From positions 1-33,343 of the IMG/VR virus record IMGVR_UViG_3300042465_006798: a DNA stretch of 33,343 nucleotides; one strand, 5' to 3'. This document shows, piece after piece, positions 1-33,343 of this stretch (position 1 is its first letter; the number at the start of each line of letters is the position of its first letter). The notes below the pieces were generated by a model, which ran no database searches, was not told the DNA's origin, and was given only the letters and a program-made list of their open reading frames with translations. The stretch comes from a virus. A program made the position numbers and the translations under genes.

Positions 1-98
1 GCGCACTTGAGGTATTCTTGAATTTGATCTTCAGTAAATTCAAGGTCTACACCAATCGCTTTTAGATTCGCGTTACCAAGATATGTTTTAGTTGCCAT
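1..98 (-). CDS. 17: Terminase large subunit, N-terminal fragment (gp17-like), cut by the window edge
   Basis: The first 32 codons are visible; translation starts MATKTYLGNANLKAIGVDLE and runs off the window at a YLKC motif. In the terminases of marine T4-like phages this motif opens the conserved region just before the ATPase domain. The start codon lies three bases after the stop of the nuclease gene, in the order gp16 - nuclease - gp17. The family product is the ATPase/nuclease motor that cuts concatemers and pumps DNA into the prohead. The motor motifs themselves lie outside the window, so the call rests on the N-terminal pattern and on position after gp16. Confidence 0.8.
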   Translation of the reverse strand, partial: MATKTYLGNANLKAIGVDLEFTEDQIQEYLKC

Positions 99-101
99 AA
101 A

Positions 102-530
102 TTATTTGTTTGGCAGTTCGCCTCTTTCAATGAGAATCTTTTTGTTTTGTTGATGTGCTTCCTGCACTAATTCTTTATTCTCGCCCAAGTACAAAACTGC
201 ATAGTTATTGTCAATCATCCATTGATTAACTCTTGTGCCGTCTTGAGTAATGAACACGCCTAGAATACGACCAAACTTATCGTCATTGCTATCGGGGCGC
301 ATTGTTTCAATTATAGCCCATGAACCAACTGGTAGTTTTTCTTGCAATTTTTTCTTTGACAATACCCCTCTTGGCTTTTCTTCAGTATTTGCAGTTCTAG
401 ATTCTGGCGTATCGATGCCAGCCAAGCGCACTTTTTGATTCGATAGAACAATTTTAAATCCTAAATCTAAATCAATTTCTACTGTGTCGCCGTCAAGTAC
501 TTTTAAAATTTTTGCTCTATACTGATACAT
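102..530 (-). CDS. Staphylococcal-nuclease-like (thermonuclease) protein inside the terminase operon
   Basis: A 142-aa single-domain SNase (OB-fold) protein. The catalytic set of staphylococcal nuclease is recognisable: DGDT with D15 (the Ca-binding Asp), R35 in RLAGIDTPE, D40, T41, E43, and R88 in KFGRIL. All appear intact, so an active Ca-dependent phosphodiesterase is expected. There is no signal peptide, so it should act in the infected cytoplasm. It sits one base after gp16 and three bases before gp17, so it is very likely co-transcribed and co-translated with both terminase subunits. Roles in host DNA breakdown, in DNA trimming during packaging, or as a passenger gene are all possible; the sequence does not decide between them. 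Confidence 0.88.
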   Translation of the reverse strand: MYQYRAKILKVLDGDTVEIDLDLGFKIVLSNQKVRLAGIDTPESRTANTEEKPRGVLSKKKLQEKLPVGSWAIIETMRPDSNDDKFGRILGVFITQDGTRVNQWMIDNNYAVLYLGENKELVQEAHQQNKKILIERGELPNK

Positions 531-531
531 G

Positions 532-930
532 TTAAGTTCCCTTTATCAATTTTTGTAATTCTGCGGTACTTCCAACAAATAGTGCATTTGTAACATGCGT
601 TGGTTGTTCGCTACCTTTTTCTTGTTGAATATCTTTCTTTTTCTTTGCAATGTCCAACAAGTCTTTATTTGTTTCGGCAATAGTTTTAATCAATTGTCCT
701 AGTACTTCATATGTGCGTGGCGACTCACCTTCTCTTGCGAGATAGGCTAAATCTTCCATTGCATTTTTACCATTGTCAATTAAAGTTCGCAAATTCTTTC
801 TTGCATACTCATAGTCATCATCAACTGTAGTATTTTCAATCACAACCGTATTCTTTTTTGGTACGATGTTAGATGCGACAGGCGCAATGTCTAAAACAGT
901 TTCTATCTTTTGATCTATTGTTTGTTTCAT
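532..930 (-). CDS. 16: Terminase small subunit (gp16-like)
   Basis: A 132-aa protein with a polar N terminus (about residues 1-35) and a helical core (about 38-105) typical of gp16-family small terminases, including the stretches YEYARKNLRTLIDNGKNAME and LGQLIKTIAETNKDLLDIAK. The lysine-rich segment KKKKDIQQ follows. In T4 this protein forms rings that regulate gp17 and recognise DNA for packaging. Its ATG overlaps the gp15 TGA stop (ATGA), so translation is coupled to gp15. The order gp15-gp16-gp17 matches T4 apart from the nuclease gene between gp16 and gp17. Confidence 0.85.
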   Translation of the reverse strand: MKQTIDQKIETVLDIAPVASNIVPKKNTVVIENTTVDDDYEYARKNLRTLIDNGKNAMEDLAYLAREGESPRTYEVLGQLIKTIAETNKDLLDIAKKKKDIQQEKGSEQPTHVTNALFVGSTAELQKLIKGT

Positions 931-1658
931 GATATAGTATTCGAAGTTTCAAAGTTCGAATTTCCTGTGAAAAGTTGAGTTGCGTCTAAATCAAAGTTAT
1001 CATTGCCATCATCATTGAATGTATTAACTTCAAGACTTGTGATATACTTGCTCTTTGTGACAGGTCCAAACAGATAGCCTTTGACAATAAAATCTAAATC
1101 CCATGTCATAATGCGTGGGTCTTCATATTGCCCCTCATAACTATCATCTGACGAAATATTCGTAAGTTCGATTGGAACGTCAAGATTAACTCCTAGTTCT
1201 GGCAATGCTCTCACCGTAACTGTAAAATCTGGTGTGAAGAATGGCACAATCTTTTCGCACAATTGAATACCGTCTTCTGCATTCTTTGTCATGATTGATA
1301 ACGTGAAGTTCATATCATATGGCACAGGCGCATAGACTGAAGAAAACTCTTTGTTTGTTGCGTTGAAATTGCTCTTGTATTTGAGTGTGCTATTCAACTT
1401 GCGAATCGGTGCATATGACATTGAAGACATTACAAACGACATGCGCGGTAGCACAATTGATACGCTACGCAGACCTGTTGGGTCGCCTAGTTCACGTTCA
1501 ATGTAACGCTGTTTTGGTCCATATGCAATCGGCACATTGACTGTTTGAATAGTATTATTGTTCTGATCAAAACGCTTAATCTGCATATCATTGAAGAGAT
1601 TGCCAAACATGATTACATGGCGTCTTAACGTACCGTGATAAAAATCGTGTCCAAACAT
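927..1658 (-). CDS. 15: Tail sheath stabilizer and completion protein (gp15-like)
   Basis: The N terminus, MFGHDFYHGTLRRHVIMFGN followed by LFNDMQIKR, follows T4 gp15 (MFGYFYNSSFRRYATLMGDL, then FSNIQIKR). Length (243 aa) is close to the T4 protein (about 270). In T4, gp15 forms the hexameric ring capping the completed tail, and gp13/gp14 dock onto it. I chose ATG 1658 over the GTG two codons upstream because it gives the T4-like N terminus. It shares its A with the gp14 stop (TAATG) and has a GAGGGTG Shine-Dalgarno a few bases before it. It also overlaps the following gp16 start by four bases. Confidence 0.9.
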   Translation of the reverse strand: MFGHDFYHGTLRRHVIMFGNLFNDMQIKRFDQNNNTIQTVNVPIAYGPKQRYIERELGDPTGLRSVSIVLPRMSFVMSSMSYAPIRKLNSTLKYKSNFNATNKEFSSVYAPVPYDMNFTLSIMTKNAEDGIQLCEKIVPFFTPDFTVTVRALPELGVNLDVPIELTNISSDDSYEGQYEDPRIMTWDLDFIVKGYLFGPVTKSKYITSLEVNTFNDDGNDNFDLDATQLFTGNSNFETSNTIS

Positions 1659-2470
1659 TACCACACCCTCGTTTCAGCAAATGGATTCTTCTCTGAGAAA
1701 TCCAAAATGTCATCGTCATTGATACGCCCTGTGATATAATCATTCTGTGCGGTATCGTCTTTTTCTTCTACCATATTGCTCTCTTCCATCAAGTACCCGC
1801 CTTCTTCAGCAAGTAAGGCATCACCATCTTCAGTAAGTGTTCTAGGAACATTGCTTGTAGACAAACTGTAATCTGTTTCAAGTTGATCAACGTCTGCAAT
1901 ATCTGTATTAAGAACTTCGCTAGAGTATTCGTATTTGTCGCAACGCAATTCATAGGTATAAAGTTTACCCAATTGAAAGAGTGTTTCAATATTTTCGACA
2001 AATTTAATTTCAAACAAATCTTTTGTAAACGGAAACCAAATTAGATCACCCTCTTTAGGGCGAATGTAACCAGTATAGTCTTGATCAAAATTTATTTCTT
2101 GGCGCAGTAAATCGTTATCTTCAAGTTTAAAATTGTATGAGTACTCAGTCATCAACTTAGGTTGAAGAATCTGAGAGAATCGTTTCTTTGCAACTGTGAA
2201 TGTTAATGATTCATCAACTTGCAAACCAAACTTAGAGATAAAATCGTTTTGTCCCATGTAGCCATCGTATGTCTTGAGATACATTTCAATTTCAATTGCA
2301 TCGTCAAACTTCATTGATGCGTCTTCTTTAAAGAGCATGTCTAAATTTACATGGGTGCGCGGTAGATAGTAGGCATTAATGCCATACATCTTCATTGACT
2401 CAATGATTAAATCTTCGAGTACGTTCTGTTCGCTTGCAGTACCATACTGATTAAAGTAGCGATTACGCAT
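1658..2470 (-). CDS. 14: Neck protein (gp14-like)
   Basis: A 270-aa protein placed between gp13 and gp15 as in T4. Segments match the gp14 layout: IESMKMYGINAYYLPRTHV near residues 25-45, MYLKTYDGYMGQNDFISKFG near 65-85, and PKEGDLIWFPFTKDLFEIKF near 140-160, corresponding to the T4 motifs VECYYVPREYV, GYEGQNSFFSNFG and PKEGDLIYFP. The C-terminal third is acidic. In T4 it forms the neck with gp13, to which head and tail join. I use ATG 2470, one base after the gp13 stop, rather than the TTG three codons earlier. Confidence 0.9.
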   Translation of the reverse strand: MRNRYFNQYGTASEQNVLEDLIIESMKMYGINAYYLPRTHVNLDMLFKEDASMKFDDAIEIEMYLKTYDGYMGQNDFISKFGLQVDESLTFTVAKKRFSQILQPKLMTEYSYNFKLEDNDLLRQEINFDQDYTGYIRPKEGDLIWFPFTKDLFEIKFVENIETLFQLGKLYTYELRCDKYEYSSEVLNTDIADVDQLETDYSLSTSNVPRTLTEDGDALLAEEGGYLMEESNMVEEKDDTAQNDYITGRINDDDILDFSEKNPFAETRVW

Positions 2471-2471
2471 A

Positions 2472-3221
2472 TTAGCCAACCATATCTGTTACCGGTAGAG
2501 AATAAGAACGAATCAAATCCTCGTCCAGTGCTTTTAATTCATCCTCTGCTTCATCGTAGATTTTCTGCCCATTGAACGTAACGCCGCCTGGCATTTGTAA
2601 ACCTTCAAACTTCTTCAGATTATTACCCCATTGTTTTTTAATCATTGCGGTAGCATATTTCTTGAGCCAACGATCATTCCATACATCGGTATAAGTGTCT
2701 GGATCTAGTAGACGGTAGCCTTCAATTATGATATACTCATCTTTAAGAATCTTTTCACCCCATGCCATATCGATATAAAGTTTATTGATATGACGATTGA
2801 AGCGTAAGCCTTGCTTGCCTACGAACATCTCTTCGGCAAGTGCTACGTTTTGCAAAGCCATGTAGTATGATGCAAACGGACCGTAGTTAAAAGCGAATAA
2901 ATCGTTCAGCGCCAACTGATAGCGAATGTTGAAAAGATTGTTGGTAGAGTATGAATTACCAATGTCAAGAATATTGATAACTGAAATGACGTTCTCAGGT
3001 ATATCTAAATACTTGTTTGCAATGTCAGTTTCGGTTACTTTGTGTGCTAGGTAAACTTTTTCGGTGCCATCGTAGTGATAGTCGTGGTAAACTTGAAGTG
3101 CGGCTTCTACGCAATCTTCAACTTGTAAATCATCTACGTTAATTTCTAGCACTGGCGCACCAAGTTGACGGAGGCAGTAGTCTTTAAATTCTTCTCTGGT
3201 TGCTGGTTTGTGCGTACTCAT
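2472..3221 (-). CDS. 13: Neck protein (gp13-like)
   Basis: A 249-aa gp13-family head-completion/neck protein. Family features include REEFKDYCLRQLGAPVLEIN at residues 10-29, then DLQVEDCVEAALQVYHDYHY, and PENVISVINILDI further in. In T4 it forms a ring at the portal vertex that receives the tail. An in-frame ATG exists at 3251, but it would lie at or before the start of a transcript from the CATAAATA late promoter at 3253-3260. The ATG at 3221 has a good Shine-Dalgarno (AGGGG about 7 bases upstream) and gives the usual family N terminus MSTHKPATREEF. It is the first gene of the operon gp13-14-15-16-nuclease-17. Confidence 0.9.
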   Translation of the reverse strand: MSTHKPATREEFKDYCLRQLGAPVLEINVDDLQVEDCVEAALQVYHDYHYDGTEKVYLAHKVTETDIANKYLDIPENVISVINILDIGNSYSTNNLFNIRYQLALNDLFAFNYGPFASYYMALQNVALAEEMFVGKQGLRFNRHINKLYIDMAWGEKILKDEYIIIEGYRLLDPDTYTDVWNDRWLKKYATAMIKKQWGNNLKKFEGLQMPGGVTFNGQKIYDEAEDELKALDEDLIRSYSLPVTDMVG

Positions 3222-3252
3222 TTGTGCCCCTATAAGGTTAATTTCTACCATC

Positions 3253-3260
3253 TATTTATG
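3253..3260 (-). promoter_or_regulatory. T4-type late promoter element (CATAAATA) for the gp13-gp17 operon
   Basis: CATAAATA on the minus strand fits the NATAAATA late consensus of marine T4-like phages. A start about 6-7 bases downstream gives a roughly 25-base leader before the gp13 ATG at 3221, with the AGGGG ribosome site inside it. Confidence 0.7.
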
Positions 3261-3295
3261 CTTTTTTGAATCTACATAGTGCTTCGGCGGGCCTA

Positions 3296-3301
3296 TATAA
3301 T
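3296..3301 (+). promoter_or_regulatory. Possible sigma-70-type -10 box (TATAAT) for the oxygenase island
   Basis: A perfect TATAAT lies 20 bases before the first oxygenase ATG, within the 70-base divergent gap. No convincing -35 hexamer sits at 16-18 bases (TTGAAT at 3266-3271 is about 24 bases away), so it would need activation or a non-canonical -35. No NATAAATA late element is present on this strand in the gap. Confidence 0.35.
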
Positions 3302-3321
3302 TAAGAGAAAAGGATTTTGAT

Positions 3322-3942
3322 ATGAACCTTAAATTTTATGAACATCTTGGTCTTCCTATCGCCGTGGTAGACAATTTTTATGAAGAGCAAACATGCAAAA
3401 AAATTTGGCAAGAACTATGTTTTTTAAACAATGAACCACAAAAACTTCTAGGTCCAGAAAAAACTGGATCTGCTACTGATGATAAAACTGGAGAGTATTT
3501 AAAGCGCAATCGAGGAATATTTTTAGATCAGGCATATAAAGATCGATCATTGTCAAACATTCTAATTGCCAATAGAAAGATTTTTTATAAAGATTTTGTT
3601 AATATTTTGAGTGACAATCACTATTTTTTTAAATATTTGGAAATTTCAAATGTTGATACAACTTTGGTTCAATATTATGAAAATAATGATTATTATAAAT
3701 TGCATAGTGATCACGCAACTTTAACTGCAATATTTTGGATGTACGACTCGCCTAAAAAATTTGTTGGAGGAAATTTTCAATTTGAAAATGGCCCTGCCAT
3801 AGAGTGTTTTACAAATAGAATGTTAATTTTTCCATCCATACTAAAACATGAAGTGGAAGAAACTAAAATTGTAACTGAAGAATTGAAAAATCAAAATTAC
3901 GGAAGATTTTCAATTTCTCAATTTATATCGAGAAACATATAG
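3322..3942 (+). CDS. 2-oxoglutarate/Fe(II)-dependent oxygenase-like protein, island gene 1
   Basis: A 206-aa protein with the double-stranded beta-helix signature of prolyl-4-hydroxylase-like oxygenases. The iron ligands are H128-S-D130 and distal H176 (LKHEVEE), with R195 in GRFSIS as likely 2-oxoglutarate anchor. YYENNDYYKLHSDHATLTAI and FVGGNFQF are typical of the fold. Such enzymes hydroxylate proteins, small molecules or nucleobases; the substrate cannot be read from sequence. The start follows a good AGAAAAGGA ribosome site. It is the first gene of five on the plus strand, opposite to the flanking structural genes, and the DNA is visibly AT-richer than those genes, which suggests separate acquisition. 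Confidence 0.82.
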   Translation: MNLKFYEHLGLPIAVVDNFYEEQTCKKIWQELCFLNNEPQKLLGPEKTGSATDDKTGEYLKRNRGIFLDQAYKDRSLSNILIANRKIFYKDFVNILSDNHYFFKYLEISNVDTTLVQYYENNDYYKLHSDHATLTAIFWMYDSPKKFVGGNFQFENGPAIECFTNRMLIFPSILKHEVEETKIVTEELKNQNYGRFSISQFISRNI

Positions 3943-3952
3943 GATAAGAATT

Positions 3953-4585
3953 ATGACTTTTAAAATTAATGGGCTTTATATTGAACCAAGACAACCTGAT
4001 GTGACACTAGGGGGATGTATAGAAATTTATGAAAATGCTTGGCCTGACCCTAGAAAAACAATAGATCAATTAGAACAGTTGGTGCTTAATCATTATACTT
4101 CTGGTGTATATTGGCAAAAAGCAGAAACTTTTGGTCAAGGCGCTCTTCAGAACGTAAGAACAAATAAATTATTGCCGCTTACACACTTGTGTGAAGTAAC
4201 TGGTAATAAAGTTTTGCACAACATAAACAATATATTTTATACTCTTCTATTGTCTACCACTAATACATACTGCTCAAAATTTGACATTCACGAAAGTTTT
4301 TTTCATGAGGGGTATAATGTTTTAAAATATACTTCAGGAGAAGAGTACAAACCTCACTATGATGGCGGAACATCGTCTGGCCGAAGTATTTCGGCAATTT
4401 GTTACTTGAACGATGATTATGTTGGGGGTGAATTAGAATTTGTAAATTTTGGAATTAAAATTAAACCACAACCAGGAATGATGATTTTGTTTCCTTCTAA
4501 CTATGCATATCGTCATGTTGCACATCCGATTACAGAGGGAACAAAATATGCAATTGTTACTTGGATAAGAGATAGGCAGGTATAA
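3953..4585 (+). CDS. 2-oxoglutarate/Fe(II)-dependent oxygenase (prolyl 4-hydroxylase-like), island gene 2
   Basis: A 210-aa protein and the most canonical of the five. LKYTSGEEYKPHYDGG gives H135-Y-D137; the strands SISAICYLND and VGGELEF follow, then PGMMILFPS. The distal part YRHVAHPITEGTKYAIVTW gives H188 and K198 as the 2-oxoglutarate-binding basic residue, as Lys is in collagen-type prolyl hydroxylases. The N-terminal 100 residues probably form a helical cap. A weak AGGATAAGA ribosome site precedes the ATG, and the gene starts 10 bases after gene 1. Likely role is hydroxylation of a peptide or small-molecule substrate; no partner is identifiable. Confidence 0.88.
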   Translation: MTFKINGLYIEPRQPDVTLGGCIEIYENAWPDPRKTIDQLEQLVLNHYTSGVYWQKAETFGQGALQNVRTNKLLPLTHLCEVTGNKVLHNINNIFYTLLLSTTNTYCSKFDIHESFFHEGYNVLKYTSGEEYKPHYDGGTSSGRSISAICYLNDDYVGGELEFVNFGIKIKPQPGMMILFPSNYAYRHVAHPITEGTKYAIVTWIRDRQV

Positions 4586-4586
4586 A

Positions 4587-5207
4587 ATGGACGCTTTAAA
4601 TGAACATAAATTTGCAAAAAATGGATACTGTTTAGTTGAAAATGCAATTTCACTTGAATTGAGAGATTTTGTAACTCAGTATGCATTATTTGATGAGATG
4701 CAAAATTTTAATGGAAATGGAGACGGTCAAACTCCAAATGCACATTTTAGATATGCTGATCCTGCTATGGAATCTTTGTTAATTCATCTTCATAAAACTA
4801 TGGAAGAAAATACTGGATTACTTTTATTTCCAACATATTCATATCATAGAGTTTATAGACCAGGAGATGAATTAAAAGAACATAGAGACAGACCATCATG
4901 TGAAATTTCAGCAACAATATGCTTCAATTATAGTTATGATGATTCTAAATTTTCTTGGCCTATATTCATGAATAATTACGAAGCAGTTCAAAAGCCCGGT
5001 GATATGATAATTTATAGAGGGTGTGATTTACCACACTGGAGAAATAAATTTAATATTGAAGAAGACGTTTGGCAAGTTCAAGGATTTTTTCATTATGTAG
5101 ACGCAAACGGCCCTCACGCAGAGTGGAAGTTTGATAAAAGAAATTCAATTGGTGAAAAAGATTTGAGAAAACCTTCTAGTATTAAACCTTACATACAATT
5201 TGTTTAA
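4587..5207 (+). CDS. 2-oxoglutarate/Fe(II)-dependent oxygenase-like protein, island gene 3
   Basis: A 206-aa protein of a different oxygenase branch. YRPGDELKEHRDRPSCEISA gives H99-R-D101; KPGDMIIYRGCDLPHWRN gives distal H150. YHRVY before the first motif and VQGFFHYVDANG after the second are characteristic of a marine phage subgroup. The last ~30 residues are a polar tail outside the barrel. The ATG lies one base after the stop of gene 2, so the two are probably translationally coupled. The 2-oxoglutarate anchor is less clear than in genes 1 and 2. Substrate unknown. Confidence 0.8.
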   Translation: MDALNEHKFAKNGYCLVENAISLELRDFVTQYALFDEMQNFNGNGDGQTPNAHFRYADPAMESLLIHLHKTMEENTGLLLFPTYSYHRVYRPGDELKEHRDRPSCEISATICFNYSYDDSKFSWPIFMNNYEAVQKPGDMIIYRGCDLPHWRNKFNIEEDVWQVQGFFHYVDANGPHAEWKFDKRNSIGEKDLRKPSSIKPYIQFV

Positions 5208-5208
5208 C

Positions 5209-5850
5209 ATGGTAGAAATTAAAAATTACATTCAGAATTTAAATTTTGAATTCAGTTCTCAATTACCTTATATATTAAAAGGAAATCTTTCTAATGAATT
5301 GTTTGATGAATTAAATTATTTTTTTCGTGAATGTGAGAGTATTAAAAATCATCCTTTAGGATTTTTAAGAAACCACATAAATGCAGGAAAAAACAGGTAT
5401 CAAACAAGTATACCTAAAGGTTTGTTAGAAAAATCTTTTTTGATGCCATTTTTAATTCACTTAGGAGAATTTTATATCTCTGAAAAATTACAAATTGATA
5501 TTTCATATTTAACACATCACAGAATTGTTAGAATGCGGCAATTTCCGGATCATTATGATCATTATGACTTTTGGGTAAATTTTTCTCAACTTGAAGATTC
5601 AAATAATATTCATGATCATGCTGGAACATTATCAGGAATTTTATATTTTACCGACACAAAGTTGCCTGTAAAATTTTATTATAATGATGTTGTGTTTGTT
5701 CATGAAGGTAAAAAGGGAGAAGTTTTTTTGTTTCCATCAAACTTATTACATTCTGTAGATTATAACACCATTGAAAATAATAGAATATCATTTTCTTTCA
5801 ATTTATTTTGTACAGATAATGAAATTCATGATAAACTTCAAGTAAAATAA
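5209..5850 (+). CDS. Putative 2-oxoglutarate/Fe(II) oxygenase (HxH type), island gene 4
   Basis: A 213-aa protein resembling the phage/bacterial putative-2OG-oxygenase group with a His-x-His proximal motif: NNIHDHAGTLSGILYFTD (H135, D136, H137), FLFPSNLLHSVDYN (H181), then R192 in NRISFSFNLF as probable co-substrate anchor. Having HDH where HxD is usual makes the exact metal ligands uncertain. I start at ATG 5209, one base after the gene 3 stop, rather than at the overlapping TTG at 5200. There is no clear Shine-Dalgarno, so translation probably depends on coupling. The gene is the AT-richest part of the island by eye. Confidence 0.75.
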   Translation: MVEIKNYIQNLNFEFSSQLPYILKGNLSNELFDELNYFFRECESIKNHPLGFLRNHINAGKNRYQTSIPKGLLEKSFLMPFLIHLGEFYISEKLQIDISYLTHHRIVRMRQFPDHYDHYDFWVNFSQLEDSNNIHDHAGTLSGILYFTDTKLPVKFYYNDVVFVHEGKKGEVFLFPSNLLHSVDYNTIENNRISFSFNLFCTDNEIHDKLQVK

Positions 5851-5851
5851 T

Positions 5852-6367
5852 ATGTTTAATGATTTTTTGATTATCGATAACATTTTTGAAAACCCCAACA
5901 AAATAGTAAAGTTTTCAAAAGAAATAGATTACTATCATTCGTCAAGCACAAATAAACCTGAAGGAAATTGGGTAGGATTACGTTCAAATAGACTTTACGA
6001 AATAGACCAGAAATTTTTTAATGAAACTTTTAATGAAATTTTTGCAAAATGCTTCTCACATTTTCAAGTGAATGAGTTTTCGTATAGAGTAAACTCATAC
6101 TTTCACATATTGCCGTCAGAATTTAGTTTCAATGAAAGTTGGATTCATACTGACAAAACTTATTTTTTAGCCGGTGTGGTTTATTTAAATGCAACTCCAC
6201 CAAAAGAAAGCGGCACAATTCTCATTTTGAATAATGAGATTTGTGCCGTTGAGAATAAATTTAATCGATTAGTGCTTTATAATTCTAGTATAAAACATGC
6301 GCCTCAAAATTCTTTTGATTCTAGATTAACTCTAACTTTTTTTGTTGAAGAATTGCTTATTAAGTGA
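5852..6367 (+). CDS. Short 2-oxoglutarate/Fe(II) oxygenase-like protein, island gene 5
   Basis: A 171-aa protein with the same ligand geometry in a compact form: SWIHTDKTYFLAGVVYLN (H99-T-D101), SSIKHAPQN (H149) and R158 in DSRLTLTFFVEE. The N terminus MFNDFLIIDNIFENPNKIVK resembles the opening of short DUF6445-type oxygenase-like proteins, which is a tentative placement. It starts one base after the gene 4 stop. Its last eight bases overlap the convergent gene on the minus strand, so the two 3' ends meet with no room for a separate terminator. Function beyond the fold prediction is unknown. Confidence 0.68.
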   Translation: MFNDFLIIDNIFENPNKIVKFSKEIDYYHSSSTNKPEGNWVGLRSNRLYEIDQKFFNETFNEIFAKCFSHFQVNEFSYRVNSYFHILPSEFSFNESWIHTDKTYFLAGVVYLNATPPKESGTILILNNEICAVENKFNRLVLYNSSIKHAPQNSFDSRLTLTFFVEELLIK

Positions 6368-6776
6368 TAATTTTTTGGGTTTCATAGGTTTGATATAACC
6401 ACATATCTTCATCTTCTACCCAAACTTCTTTTAGAGGTATTGGAAATCCTAATTCTTTTATTCTTTTTTGAATTCTTTGTTGAGCACCTTGCCCATAATA
6501 TGTTTCAATTTCTATTTTAGGTTGATGCCATACGGGTTTATATGTTAACATATAAAATTCAGCAAAAGGGTCCCAAGCCGCATAAACACCTCTGCCCCCT
6601 CCAGATTCAAAAAGAACTTCCCAAATGTTTACATCTTCAACGTGTAATTCTCTGTTATAGTCCCACTTTTTAAATTCAGGAAGAATTAATTTATCTGATT
6701 CCATCCATTTTGGATCAAATACTTCATCTTCCCAAGGTGTTTGTAAAATATTATAAGTTGATTTAAAAAAAGGCAT
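6360..6776 (-). CDS. Conserved marine phage protein of unknown function (138 aa)
   Basis: I do not recognise a biochemical function. The protein is Trp/Tyr/Glu-rich: FKSTYNILQTPWEDEVFD, then WDYNRELHVEDVNIWEVLFE, GGGRGVYAAWDPFAEFYMLT, and an acidic C terminus. I recall similar sequences next to fiber genes in other marine T4-like phages, which suggests a virion or fiber-assembly link, but this is recollection and not a search. It follows the glycine-rich adhesin by 16 bases in the same direction. ATG 6776 is chosen over a TTG three codons upstream. Its 3' end overlaps island gene 5 by eight bases on the opposite strand. Confidence 0.75.
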   Translation of the reverse strand: MPFFKSTYNILQTPWEDEVFDPKWMESDKLILPEFKKWDYNRELHVEDVNIWEVLFESGGGRGVYAAWDPFAEFYMLTYKPVWHQPKIEIETYYGQGAQQRIQKRIKELGFPIPLKEVWVEDEDMWLYQTYETQKIIT

Positions 6777-6792
6777 AATATACAATTATGAA

Positions 6793-7782
6793 TTAAGGAA
6801 ATAGATAACGGACAACTACAATTCCTGGACCACCATTGCCGCCAGCGTGTTGGAATGTTGGTCCAGGTGATCCTGCGCCGCCTCCACCTCCGCCGGTGTT
6901 TGTTTGTCCTGGCACTCCAAACAGCGTACTCACTGGATTTACTGGTCCGGGCCATGGTGCGCCGTTTGGTCCAGCGCCAGCACCTCCGCCTCCACTACCA
7001 CCAAAGCCGCCACGGTAACTATCTGGAGAGTTCACACCACCGCCACCGCCACCGGCGTAAGTTACAGGCGATCCCGAAATAGATGAAGCAAGTCCGTTAC
7101 CACCATAGCCAGCATTTGCAGGATTATTGGTAGCCGGCTGTCCTGCTTGAGAAGCGCCGCCGCCTCCAGCGCCCCTAAAATCGGCCGGACCGGAGGTATA
7201 CCCACCTCCTGGATTTCCCGAGCCAGTTGAACCTGGAGGATTTCCTGGAGAAGTAGGTTGGGTGCCATCTCCGGCAACTTGACTCCTAGGATTATTCACC
7301 ATTGCACCGCCGCCTGATCCTCCATCACCAGCGCCATTGGCACCGTAAGAGCCGCCGTTGCCTCCACCTAGAGCAGTAAATGTTGAGAATGTTGAGTTTT
7401 GACCATTCTGTGAGTTGGTTAAAGACTCGCCGCTGCCGCCTTGGGCCAACGCTCCATTACCGCCGTTACCTACTGTTACTGGATAACTCGAAGTGCCATC
7501 TAAACTAAATGCAGATGAAGTAATCATACCGCCTGCGCCGGCACCTGAGCCTACCCAGACACCGCCGCCGCCACCTCCTGCTACAGCAAGAACTTCTGTG
7601 CTAATTGGAAGACCGTATGAACCTAATGCTAATGTTCCTGGACCGGTAAATGTGTGAATGCGATAACCACCGGCTGTGGTTATTGTTCCTCCGGTAATCA
7701 GAGCCTTGTTGGCGGCGGCCGCACCTCGGCCACCTCTTCCAACCGCACTATAATTTCCGCGAACGCTACTAATAAATGGCAT
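6793..7782 (-). CDS. Glycine-rich tail fiber/adhesin protein
   Basis: A 329-aa protein. After a short N-terminal region (1-30), GGYRIHTFTGPGTL at about 36-50 matches the opening of phage glycine-rich domains. Most of the rest is runs of Gly (GGGGGG, GGGNGGSYGANGAGDGGSGG) interspersed with Asn, Ser and Pro. It ends GGPGIVVVRYLFP, the typical closing strand of this domain. By analogy with glycine-rich receptor-binding adhesins of T-even phages (gp38 type, polyglycine-II sandwich), it may sit at a fiber tip and contact the host surface. An AGGGGAA ribosome site precedes ATG 7782. It lies 18 bases downstream of the long fiber gene. Confidence 0.8.
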   Translation of the reverse strand: MPFISSVRGNYSAVGRGGRGAAAANKALITGGTITTAGGYRIHTFTGPGTLALGSYGLPISTEVLAVAGGGGGGVWVGSGAGAGGMITSSAFSLDGTSSYPVTVGNGGNGALAQGGSGESLTNSQNGQNSTFSTFTALGGGNGGSYGANGAGDGGSGGGAMVNNPRSQVAGDGTQPTSPGNPPGSTGSGNPGGGYTSGPADFRGAGGGGASQAGQPATNNPANAGYGGNGLASSISGSPVTYAGGGGGGVNSPDSYRGGFGGSGGGGAGAGPNGAPWPGPVNPVSTLFGVPGQTNTGGGGGGAGSPGPTFQHAGGNGGPGIVVVRYLFP

Positions 7783-7800
7783 TTTTTATTCCCCTATCAA

Positions 7801-10122
7801 TTATAGAACTGTGTTCGCGGATACACTACCTGCTACAGTAAATGCACTACTTCTACGAAGAATCGTGAATGTGAAAATGTCTGTTTTACTTGCAGTTGGT
7901 GTGTACGAAGAATTGCCACCGACAAAGTTGACAAGCGTTGATGTGCCGTTAATGCTGATTGCGTTACCGCTTGGGCGGCGTGCTGTAGCACCTTGTGGCA
8001 GAATCAATGTAACGCTTGTTACACGACCATTTGTTGTTGGTACGTTTGTCAATGCAAGTGTAAAGTCTCCGCTTGTTGGTGCAGTTGTTGCATAGAAGAT
8101 GTTACCATTGTTGTAGTCTACGTTATAAGTGTTTGTAGATACTGCTACGTCTGTAACGCCTTCAACAATTTCGTTAGCAATGAGTGAGCCGCCGACTGAA
8201 ACATCACCGCTGAATGTTGCGGTGCTTGTTACGTCAAGTGTACTTGCAAATGTGACCGCACCGTTTGCGCGAAGTGTGCTGTTACCAAAGATTGCACCTG
8301 AGACACCAAGACCGCCAGTGACAACTGCCGCACCTGTAGTATGTGAACTAGCCGCGGTACCTGATGTAACTGTTACTGCACCGCTTGCGGCGAGTGTTGT
8401 AAATGCACCAGATGATGGTGTAACTGAACCAATTGGTGTGCTTTGAATTGCACCAGCAATTACGTTGCCTGCAATACCTGCACCACCGTTGACAATCAAT
8501 GCACCAGTTGAAACAGATGTAGATGGGGTTGTTGAGTCTGTGCGAATTGCACCACCAGCCCACACACCACCCGCAATACCTGCACCGCCTGCAACTCTGA
8601 GTGAGCCTGTAGTACTGCTTGAAGTTGCAGTAGTATTTGAGGTGTACAATTCACCAATTTGTACTGAACCATAATTCAATCCTGCTTGACCAAAGTTTAC
8701 TGTGTTAGCAGGTCTTGTTGATGCATCTAAGAATAGTTTGAAGACGCCATCAGATTGATCGCGAACAAGACCAAAGTATTTTGGAGCGCCTTGTTGATAT
8801 TGACCAATAACACCAATGTCAAGTGTGTCTGAAGCATTGCCGTTTGCAAGGAACAACAATGAGTTTGCAACAGCAAGTGTGTCTGTTGAAACTGTGTTAC
8901 CTGCACCAAGTAGAGAAATAGAACCTGTAATGGTTACGTTACCACCCACGTTCATGTTACCAACAACACCCATACCACCTGCGACTGTCAACGCACCAGT
9001 TGTGGTTGACGTAGACTGAGTTGGAACTTCAATGTGAATACGAACACCAGGATCAATAGTCATCTGAGTATTGTTTGCAGGATCATCAAAGCCATTTGCT
9101 GAGAAGATAATTCTGTTGGTTGTACCGTTACCACCAGTACCAATTACCAAATCACCATTCTTTGTAGAACCTGCTGGTGCTTGATAAAGAATGTATGCGT
9201 CTTCGCCTTTTGTAACAGCAAACGCACCTTGATCGTAGTTTGTTGCATTAATACCAATTGATACCCAACCAGTTTCGGTATTACCTGCGTTGTTGATTGC
9301 AATCAATTCAGCATATGCGTTTGCACTATTACTGCGGTTAACAATAGCAATATCGTGCGCGCCATCGCTTTCAGCGACCGCTGTAACCAAGTGAATGTCT
9401 TGATTTTCTTCTTTATCGATAATCCAATCTGCCGCACCACCAACGTGTAAGTCGGATGCGGCATTTACTGTACCTGTGACATTTACATTAGCACCAACTT
9501 GTAAATTGGTTGTAACATTCATGTTTGCGGCATTAGCCCATGCAGTTGCAGTAATGTTACCACTTGCGCTGAGAGAGTCTGTACTTGAGTTATAAGTCAA
9601 GCCGCTGTCATCGCTAACAACACCACCAGTACCAGCAATTAGAACGCGACCAGAAGTAAGAGCAGATAGTTTAATTTCAGTATCAACTGTAACATTGGCC
9701 GCAAGCAAGGCATTGTTTGCAGTTACATAGCGCAGTTCAGCATCATCGGAGAGAAGACCAGAAGCACCAGCAAAGGCAACGCGCCCAGAGGTAAGATTAT
9801 TTGCAGTAAGAGATGTAACACGAACGGCGCCATTCGCATCAACTGGACCATCAACAGTCAGTCGATTTGTTGTTGTATTGTAGGTCAATCCGGCGTCATC
9901 GTCAACCAAAGCACCGGTGCCAGATACAGGCGCCCTACTTACAAGGACTCTTCCGCCACCTACATCTAAGTCAACAATTTGTGCTGTGTTTGCATAAATG
10001 TTTGCAACACCAGTGTTTAAAGTAGTGTTTGCCGCTTGAAGCGTGGAAATGTCATTCGCCGCATCATTATATGCGGTACGAAATTCATTGAAGGTATTCG
10101 CTAATTGAATTTGGGCTGCCAT
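7801..10122 (-). CDS. Repeat-built tail fiber protein (773 aa)
   Basis: The N-terminal 30 residues contain a short coiled coil (FNEFRTAYNDAANDISTLQA) likely to trimerise or attach the protein. Then come three units of the form SGRVLIAGTGGVVSDDSGLTY (about residues 52-175). Later come at least four units of the form STTTGALTVAGGMGVVGNMNVG (about 370-650), which occur widely in marine myovirus fibers. The segment TPIGSVTPSSGAFTTLAASG precedes the last of these. The C-terminal 110 residues (DFTLALTNVPTTNGRVTSVT onward) look like a compact beta-rich tip. The predicted role is an elongated trimeric fiber for host recognition. A purine-rich AGAGAGAGAA site precedes the ATG. Confidence 0.85.
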   Translation of the reverse strand: MAAQIQLANTFNEFRTAYNDAANDISTLQAANTTLNTGVANIYANTAQIVDLDVGGGRVLVSRAPVSGTGALVDDDAGLTYNTTTNRLTVDGPVDANGAVRVTSLTANNLTSGRVAFAGASGLLSDDAELRYVTANNALLAANVTVDTEIKLSALTSGRVLIAGTGGVVSDDSGLTYNSSTDSLSASGNITATAWANAANMNVTTNLQVGANVNVTGTVNAASDLHVGGAADWIIDKEENQDIHLVTAVAESDGAHDIAIVNRSNSANAYAELIAINNAGNTETGWVSIGINATNYDQGAFAVTKGEDAYILYQAPAGSTKNGDLVIGTGGNGTTNRIIFSANGFDDPANNTQMTIDPGVRIHIEVPTQSTSTTTGALTVAGGMGVVGNMNVGGNVTITGSISLLGAGNTVSTDTLAVANSLLFLANGNASDTLDIGVIGQYQQGAPKYFGLVRDQSDGVFKLFLDASTRPANTVNFGQAGLNYGSVQIGELYTSNTTATSSSTTGSLRVAGGAGIAGGVWAGGAIRTDSTTPSTSVSTGALIVNGGAGIAGNVIAGAIQSTPIGSVTPSSGAFTTLAASGAVTVTSGTAASSHTTGAAVVTGGLGVSGAIFGNSTLRANGAVTFASTLDVTSTATFSGDVSVGGSLIANEIVEGVTDVAVSTNTYNVDYNNGNIFYATTAPTSGDFTLALTNVPTTNGRVTSVTLILPQGATARRPSGNAISINGTSTLVNFVGGNSSYTPTASKTDIFTFTILRRSSAFTVAGSVSANTVL

Positions 10123-10155
10123 ATTTTGTTCTCTCTCTTAAATAATTGATGATTC

Positions 10156-10395
10156 TTAGTTGCAATTCTTTTTGGATATCACTAAAAGAAGTTCTTTTAT
10201 CTCTTTAAGTTCGTCTTTGAGTGATACAATATCCGATTTTACTTTGCTCATTTCTTGGATGTTTTGAAAGTGTCTCTCTCTCTGCAATTTATATTTCGTT
10301 AGCCCGCTTAAATCTGTATTCAATAAGGCTTTAGAATGTGCATCCCTGTGAGTAAATCCATGAATTGGTTCGGAAAGTTTTATTCTGTGTTCCAT
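10156..10395 (-). CDS. Small coiled-coil protein between DUF4815 and fiber genes (79 aa)
   Basis: Not assigned to a known function. Residues 1-20 (MEHRIKLSEPIHGFTHRDAH) are polar with several His. Residues about 45-75 (MSKVKSDIVSLKDELKEIKE followed by LLLVISKK) have a heptad pattern suited to a coiled coil. Its place between a large baseplate-periphery protein and the fiber suggests a fiber attachment or assembly factor; this is inference. The TATAAATA late element at 10397-10404 directly abuts its ATG, so a transcript from that promoter would probably miss the start codon. It is more likely translated from read-through mRNA, with an AAAGGCG ribosome site overlapping the promoter. Confidence 0.7.
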   Translation of the reverse strand: MEHRIKLSEPIHGFTHRDAHSKALLNTDLSGLTKYKLQRERHFQNIQEMSKVKSDIVSLKDELKEIKELLLVISKKNCN

Positions 10396-10396
10396 T

Positions 10397-10404
10397 TATT
10401 TATA
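10397..10404 (-). promoter_or_regulatory. T4-type late promoter element (TATAAATA) ahead of the fiber genes
   Basis: A perfect TATAAATA on the minus strand, two bases from the 79-aa gene start. The predicted transcription start falls about at or just inside that gene, so it would mainly serve the 773-aa fiber, the adhesin and the 138-aa protein. Confidence 0.65.
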
Positions 10405-10416
10405 CGCCTTTCATGT

Positions 10417-13400
10417 TTAAGCCAAGGCAACTGCCCTTAATTCTTTAATTTTTGGGGCATATGCGCGGTTGGTAGACAAGAAAACGACCTTAATTGCGAA
10501 GAATTTAAAGCCATCAAACGATTTGCCTTCAGGTGTAGTATATCCAATAGAGTTATTTAGAACCTTATAAGCCTCTTGTCCTGTAGTGTTAGCGGAAAAT
10601 GCGCTATCTACAGCAAGGAAAGTATTGTTCGAAATAGCGGTAATTGTTCTTTGCAATCTTGATGTGCCAATCGCAATGGTTGAACCCACGGTCAATTCTT
10701 CCAAGAAGACTGTGTTTGAACCTGAAACAATCGTGTCGCCATTTGTTGTGGAAACTGTACCTCTTAATAACTGAGAACCGCCAGTTTTCTTTGCAGGTGG
10801 TACAACATACTTTTCTTCATTGTAGGTAATTGAGTTTTGGTTGGTTGTTGAACCACCTTCAATTACCATTTCGTTCCAGAATTTAGACTCAAATGGATCA
10901 GTATCTTCAGGGCTGAGTACTTTGTAATAAACTTTAATTGAAGTGGATTGTTGTTTATTGACAGAAATATAAACTGCAAGGTCTGAAGATTCAAATCCGT
11001 CATTCAACTTAACTACGCGAGTAATATATCGCGACTCTGAAGCATATGGTCCAGTTGGATTTTCTTCATTCTCGTGGAATGCTGTTGCGCCAGAACCGGA
11101 TGTAGTGAACGCATTCTTAACTTCCATATATTCTGAATTTGTAATGGAAGCAATTTGGCGATATTCTTCTCCAAAAAGAACAAATTCACCAGCACTTAAT
11201 TCAGTATCAAATGATGTACCTGCGCCAGTTACAATGGTGTTATTTGCTGACCATGAAACTCCACCTTCTAATTCGCGGTAAGTCAAGTTATTAATCAGAG
11301 TTTGCTCAAGCGCGGCATTCATACGTTGCAAATCAATGTATGGTGTAATATATGCGTTCTCTGTAGTCAGAGTTGCGCGAACAGTCATTGATTTTGTTGT
11401 CGAAAGTTCTGCCGCTTCATTAACTGTATTTGCAATAGCACGAACAGCAGTTTCTTGAACACGTTCTAGATTACGAATTGGTTTAAAATCTGTAACAGCA
11501 TATGATGCATCAGAAACTCTTGATTCCAATGTTACATCTGTTTTTGGAATTGTAAGGTTTTCAATATTCAAAATGTAAGAGTTAAATTCAAAGTCGCTGT
11601 TAGCCGTCAAGTCCATATTCTGAAGTATTGCAACGCCAGGCGCTGTAGTTAAGAATTTGGCAACCTTCAACTTAAACTTAACGTCTTGATTCTGTCTTGC
11701 AGACCAAGTAAAGTCGTTAGCAGAGGTAAACAAAATACCTGCCGCGGCTTGTTTATCAATACGCAGATTAATTTCTGGATTGGTAATGTCAAATTGTCCA
11801 AGTTCTGCAACGAACACATCAAAGCCTGTAGAGTTACCATCTGGTTTTGCAACAAAGCAATACTCTACGCCAGGCGCAAGATAGATTGGACTCTTAAACT
11901 CAAACGTGGTTGCAACTGTACCAGATGTGCTTACATTAATCTCTGCGTTTTCTCTTCTTGATACATCACCAACCGCTCTACGGGTTGGAAAACCATTTTG
12001 CATTTCGCGAATTTCTACAGTCACACCTAGATTAGGTTCGTCTGCTTTATTTTTAAAGAACAAATCTAGAGATGAGACAAAGAGACCTTGTTTGTATACG
12101 TTTTCATCAACATAGAATGATTGAGACAATGGATCCCATTGTCCAACTTGCACATTAGAAGTTTCGTCTGATATAACAACTTGTCGAGTTCCAGCAGTTC
12201 CAGTAATTCGCTGGTCTGCAAATCCTCTAAAATTAAATGGACGAGTATTAACAATATCAAGTCCTTTAGAGATTGCAAGGCCTTGTGAGAAGATTGATGT
12301 ACTTGCAATTGTTGTAGCAGTAGATACGCGATTGTCTATATCGTCAGTCAAACGAAATGTGCGTTGACCGGTATAGTAACGATTCTCAGGTACTCTAAAG
12401 AGACCAAAGATTCTATTTCTTTCTGTACGCAATGTACCAGCAGGCAAACGAACATACTTTGTGTTATCTGTTGCAAGAATACCATTTGTGTCAAACAAGT
12501 CAAGTAGATCATCTACTGTTGTGCTACCAACCAAACGAATTTGTGTGCAGTTGGCAGTTACGTTAATGTCATCAAAGAATGCATAAACTCTTGCACCGTC
12601 TTTCATAGACTGTGCTTGAAAAATAAAGTCGCGTGGGCGCATCCATTGTTTAATAGAAACGTCAGATACACGTTCGGTAACTCTGTTTACGTCAGCCGCG
12701 GCAATGTCAATTTGTCCACGGGTTTCAAATTGAGTTTGATCTTGTGTAGTAAGTGTTCGTTGTGCTTGCAGAACCGCAAGACCCCATGTAGTTGCACGTT
12801 GGAAACTGCGGAACGCACTACCCACGTTTGTTTGTGAAGTAACTGGAGGTTCGCCTGTCCAGAAACGTGTCATTGGAGCCACTTCTGTGTTCCATGCATC
12901 AACAAGTGTTCTGAAGTTATCAGTAAAACCAGTCAAGTCAACAACTGTATTTGCGTCTGGTGGATAATTTGTATCCATCCAGTTATCTGTTGCTGGCACT
13001 ACTTCCAGATCACCAGTCCAGGTGAATGTAAGTTCTTGTGCTAGATTAATTGTCTGAGATGCGTATGGCTGATCAATAAATGTTTCTTCAGTATAATCCA
13101 ACATCAACTTATTGCCAGGTGTACGATACACACCAGAAGAACCGGTTGTGTTATATTTCAGAGCAATTTGAATTTGATTGTTTGCATAAGCAGTCGCATA
13201 GCGGAATGTTCTATCAATAGAAACTTTATAGTCTGCTGAGTTTACGTCACCGATGTTATGTCCATCGAAGGTATCAACAAGAACACCGTTTTTGTATTTG
13301 TCTAAACCAGCATCGTCAAGAATAACTTTCTCACTTGCTTTACGTTCAGTTTCGTTGAGTGTGGCATAATACTCCAACTGTTCAACGCGAGTCTTCAACT

Positions 13401-16400
13401 TACCAATATCACGCATAGTGAATCGGCGGTTGTTATAAGATTCGATCTGAATATCTCTTGCAAGAGAAGGATACACAGGAATAGTCAATTCTGCAATTTC
13501 AAGTGTATCAGGAATTGTTGGAGGTGGTGATGAATATGGGTAACCTGGCGAACCATCATTGATACCAAGTTCACCGTTTTCATCAACATAGAGTTTTGCT
13601 TTTCTACCCTTGTAGATAATTAAGTCTGCGGTATAGTCAGATGATGGAACTGGGAAGTGCAAACCGCCGCCAGGAATAACGTATTCATTAGGGCTTATGC
13701 TATTAACAGTTTGTGCTGTTGCAGTTTTTGAGAATTGTGTAGTGCATGTTAAGAAAGTGTTATTCGTAACAGATGCAACAATTCTTTCTTGATTTGAAAT
13801 ACGAAGAATGTCACCCGCAATAACTGCTGTTGTGAATGTTGTTCCAGTACCAATTACATTTGCACTACCAAATGCTACGTTTGCTGTACCAGTCAAAACT
13901 GTAGCGATAGATGGTAATGGATTTATTGATGTAGTATTAGCCGTTTTAATTGCGCGGAAATCCAAACAGTCGCGCAAATCAAATGACGTACCAGTTCTTG
14001 ATCTGTAAATTGGAATTTGATCTGTTCTAATTGATGTATTAGATGTAGACGCATCGTTAATTGGATACGAATCAATTGACAAATACCCAAGACCTTGTGA
14101 TGTGTCGTGGTTAAAGTGATCAAAAACTACAAGCAATTGTCCTGATGGTACAACACCAATCTTAGGAGAAATACTTCCATGTTCATATGATGTATCTCTT
14201 TGACCATTGTCAAAAGTATAGTTATCTGTCACAACAGTATTTGATGTTGTTGGTGTAGTGCTAAAATTAGTTGATTGATAGATTGCACGAATTTGATAAA
14301 CATCACCATAACCGAGTCCGTAAGGACCTTGAAATCCATTTGGATGTGTATTTGCATTAATAATAACAGTTTCGTTATTAGCAAGAATTTTTCTTGTCTC
14401 ACGCGCATTGGCGCGATCCATTGTTGCAATTACTCGCGCAGTAAAACCAGAACCTGCTGAAGAAACAATATTACTTTCTTTCAAATCTACTTCAACGGTT
14501 TGTGCGCCAGCAGAACCTAGTGCTACGCTTCTTGTGCCGTTTGCGGCTTGTCCATACAAACGAACTGGCAAGCCAGCAGGAAATACTTTTGAATAAGTGT
14601 TTGCTGAATATGTTGTAGTAAAGTTTGATGAAACAAGTAGGTGTGTTGTATTTACAATGCTAGATATAATTCGATCTTGTCCACCAACACGAATTACGTC
14701 ACCAATTTCCCATTGTGTAGTAAATGCTGTACTTGTACCAACAACTAAGGCGTTGCCTGATGTAGTAGTTACAGTTCCAGTATAGGTGCCAGTGTTTGCT
14801 GTAATTGTAGGAACAGCAAGATAGTTTTGATTTTTAAGTGCATCAGACGCACCAGACGCGAATGTCTCATTCAAGTCTGTTGTAATAAGCGTAATAATAC
14901 CAGTAGCGTTAAAGAATACTGAGAATTCTTTTTTGAATTCAAAACCTGCCTCTACGTTATTGTCAAGGTCTCGAATTGTTTTGGTACCAGTATATGGCAA
15001 TCTAAAAATTGCAGGTTCAAATGCGGCATCGCGCAATGTTGCGTTACCAAATGCGTCAACTACAACATCTGCATAACGATCAGGTAGACCGCTTACGTCA
15101 TCGTAAAGAGAACGAACGTCCTGGAACTTTTTACCAGGATTCATTGAAATATCATAGAGATACAAGTTGTAAGTTGTATCTGCTCTACCAGCAACGCCTG
15201 ATGCATATTCGATGGCACGGATTCGTGCTTCACCTATTTTAGTTCCTGTTACAGTAGTTGAACTAAAACTTGCATTTGAAATTGCTTGCTGTACTGTGTC
15301 GTACAAATCAACAGTTGTGTTTTCCATAATGTCCCACGCACCAACCAACTCTTTGACTGGAATGTAAGAACCTGAAACCAATGTTGTTTTTGTTTGTTCA
15401 ATAAACTGTTCATCGGTACCCTTACGCAAAGGTGTGAATGCTTTTACAAGCAATTCATTTCTAAAACCTTTAACGTATGAAATAAATGGATCAGTTTCAA
15501 TTACAAGCAACTCATTGTTACCACCTTCAGCGGCGGCAAACTTACCTGTATTGTCTGATTGTTTTAAGTGTTCACGCACAAAAATCTTTGGATCGGAAAG
15601 TGTATAATTTCCTGATTCTTCAAAGGTGCGTTTTGCGATTGCTTCTTCTAACTTGCTCTCTACGTCAGGAGTAAATTTGCGTTTAAGCAAACCAGACTCA
15701 ACTTCTGTAACGCTAATAAATTCTGTCTCATCAGTATTTGCTGATAGAGTGAGTTTGGTAAGAACTGTGTCAATTTTAAGACGATCTGCACCAAGTGCTT
15801 GGAAGTTAGGTGTACCCTGTGCATTGTCAAGCAATGATTGATCATCAACAGTATCAACAAAAGATTTAGATGGAACAATACCAATTTTATATGATGGAGT
15901 GTTCTTATATTTGTCAAGAATAATTGTCTGGGAATCATTCTTTATAAAGTGGTCGGAAAGGTAAATAGTTCCATCACCTAGTGTAAATTTAGAACCATAT
16001 TTGTAGATTACTTCGTTTGCGGCACCACGATTTTCAACATATTGTACTGCGTCACTTGTTGCAGTATTTGCAAAAACTGCATCATCAAAATCGGAAACAA
16101 AGCGTTTGTATGTGTAAAGTTTTTCATTATTTTCAAACTTGCTAGAGGTTCTCTTATCGCTGAAACCAGTAACAAGCATGATATTGTTACCACCATCGGA
16201 TGTGATAGTGTTTGCAATGATCGTTGTTGAAGTATTTGGCGTACCTACAAGACCGTTACAGAGAACGGCGAGTTGACCGGTAATAGGGTCGTCATAAAAT
16301 CCATTAATAATAGCAGACGCAAGCCCGCCAGTACTTGAATTATTTGCGGCATCGGCCGCATTGACAGGTTGGAAGAAAATTGTATTTCCAACCGTCAATA

Positions 16401-16848
16401 ACGCTGGTAAAGTATTGCTGTATACAAGAATCGAACCAGATGATGTATAATTGATGAACAATGTTTTTGGATCATCGTCCTCAATATCTGAAACAAGACC
16501 AACGTATGCGCGAACGCCAGTGTTAGCACCAACAACTGTTTCATTCAGAAATGATGCTACATTGACTGTTGCCACACCGGCGCCAACGCCAAAACTTGAT
16601 TGGAGTTTTACATACTCCATACGCAAGTCTAGGTTTTGTTCGCACCCGTTTACGATTGATCCTTGCTTGAAGAAGTAATCAGCAAAGCGTTGAATTTGCT
16701 TTTGCTGATATGTTTGAGATTGTGAAAGTTCTCTAGCCTGAACTGCACGTCCAGGACGATAGAGAACTCTTACAAACTTCTTATCTTCATCATAATCATC
16801 GAAATACGGGCTGATGTTTAGATTTACACCACCTGGATTAGAAGCCAT
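10417..16848 (-). CDS. Large baseplate/fiber-attachment structural protein, DUF4815 type (2143 aa)
   Basis: The N terminus (NLNISPYFDDYDEDKKFVRV, LYRPGRAVQARELSQSQTYQ, QKQIQRFADYFFKQGSIVNG) matches the DUF4815-type giant virion proteins of marine T4-like phages. Around residues 1140-1210, NRRFTMRDIGKLKTRVEQLE and DTFDGHNIGDVN are further family features. The C terminus, FDGFKFFAIKVVF...IKELRAVAL, is the usual closing segment. Four copies of a ~63-residue module lie at about 691-755, 987-1048, 1862-1924 and 2030-2096. It occupies the place where T4 encodes gp9-gp12, directly after gp8, so it may link the wedge periphery to fibers (positional inference). No strong Shine-Dalgarno; 36 bases separate it from gp8. 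Confidence 0.85.
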   Translation of the reverse strand: MASNPGGVNLNISPYFDDYDEDKKFVRVLYRPGRAVQARELSQSQTYQQKQIQRFADYFFKQGSIVNGCEQNLDLRMEYVKLQSSFGVGAGVATVNVASFLNETVVGANTGVRAYVGLVSDIEDDDPKTLFINYTSSGSILVYSNTLPALLTVGNTIFFQPVNAADAANNSSTGGLASAIINGFYDDPITGQLAVLCNGLVGTPNTSTTIIANTITSDGGNNIMLVTGFSDKRTSSKFENNEKLYTYKRFVSDFDDAVFANTATSDAVQYVENRGAANEVIYKYGSKFTLGDGTIYLSDHFIKNDSQTIILDKYKNTPSYKIGIVPSKSFVDTVDDQSLLDNAQGTPNFQALGADRLKIDTVLTKLTLSANTDETEFISVTEVESGLLKRKFTPDVESKLEEAIAKRTFEESGNYTLSDPKIFVREHLKQSDNTGKFAAAEGGNNELLVIETDPFISYVKGFRNELLVKAFTPLRKGTDEQFIEQTKTTLVSGSYIPVKELVGAWDIMENTTVDLYDTVQQAISNASFSSTTVTGTKIGEARIRAIEYASGVAGRADTTYNLYLYDISMNPGKKFQDVRSLYDDVSGLPDRYADVVVDAFGNATLRDAAFEPAIFRLPYTGTKTIRDLDNNVEAGFEFKKEFSVFFNATGIITLITTDLNETFASGASDALKNQNYLAVPTITANTGTYTGTVTTTSGNALVVGTSTAFTTQWEIGDVIRVGGQDRIISSIVNTTHLLVSSNFTTTYSANTYSKVFPAGLPVRLYGQAANGTRSVALGSAGAQTVEVDLKESNIVSSAGSGFTARVIATMDRANARETRKILANNETVIINANTHPNGFQGPYGLGYGDVYQIRAIYQSTNFSTTPTTSNTVVTDNYTFDNGQRDTSYEHGSISPKIGVVPSGQLLVVFDHFNHDTSQGLGYLSIDSYPINDASTSNTSIRTDQIPIYRSRTGTSFDLRDCLDFRAIKTANTTSINPLPSIATVLTGTANVAFGSANVIGTGTTFTTAVIAGDILRISNQERIVASVTNNTFLTCTTQFSKTATAQTVNSISPNEYVIPGGGLHFPVPSSDYTADLIIYKGRKAKLYVDENGELGINDGSPGYPYSSPPPTIPDTLEIAELTIPVYPSLARDIQIESYNNRRFTMRDIGKLKTRVEQLEYYATLNETERKASEKVILDDAGLDKYKNGVLVDTFDGHNIGDVNSADYKVSIDRTFRYATAYANNQIQIALKYNTTGSSGVYRTPGNKLMLDYTEETFIDQPYASQTINLAQELTFTWTGDLEVVPATDNWMDTNYPPDANTVVDLTGFTDNFRTLVDAWNTEVAPMTRFWTGEPPVTSQTNVGSAFRSFQRATTWGLAVLQAQRTLTTQDQTQFETRGQIDIAAADVNRVTERVSDVSIKQWMRPRDFIFQAQSMKDGARVYAFFDDINVTANCTQIRLVGSTTVDDLLDLFDTNGILATDNTKYVRLPAGTLRTERNRIFGLFRVPENRYYTGQRTFRLTDDIDNRVSTATTIASTSIFSQGLAISKGLDIVNTRPFNFRGFADQRITGTAGTRQVVISDETSNVQVGQWDPLSQSFYVDENVYKQGLFVSSLDLFFKNKADEPNLGVTVEIREMQNGFPTRRAVGDVSRRENAEINVSTSGTVATTFEFKSPIYLAPGVEYCFVAKPDGNSTGFDVFVAELGQFDITNPEINLRIDKQAAAGILFTSANDFTWSARQNQDVKFKLKVAKFLTTAPGVAILQNMDLTANSDFEFNSYILNIENLTIPKTDVTLESRVSDASYAVTDFKPIRNLERVQETAVRAIANTVNEAAELSTTKSMTVRATLTTENAYITPYIDLQRMNAALEQTLINNLTYRELEGGVSWSANNTIVTGAGTSFDTELSAGEFVLFGEEYRQIASITNSEYMEVKNAFTTSGSGATAFHENEENPTGPYASESRYITRVVKLNDGFESSDLAVYISVNKQQSTSIKVYYKVLSPEDTDPFESKFWNEMVIEGGSTTNQNSITYNEEKYVVPPAKKTGGSQLLRGTVSTTNGDTIVSGSNTVFLEELTVGSTIAIGTSRLQRTITAISNNTFLAVDSAFSANTTGQEAYKVLNNSIGYTTPEGKSFDGFKFFAIKVVFLSTNRAYAPKIKELRAVALA
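10561..10761 (-). repeat. ~63-residue baseplate module, copy 4 in the DUF4815 protein
   Basis: Encodes residues about 2030-2096, beginning GTVSTTNGDTIVSGSNTVF. It shares the pattern [TSN]-x-V-x-G-[ST]-x-T-x-F...G-x-x-[IV] with the other copies in this gene and in the gp7-position gene. Confidence 0.7.
11077..11265 (-). repeat. ~63-residue baseplate module, copy 3 in the DUF4815 protein
   Basis: Encodes residues about 1862-1924, beginning GGVSWSANNTIVTGAGTSF, with ITNSEYMEV in the place of ITNNTFL-type segments of the other copies. Confidence 0.65.
13705..13890 (-). repeat. ~63-residue baseplate module, copy 2 in the DUF4815 protein
   Basis: Encodes residues about 987-1048, beginning GTANVAFGSANVIGTGTTF; the core AGDILRISNQERIVASVTNN aligns with copy 1 GDVIRVGGQDRIISSIVNTT. 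Confidence 0.75.
14584..14778 (-). repeat. ~63-residue baseplate module, copy 1 in the DUF4815 protein
   Basis: Encodes residues about 691-755, beginning GTVTTTSGNALVVGTSTAF. The first half is nearly the same as the copy in the N-terminal part of the gp7-position protein (SVVSGNALVIGSNTDF). Confidence 0.75.
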
Positions 16849-16884
16849 AGTTTTTTTCTACAATAAGTTTAATTATAATAACGA

Positions 16885-18150
16885 TTAAAATTCAATGACT
16901 AATTTAACGTCTTCAATCTGATCAGCCGCGCGAGAAATTGGGCTACGGTTTTCAATATAAAGAATGTCACCAGAATATGGTTCCAATTGAGAGTTAGCAA
17001 TATCAGTAATTGTACCAGTTGTACCAGTCGCACCAACAACAGATGCAGTATTTGCAAATGTTTGTGGCATTGGTTTTGTTGTGTACAAGTACTTGTTAGT
17101 GCTATCCCATTCAACAACAACCGCGGTGTTAGAACCTGAAGTTACTACTTCGTCAACAACGTAGTTTGTGTTTGGTGATGGAATTGTGAAACGATATGTC
17201 TGACGATAGTTCGTAGAAATGGCGCGAGTTGCTGTACCAAATTCAAATGGATCACGAACCAATGCAATCTTACGGAAGTCGTTAGCAGTAGAAATGGTGT
17301 TTGCTTCAGATCCGTCAAGACGGACGTTAATCATAACAAACTTACCACCAAGTTCTTCAATTGCATTATTACCGTGACCGTACTTAGGTGAAATGATTGC
17401 TCTTGCAGTTGCGCCTGAACCGCCACCACCAGAGAATGTTACTACTGCGTTTGAATATCCAGAACCAATTGTGCCAACTGTAATTGCGGTAACTGCACCA
17501 GCAGCCACGGTTGCTGTTGCGGCCGCACTTGATCCGTCACCTGTAATAGTTACTGTTGGTGCTGAAGCGTATGCTGAACCACCTGCTGTAACTTGAATAA
17601 CGTGAATCGCACCACCTACTGCGGCCGCGGCTACTGTTGAATCTGTACGAACTGGCATATAGTCGTTTGTCAAAAACTTCAACGCATCAGATGTAGTAAT
17701 TGTGAACATGTACTTCCATTTGTATCCGTCTGCGGTATCAAATGGGCTTGTAGATGTGCCAGATGGTTTTGTTGTTGAAGCACCACCGCCGTTATTCGAC
17801 AAGCACTTATAAACATTAAAATCGTCTGTGACAACATAAAAGTCATCATCTAAAAGATTTGTATCTTGATCATCGTACTGATCATAAACTGTACCTGAAG
17901 CCCAATCGTAACGATCAACAACGTGAACAACGTCAGTTGTCTGAATACGCTTTGCGCCGAAAGTGTCGCGCCATGGCACATATTCAATGTTTGCGGTTGA
18001 GTTGGTTGGTGTTGGTGGGTTAGCGTCATCTACGAATGCGCTTGGTCCGCCTACGAAAAGGTACATAATGGTGTTAGAGGCTTCTGAAAATGATTCTAGA
18101 AACTGCTCTGCATTATGCACTCTGAATTTACTGGTTGCAATTGCTGGCAT
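16885..18150 (-). CDS. 8: Baseplate wedge protein (gp8-like)
   Basis: A 421-aa homolog of T4 gp8 (334 aa). The opening ATSKFRVHNAEQFLESF corresponds to T4 VTSKFRTEKMLNFYNSI. The middle DGYKWKYMFTI...TNDYMPV matches GDGYVWEYLFEI...TNEYIVV. The end SGDILYIENRSPISRAADQI, then EDVKLVIEF, matches SGEMIYMENRPPIIMAMDQT, then EEINILFTF. The extra length is mainly a Gly/Ala-rich insertion at about residues 180-256. In T4, gp8 dimers join each wedge and contact gp7 and gp10. A strong AAGGAGA ribosome site (18157-18163) precedes the ATG, downstream of a TATAAATA late promoter. Confidence 0.9.
   Translation of the reverse strand: MPAIATSKFRVHNAEQFLESFSEASNTIMYLFVGGPSAFVDDANPPTPTNSTANIEYVPWRDTFGAKRIQTTDVVHVVDRYDWASGTVYDQYDDQDTNLLDDDFYVVTDDFNVYKCLSNNGGGASTTKPSGTSTSPFDTADGYKWKYMFTITTSDALKFLTNDYMPVRTDSTVAAAAVGGAIHVIQVTAGGSAYASAPTVTITGDGSSAAATATVAAGAVTAITVGTIGSGYSNAVVTFSGGGGSGATARAIISPKYGHGNNAIEELGGKFVMINVRLDGSEANTISTANDFRKIALVRDPFEFGTATRAISTNYRQTYRFTIPSPNTNYVVDEVVTSGSNTAVVVEWDSTNKYLYTTKPMPQTFANTASVVGATGTTGTITDIANSQLEPYSGDILYIENRSPISRAADQIEDVKLVIEF
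17380..17610 (-). repeat. Gly-rich GSGY-type beta-repeat insertion within gp8
   Basis: Encodes about residues 180-256 with two related units (SAYASAPTVTITGDGSSAAA and SGYSNAVVTFSGGGGSGATA). T4 gp8 has no counterpart at this position, so it looks like an inserted module. Related GTGYAVDDVV and GSGYVALPTI units occur in the gp7-position protein. Confidence 0.7.
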
Positions 18151-18153
18151 GTC

Positions 18154-18213
18154 TTATCTCCTTGTTGAGCCAATTCTGGCTATTTTATCGTTTATGGTAA
18201 AAAATCCACTCAT
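18154..18213 (-). CDS. Possible 19-aa leader peptide ahead of gp8
   Basis: A small open frame, MSGFFTINDKIARIGSTRR, fills the leader between the late promoter at 18226-18233 and gp8. It has a purine-rich AAGAGAGA sequence about four bases before its ATG. Its stop lies three bases before the gp8 ATG, and its last codons contain the gp8 ribosome site. It could be a translated leader that opens the gp8 site, or a chance frame; 19 codons alone cannot prove coding. Confidence 0.35.
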   Translation of the reverse strand: MSGFFTINDKIARIGSTRR

Positions 18214-18225
18214 AAAAGTCTCTCT

Positions 18226-18233
18226 TATTTATA
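18226..18233 (-). promoter_or_regulatory. T4-type late promoter element (TATAAATA) for gp8 and downstream genes
   Basis: A perfect TATAAATA on the minus strand overlapping the last codons of the gp7-position gene, followed by AGAGAG as at 30669. Predicted start near 18219, giving a leader of about 70 bases before gp8. Confidence 0.75.
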
Positions 18234-21200
18234 CAAAAATTTCTCTATAAGCGGATACATCGTTGTAATTTTGTGATGCGGAGACGTTAATCTCCAAATA
18301 TTCTGTGTTTGCAATATCTTTGATAATGAATTTTTCATTGCCAACTACAATATAATCGCCAATTTCAAATTCAGTAGTGAATTGCGTATTTGATCCAATG
18401 ACCACTGGTCTGAGACCGCTAGGATCATTGAATGTTAAAGCCGCGTAACTATTTATTGAGTTTGCGGCAAGGTTAAATAGAGGCACATTTTCAATGTTTT
18501 GTAGGGTTATGCTAATTGTACCTTCAATTGGAACATGTTTTCTTACTGTATCATTACCATATACGGTCTCAAAAGTGTCAGTTAAAGATATAATATGCGG
18601 ATTAAGGTCTTCAATTGTAGAATTCCAGAATTCTCTTAGTTGAGCATCTTTATATACAAAACTTTTCTTTCCGTTAACAAAGCCTGAACGGGCTAGTGCA
18701 ATTCTATCTTGAATTGGTTCATCATCGTAAAGTGCAATTGATTGACTTGAGTATGCATTGATAGGCAAATCTTTATATCTATCTGCGGGCGATACAATTT
18801 CAATTTTAACTTTGTTTGTAGGTACAGGTGCTACAGATTTAAACAATTCAATATCAATTTCGGTTGTACGAATCTCAGTTTGCATTGTAACAATGTTCGT
18901 GTAGAACGCCATTGAAACATCAATAAGAGTCGGTGCAATTTCAATTTCAATTGATGAGTATGTTTGAAGATTCTCAATCTCTTCAAATGGGTAGTAGCCA
19001 TCGCTAAGTGATATTGCACTATAAGTTGATATAGAAGTATTGCCAATAGTACTTAATACTCCGGTACCATCTGAAGTGTCGGTTAAGAATGTTAATTGTC
19101 CCCATGTACCAGTTCCTTTCAATGATATGATTGGTAAATCAATTTCATATATTGCACTGGTAGTAAATGCCATATTCAGTTTTGGCTGAATATATTTTAT
19201 ATCAGGGAAAAAGTCGCTCGGTACAACATTTAATGGTTGTGTAATTGTAACTGTCGGCAAGTCAATTTCAAGAATACTATCTACTCTTGCTCTTACATTT
19301 GGATATGTTACAGTTGATAGATCGTTAAATGTTGCTAAAGAATAATCTTGAATTGATTCAAAAGAATACGCATCTATAGGAATGTTCTTAAAGAATGCTG
19401 TGCCTTTTGCAATTCCTTCTCCAGAAACTATATCAATTTTGTATTGTGCGCTTGTTGTGATAGCAACGCTTTGCAATAGTTGAATATCAATTTCAACTGA
19501 TTTAATATCAGTTTCCATCGTAACAATGGTGCTATAGAATGCCATAGTAACATCAACATATGATGGAATTTCAATATTATATTCGTTTACTGAACTGCCA
19601 ACATTATACAATGTATTATCGAATGATGTGTCTGCATAGTCTGAGACTAGCGCGGATGCATATTCTCCTATGGTTAAATCGCCATAGATGAGCGAAGGCA
19701 ATCTTTTAAATACTGATTCAATGTCAACTGTGTATTCAACAATTGTTTGCGGCGCAAGATCAAGTTCAGTTTTGAAAAATTTAGGTGTTGCAATTTGGTC
19801 TGAAGGTACAATTGTTGATGCCAAATCAACAAAGATAGGAATCTCTACGTTATATTCTGAATCTGTAAATGTAGATGTTGATACGATTAGTCCCACACCA
19901 CCAGAAACTTCTGTTTTTGGTGCCACCGCCGATAAAATAAACTCTGCGGAAACAACGACTGGTCCAAGTGCAAATTGTAATGGTCCTTTAAGGCCTTGAT
20001 CGGTAGATTCAACAACAGTTATGCCTTGATTGATAACAATCGGCTCAATATTAATTTCTCTAACTGCACCAGACGGATCAAATGTAGCAGGTAGAGATGC
20101 GCCAGCAAGAATAACGTCATATTCGTTTGTGCCTAAAGATACAGGAATAACTGTAACATTTGCGGCACCAAAAATACCAACATCAATAACTGGTGAAAGA
20201 ATTGGGCGATATTCAGTATGAGTACTTGCGCCAGCATTAATAATTGTAGGGGCAATCTCAAGGTTCATCTCTGTATGCGTATCAAGTTTAGCCTGATTCG
20301 TATAAGAAACAACTGGTTTAATTCTGACAATAATTGAAGATTGTACTGGAGGAGGCAATCCAATACCTTCGAACAATGACAAGAATGAGAATAGAGAAGC
20401 AAATCTTGGTGCGCGGTCTGCATCAACTTCTGAAGAGAAGTTGGCTGCCAAAGAAATGGTGCTTGTAATAACAATTTCACCAAAGAATTCTAAACCGGCA
20501 GGGTGAACTACTTCTTTAACAATTTCTTTATATCGATCAAATGATAAACCGCTTCGAATGACATATGAAAAATCTTGATAGAATAATGAGTCCTGAAGAA
20601 TCTTAAAGTTTATTTTACCATCATCATTCGTAAAGCGACCTGAATCAACAAACAAACCACCAATTTCTGCGGTTAGATTTGCATTGCCATCACCTTTAGC
20701 AGATGCATCAATGGTTGCTGTGGTGTAATCAATACCTTGATCAAGAATTGTAACTTCACGAATTGATCCAATACCTGCAATATTGTTGCTTGCATCGATA
20801 CTAATAACCGCACTCTTACCTTGAATATTTACGGCAGTTAAAATTGCAGGATCGGTTGCATTAGAGCCAAACCCAAACACTTCATCTGCCAATACGGATA
20901 TTGTATTTGATGCATAATCTGCAATAGTAACTAAATCTGCAAAACTTGCTACGGCAACTGTAGGAAGATTATTTGATGTGTATCCACTACCAAAATTTGT
21001 AAGTTCAAGTCTTTCAATTGGACCAATGCCGCGCCAATCTTCTGTTTTTACTCTGTCATAATAACTTTGTTCCAACAAAATTCCAACTTCATTTTCTGTT
21101 GAAACTGTATTAGATCCAAAATCATCTAACAAACCCTCATCTTTATAAGGCAAAACTTGTTCGGTGGCAACTAAAATTGCTGGTGTTTCTGCCCATCGTT

Positions 21201-22737
21201 CAGTAACAGCCGCAATTTGTCCAGCCACATTTGATCCGCTACCTCCAGTAAAAATAAGAGTGTTACCGACTCCATATGTAGAGCCAGCATAATCAACACG
21301 AATTAATTTTTCATGTAGAAGGCCTAGTGATGCAACGGCGGTGTCTTGTAATGTAATTGTAGGAAGTGCAACATAACCAGAACCACGGTTTACAATTCTT
21401 ATTGATACTGTATCACCAACTGTGTATTGATTGTTGGCACCAACAGTATATGTGTTTGCAATTTCAGAAATTCTAACTGCAAATCCTGTACCGCCAGTTC
21501 CTGTGTTATTAACTACTGCGTCTAAATTGTTCTGATAACCAATACCGGTGTTGGCCAAAACAATTTTTGTAATTGGCGCTTCAGAAACAGAGGTAACTTT
21601 TGCGGTGGCTTCTGAGCCATCGCCCGTGATAATAACTACATCGTCAACTGCATAACCTGTACCACCATCGTTAATATTAATACCATTTACAACACCATAC
21701 ACAATGACGTTAGATGATGGGCTGTCAATATCTTCAATAATTTCGTTTTCTTCAAATGAACCAGAAATTAATCGAAGAATAAGGTCAGCATAAGACTTAC
21801 CACCAAGAGTAGATGCGCGAACGTCTGCAACAACGCCAATAGAACCTGAAGTTCTACCTCGAATGGTTTTGTTTTTTAATTCAAAAATATCTGTTGGTAT
21901 TAACTCGTAAACAAATTGATTATTTGCGGTTGTTGTAAAATTTGTTGTCGCAAGCATGTGTGTCGCATTAATAACATTTGACACGACTGCTTGTTGAGTA
22001 CCAATTTTAAAATAATCTGATGTAGAAAAATCTGTAAAATCTGTATTGCTTCCAATTACAAGAGCATTACCTGAAACTACACTTGCTTCACCGCCAAGTT
22101 GAAACACGCCTCTGTCATTAATACGAATAGTACTTTGCTTTAAAAAGTTACCATCCGAAACTCGTAGCAAATCATCACCAGGATAACGAATCTCAATTGT
22201 CTCATTAAACAATGCTCTGAAAAGAAACGTGTATGCTTCTTCAGTAGACTTTGATCTAAAAAAATCTTTTAATTGTGCAATCAGTCTTCTTCTATCAGCA
22301 GAAGTTTTAACTGGTATACCTTTGTTCAGTTCGCCTTTAAGATATTCTAAAAATTGCCCTTGGGCTTTCTCGTTGTTTTTATTTTCGCGAATTCGAGATG
22401 CTTGACGTAATACATTGTCTGATAGTTCTAAAACAAATGCTGAGTTTGCGCTTGTGCCACCAACAAATTCTTCTCCAAGGTCAAATGGAATTTCCGTCTT
22501 CATTGAGACAGTAATTGTATTTGATCCTACATAACGAATTGTTGCGGTTGCTCTTGAATCTTGGCCTGTAATTATTTCGCCATTTGAGAATGCACCAGAC
22601 GCACCATTAAAGGTAATATCGGTTGTTTGCATCCAATCATAGTATGCGCTGAGAAAAAACAAAAAGGTTTCATCATCAAGCGCAGGCGTGATGTTTTGGA
22701 GTCCAAGAGTTGGATTGTAATAGACTGTATCAGCCAT
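18229..22737 (-). CDS. Large baseplate wedge protein in the gp7 position (1502 aa)
   Basis: It lies between gp6 and gp8 exactly as T4 gene 7 does, but is longer (T4 gp7 is about 1030 aa) and I see no clear residue-level match to T4 gp7, so the gp7 name is positional. The N-terminal 200 residues include KSTEEAYTFLFRALFNETIE and IRYPGDDLLRVSDGNFLKQS, conserved in marine T4-like phages. A ~63-residue module lies at about 216-279 and again at the extreme C terminus (1441-1502). GTGYAVDDVVIITGDGSEAT-type repeats fill about 345-505. The last third holds a ~211-residue duplication. The start is two bases before the gp6 stop boundary (TAAAATG). Probable role: wedge scaffold joining gp6, gp8 and gp25. 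Confidence 0.82.
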   Translation of the reverse strand: MADTVYYNPTLGLQNITPALDDETFLFFLSAYYDWMQTTDITFNGASGAFSNGEIITGQDSRATATIRYVGSNTITVSMKTEIPFDLGEEFVGGTSANSAFVLELSDNVLRQASRIRENKNNEKAQGQFLEYLKGELNKGIPVKTSADRRRLIAQLKDFFRSKSTEEAYTFLFRALFNETIEIRYPGDDLLRVSDGNFLKQSTIRINDRGVFQLGGEASVVSGNALVIGSNTDFTDFSTSDYFKIGTQQAVVSNVINATHMLATTNFTTTANNQFVYELIPTDIFELKNKTIRGRTSGSIGVVADVRASTLGGKSYADLILRLISGSFEENEIIEDIDSPSSNVIVYGVVNGININDGGTGYAVDDVVIITGDGSEATAKVTSVSEAPITKIVLANTGIGYQNNLDAVVNNTGTGGTGFAVRISEIANTYTVGANNQYTVGDTVSIRIVNRGSGYVALPTITLQDTAVASLGLLHEKLIRVDYAGSTYGVGNTLIFTGGSGSNVAGQIAAVTERWAETPAILVATEQVLPYKDEGLLDDFGSNTVSTENEVGILLEQSYYDRVKTEDWRGIGPIERLELTNFGSGYTSNNLPTVAVASFADLVTIADYASNTISVLADEVFGFGSNATDPAILTAVNIQGKSAVISIDASNNIAGIGSIREVTILDQGIDYTTATIDASAKGDGNANLTAEIGGLFVDSGRFTNDDGKINFKILQDSLFYQDFSYVIRSGLSFDRYKEIVKEVVHPAGLEFFGEIVITSTISLAANFSSEVDADRAPRFASLFSFLSLFEGIGLPPPVQSSIIVRIKPVVSYTNQAKLDTHTEMNLEIAPTIINAGASTHTEYRPILSPVIDVGIFGAANVTVIPVSLGTNEYDVILAGASLPATFDPSGAVREINIEPIVINQGITVVESTDQGLKGPLQFALGPVVVSAEFILSAVAPKTEVSGGVGLIVSTSTFTDSEYNVEIPIFVDLASTIVPSDQIATPKFFKTELDLAPQTIVEYTVDIESVFKRLPSLIYGDLTIGEYASALVSDYADTSFDNTLYNVGSSVNEYNIEIPSYVDVTMAFYSTIVTMETDIKSVEIDIQLLQSVAITTSAQYKIDIVSGEGIAKGTAFFKNIPIDAYSFESIQDYSLATFNDLSTVTYPNVRARVDSILEIDLPTVTITQPLNVVPSDFFPDIKYIQPKLNMAFTTSAIYEIDLPIISLKGTGTWGQLTFLTDTSDGTGVLSTIGNTSISTYSAISLSDGYYPFEEIENLQTYSSIEIEIAPTLIDVSMAFYTNIVTMQTEIRTTEIDIELFKSVAPVPTNKVKIEIVSPADRYKDLPINAYSSQSIALYDDEPIQDRIALARSGFVNGKKSFVYKDAQLREFWNSTIEDLNPHIISLTDTFETVYGNDTVRKHVPIEGTISITLQNIENVPLFNLAANSINSYAALTFNDPSGLRPVVIGSNTQFTTEFEIGDYIVVGNEKFIIKDIANTEYLEINVSASQNYNDVSAYREIFV
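18232..18417 (-). repeat. ~63-residue baseplate module, C-terminal copy in the gp7-position protein
   Basis: Encodes about residues 1441-1502, with PVVIGSNTQFTTEFEIGDYI and VVGNEKFIIKDIANTEYLEI. It closes the protein with no further domain. Confidence 0.7.
18720..19580 (-). repeat. Internal ~211-residue duplication in the gp7-position protein
   Basis: Two blocks about 633 bases apart encode near-identical text: VDVTMAFYSTIVTMETDIKS (DNA ~19500-19560) and IDVSMAFYTNIVTMQTEIRT (~18867-18930). They are followed by VEIDIQLLQSVA and TEIDIELFKSVA, and then by IPIDAYSFESIQDY and LPINAYSSQSIALY. A weaker third unit (LNMAFTTSAIYEIDLPIIS) lies between them. Confidence 0.8.
21901..22092 (-). repeat. 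~63-residue baseplate module, N-terminal copy in the gp7-position protein
   Basis: Encodes about residues 216-279, starting GEASVVSGNALVIGSNTDF and ending with NATHMLATTNFTTTANNQFV. It is closely similar to copy 1 of the DUF4815 protein. Confidence 0.75.
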
Positions 22738-22738
22738 T

Positions 22739-24556
22739 TTATCTTCTTACTAGGCTAATTGTTTTATCGTTTGTTAGATTGATCGTAATGTCTTCGTCAC
22801 GAATACTAACGATTTGTCCTCTAAGTGGCAAAATATCATTACCTGAAGGAATAGCAAAAATCTTGAGAGTAACACCACCTGCGGCAATCGCAGTAGGATT
22901 AAAGTCATTTAGAATAAGTTGTCCTGTGTCATAATTTATAGTGCCTACGTTTTGTGCGACACCAAAAATATTTTGCTCTACTCTACGAAATACGCGAAGA
23001 ATGCCGTTGTTATCTTCTAAGATACAATTTGGAAATCCTTGAAATGTAAATGCGCCTGAAGTAATTGCGCCGCCTTGACCATAGCCAAAACTTGACAAAC
23101 GACCAACAGTTTGTTTTGAAATGCCATTTGAAAAGTTAATTACATAACGTGATGACTGACCTAACTGCAAATCAAATTCTTTGTACATCGATAATGTTAG
23201 TTCGGAACTTAAAATTGAACGCTCACATGTATCAATCAAACGCGATAGTTTTGAATAACGTAGATATTTTGAAAATTGATTAATGTCTGTATCGTTATAT
23301 AATTTAATTGTATCAAGTATTTTTGAATTTACGCTGTCTTGTGTCGCAACAGTTTGTTCTGGATCATATTTTACGTCAGCAACAATGGTAATAAAAATAA
23401 ATTCAGGATCAACTATTTCGTTTTGAACAGTTAAAATCTTTTTACCTTTAAGAATGGTTCTGACAATACTATCTTTTTCTGTAGTAGTTAATTGTTCACC
23501 TACTGTAGGTTTTACAGCAATAAAAACTTTACCATAAAATGGTGGATCATTATCCTCTCCGCCCCATACTGCTACTGAACCTACGTTCGGTGCATTTAAA
23601 AGAATAGCGCGATAGTCTTCTACTGTAACTGCACGATTCTGTGCGGTGTAAAACTTTGGTGCGGCAAATTTAATTCTTTCTGGTGTTTCTCTGTCTTCAC
23701 CACCCAATGAAACATCATTCGCAGTAAATAGTGCGTCTTGAACATTTGCGATAGTAGACGTTAAAGTTATCTCGCGAATTTGATTGGCAGATGCACCTTC
23801 AGTTACGATGTAATCCATAATAACAATGTTATCATTGTCAAGTGCTTCACCAATAACATCATCACCAAAAGTTACTTCATATCTACCATCTTCAACTTCT
23901 TTAATGAAGTATGCGCGAGTAGTTCCAGAAACTTCAACGAGGTTGGTTGGATTTTCAAAAACTCTAAGCGTACCAATTGTTGAAGAAGTTTGAACACGAA
24001 CCAATAAAGTTGCGGTGTCTACTAATGCGTTATTGATTAAAAATCTTTGTGTACCATCGTCAAGATTGACTGTGTATCTTTCTTGAACATAACGCCCTTG
24101 AATTAATTCAATGTCGGTTAATGTATAATTTGAGGTTAATGTAAATGTTAAAGGCTCTTGCGTTACGAACGAATACGTCACACCTTCATAAACTGCATCA
24201 AAGCGAGTGTACTGTGGAAGTGTAATTGAAGCCGGAGAACCAGTTGCAGTTAATTTAATTGTACCTTTAATTCTTGCCGCAGTAGTTGATCTTGGTACAT
24301 AGTTCAAACTACCGGCAAGATTGACAATTGAATTTCTACGCTGTGCTGTATTTAAGTTTGTTTCAGTCGCAACCATGTTCACATAGAACGAATTGTAATA
24401 TGTGTTAAAAGTTAAAATATCAAGTAGAGTGGAGATACCAGAAGCATCAAAGTTATAATCTTTAAACTGATCTTGATTCTTCAAATAGTTTTTGAAGTTT
24501 TCACGGATTTGTAGAAAATTTACGCCATCAATTTTTAAATTTGTAGGTGTAGCCAT
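22739..24556 (-). CDS. 6: Baseplate wedge protein (gp6-like, baseplate J family)
   Basis: A 605-aa protein of the gp6/baseplate-J family (T4 gp6 about 660 aa). The N terminus NLKIDGVNFLQIRENFKNYL, with FNTYYNSFYVNMVATETNLN at about 50-70, is typical. GEDRETPERIKFAAPKFYTA followed by RAVTVEDYRAILLNAPNVGS at about 280-325 is the classic baseplate-J core. The C-terminal third is beta-rich. In T4, gp6 dimers form the iris-like inner ring of the baseplate that opens on contraction. It starts four bases after gp25 and ends one base before the gp7-position ATG. Confidence 0.92.
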   Translation of the reverse strand: MATPTNLKIDGVNFLQIRENFKNYLKNQDQFKDYNFDASGISTLLDILTFNTYYNSFYVNMVATETNLNTAQRRNSIVNLAGSLNYVPRSTTAARIKGTIKLTATGSPASITLPQYTRFDAVYEGVTYSFVTQEPLTFTLTSNYTLTDIELIQGRYVQERYTVNLDDGTQRFLINNALVDTATLLVRVQTSSTIGTLRVFENPTNLVEVSGTTRAYFIKEVEDGRYEVTFGDDVIGEALDNDNIVIMDYIVTEGASANQIREITLTSTIANVQDALFTANDVSLGGEDRETPERIKFAAPKFYTAQNRAVTVEDYRAILLNAPNVGSVAVWGGEDNDPPFYGKVFIAVKPTVGEQLTTTEKDSIVRTILKGKKILTVQNEIVDPEFIFITIVADVKYDPEQTVATQDSVNSKILDTIKLYNDTDINQFSKYLRYSKLSRLIDTCERSILSSELTLSMYKEFDLQLGQSSRYVINFSNGISKQTVGRLSSFGYGQGGAITSGAFTFQGFPNCILEDNNGILRVFRRVEQNIFGVAQNVGTINYDTGQLILNDFNPTAIAAGGVTLKIFAIPSGNDILPLRGQIVSIRDEDITINLTNDKTISLVRR

Positions 24557-24560
24557 TTGT

Positions 24561-24938
24561 TTATGCCGTTCTTGTGATTACTGTTTCTAGTTGTTGTAAA
24601 ATTGGTACATTCACGACATAATATTCTACTTTTATTTCAATACCATTGTCTGTAATACTTGATTCAATTGCAACCACTTGCGCCCTAGGTTCAAATCGTT
24701 CAATACATTGTGCTAAATCATCGTTCAAACGTAATTCTGTTTGCGAATCTGCTTGGTCAAACAAATAGTCATAAACTCTTGATCCGTACTCTGGAGCAAA
24801 TGGGCGCGTTCCGACTGGCGTTTTGATTAGATTGATCAACGCCTTTTTTACTGCGGCTTCATTACGCGCAGGCGGTACATCTCCTGTAGTAGGATTAATC
24901 TTAAAACTTAGAGGTAGGTCGGAAAATGCGGATGCCAT
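24561..24938 (-). CDS. 25: Baseplate wedge protein (gp25-like)
   Basis: A 125-aa gp25-family protein (T4 gp25 132 aa). The family signature is clear: an N-terminal INPTTGDVPPARNEAAVKKA, then PFAPEYGSRVYDYLFDQ at about 42-58, the ERFEPRAQVVAIES segment carrying the conserved EPR triad near residue 92, and alternating strands after it. gp25 clamps the gp6 dimer and nucleates sheath assembly. It lies three bases downstream of the small basic protein and just before gp6, so the three probably share one late transcript from 25207-25214. Confidence 0.92.
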   Translation of the reverse strand: MASAFSDLPLSFKINPTTGDVPPARNEAAVKKALINLIKTPVGTRPFAPEYGSRVYDYLFDQADSQTELRLNDDLAQCIERFEPRAQVVAIESSITDNGIEIKVEYYVVNVPILQQLETVITRTA

Positions 24939-24941
24939 ATA

Positions 24942-25118
24942 TTATTCTGCTGTCTTTTGATCCTGAATTTCTTTTCTGCGTTCTTTTGCCGCTTTAGTGA
25001 ATTCGGCTAATGCTTTTCTTGCTCTTGTTCCAGCGGCTTTTACGCCTTTTTCTGCAAATTTTTCGTTCTCTTTTACATAAGTTTCGAAAAGATTGACAAG
25101 TGTTTCGTGATTGGACAT
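24942..25118 (-). CDS. Small basic, alanine/lysine-rich histone-like protein (58 aa)
   Basis: MSNHETLVNLFETYVKENEK is followed by the basic stretch VKAAGTRARKALAEFTKAAK and RRKEIQDQ. The composition and helical pattern recall histone H1-like Hc1 proteins and similar small proteins in marine T4-like phages. It could bind DNA, or it could be a structural helper; this is a composition-based suggestion only. A frame extends upstream to 25175, but ATG 25118 has a clear GAGGAAC Shine-Dalgarno seven bases upstream and is the better start. First gene of the gp25-gp6-gp7 late operon. Confidence 0.72.
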   Translation of the reverse strand: MSNHETLVNLFETYVKENEKFAEKGVKAAGTRARKALAEFTKAAKERRKEIQDQKTAE

Positions 25119-25152
25119 AATATGTTCCTCAATGGTTAATATGCGAAAATTA

Positions 25153-25171
25153 CTTGACAAACGCTTGACAA
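25153..25171. repeat. 11-bp-period direct repeat CTTGACAA-N3-CTTGACAA
   Basis: Two exact CTTGACAA units one helical turn apart, in the leader between the late promoter and the histone-like gene. Read on the minus strand the units are TTGTCAA-N4-TTGTCAA, sharing the TGTCA core and 11-bp spacing of bacterial Pho boxes. May be a binding site for a dimeric regulator. Confidence 0.45.
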
Positions 25172-25182
25172 GCAACTAAAAT
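25154..25182 (+). promoter_or_regulatory. Candidate sigma-70 promoter on the antisense strand
   Basis: A consensus TTGACA at 25154-25159, a 17-base spacer and TAAAAT at 25177-25182. Transcription would begin near 25189 and run rightwards, antisense to the late promoter, the 52-aa gene and gp5. No plus-strand gene follows, so it would make an antisense or non-coding RNA if real. Confidence 0.4.
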
Positions 25183-25206
25183 AGGGTGTCCCCTGTGATT
25201 TAAGAG

Positions 25207-25214
25207 TATTTATA
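25207..25214 (-). promoter_or_regulatory. T4-type late promoter element (TATAAATA) for the gp25-gp6-gp7 operon
   Basis: A perfect TATAAATA on the minus strand just after the stop of the 52-aa gene. Predicted start about 25200 gives a leader of about 80 bases before the histone-like gene. Confidence 0.75.
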
Positions 25215-25220
25215 AAGGTT

Positions 25221-25379
25221 TTAGGTCCTTTTCCTATTTACCAAGTCTTTAATAATGTCATTATCAGGAAACATCTTCAATAAAATCAATACAGTATGGT
25301 AGTTGATATTATCAATAAGAATCTGTCTCTCAATTTCAGTAAGTTTGTCGAGTGCGTCTTTAAGTTCTTCAGTTTTCAT
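25221..25379 (-). CDS. Small acidic/amphipathic protein coupled to gp5 (52 aa)
   Basis: This is a short frame below usual size cut-offs. The ATG at 25379 overlaps the hub protein's TGA stop (ATGA), the same coupling used elsewhere in this operon. The product starts MKTEELKDALDKLTEIERQI, then LIDNINYHTVLILLKMFPDN, and ends IKDLVNRKRT, so it is mostly amphipathic helix. It ends just before the TATAAATA element of the next operon, filling what would otherwise be an empty stretch. I know no family for it. Possible roles include chaperone or regulator of the hub protein (inference from coupling only). Confidence 0.6.
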   Translation of the reverse strand: MKTEELKDALDKLTEIERQILIDNINYHTVLILLKMFPDNDIIKDLVNRKRT

Positions 25380-26527
25380 TTTACGTTCCTATAAAACCAT
25401 ACAATAAATCGTAGAATTGCAAAGATTCCCCACAGTAAGAAACCTTTGAATAACCCTGTTGGCTGATCTGATTTGCCAAACCATCTTTGCCATACACCAA
25501 TCACTTTGCAGATTGGCTTGCCGACAGTCATTAAGACTCTGCCGGTAACATTCTTTTCATTTTCATCTCCCATTAGATAAGCCATATGACTTGCCCATGG
25601 TGTTGCAATCTCTCTAGCCCACTTAGTACTTAGATATACTTGGGCTTTCTTTCTTTCTTCTGAATCACGAATCCAAAACATACATTGAGGTCCGTTACCT
25701 TCCATCCAATCTACAACAGTTTGCGCCCATGCGATATATCCGTAGTAGGTGTCAGGACTTTTCTCAACTAAAAGTTGACCAAACTCTTGGTCTAACTCAT
25801 AAATTTCTTTTGACAAATAACCCAATTCATAAAGTTTGGTACATATGATTTTACCGCCGCCCCCACCTGATGGAGGTGGCGGCACAGATAGTTCGTTTGT
25901 GCCGTGTGGACCTACAGCATAGATACGCTCATCATCAAATGTAATTTTAGTCTTACCTTGATTGCTAATTGTGAGTCCGTTACTTCTAAGTTCTACAAAA
26001 GAACTTCCGTTTTTATGTTTAATTTCTAGCACAGAGGGATTGTCTGTATCACTATGATCTATAAGATTCATCTGGTGTCCACCTTCGGACATAATAGACA
26101 TTCTTTGTGCTAGTCTAGAATAGTTGCTATCTGCACTTCCGTTTGGTGGATAATTATCTTTCGATGTAGTAATCTGAGGGAACGATCTAGTAGGTGTTCC
26201 GTATCGACCAAAACCACTTGTTACCGCACCTTCTGAAAGAGGTGTAGGCATAATACCCAACACAATTGGCTCTTGTGCGTCTGCGCCATCCATGAAGAAA
26301 CCTACAACCCATTCACCTAGTCCAATTCTAGAATAAGTGTTCTGTCCATTAGGTGGCACAACAATTGTTGCCCAAGGTAAATCCGCAGTAGGAATTCCTC
26401 TTGCTCTTTCTGCATACGATGAATGATAGCCAAAGATGCGTACTTTGACGCGCCCCAACAAAATAGGGTCTACATTATCCTCAACAATACCAATCCACCA
26501 ATAAAAACCTTCGCGACCAAGAAACAT
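25376..26527 (-). CDS. 5: Baseplate hub protein, gp5-type OB-fold N terminus with a non-T4 C-terminal domain
   Basis: A 383-aa protein. Residues 1-100 (YWWIGIVEDNVDPILLGRVK then VRIFGYHS, and GLGEWVVGFFMDGADAQEPI) form the OB-fold hub domain shared by T4 gp5 and VgrG-like spike proteins. A beta-rich part follows to about 215. A PPPPSGGGGG linker at about 216-226 leads to a ~155-residue domain beginning KIICTKLYELGYLSKEIYEL, with YYGYIAWAQTVVDWMEG, ending in a hydrophobic helix LLWGIFAILRFIVWFY. The T4 lysozyme sequence is not recognisable, nor the octapeptide beta-helix repeats. It lies near gp27, its hub partner in T4. A GAGG site precedes the ATG. Confidence 0.82.
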   Translation of the reverse strand: MFLGREGFYWWIGIVEDNVDPILLGRVKVRIFGYHSSYAERARGIPTADLPWATIVVPPNGQNTYSRIGLGEWVVGFFMDGADAQEPIVLGIMPTPLSEGAVTSGFGRYGTPTRSFPQITTSKDNYPPNGSADSNYSRLAQRMSIMSEGGHQMNLIDHSDTDNPSVLEIKHKNGSSFVELRSNGLTISNQGKTKITFDDERIYAVGPHGTNELSVPPPPSGGGGGKIICTKLYELGYLSKEIYELDQEFGQLLVEKSPDTYYGYIAWAQTVVDWMEGNGPQCMFWIRDSEERKKAQVYLSTKWAREIATPWASHMAYLMGDENEKNVTGRVLMTVGKPICKVIGVWQRWFGKSDQPTGLFKGFLLWGIFAILRFIVWFYRNVK

Positions 26528-26529
26528 AA

Positions 26530-26760
26530 TTACCTCATACTTTTAAAATACTGAATGCGTCTTTCTTGTTTCGCTACCCAATCGTCAGATGGCTTACCCT
26601 CACCTTTATAATATGCAAGAGGTTTACCTGTATTCTTTGAAACTAACGCCCACTTACCATCTACTTGTTTGAGTACTTCAACAAGTTCTGGACCATACAC
26701 ATCCTCTTCCCACTCTTCTTGTGTTGCGGGTGTGCTTATAAACTGTTTAAATGTTTTCAT
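26530..26760 (-). CDS. Conserved small phage protein (76 aa), MKTFKQF start
   Basis: Function unknown. It starts MKTFKQFISTPATQEEWEED, a type of opening common to several small proteins of marine T4-like phages. It ends with a motif I recognise from unrelated phage ORFs: WALVSKNTGKPLAYYKGEGK, then PSDDWVAKQERRIQYFKSM. The second motif seems to be a small basic module attached to different proteins. The start overlaps the stop of the kinase-like gene (ATGA), and the hub gene begins three bases after its end, so it belongs to the same translation unit. Its role in tail assembly is not known. Confidence 0.72.
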   Translation of the reverse strand: MKTFKQFISTPATQEEWEEDVYGPELVEVLKQVDGKWALVSKNTGKPLAYYKGEGKPSDDWVAKQERRIQYFKSMR

Positions 26761-27710
26761 AGATCGTCTAGTTCTTTCGTATCTAGTGAATCTGGTGGTA
26801 CGTTATCTACAATCCAATTGTATAGTTCTTTACGAACGCCGGCATCGTTTGTCATTGACTTACCTGGCTTCTTTAATGTAAGATACATGAAGTTGCCGAC
26901 AACTTTATTGCCTTTAATGTCTTTATAATGTTGACCAGTTTTAGGATCAACAATGAACATTGTATTCTGTGGATTGTTTAGTACCACATAAACACCACCA
27001 TCTACTTCTTTTGGAAAACCTTTTTTGACTAATGCAAATACAGTTTGTGCCGCGCCTCTGTGTGTCTTTAGTAAAATATCTTCTGGCACTACTCGCGCAC
27101 GTTTCTTGTTGTTTTGAATTGCAATCTCATAATTAGTTAGCACCCAAGTCACATGAATGTTTCGAGCTGCATAACCTGCTTTGAGCAACTTGGGAATGTA
27201 ACCTGTCATATCATCCATGTCTGCAAAAGTGGAGTCAATGAGAATGTTAGGCAATGTATTTTGTGCCGCGCCATCAAGCAATAGATCAAGTGTTTTATTT
27301 TTTACACCGCTTGCACGAACCATAACGTGTAGTGCGTAAACGTGTTCTGGTGTCTTGAGGTTTAAATCTTTAAGAGAGTAACCTTTATCGATAACATTCT
27401 TTTGAATCAAGTCCATATCACGTTCGCTAATGTTATTACTGTATTTTTTCAGTAATGCATCCATGGTGAATTTACCTAGATCATCAAGTTTTTGAAATGC
27501 AATCTTTAATTCATCTACATCGCGAATCTTAAAGTCTTCGCCTTGCATAAAATTGCTAATGGCAAAACCTTTACCCGAACCAGCGCCGCCAGCAAGGAAT
27601 ACAACTTGCCCATACTTTGCGCCATTGTTGTAAAGAATGAGTTTTTCTTCAAGAGGTACTCTTGACTCATATTCTTTTTTATAAACGTATTCTGAGAATG
27701 ATAGTTTCAT
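26757..27710 (-). CDS. P-loop kinase-like protein (zeta-toxin / polynucleotide-kinase type fold)
   Basis: A 317-aa protein with a Walker A at residues 41-48 (GGAGSGKG) after strand VVFLA. It is followed by FKIRDVDELK (acidic residues where zeta-toxin and kinase families have a substrate-side Asp). NILIDSTFADMDDM near residue 155 is a possible Walker B-like strand, and NKKRARVVPEDILLKTHRGA near 200 is a basic lid. This arrangement fits zeta-toxin/AAA_33-type kinases that phosphorylate small molecules or nucleic acid ends. The last 100 residues are a separate region of unknown role. It sits between gp27 and a small protein in the hub operon, with a 2-base gap to gp27, an unexpected place for an enzyme. 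Confidence 0.78.
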   Translation of the reverse strand: MKLSFSEYVYKKEYESRVPLEEKLILYNNGAKYGQVVFLAGGAGSGKGFAISNFMQGEDFKIRDVDELKIAFQKLDDLGKFTMDALLKKYSNNISERDMDLIQKNVIDKGYSLKDLNLKTPEHVYALHVMVRASGVKNKTLDLLLDGAAQNTLPNILIDSTFADMDDMTGYIPKLLKAGYAARNIHVTWVLTNYEIAIQNNKKRARVVPEDILLKTHRGAAQTVFALVKKGFPKEVDGGVYVVLNNPQNTMFIVDPKTGQHYKDIKGNKVVGNFMYLTLKKPGKSMTNDAGVRKELYNWIVDNVPPDSLDTKELDDL

Positions 27711-27712
27711 TT

Positions 27713-29098
27713 TTAACTCGTTTGTTCGATGCGTCTATCAAGATTAATCTTGAGTGAGCCGCGGCTTAGTTCTATTTTCTTGATATAAGTATCTTTGGTA
27801 AATATGTGACGTACTGCTGTTACTAGATATTTTCCTGAGTAAAATTCATCTTCAGCAACAAAACTTTGCTCTAAGTTTTGCGCTTTTGCTACTTTACTTG
27901 GCAATGCTAATTCAACTGCATAGCCAACGCTAATGCGATTATCCGCGCCTGGTATATCTGCAAGTACTCGTAGCCCACTATTTAGAAGCCCACCATAAGT
28001 GTCATATTTGATCCAATTCGCCTTATCTAATACTATATCATTTTTTGGCTTCACAATCAATCTTTCGCCAGGAAATTCTGGGTAAGTATCATCATATTTT
28101 AAAAATTCGTTATTGTTTTCTAAAATGCGATTGGTATAAAAATCTGTATCAAGTGCCATGTCTTTGTAACTGATTTTTGAATCGGTATACTTTCGGCTAT
28201 ATGGATCGATCTGGCGAATGTTTGAATTGTAGAATCCAGTTTGCATTCGTTCTAAATGTTGAAAGTTGTTCTCAATCAAAAAACTTTTAATTTGAATGAA
28301 TGCGTTTGTTTCGCGATTTAGATAATCTTGAGATGGTTGATATACAAGTTTCTGCAACTTGTCTGCATTGTTCCAAAACTCTTTGAGTGATCCCAATGAA
28401 ATAAACACATGCTTAAAATCTGAGGCATTTCTTCCGTTTAGTTTTTCGTAGAATACAAAATAATCTCCCAATGCACATGAACGTCTTGCCAACTGAGACA
28501 ATGCTTCGAGTGGAGTATATCCAGGACATACAAATGGATTTTGCATTTTAATGTCAGGATCAATTGTATTGACGTTTATGTTTGATACTGCATTTACGTC
28601 AGAATAAATTTTAGAGAATACACTTCTCAGTCCTTTGTCTGCGCCAAAACTTTTGTACAGTCTTTTCTTTTGTGATGCGATTGCAGACTTTGATGTGAAA
28701 CTCAATTCATACGTCATAGAATTTTCATTATCGTATTGAATTTTACCTATTTCATAAACAATTAAATCGTCACGCGAAATAAGAGTTTCGTTTGATCCAC
28801 CTGGCTTGGTTACTCGCATCGTGATTGTTTCGCCACCAGTAAACATAAACTTTTCAATACCACCAACATAATCATAAACGCTTATCTTACCTGTAATTGA
28901 CGGACTAAAAATGTCTTCGTATATTTCAAGACGATTGAAAGAGTTGCCTAGTGAAATAGTTTTGCCGTTTTTAATTTTAATAAAGAGAGCAGATAAGATG
29001 TAGGTATCTTTAATGTGATCTGGCGTAGTTGACTCTGACTCTATTTGAAAGCCAAATTGATCGCGCGGTACATTAAGTTTGGGAAATGTGTATGCCAT
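27713..29098 (-). CDS. 27: Baseplate hub protein (gp27-like)
   Basis: A 461-aa protein in the place of gp27 (T4 391 aa). It has the expected hub layout: an N-terminal beta domain (FNRLEIYEDIFSPSITGKIS, VYDYVGGIEKFMFTGGETIT), then YDNENSMTYELSFTSKSAIA and FVCPGYTPLEALSQLARRSC at about 110-215, where T4 has the [20 protein letters not shown]-type segment. The C-terminal beta part ends SGKYLVTAVRHIFTKDTYIK, equivalent to the second tube-like domain. In T4 the gp27 trimer holds gp5 and joins the spike to the tube. Its ATG overlaps the gp53 stop by one base (TAATG). Confidence 0.85.
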   Translation of the reverse strand: MAYTFPKLNVPRDQFGFQIESESTTPDHIKDTYILSALFIKIKNGKTISLGNSFNRLEIYEDIFSPSITGKISVYDYVGGIEKFMFTGGETITMRVTKPGGSNETLISRDDLIVYEIGKIQYDNENSMTYELSFTSKSAIASQKKRLYKSFGADKGLRSVFSKIYSDVNAVSNINVNTIDPDIKMQNPFVCPGYTPLEALSQLARRSCALGDYFVFYEKLNGRNASDFKHVFISLGSLKEFWNNADKLQKLVYQPSQDYLNRETNAFIQIKSFLIENNFQHLERMQTGFYNSNIRQIDPYSRKYTDSKISYKDMALDTDFYTNRILENNNEFLKYDDTYPEFPGERLIVKPKNDIVLDKANWIKYDTYGGLLNSGLRVLADIPGADNRISVGYAVELALPSKVAKAQNLEQSFVAEDEFYSGKYLVTAVRHIFTKDTYIKKIELSRGSLKINLDRRIEQTS

Positions 29099-29619
29099 TA
29101 TAGATTATCAAATAATTCTTGTAAACCAGTTTCAAATTTTATGGCAATTTGAATATCGAATATGTCGATCTTTGCTTTTTCATCATTTAATTCTACTTCA
29201 TGTTCGAAAAATGTTTGAACATATTTTTTAGGATCATTAGTTAATGTGTTCCAATACGCTTCTGCCACCTGATCGCCATCACCTGTGTACCAATATCCTG
29301 ATACTGATGCCGCACCAATACTTCCATATTTACTTGTAATGTAATTATTGAGTGCTACTGAATTTCGAGGCCAGTCATCGTAGATGCTTTCAATATCATT
29401 TATTAACATGATAAGATAATCGTATTTTGGTGTGCCATACAAACGATTTGATAGTGCTTCTGGACGTTCTCCGTCTCGAATAATAAATTGTCGAACAGAT
29501 GGAGAAGTTTTAAACTTTTTCACATATTCTGTGATTTGTGCGGACACGTTTAGATCAACAACTTTTTGATAATCAAAGTCGTTAATGAGATAAAGTATCT
29601 TAGGAAAAAATTGAAACAT
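29098..29619 (-). CDS. 53: Baseplate wedge protein (gp53-like)
   Basis: A 173-aa homolog of T4 gp53 (196 aa). The opening MFQFFPKILYLI parallels T4 MLFTFFDPIEY. IRDGERPEALSNRLYGTPKY followed by DYLIMLINDI matches T4 PRPEELANAIYGNPQLYWVL, then LMCND, and a LysM-like part lies in the middle. In T4 it joins wedges together at the last step of baseplate assembly. I start at ATG 29619, directly after the gp48 stop (separated by one base), not at 29670, which lies inside gp48 and adds 17 residues without family support. Confidence 0.87.
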   Translation of the reverse strand: MFQFFPKILYLINDFDYQKVVDLNVSAQITEYVKKFKTSPSVRQFIIRDGERPEALSNRLYGTPKYDYLIMLINDIESIYDDWPRNSVALNNYITSKYGSIGAASVSGYWYTGDGDQVAEAYWNTLTNDPKKYVQTFFEHEVELNDEKAKIDIFDIQIAIKFETGLQELFDNL

Positions 29620-29620
29620 T

Positions 29621-30643
29621 TTAGACCATTGAGAAATTAGTGTTTTTCGCTTCTGACATACCATCACCAAGTGTTCTTGGAATAATTTCTGTCAACTGAA
29701 TTGTTAATTGTGCTTCTGTTACGTTGCCGTCTTCAAAGAATGTAAGTTTCTGTCCACCATAATCAACTGCAACAGAATCAATTACACAAGCCTTGCTTCT
29801 AAAAACTTTAATGTCTTGTTCTACAGTCTTGAATATTACATCAAACTGTGTGAGGTGTGGATAGCCAAATGTAAATGTGCTACCTTCACCAATGCCCGTA
29901 GGGATTGGTGGTCTTGCTCCACTTAATGTAGAGTATCTTAATTGACCATCTACATAAGGAACTGACGGTGATGAAGCAACTCTAAAAGTATGAATAATTT
30001 TTTTGATGTTGTCTGCTTCTTGTTTTGTTCTCGGGCGCATGATAACAGGTATTTGATACTTGCGATGTTGCGGACCTTTATATAACAACTGAGCAAATGG
30101 ATTAATTGCTTGTCTTTGAGTAAACTCAAATTGTGAAATATTATTCATACCACCAGATGCAAGAAAGCCTTCAACGCCAGCCAATGCCCTAGCAATACCT
30201 GTTTGAAATGCTTCAGCCGCACTTAGTCCATACTTTGCAATTAAACTAGAATCAAATCCTTCTTCTTGTTTTGCTTTACCGAGTGCTAAAGCATTTTCAT
30301 TTTGAAGTAGTTGATTGCCTGCACCAAAAACATTATCTGTTCTTGCGTACTCTGAGAAGCCAGAAATGTTAAATTGATTAGGCATTCGCAGATAAATAGT
30401 AGGTGCCCTTTGATTATTGAAAAGATTACCAAAGGCATCAAGAAATTTGAATTGTAGAAAAGGCACGTTAAAAGCATCATTCTCAATAGGAAATTGCCAT
30501 ACTCCAGTTCCTTGCACTAAGCCAGCCGCACTATAACGGTTATGCCCGCTTACTTCGGTAGACGCTTCCTGTATTCCCGAACCAGCCTCAGGGTACAATG
30601 CAGTCTCCCCGTCAATGGTTGGTGTGAAAGATGTTCTTGCCAT
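29621..30643 (-). CDS. 48: Baseplate tail tube cap / hub protein (gp48-like)
   Basis: A 340-aa protein (T4 gp48 about 364 aa). Typical features are YLRMPNQFNISGFSEYARTD at about 100-120, a middle alpha-helical part (about 125-175), then RTKQEADNIKKIIHTFRVAS near 215 and FTFGYPHLTQFDVIFKTVEQ near 265, with CVIDSVAVDYG afterwards. This arrangement is shared with tail-tube initiator proteins. In T4, gp48 sits on the hub and starts tube polymerisation with gp54. First gene of the hub operon, with AGGGAT ahead of the ATG and a TATAAATA late promoter 26-33 bases upstream. Confidence 0.85.
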   Translation of the reverse strand: MARTSFTPTIDGETALYPEAGSGIQEASTEVSGHNRYSAAGLVQGTGVWQFPIENDAFNVPFLQFKFLDAFGNLFNNQRAPTIYLRMPNQFNISGFSEYARTDNVFGAGNQLLQNENALALGKAKQEEGFDSSLIAKYGLSAAEAFQTGIARALAGVEGFLASGGMNNISQFEFTQRQAINPFAQLLYKGPQHRKYQIPVIMRPRTKQEADNIKKIIHTFRVASSPSVPYVDGQLRYSTLSGARPPIPTGIGEGSTFTFGYPHLTQFDVIFKTVEQDIKVFRSKACVIDSVAVDYGGQKLTFFEDGNVTEAQLTIQLTEIIPRTLGDGMSEAKNTNFSMV

Positions 30644-30650
30644 ATAAATC
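30643..30650 (+). promoter_or_regulatory. Possible variant late promoter element (TATAAATC) for the gp4-like gene
   Basis: TATAAATC on the plus strand matches seven of eight bases of the late consensus and would give a leader of about 28 bases to the ATG at 30685. It overlaps the gp48 start codon on the other strand, giving a divergent pair with the element at 30669-30676. Confidence 0.35.
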
Positions 30651-30668
30651 CCTATAGATTAACTCTCT

Positions 30669-30676
30669 TATTTATA
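30669..30676 (-). promoter_or_regulatory. T4-type late promoter element (TATAAATA) for the gp48-gp53-gp27-gp5 operon
   Basis: A perfect TATAAATA on the minus strand followed by AGAGAG, as at 18226-18233. Predicted start near 30662 gives a leader of about 20 bases containing the AGGGAT ribosome site of gp48. Confidence 0.75.
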
Positions 30677-30684
30677 ATCTAAAA

Positions 30685-31119
30685 ATGGCATACAAAGGTA
30701 GATTCAAACCAAAAAACCCTCAAAAATATAAGGGTGACCCAACAGGTATCATATATCGCAGTCTACTCGAACGTAGATTTATGGTGTATTGCGATACTAA
30801 TTCAGCAATTTTAGAATGGAATTCTGAAGAAGTAGTCGTGCCCTATAAGTCTCCGCTTGATAATCGTTGGCATCGATATTTTGTTGATTTTTGGATTCGT
30901 TACAGAGATAGAAACGGCACAATTCGCGCATCGTTGATTGAAGTGAAGCCTGATAAACAAACGCGAGAACCTTCAAGACTTGTTGGCAAACCAACGCGCA
31001 GATACCTCAATGAAGTAATGACATGGGGTGTCAATCAGGCGAAATGGAAAGCGGCAACTGAGTATTGTTTAGACAGAAATTGGGAATTTAAGTTACTTAC
31101 TGAGAAGCAATTGACATAA
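30685..31119 (+). CDS. 4: Head completion protein (gp4-like) with a PD-(D/E)xK nuclease-like core
   Basis: A 144-aa gp4-family protein. It opens MAYKGRFKPKNPQKYKGDPT and has SLLERRFMVYCD at 26-37, YFVDFWI around D68 and SLIEVKPDKQ at 83-92. E29, D68, E86 and K88 fit the order of catalytic residues in TnsA-like PD-(D/E)xK nucleases. The family is needed in T4 to finish DNA-filled heads before tail joining; a nuclease role has been suggested by fold but the substrate is unclear. It is transcribed away from gp48. There is no clear Shine-Dalgarno, and the ATG follows an AT-rich stretch. Confidence 0.83.
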   Translation: MAYKGRFKPKNPQKYKGDPTGIIYRSLLERRFMVYCDTNSAILEWNSEEVVVPYKSPLDNRWHRYFVDFWIRYRDRNGTIRASLIEVKPDKQTREPSRLVGKPTRRYLNEVMTWGVNQAKWKAATEYCLDRNWEFKLLTEKQLT

Positions 31120-31122
31120 ATA
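31115..31122 (+). promoter_or_regulatory. T4-type late promoter element (CATAAATA) on the plus strand
   Basis: CATAAATA overlaps the gp4-like stop codon. Predicted start near 31129 gives a leader of about 20 bases with the AGGAA site of the gene starting at 31149. Same variant as the gp13 promoter. Confidence 0.65.
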
Positions 31123-31148
31123 TATGTATCGCAGATCAGTAGGAATTT

Positions 31149-31745
31149 ATGCTATTATTTAAAGAACTCATCTATCGCGGCGTTTCAGCAGGTATGACAC
31201 CCGCCAGAACCAAAGTCGCAAGAGAATGGTACAGAGATGCCGCAGCCCAAGCGGAAGGCGTTGCTTCGCTTACCCCATCCAAAATTATTCGTTCGTTTGA
31301 GCCAAAGCGTAAAGTTGTAGAGATGAAACCTGGATATATGTACTTGTTTAAGTATGACCCAAAAGGCAAACTTGATCTACCATACTACGACACATTTCCA
31401 CTTATCTTTCCGATTGAGACTTATAACGATGGCTTTCTAGGCATCAACTTTCACTACTTGCCATATATGCTTCGCGCAAAATTAATGGATGCATTATACA
31501 GTATCACTACTGATAAAAAGTACAATGAGAAAACAAAGATTCTAGCAACCTATCGTATTCTGAAAAGCGCATCTAAATATAGTGCGTTCAAACCAACTGT
31601 TAAGCGATACTTAAACAATCACATTCGCTCCCAGTTTTTAGAAATTAGGGCACCGGAGTGGGACATGGCATTGTTCATGCCGCTTGAAAGATTTAAAAAA
31701 TCAGATAAAGCAAGCATTTGGGCAGACAGTCGATCAATGATCTAA
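31149..31745 (+). CDS. Conserved virion-associated protein, possibly gp2-type DNA end protector (198 aa)
   Basis: A 198-aa basic protein. The central part, PGYMYLFKYDPKGKLDLPYY at about 62-81, then FPLIFPIE and GFLGINFHYLPYMLRAKLMD at about 98-117, is a motif set I associate with phage virion proteins. The N-terminal 60 residues are Arg/Lys/Ala-rich and may be helical. T4 encodes gp2 (which protects packaged DNA ends) next to gp4, so the position suggests gp2, but I cannot confirm the sequence relationship. AGGAA lies a few bases before the ATG. Confidence 0.6.
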   Translation: MLLFKELIYRGVSAGMTPARTKVAREWYRDAAAQAEGVASLTPSKIIRSFEPKRKVVEMKPGYMYLFKYDPKGKLDLPYYDTFPLIFPIETYNDGFLGINFHYLPYMLRAKLMDALYSITTDKKYNEKTKILATYRILKSASKYSAFKPTVKRYLNNHIRSQFLEIRAPEWDMALFMPLERFKKSDKASIWADSRSMI

Positions 31746-31757
31746 GGAAAAACATAA

Positions 31758-32486
31758 ATGTTTAGTATCAGCCAATTCAGAACAAATTTTAAGCCTGTAA
31801 GACCTAACATGTTTTACGCGGAGGTCGATTTGCCTCCAGAATTAAGAAGTGCGTTTTTAACTAAAGCAAAAACGGGGCTTACAAATCCTGGTCGACCAGG
31901 ACAAACTTTTAATGTTGAAGGTAGCGTGAATATTTCTGGTCCAGACTGGTGGAATTCATTTGACGGAAAAGACATTAACTCAACTTTTCGCTTTCGTTGT
32001 GAAGCAACTGAGTTGCCAGGAAGAACTGTGTCTACGAATGACGATCAAGCATATGGACCAACGACAAAATACGCATATGAAACGTCTTATCAAGATGTGA
32101 ATTTACAAATCATTTGCTCTGAAGATTTTAGAGAAAGAGCAATGTTTGAGGTTTGGTCAGAAAACATTATCAATCAGACAGACCTTAAAAACGGAAATGC
32201 AAGTCGCGCAGGACTTGCAAAGTATTACAATCAATATGCATCAGGGCAAGTGAGAATTATTCAAGTGAGTGGTGATAGAAGACAACTTGCAAGATACACA
32301 CTTTACAATGCATATCCAATTCAAATTAGCCCAATGAACTTGACTTGGGAAGAACAGAACACATATCAACGATTTTCAGTAACAATGACATATCGTTTTC
32401 ATACTGTGGACTTTACGCAGGGTTATATTAACCTACCAGGAGATACGCCAGTCACCACCACAACCGCTGGCACTCTAACTGCGTAA
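31758..32486 (+). CDS. 54: Tail-tube-fold protein, probably baseplate tube initiator (gp54-like)
   Basis: A 242-aa protein with the tail-tube pattern seen in T4 gp19 and gp54: NMFYAEVDLP near the N terminus, then FRFRCEATELPGRTVSTNDD at about 75-95, VNLQIICSEDFRERAMFEVW, and closing strands YPIQISPMNLTWEEQNTYQR then FSVTMTYRFH. The true tail-tube gene gp19 normally follows gp17-gp18, outside this window. Being beside hub genes, this copy is more likely gp54, which starts the tube on the baseplate, but gp19 itself is not excluded. An AAGGAAAAA site precedes the ATG. Confidence 0.7.
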   Translation: MFSISQFRTNFKPVRPNMFYAEVDLPPELRSAFLTKAKTGLTNPGRPGQTFNVEGSVNISGPDWWNSFDGKDINSTFRFRCEATELPGRTVSTNDDQAYGPTTKYAYETSYQDVNLQIICSEDFRERAMFEVWSENIINQTDLKNGNASRAGLAKYYNQYASGQVRIIQVSGDRRQLARYTLYNAYPIQISPMNLTWEEQNTYQRFSVTMTYRFHTVDFTQGYINLPGDTPVTTTTAGTLTA

Positions 32487-32514
32487 TCATTTTTTATACT
32501 AAAGGAGAAATATC

Positions 32515-33255
32515 ATGGCTTTACCAAAAATCAAATCACCGATTTATGAGTTGACATTACACTCAACCAAACAAAGTTACAAGTACAGACCGTTCTTAGT
32601 TAAAGAACAAAAGATTCTTTTAATGGCTCTTGAATCTCAAGACCCAAAAGAGATGCTTCGTGCAATTAAACAGATCATTACCAATTGCTCTGTAGACGAA
32701 ATTGATGTAGATAAACTTCCAATGTTCGATTTGGAATATTTCTTCCTACGTCTTCGTGGCAAATCAATTGGTGAAGAGATTGAACTCAAACTTACACACC
32801 CTACAGGGCTAAACTCTAAGGGTGAAATGTGTGAATTCAATACACCATACAAATTCAACATTATGGATGTTGAAGTAGAAGTAGGAGATACTCATACTAA
32901 CAAGATTCTTTTAGATGAAGAGTCTGGTGTTGGTGTTGTATTGAAATATCCAACCATGTCTATGGCAGATAAGTTACAAGCAAATGATAAGCAAAATCAA
33001 TTCGATGTGATTCAAGGCGTTGTGGTTGAAAGTATTGACTATATTTTCGATAACGAAAACACATATCCTGCAAGCGAATCTACAAAGGCTGAATTGATTG
33101 AATTTATCAACGGACTTTCACAAGAACAGTTTGCAAAAATAACTGAATTCTTTAATACAATGCCTAAACTCAGAAAAACAATTGCATGGACTTGTCCTCA
33201 TTGCGGTTGCGATGACAAGGTTGAGTTGGAGGGTATGACAAGTTTTTTCGGGTAA
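32515..33255 (+). CDS. 26: Baseplate hub subunit/assembly protein (gp26-like)
   Basis: A 246-aa member of the T4 gp26 baseplate family. YKYRPFLVKEQKILLMALES at about 22-41, then IKQIITNCSVDEIDVDKLPM and FDLEYFFLRLRGKSIGEEIE, are characteristic of it. The C terminus has CPHCGC near residue 230 (a zinc-knuckle-like half site) and ends GMTSFFG. In T4 it takes part in hub assembly. A strong AAAGGAG precedes the ATG. The last Phe codons lie in TTTTTTC (33243-33249) just before the stop, with the next gene open in the -1 frame, so part of the product may continue into that gene by frameshifting. Confidence 0.82.
   Translation: MALPKIKSPIYELTLHSTKQSYKYRPFLVKEQKILLMALESQDPKEMLRAIKQIITNCSVDEIDVDKLPMFDLEYFFLRLRGKSIGEEIELKLTHPTGLNSKGEMCEFNTPYKFNIMDVEVEVGDTHTNKILLDEESGVGVVLKYPTMSMADKLQANDKQNQFDVIQGVVVESIDYIFDNENTYPASESTKAELIEFINGLSQEQFAKITEFFNTMPKLRKTIAWTCPHCGCDDKVELEGMTSFFG
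33243..33249 (+). promoter_or_regulatory. Candidate -1 ribosomal frameshift site (TTTTTTC)
   Basis: In the gp26 frame the bases read T TTT TTC GGG TAA, which is the X XXY YYZ slippery layout. After a -1 slip, the frame is open through CGG GTA ACA into the ATG of the next gene, which is in that frame. The same kind of heptamer (TTTTTTG) is used in the P2 tail-assembly gene pair. Confidence 0.5.
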
Positions 33256-33257
33256 CA

Positions 33258-33343
33258 ATGTCCAATGAAAATCTTCTAAATTATTACAAGACAAACTTTG
33301 CTATGGTACAGCACCATAAATACAGTTTGACTGAACTTGAGGA
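33258..33343 (+). CDS. Hub-module protein, N-terminal fragment cut by the window edge
   Basis: Begins MSNENLLNYYKTNFAMVQHH, then KYSLTELEE, and runs off the window. Similar short proteins follow gp26 in marine T4-like phages, where the next residues are usually around a PWE/PFE motif; that part is not visible here. The position corresponds to gp51 of T4, but I cannot assign that name from 28 residues. The ATG lies two bases after the gp26 stop with only a weak GGG upstream, so expression may depend on coupling or on the -1 frameshift at 33243-33249. Confidence 0.65.
   Translation, partial: MSNENLLNYYKTNFAMVQHHKYSLTELE

Follow-up and report, generated by a model that had tools for sequence, protein, structure and literature searches.

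Tandem sets of 2-oxoglutarate (2OG)/Fe(II) oxygenase genes have been reported before in T4-like cyanophages, with ten members in S-CREM1 and 24 in S-SCSM1 (PMC9964418, PMC9602691). Marine cyanophages and pelagiphages have many of these enzymes, which are usually filed under host metabolism. In Syn9 and S-CREM1, fibre genes, Gly-rich genes, a halogenase, DUF6065 and 8-9 oxygenases (clusters gp45-gp54 and ORF72-80, respectively) form one string. The Pelagibacter phage HTVC008M presents the order PF21722 gene, opposite-strand 2OG run (island gp067-gp072) and gp13-gp14-gp15. The Gly-rich proteins of these phages are gp36, gp38 and gp39 in Syn9, ORF65 and ORF67 in S-CREM1 and gp065 in HTVC008M. The flavin-dependent halogenase VirX1 of cyanophage Syn10 is also known (PMC8407142; PMC10452541); published work deals with its small-molecule substrates and not with membership in a fibre cassette.

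We analysed a viral DNA of 33,343 nucleotides (IMG/VR record IMGVR_UViG_3300042465_006798), hereafter the window, in which five oxygenase genes (g1-g5) lie beside fibre genes (Table 1). The cyanophage clusters resemble it in their runs of diverse small 2OG enzymes, including homologues of g3 and g5, and they hold halogenase, DUF6065 and Gly-rich genes in one string with the oxygenases. They differ from the window in that they have more oxygenases, located on the fibre-gene strand, and halogenases, and in that no homologue of u6 (the gene convergent with g5) was detected. HTVC008M shares with the window the site, the orientation, the Gly-rich PF21722 gene, a 2OG run with a g3 homologue, gp13-gp14-gp15 and TerS, but its four annotated oxygenases besides g3 (annotated 'ferrochelatase') are different, u6 is absent and a halogenase follows TerS. 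VirX1-type enzymes are encoded both in sister islands of other phages and in the string of Syn9, whereas the 33-kb window has no halogenase. The earlier note had named single or few such oxygenases as the common case in marine myoviruses; five in a row are not exceptional in this virus group, as the strings of Syn9 and S-CREM1 and the set of S-SCSM1 (PMC9602691) show, and HTVC008M has an oxygenase set at the very same site. We found no published description of the island anatomy (convergent u6, Gly-rich gene, co-exchange), nor papers tying phage halogenases or 2OG enzymes to fibre modification in a search that mostly did not extend to subscription journals.

Table 1. Positions in the window of the oxygenase genes and of their neighbours
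Feature	Position	Strand	Length	Description
gp13-like	2472..3251	-		head-tail adaptor; conserved flank, stays while the segment changes
Divergent intergenic region	3252..3321	.		edge of swapped segment: ATAAATAG (minus strand, before gp13), GGGCCTATATAATTA before g1
g1	3322..3942	+	206 aa	Fe(II)/2OG oxygenase, PF13640 type, HSD...H...R
g2	3953..4585	+	210 aa	Fe(II)/2OG oxygenase, PF13640/PKHD-like, HYD...H...K; island core member
g3	4587..5207	+	206 aa	Fe(II)/2OG oxygenase, predicted prolyl-hydroxylase fold, phrog_2954 ('ferrochelatase'); core member
g4	5209..5850	+	213 aa from ATG	Fe(II)/2OG oxygenase, PF13759 type, HDH...H...R
g5	5852..6367	+	171 aa	Fe(II)/2OG oxygenase, DUF6445/phrog_1644 type, HTD...H...R
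u6	6360..6785	-	141 aa	unnamed family after Gly-rich fibre genes; convergent with island
Gly-rich protein	6793..7782	-		PF21722 fibre/adhesin protein, C-terminus GPGIVVVRYLFP; proposed substrate
Fibre-like protein	7801..10122	-		repeated SxTGAL/GGxGIxG motifs; inside segment replaced in close relatives; named by eye

The five genes are separated by 10, 1, 1 and 1 base, and are oriented against both flanking structural units. For g4 the ATG at 5209 was used; the mechanical ORF caller begins at a TTG at 5200. The stops of g5 and u6 overlap by 8 bp (6360-6367). The island is AT-rich, with a GC content of 25-34% per gene; the neck/TerS genes have 35-40%, the fibre and Gly-rich genes 45-55%. Pfam matches above cut-off were obtained with PF13640 for g1 (E 3e-6) and g2 (E 8e-17), PF13759 for g4 (E 2e-11) and DUF6445 for g5 (E 2e-6, with PF13640 at 3e-4, under its cut-off), and the PHROG assignments are consistent with these, g3 falling in phrog_2954. 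The HxD/E (or HxH)...H iron ligands can be read in all five sequences, and a distal Arg/Lys motif, which would bind 2OG, in g1, g2, g4 and g5. Pairwise identity is 19-28% with a shuffle Z of at most 3.7; the genes are therefore not recent duplicates, and a recent tandem duplication is ruled out. The description of the island in the earlier note, including its layout, composition, orientation, metal motifs and distinct sub-branches, is thus confirmed: judged from their sequences, these are five different Fe(II)/2OG oxygenases, presumably catalytically active. Homologues of g1 are 45% identical in Synechococcus phage ACG-2014b (tblastn) and 47% in one sampled locus (L006), those of g5 26-31% identical (tblastn); single-protein scans with g1 and with g5 confirmed no viral relatives by that method. 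The window's first 25 kb of DNA had no near-identical match in a phage collection, nor did the fibre-like protein have a PHROG hit. The elements ATAAATAG and GGGCCTATATAATTA are putative promoters; a scan for sigma-70-type promoters was uninformative (23 sites versus 20 expected).

Only g3 among the island genes has no Pfam family, even at E<=10, and the same holds for six cultured-phage proteins of its 'ferrochelatase' family. Searching the PDB sequences with a profile of g3 gave nothing useful. The AlphaFold2 model (pLDDT 91) has 570 PDB matches at E<=0.001, headed by prolyl-4-hydroxylases (P4H) and PHD2. The nearest solved fold is that of the Pseudomonas putida P4H (4j25, Z 17.3; 4iw3, Z 16.8), which was solved together with EF-Tu, its protein partner. 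P4H and PHD2 (Z 17.3 and about 16.8) share the HxD...H ligands with g3 at about 14% identity. The ligands H99, D101 and H150 (motif HRD...H) are invariant over 30 g3 relatives; the usual distal position has no R/K, and the likewise invariant R88, R152 and Q165 are candidates for this role. The iron ligands are kept in five of six other aligned sequences of the family, the S-T4 ORF lacking the first part. With no ferrochelatase domain in Pfam and a model fold of the 2OG oxygenase type, we reject g3 as a ferrochelatase: on the predicted structure it folds like P4H/PHD2, and the family name is a misnomer. The family has served in ecological comparisons (PMC11561400); on present evidence it is another family of 2OG oxygenases.

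Loci were sampled with a u6 profile, hence without selecting for oxygenases. Genes for 2OG enzymes or flavin halogenases were present in 47 of 58 u6 loci (237 of 964 genes), compared with 0/80 baseplate-gp6 loci (0/750 genes) and 16/80 gp13 loci; the counting HMMs were built from these very families, and other 2OG types could stay hidden in the controls. In the remaining 11 loci, u6 and the Gly-rich gene have none of these enzymes nearby. For 34/77 u6 copies, as at 3322-7782 of the window, a run of enzyme genes converges on u6 and a Gly-rich fibre gene. Five recurrent families account for 192 of the 207 genes in these 34 runs: 134 2OG enzymes (3 halogenase-fused), 25 further halogenases, 22 DUF6065, 9 phrog_17480 and 2 SGNH-like. 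Of the 28 u6-linked islands with g2 or g3, 24 have both. Membership is modular, with g2+g3 as the only conserved core. As for u6, it lies immediately after a Gly-rich gene in 43/76 copies (8.2 expected). Its relatives are all uncharacterised viral proteins; the window copy had no match in Pfam, NCBIfam or PHROG, nor in cultured phages by tblastn, and its fold search in the PDB gave nothing above Z 4.5, which does not establish a new fold. The Gly-rich protein matches PF21722 (E 3e-16). In T-even phages, gp38-type adhesins provide a Gly-rich receptor-binding tip and are encoded at the end of the fibre operon (e.g. PP01 gp38); the window protein is likened to them by Gly-richness, PF21722 and gene position only, and we know of no tailoring enzymes that accompany gp38. 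The unit is larger than five genes: u6 and the Gly-rich fibre protein belong with the island.

Block swapping between related phages, which the earlier note had raised, is evident at this locus. In four relatives (L254, L256, L257 and L258) gp13-gp16 are 93-100% identical to those of the window where covered, yet of its genes for fibre, Gly-rich protein, u6 and island enzymes these phages share nothing but a g3, 34% identical, in L254-L256. In L257 oxygenases are missing altogether next to three Gly-rich genes, and in L258 the orientation changes. Conversely, where the gp13-like protein is only 23-25% identical, g2/g3 are 50-61% and u6 40-51% identical. The alternative sets found in relatives at the island site include halogenases, a carbamoyltransferase and glyco-/sulfotransferases; L274, L312 and L254 present GT25, DXD glycosyltransferase, sulfotransferase, APS-kinase-like, radical SAM or methyltransferase genes. 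The whole fibre-adhesin-island segment is thus replaced between near-identical phages, oxygenases and adhesin being exchanged together. This joint swapping with an attachment protein suggests, but does not establish, that the enzymes chemically decorate it.

We tentatively favour the view that the island encodes protein-tailoring enzymes which are exchanged as a set, together with the adhesin on which they would act, and that it is the tailoring half of a swappable receptor-binding cassette. The products of g1-g5, probably made from one divergent unit, would oxidise side chains, by hydroxylation or otherwise, in the Gly-rich adhesin that the same phage encodes beyond u6, before its assembly into the virion. 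Other phages would pair their own adhesin with other sets of hydroxylases, flavin-dependent halogenases, DUF6065, carbamoyltransferase or glycosyl-/sulfotransferases, and the chemistry of the host-contact surface would vary thereby, possibly with an effect on host binding. With more reserve, this may extend to marine T4-like phages in general, in which exchangeable multi-enzyme cassettes (hydroxylases, halogenases, carbamoyl-, glycosyl- and sulfotransferases) would chemically mature a Gly-rich adhesin and diversify host-binding surfaces by chemistry as well as sequence. We lean to adhesin tailoring because of the linkage to u6 loci (47/58 versus 0/80 for gp6) and the position of u6 after the Gly-rich gene, the concentration of the runs in five families, the block replacement and the glycosyl-/sulfotransferases at the same site, and also because of the arrangement in cultured phages, the fusions between members (halogenase+g3 in four contigs, g3+PF13640 in freshwater phages) and the resemblance of g3 to a P4H partnered with EF-Tu. 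The idea of stepwise modification of a shared target, put forward in the earlier note, gains from the co-exchange and co-occurrence as far as the shared target goes, but a fixed five-step pathway does not agree with the modular membership. Linkage, moreover, is not a substrate, and adhesin tailoring is weakened by the 11 enzyme-free loci, by the occurrence of g3 outside fibre contexts, by the absence of Trp/Tyr enrichment in Gly-rich proteins near halogenase-bearing islands and by what occupies the gap in Mosig. If true, it also gives phage flavin halogenases a place, and the link to a co-exchanged adhesin offers a concrete and cheap test, namely mass shifts on the Gly-rich proteins of cultured phages.

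According to the published view, the oxygenases of T4-like cyanophages serve 2OG modulation and possibly DNA repair (PMC3037559, PMC2984593) or the reprogramming of host metabolism (PMC9602691). They would then act on small molecules of the host or the virus (drawdown of 2OG and NtcA signalling, nucleotide/DNA repair chemistry, host glycans, secondary metabolites), with fibres as mere neighbours. The heme-oxygenase and PcyA-like genes of Mosig in the same gap fit this view, as do g3-type genes beyond fibre contexts: they are also found on the chromosomes of bacteria and elsewhere in phages, only 27 of 79 loci having a further 2OG gene nearby, and were seen by eye near an NRPS-like ORF and between NrdA- and NrdB-like ORFs. 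Bacterial g3 neighbours include no recurrent single partner and give no substrate hint. We nevertheless consider a metabolic role less likely here. One enzyme would suffice as a 2OG sink, whereas several unrelated ones with differing conserved sites are present; the runs consist nearly entirely of a few tailoring families, with glycosyl-/sulfotransferases as same-site alternatives, and the enzymes are exchanged along with adhesin genes. No AlkB family appears in the Pfam listing for g1-g5, although the absence of a profile does not exclude a nucleic-acid substrate, and Tet_JBP on g2 reaches just E 0.09, under its cut-off; no result of this analysis is positive evidence for nucleotides or DNA as target.

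The stretch that separates gp13 from the fibres could also be a recombination hot spot in which oxygenases, several of them maybe near-neutral, hitch-hike without any link to the adhesin. Its contents do differ widely despite nearly identical gp13 (no oxygenase in L257, changed orientation in L258), and the conserved ATAAATAG element at the edge could act as a crossover point. This is improbable: random insertion does not predict 192/207 genes in five families, the enzymes are accompanied by u6 and the Gly-rich gene, the g2+g3 pair is retained, the Fe ligands are fully conserved in the 30 g3 homologues, and members are fused to each other. Very unlikely, finally, is a target other than the Gly-rich protein, be it u6, another virion protein (collar, baseplate, whisker), or the receptor on the host or the glycan that it carries. 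No neighbour lies closer to the enzymes or more regularly beside them than u6 (a median of 0.5 kb from the nearest 2OG/halogenase gene, versus 2.3 kb for Gly-rich genes), and u6 crosses phage lineages along with g2/g3. But u6 and Gly-rich genes also occur without enzymes, which suits a fibre accessory better than a substrate, and the u6 profile detects no copy in the clusters of Syn9, S-CREM1 and HTVC008M. The Gly-rich proteins beside islands show a small rise in Tyr and His, which may reflect phylogeny.

The 33,343-base IMG/VR virus contig was assigned to a T4-like myovirus because it carries TerS and gp15-, gp14- and gp13-like genes and a baseplate protein closest to that of HTVC008M (37%). 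The earlier note had described a comparatively AT-rich island of five tandem plus-strand oxygenase-like genes of different sub-branches, mostly 1-10 bases apart. All five ORFs (g1 to g5) are there, and the profile searches it suggested gave Pfam families for all except g3. The successive gaps are 10, 1, 1 and 1 base. The GC content of g1-g5 is 25-34%, versus 35-40% for the neck genes and 45-55% for the fibre and Gly-rich genes. With pairwise identities of 19-28%, they are distinct enzymes and not recent copies. The island is divergent from gp13 (head-tail adaptor-like) and convergent with u6; the ends of g5 and u6, stops included, overlap by 8 bp. A fibre-like gene and the Gly-rich gene precede u6.

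Oxygenase island of the window and its neighbours
Gene	Position	Strand	Type	Pfam	PHROG
g1	3322-3942	+	ORF	PF13640	2OG family 61
g2	3953-4585	+	ORF	PF13640	2OG family 61
g3	4587-5207	+	ORF	no match	2954
g4	5209-5850	+	ORF	PF13759	81
g5	5852-6367	+	ORF	DUF6445	1644
u6	6360-6785	-	unnamed, 141 aa		
Gly-rich	6793-7782	-	fibre/adhesin	PF21722	

The g3 protein belongs to a family that phage annotators label 'ferrochelatase'. H99, D101 and H150, together with R88, R152 and Q165, are invariant in 30 relatives, and the distal Arg/Lys is absent from its normal place. As the earlier note had supposed for the island genes, its predicted structure (pLDDT 91) has an oxygenase fold, best matching the prolyl-4-hydroxylase of Pseudomonas putida (Z 17.3 over 166 residues at 2.9 A) and also human PHD2 (Z about 16.8). 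Mosig, HTVC008M, Syn9, S-CREM1 and other cultured phages encode homologues that keep the HxDRPS...HWR site, the exception being an S-T4 ORF without its first part. Six family members from cultured phages, including HTVC023P and HTVC033P, gave no Pfam match at E<=10. Site, predicted fold and Pfam results thus leave the ferrochelatase name unsupported. Judged by sequence and model, the 'ferrochelatase' families PHROG 2954 and 3531 are Fe/2OG oxygenases. The proteins meant are g3 and, from cultured phages, Syn9 gp54, HTVC008M gp068, HTVC023P gp67 and Mosig_00059. Ferrochelatase AMGs have been reported to co-occur with 2OG oxygenases (PMC11561400); the two may be one enzyme class.

A gp13 scan for block exchange of the island, the check proposed earlier, gave a positive answer with six relatives (L253-L258). 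Their gp13-gp16 are 93-100% identical to those of the window where covered (L253 ends at this edge, and L255 has only gp13 and part of gp14), and the fibre, Gly-rich protein, u6 and oxygenases of the window are missing from all six. In L254-L256 the fibre end is a different one and comes with an oxygenase of PF13759 type; a run on the opposite strand holds a g3 (34% identical), a gene of PF13640 type, DUF6065 and a gene with a methyltransferase domain. L257 lacks oxygenases and carries three Gly-rich genes, and L258 has three oxygenases on the other strand. Conversely, g2, g3 and u6 are found at 40-61% identity in loci with gp13 only 23-25% identical. One edge of the swap lies within the 70 bp before gp13 (3252-3321), in which a conserved ATAAATAG element looks like a T4-type late promoter. 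The window and L254-L256, despite their different islands, have in common a GGCCTATATAAT-like element that faces the island. Both elements are putative promoters. At the gp13 edge of more distant relatives (L274 4001-7953; L312 1350-7327), GT25, a DXD glycosyltransferase, sulfotransferase, APS-kinase-like, radical SAM and methyltransferase genes stand instead of oxygenases.

Linkage was measured in loci gathered with the u6 profile, to avoid circularity. 2OG or halogenase genes occur in 47 of 58 non-redundant loci (237/964 genes); around the control anchors they occur in 0/80 loci for baseplate gp6 (750 genes) and 16/80 for gp13, counts that may miss other 2OG types because the HMMs were built from the island families themselves. 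Of the 77 distinct copies of u6, 54 lie at most three genes downstream of a Gly-rich gene and 34 have a convergent enzyme run. A Gly-rich gene stands directly before u6 in 43 of 76 copies, against 8.2 expected. Five families account for 192 of the 207 genes in the enzyme runs; 28 runs have g2 or g3, and 24 of these have both. Scans with g2 gave 18 close relatives (50-60%) in a setting like the window's, which comprises flanking u6-like genes (on one side or both), Gly-rich genes, g2 with g3, and a variable set of remaining oxygenases. Long ORFs there are flavin-dependent halogenases (PF04820), accompanied by DUF6065/phrog_7084 proteins, the phrog_17480 family and carbamoyltransferases. Fusions link cassette members: halogenase+g3 (about 650 aa) in four contigs (L016 9844-11820; L164 10194-12167; L165 5396-7357; L166 2303-4228) and g3+PF13640 (about 370 aa) in freshwater phages (L047-L079). 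The u6 family, tied to Gly-rich fibre genes, has invariant W, E, Y, P and YG residues (copies in L090-L166); its fold search gave no match above Z 4.5.

HTVC008M shares the window's gene order, with a PF21722 gene, opposite-strand oxygenases including g3, then gp13-gp14-gp15-TerS and, beyond, an oxygenase and a halogenase. In Syn9 and S-CREM1 a single string of genes holds eight to nine oxygenases together with fibre and Gly-rich genes, DUF6065 and halogenase(s); ten 2OG genes were reported for S-CREM1 (PMC9964418) and 24 for S-SCSM1 (PMC9602691). The window's island is one more example of such known islands. Undescribed, as far as we found, is the anatomy: the exchange of enzyme run, u6 and Gly-rich adhesin as a single cassette, and a site where different tailoring chemistries stand in for one another.

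The enzyme families, the predicted g3 fold with its ligands, the linkage and the joint replacement are direct results. Our best reading, put at slightly below an even chance, sees the oxygenases as tailoring enzymes for the adhesin of the same exchanged segment. They would be expressed and catalytically active, the adhesin would be their substrate, and tailoring would benefit the phage. Against this count the g3-type genes in bacteria and other phage contexts, the heme-oxygenase/PcyA-like genes in the corresponding gap of Mosig, and the Gly-rich proteins, in which no compositional signature was found. No paper proposing adhesin modification turned up in the literature searched, a weak sign that none exists. 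Published work proposes that such enzymes modulate 2OG/NtcA, repair DNA or act in host metabolism (PMC3037559, PMC2984593); a metabolic role of this kind is rather unlikely here. That the site is a hot spot, with linkage only, seems less probable still. Another virion protein or a host target is very improbable.

Several minor observations concern neighbouring genes and names. In L246, L248 and L249, binned as bacteria and probably phage DNA, a g3-type gene lies between ORFs resembling NrdA and NrdB by eye. In gammaproteobacterial MAGs (L176 6529-8657; L219, L221, L222, L227), g3 is divergent from a g2-type oxygenase; in L176 and L221 the latter has N-terminal repeats that look Sel1-like by eye. 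PHROG 1644 'minor coat protein' and PHROG 274 'DNA endonuclease V' hold 2OG oxygenases, and both names look wrong; the genes concerned are g5, L003 11934-12449 and L155 9544-10131. Within the baseplate block, 26757-27710 encodes a PHROG 5268 P-loop protein of unknown function. A carbamoyltransferase gene adjoins g3 and a PF13640-type oxygenase in L095 (1671-3335) and L261 (1-1259), possibly pairing hydroxylation with subsequent carbamoylation.
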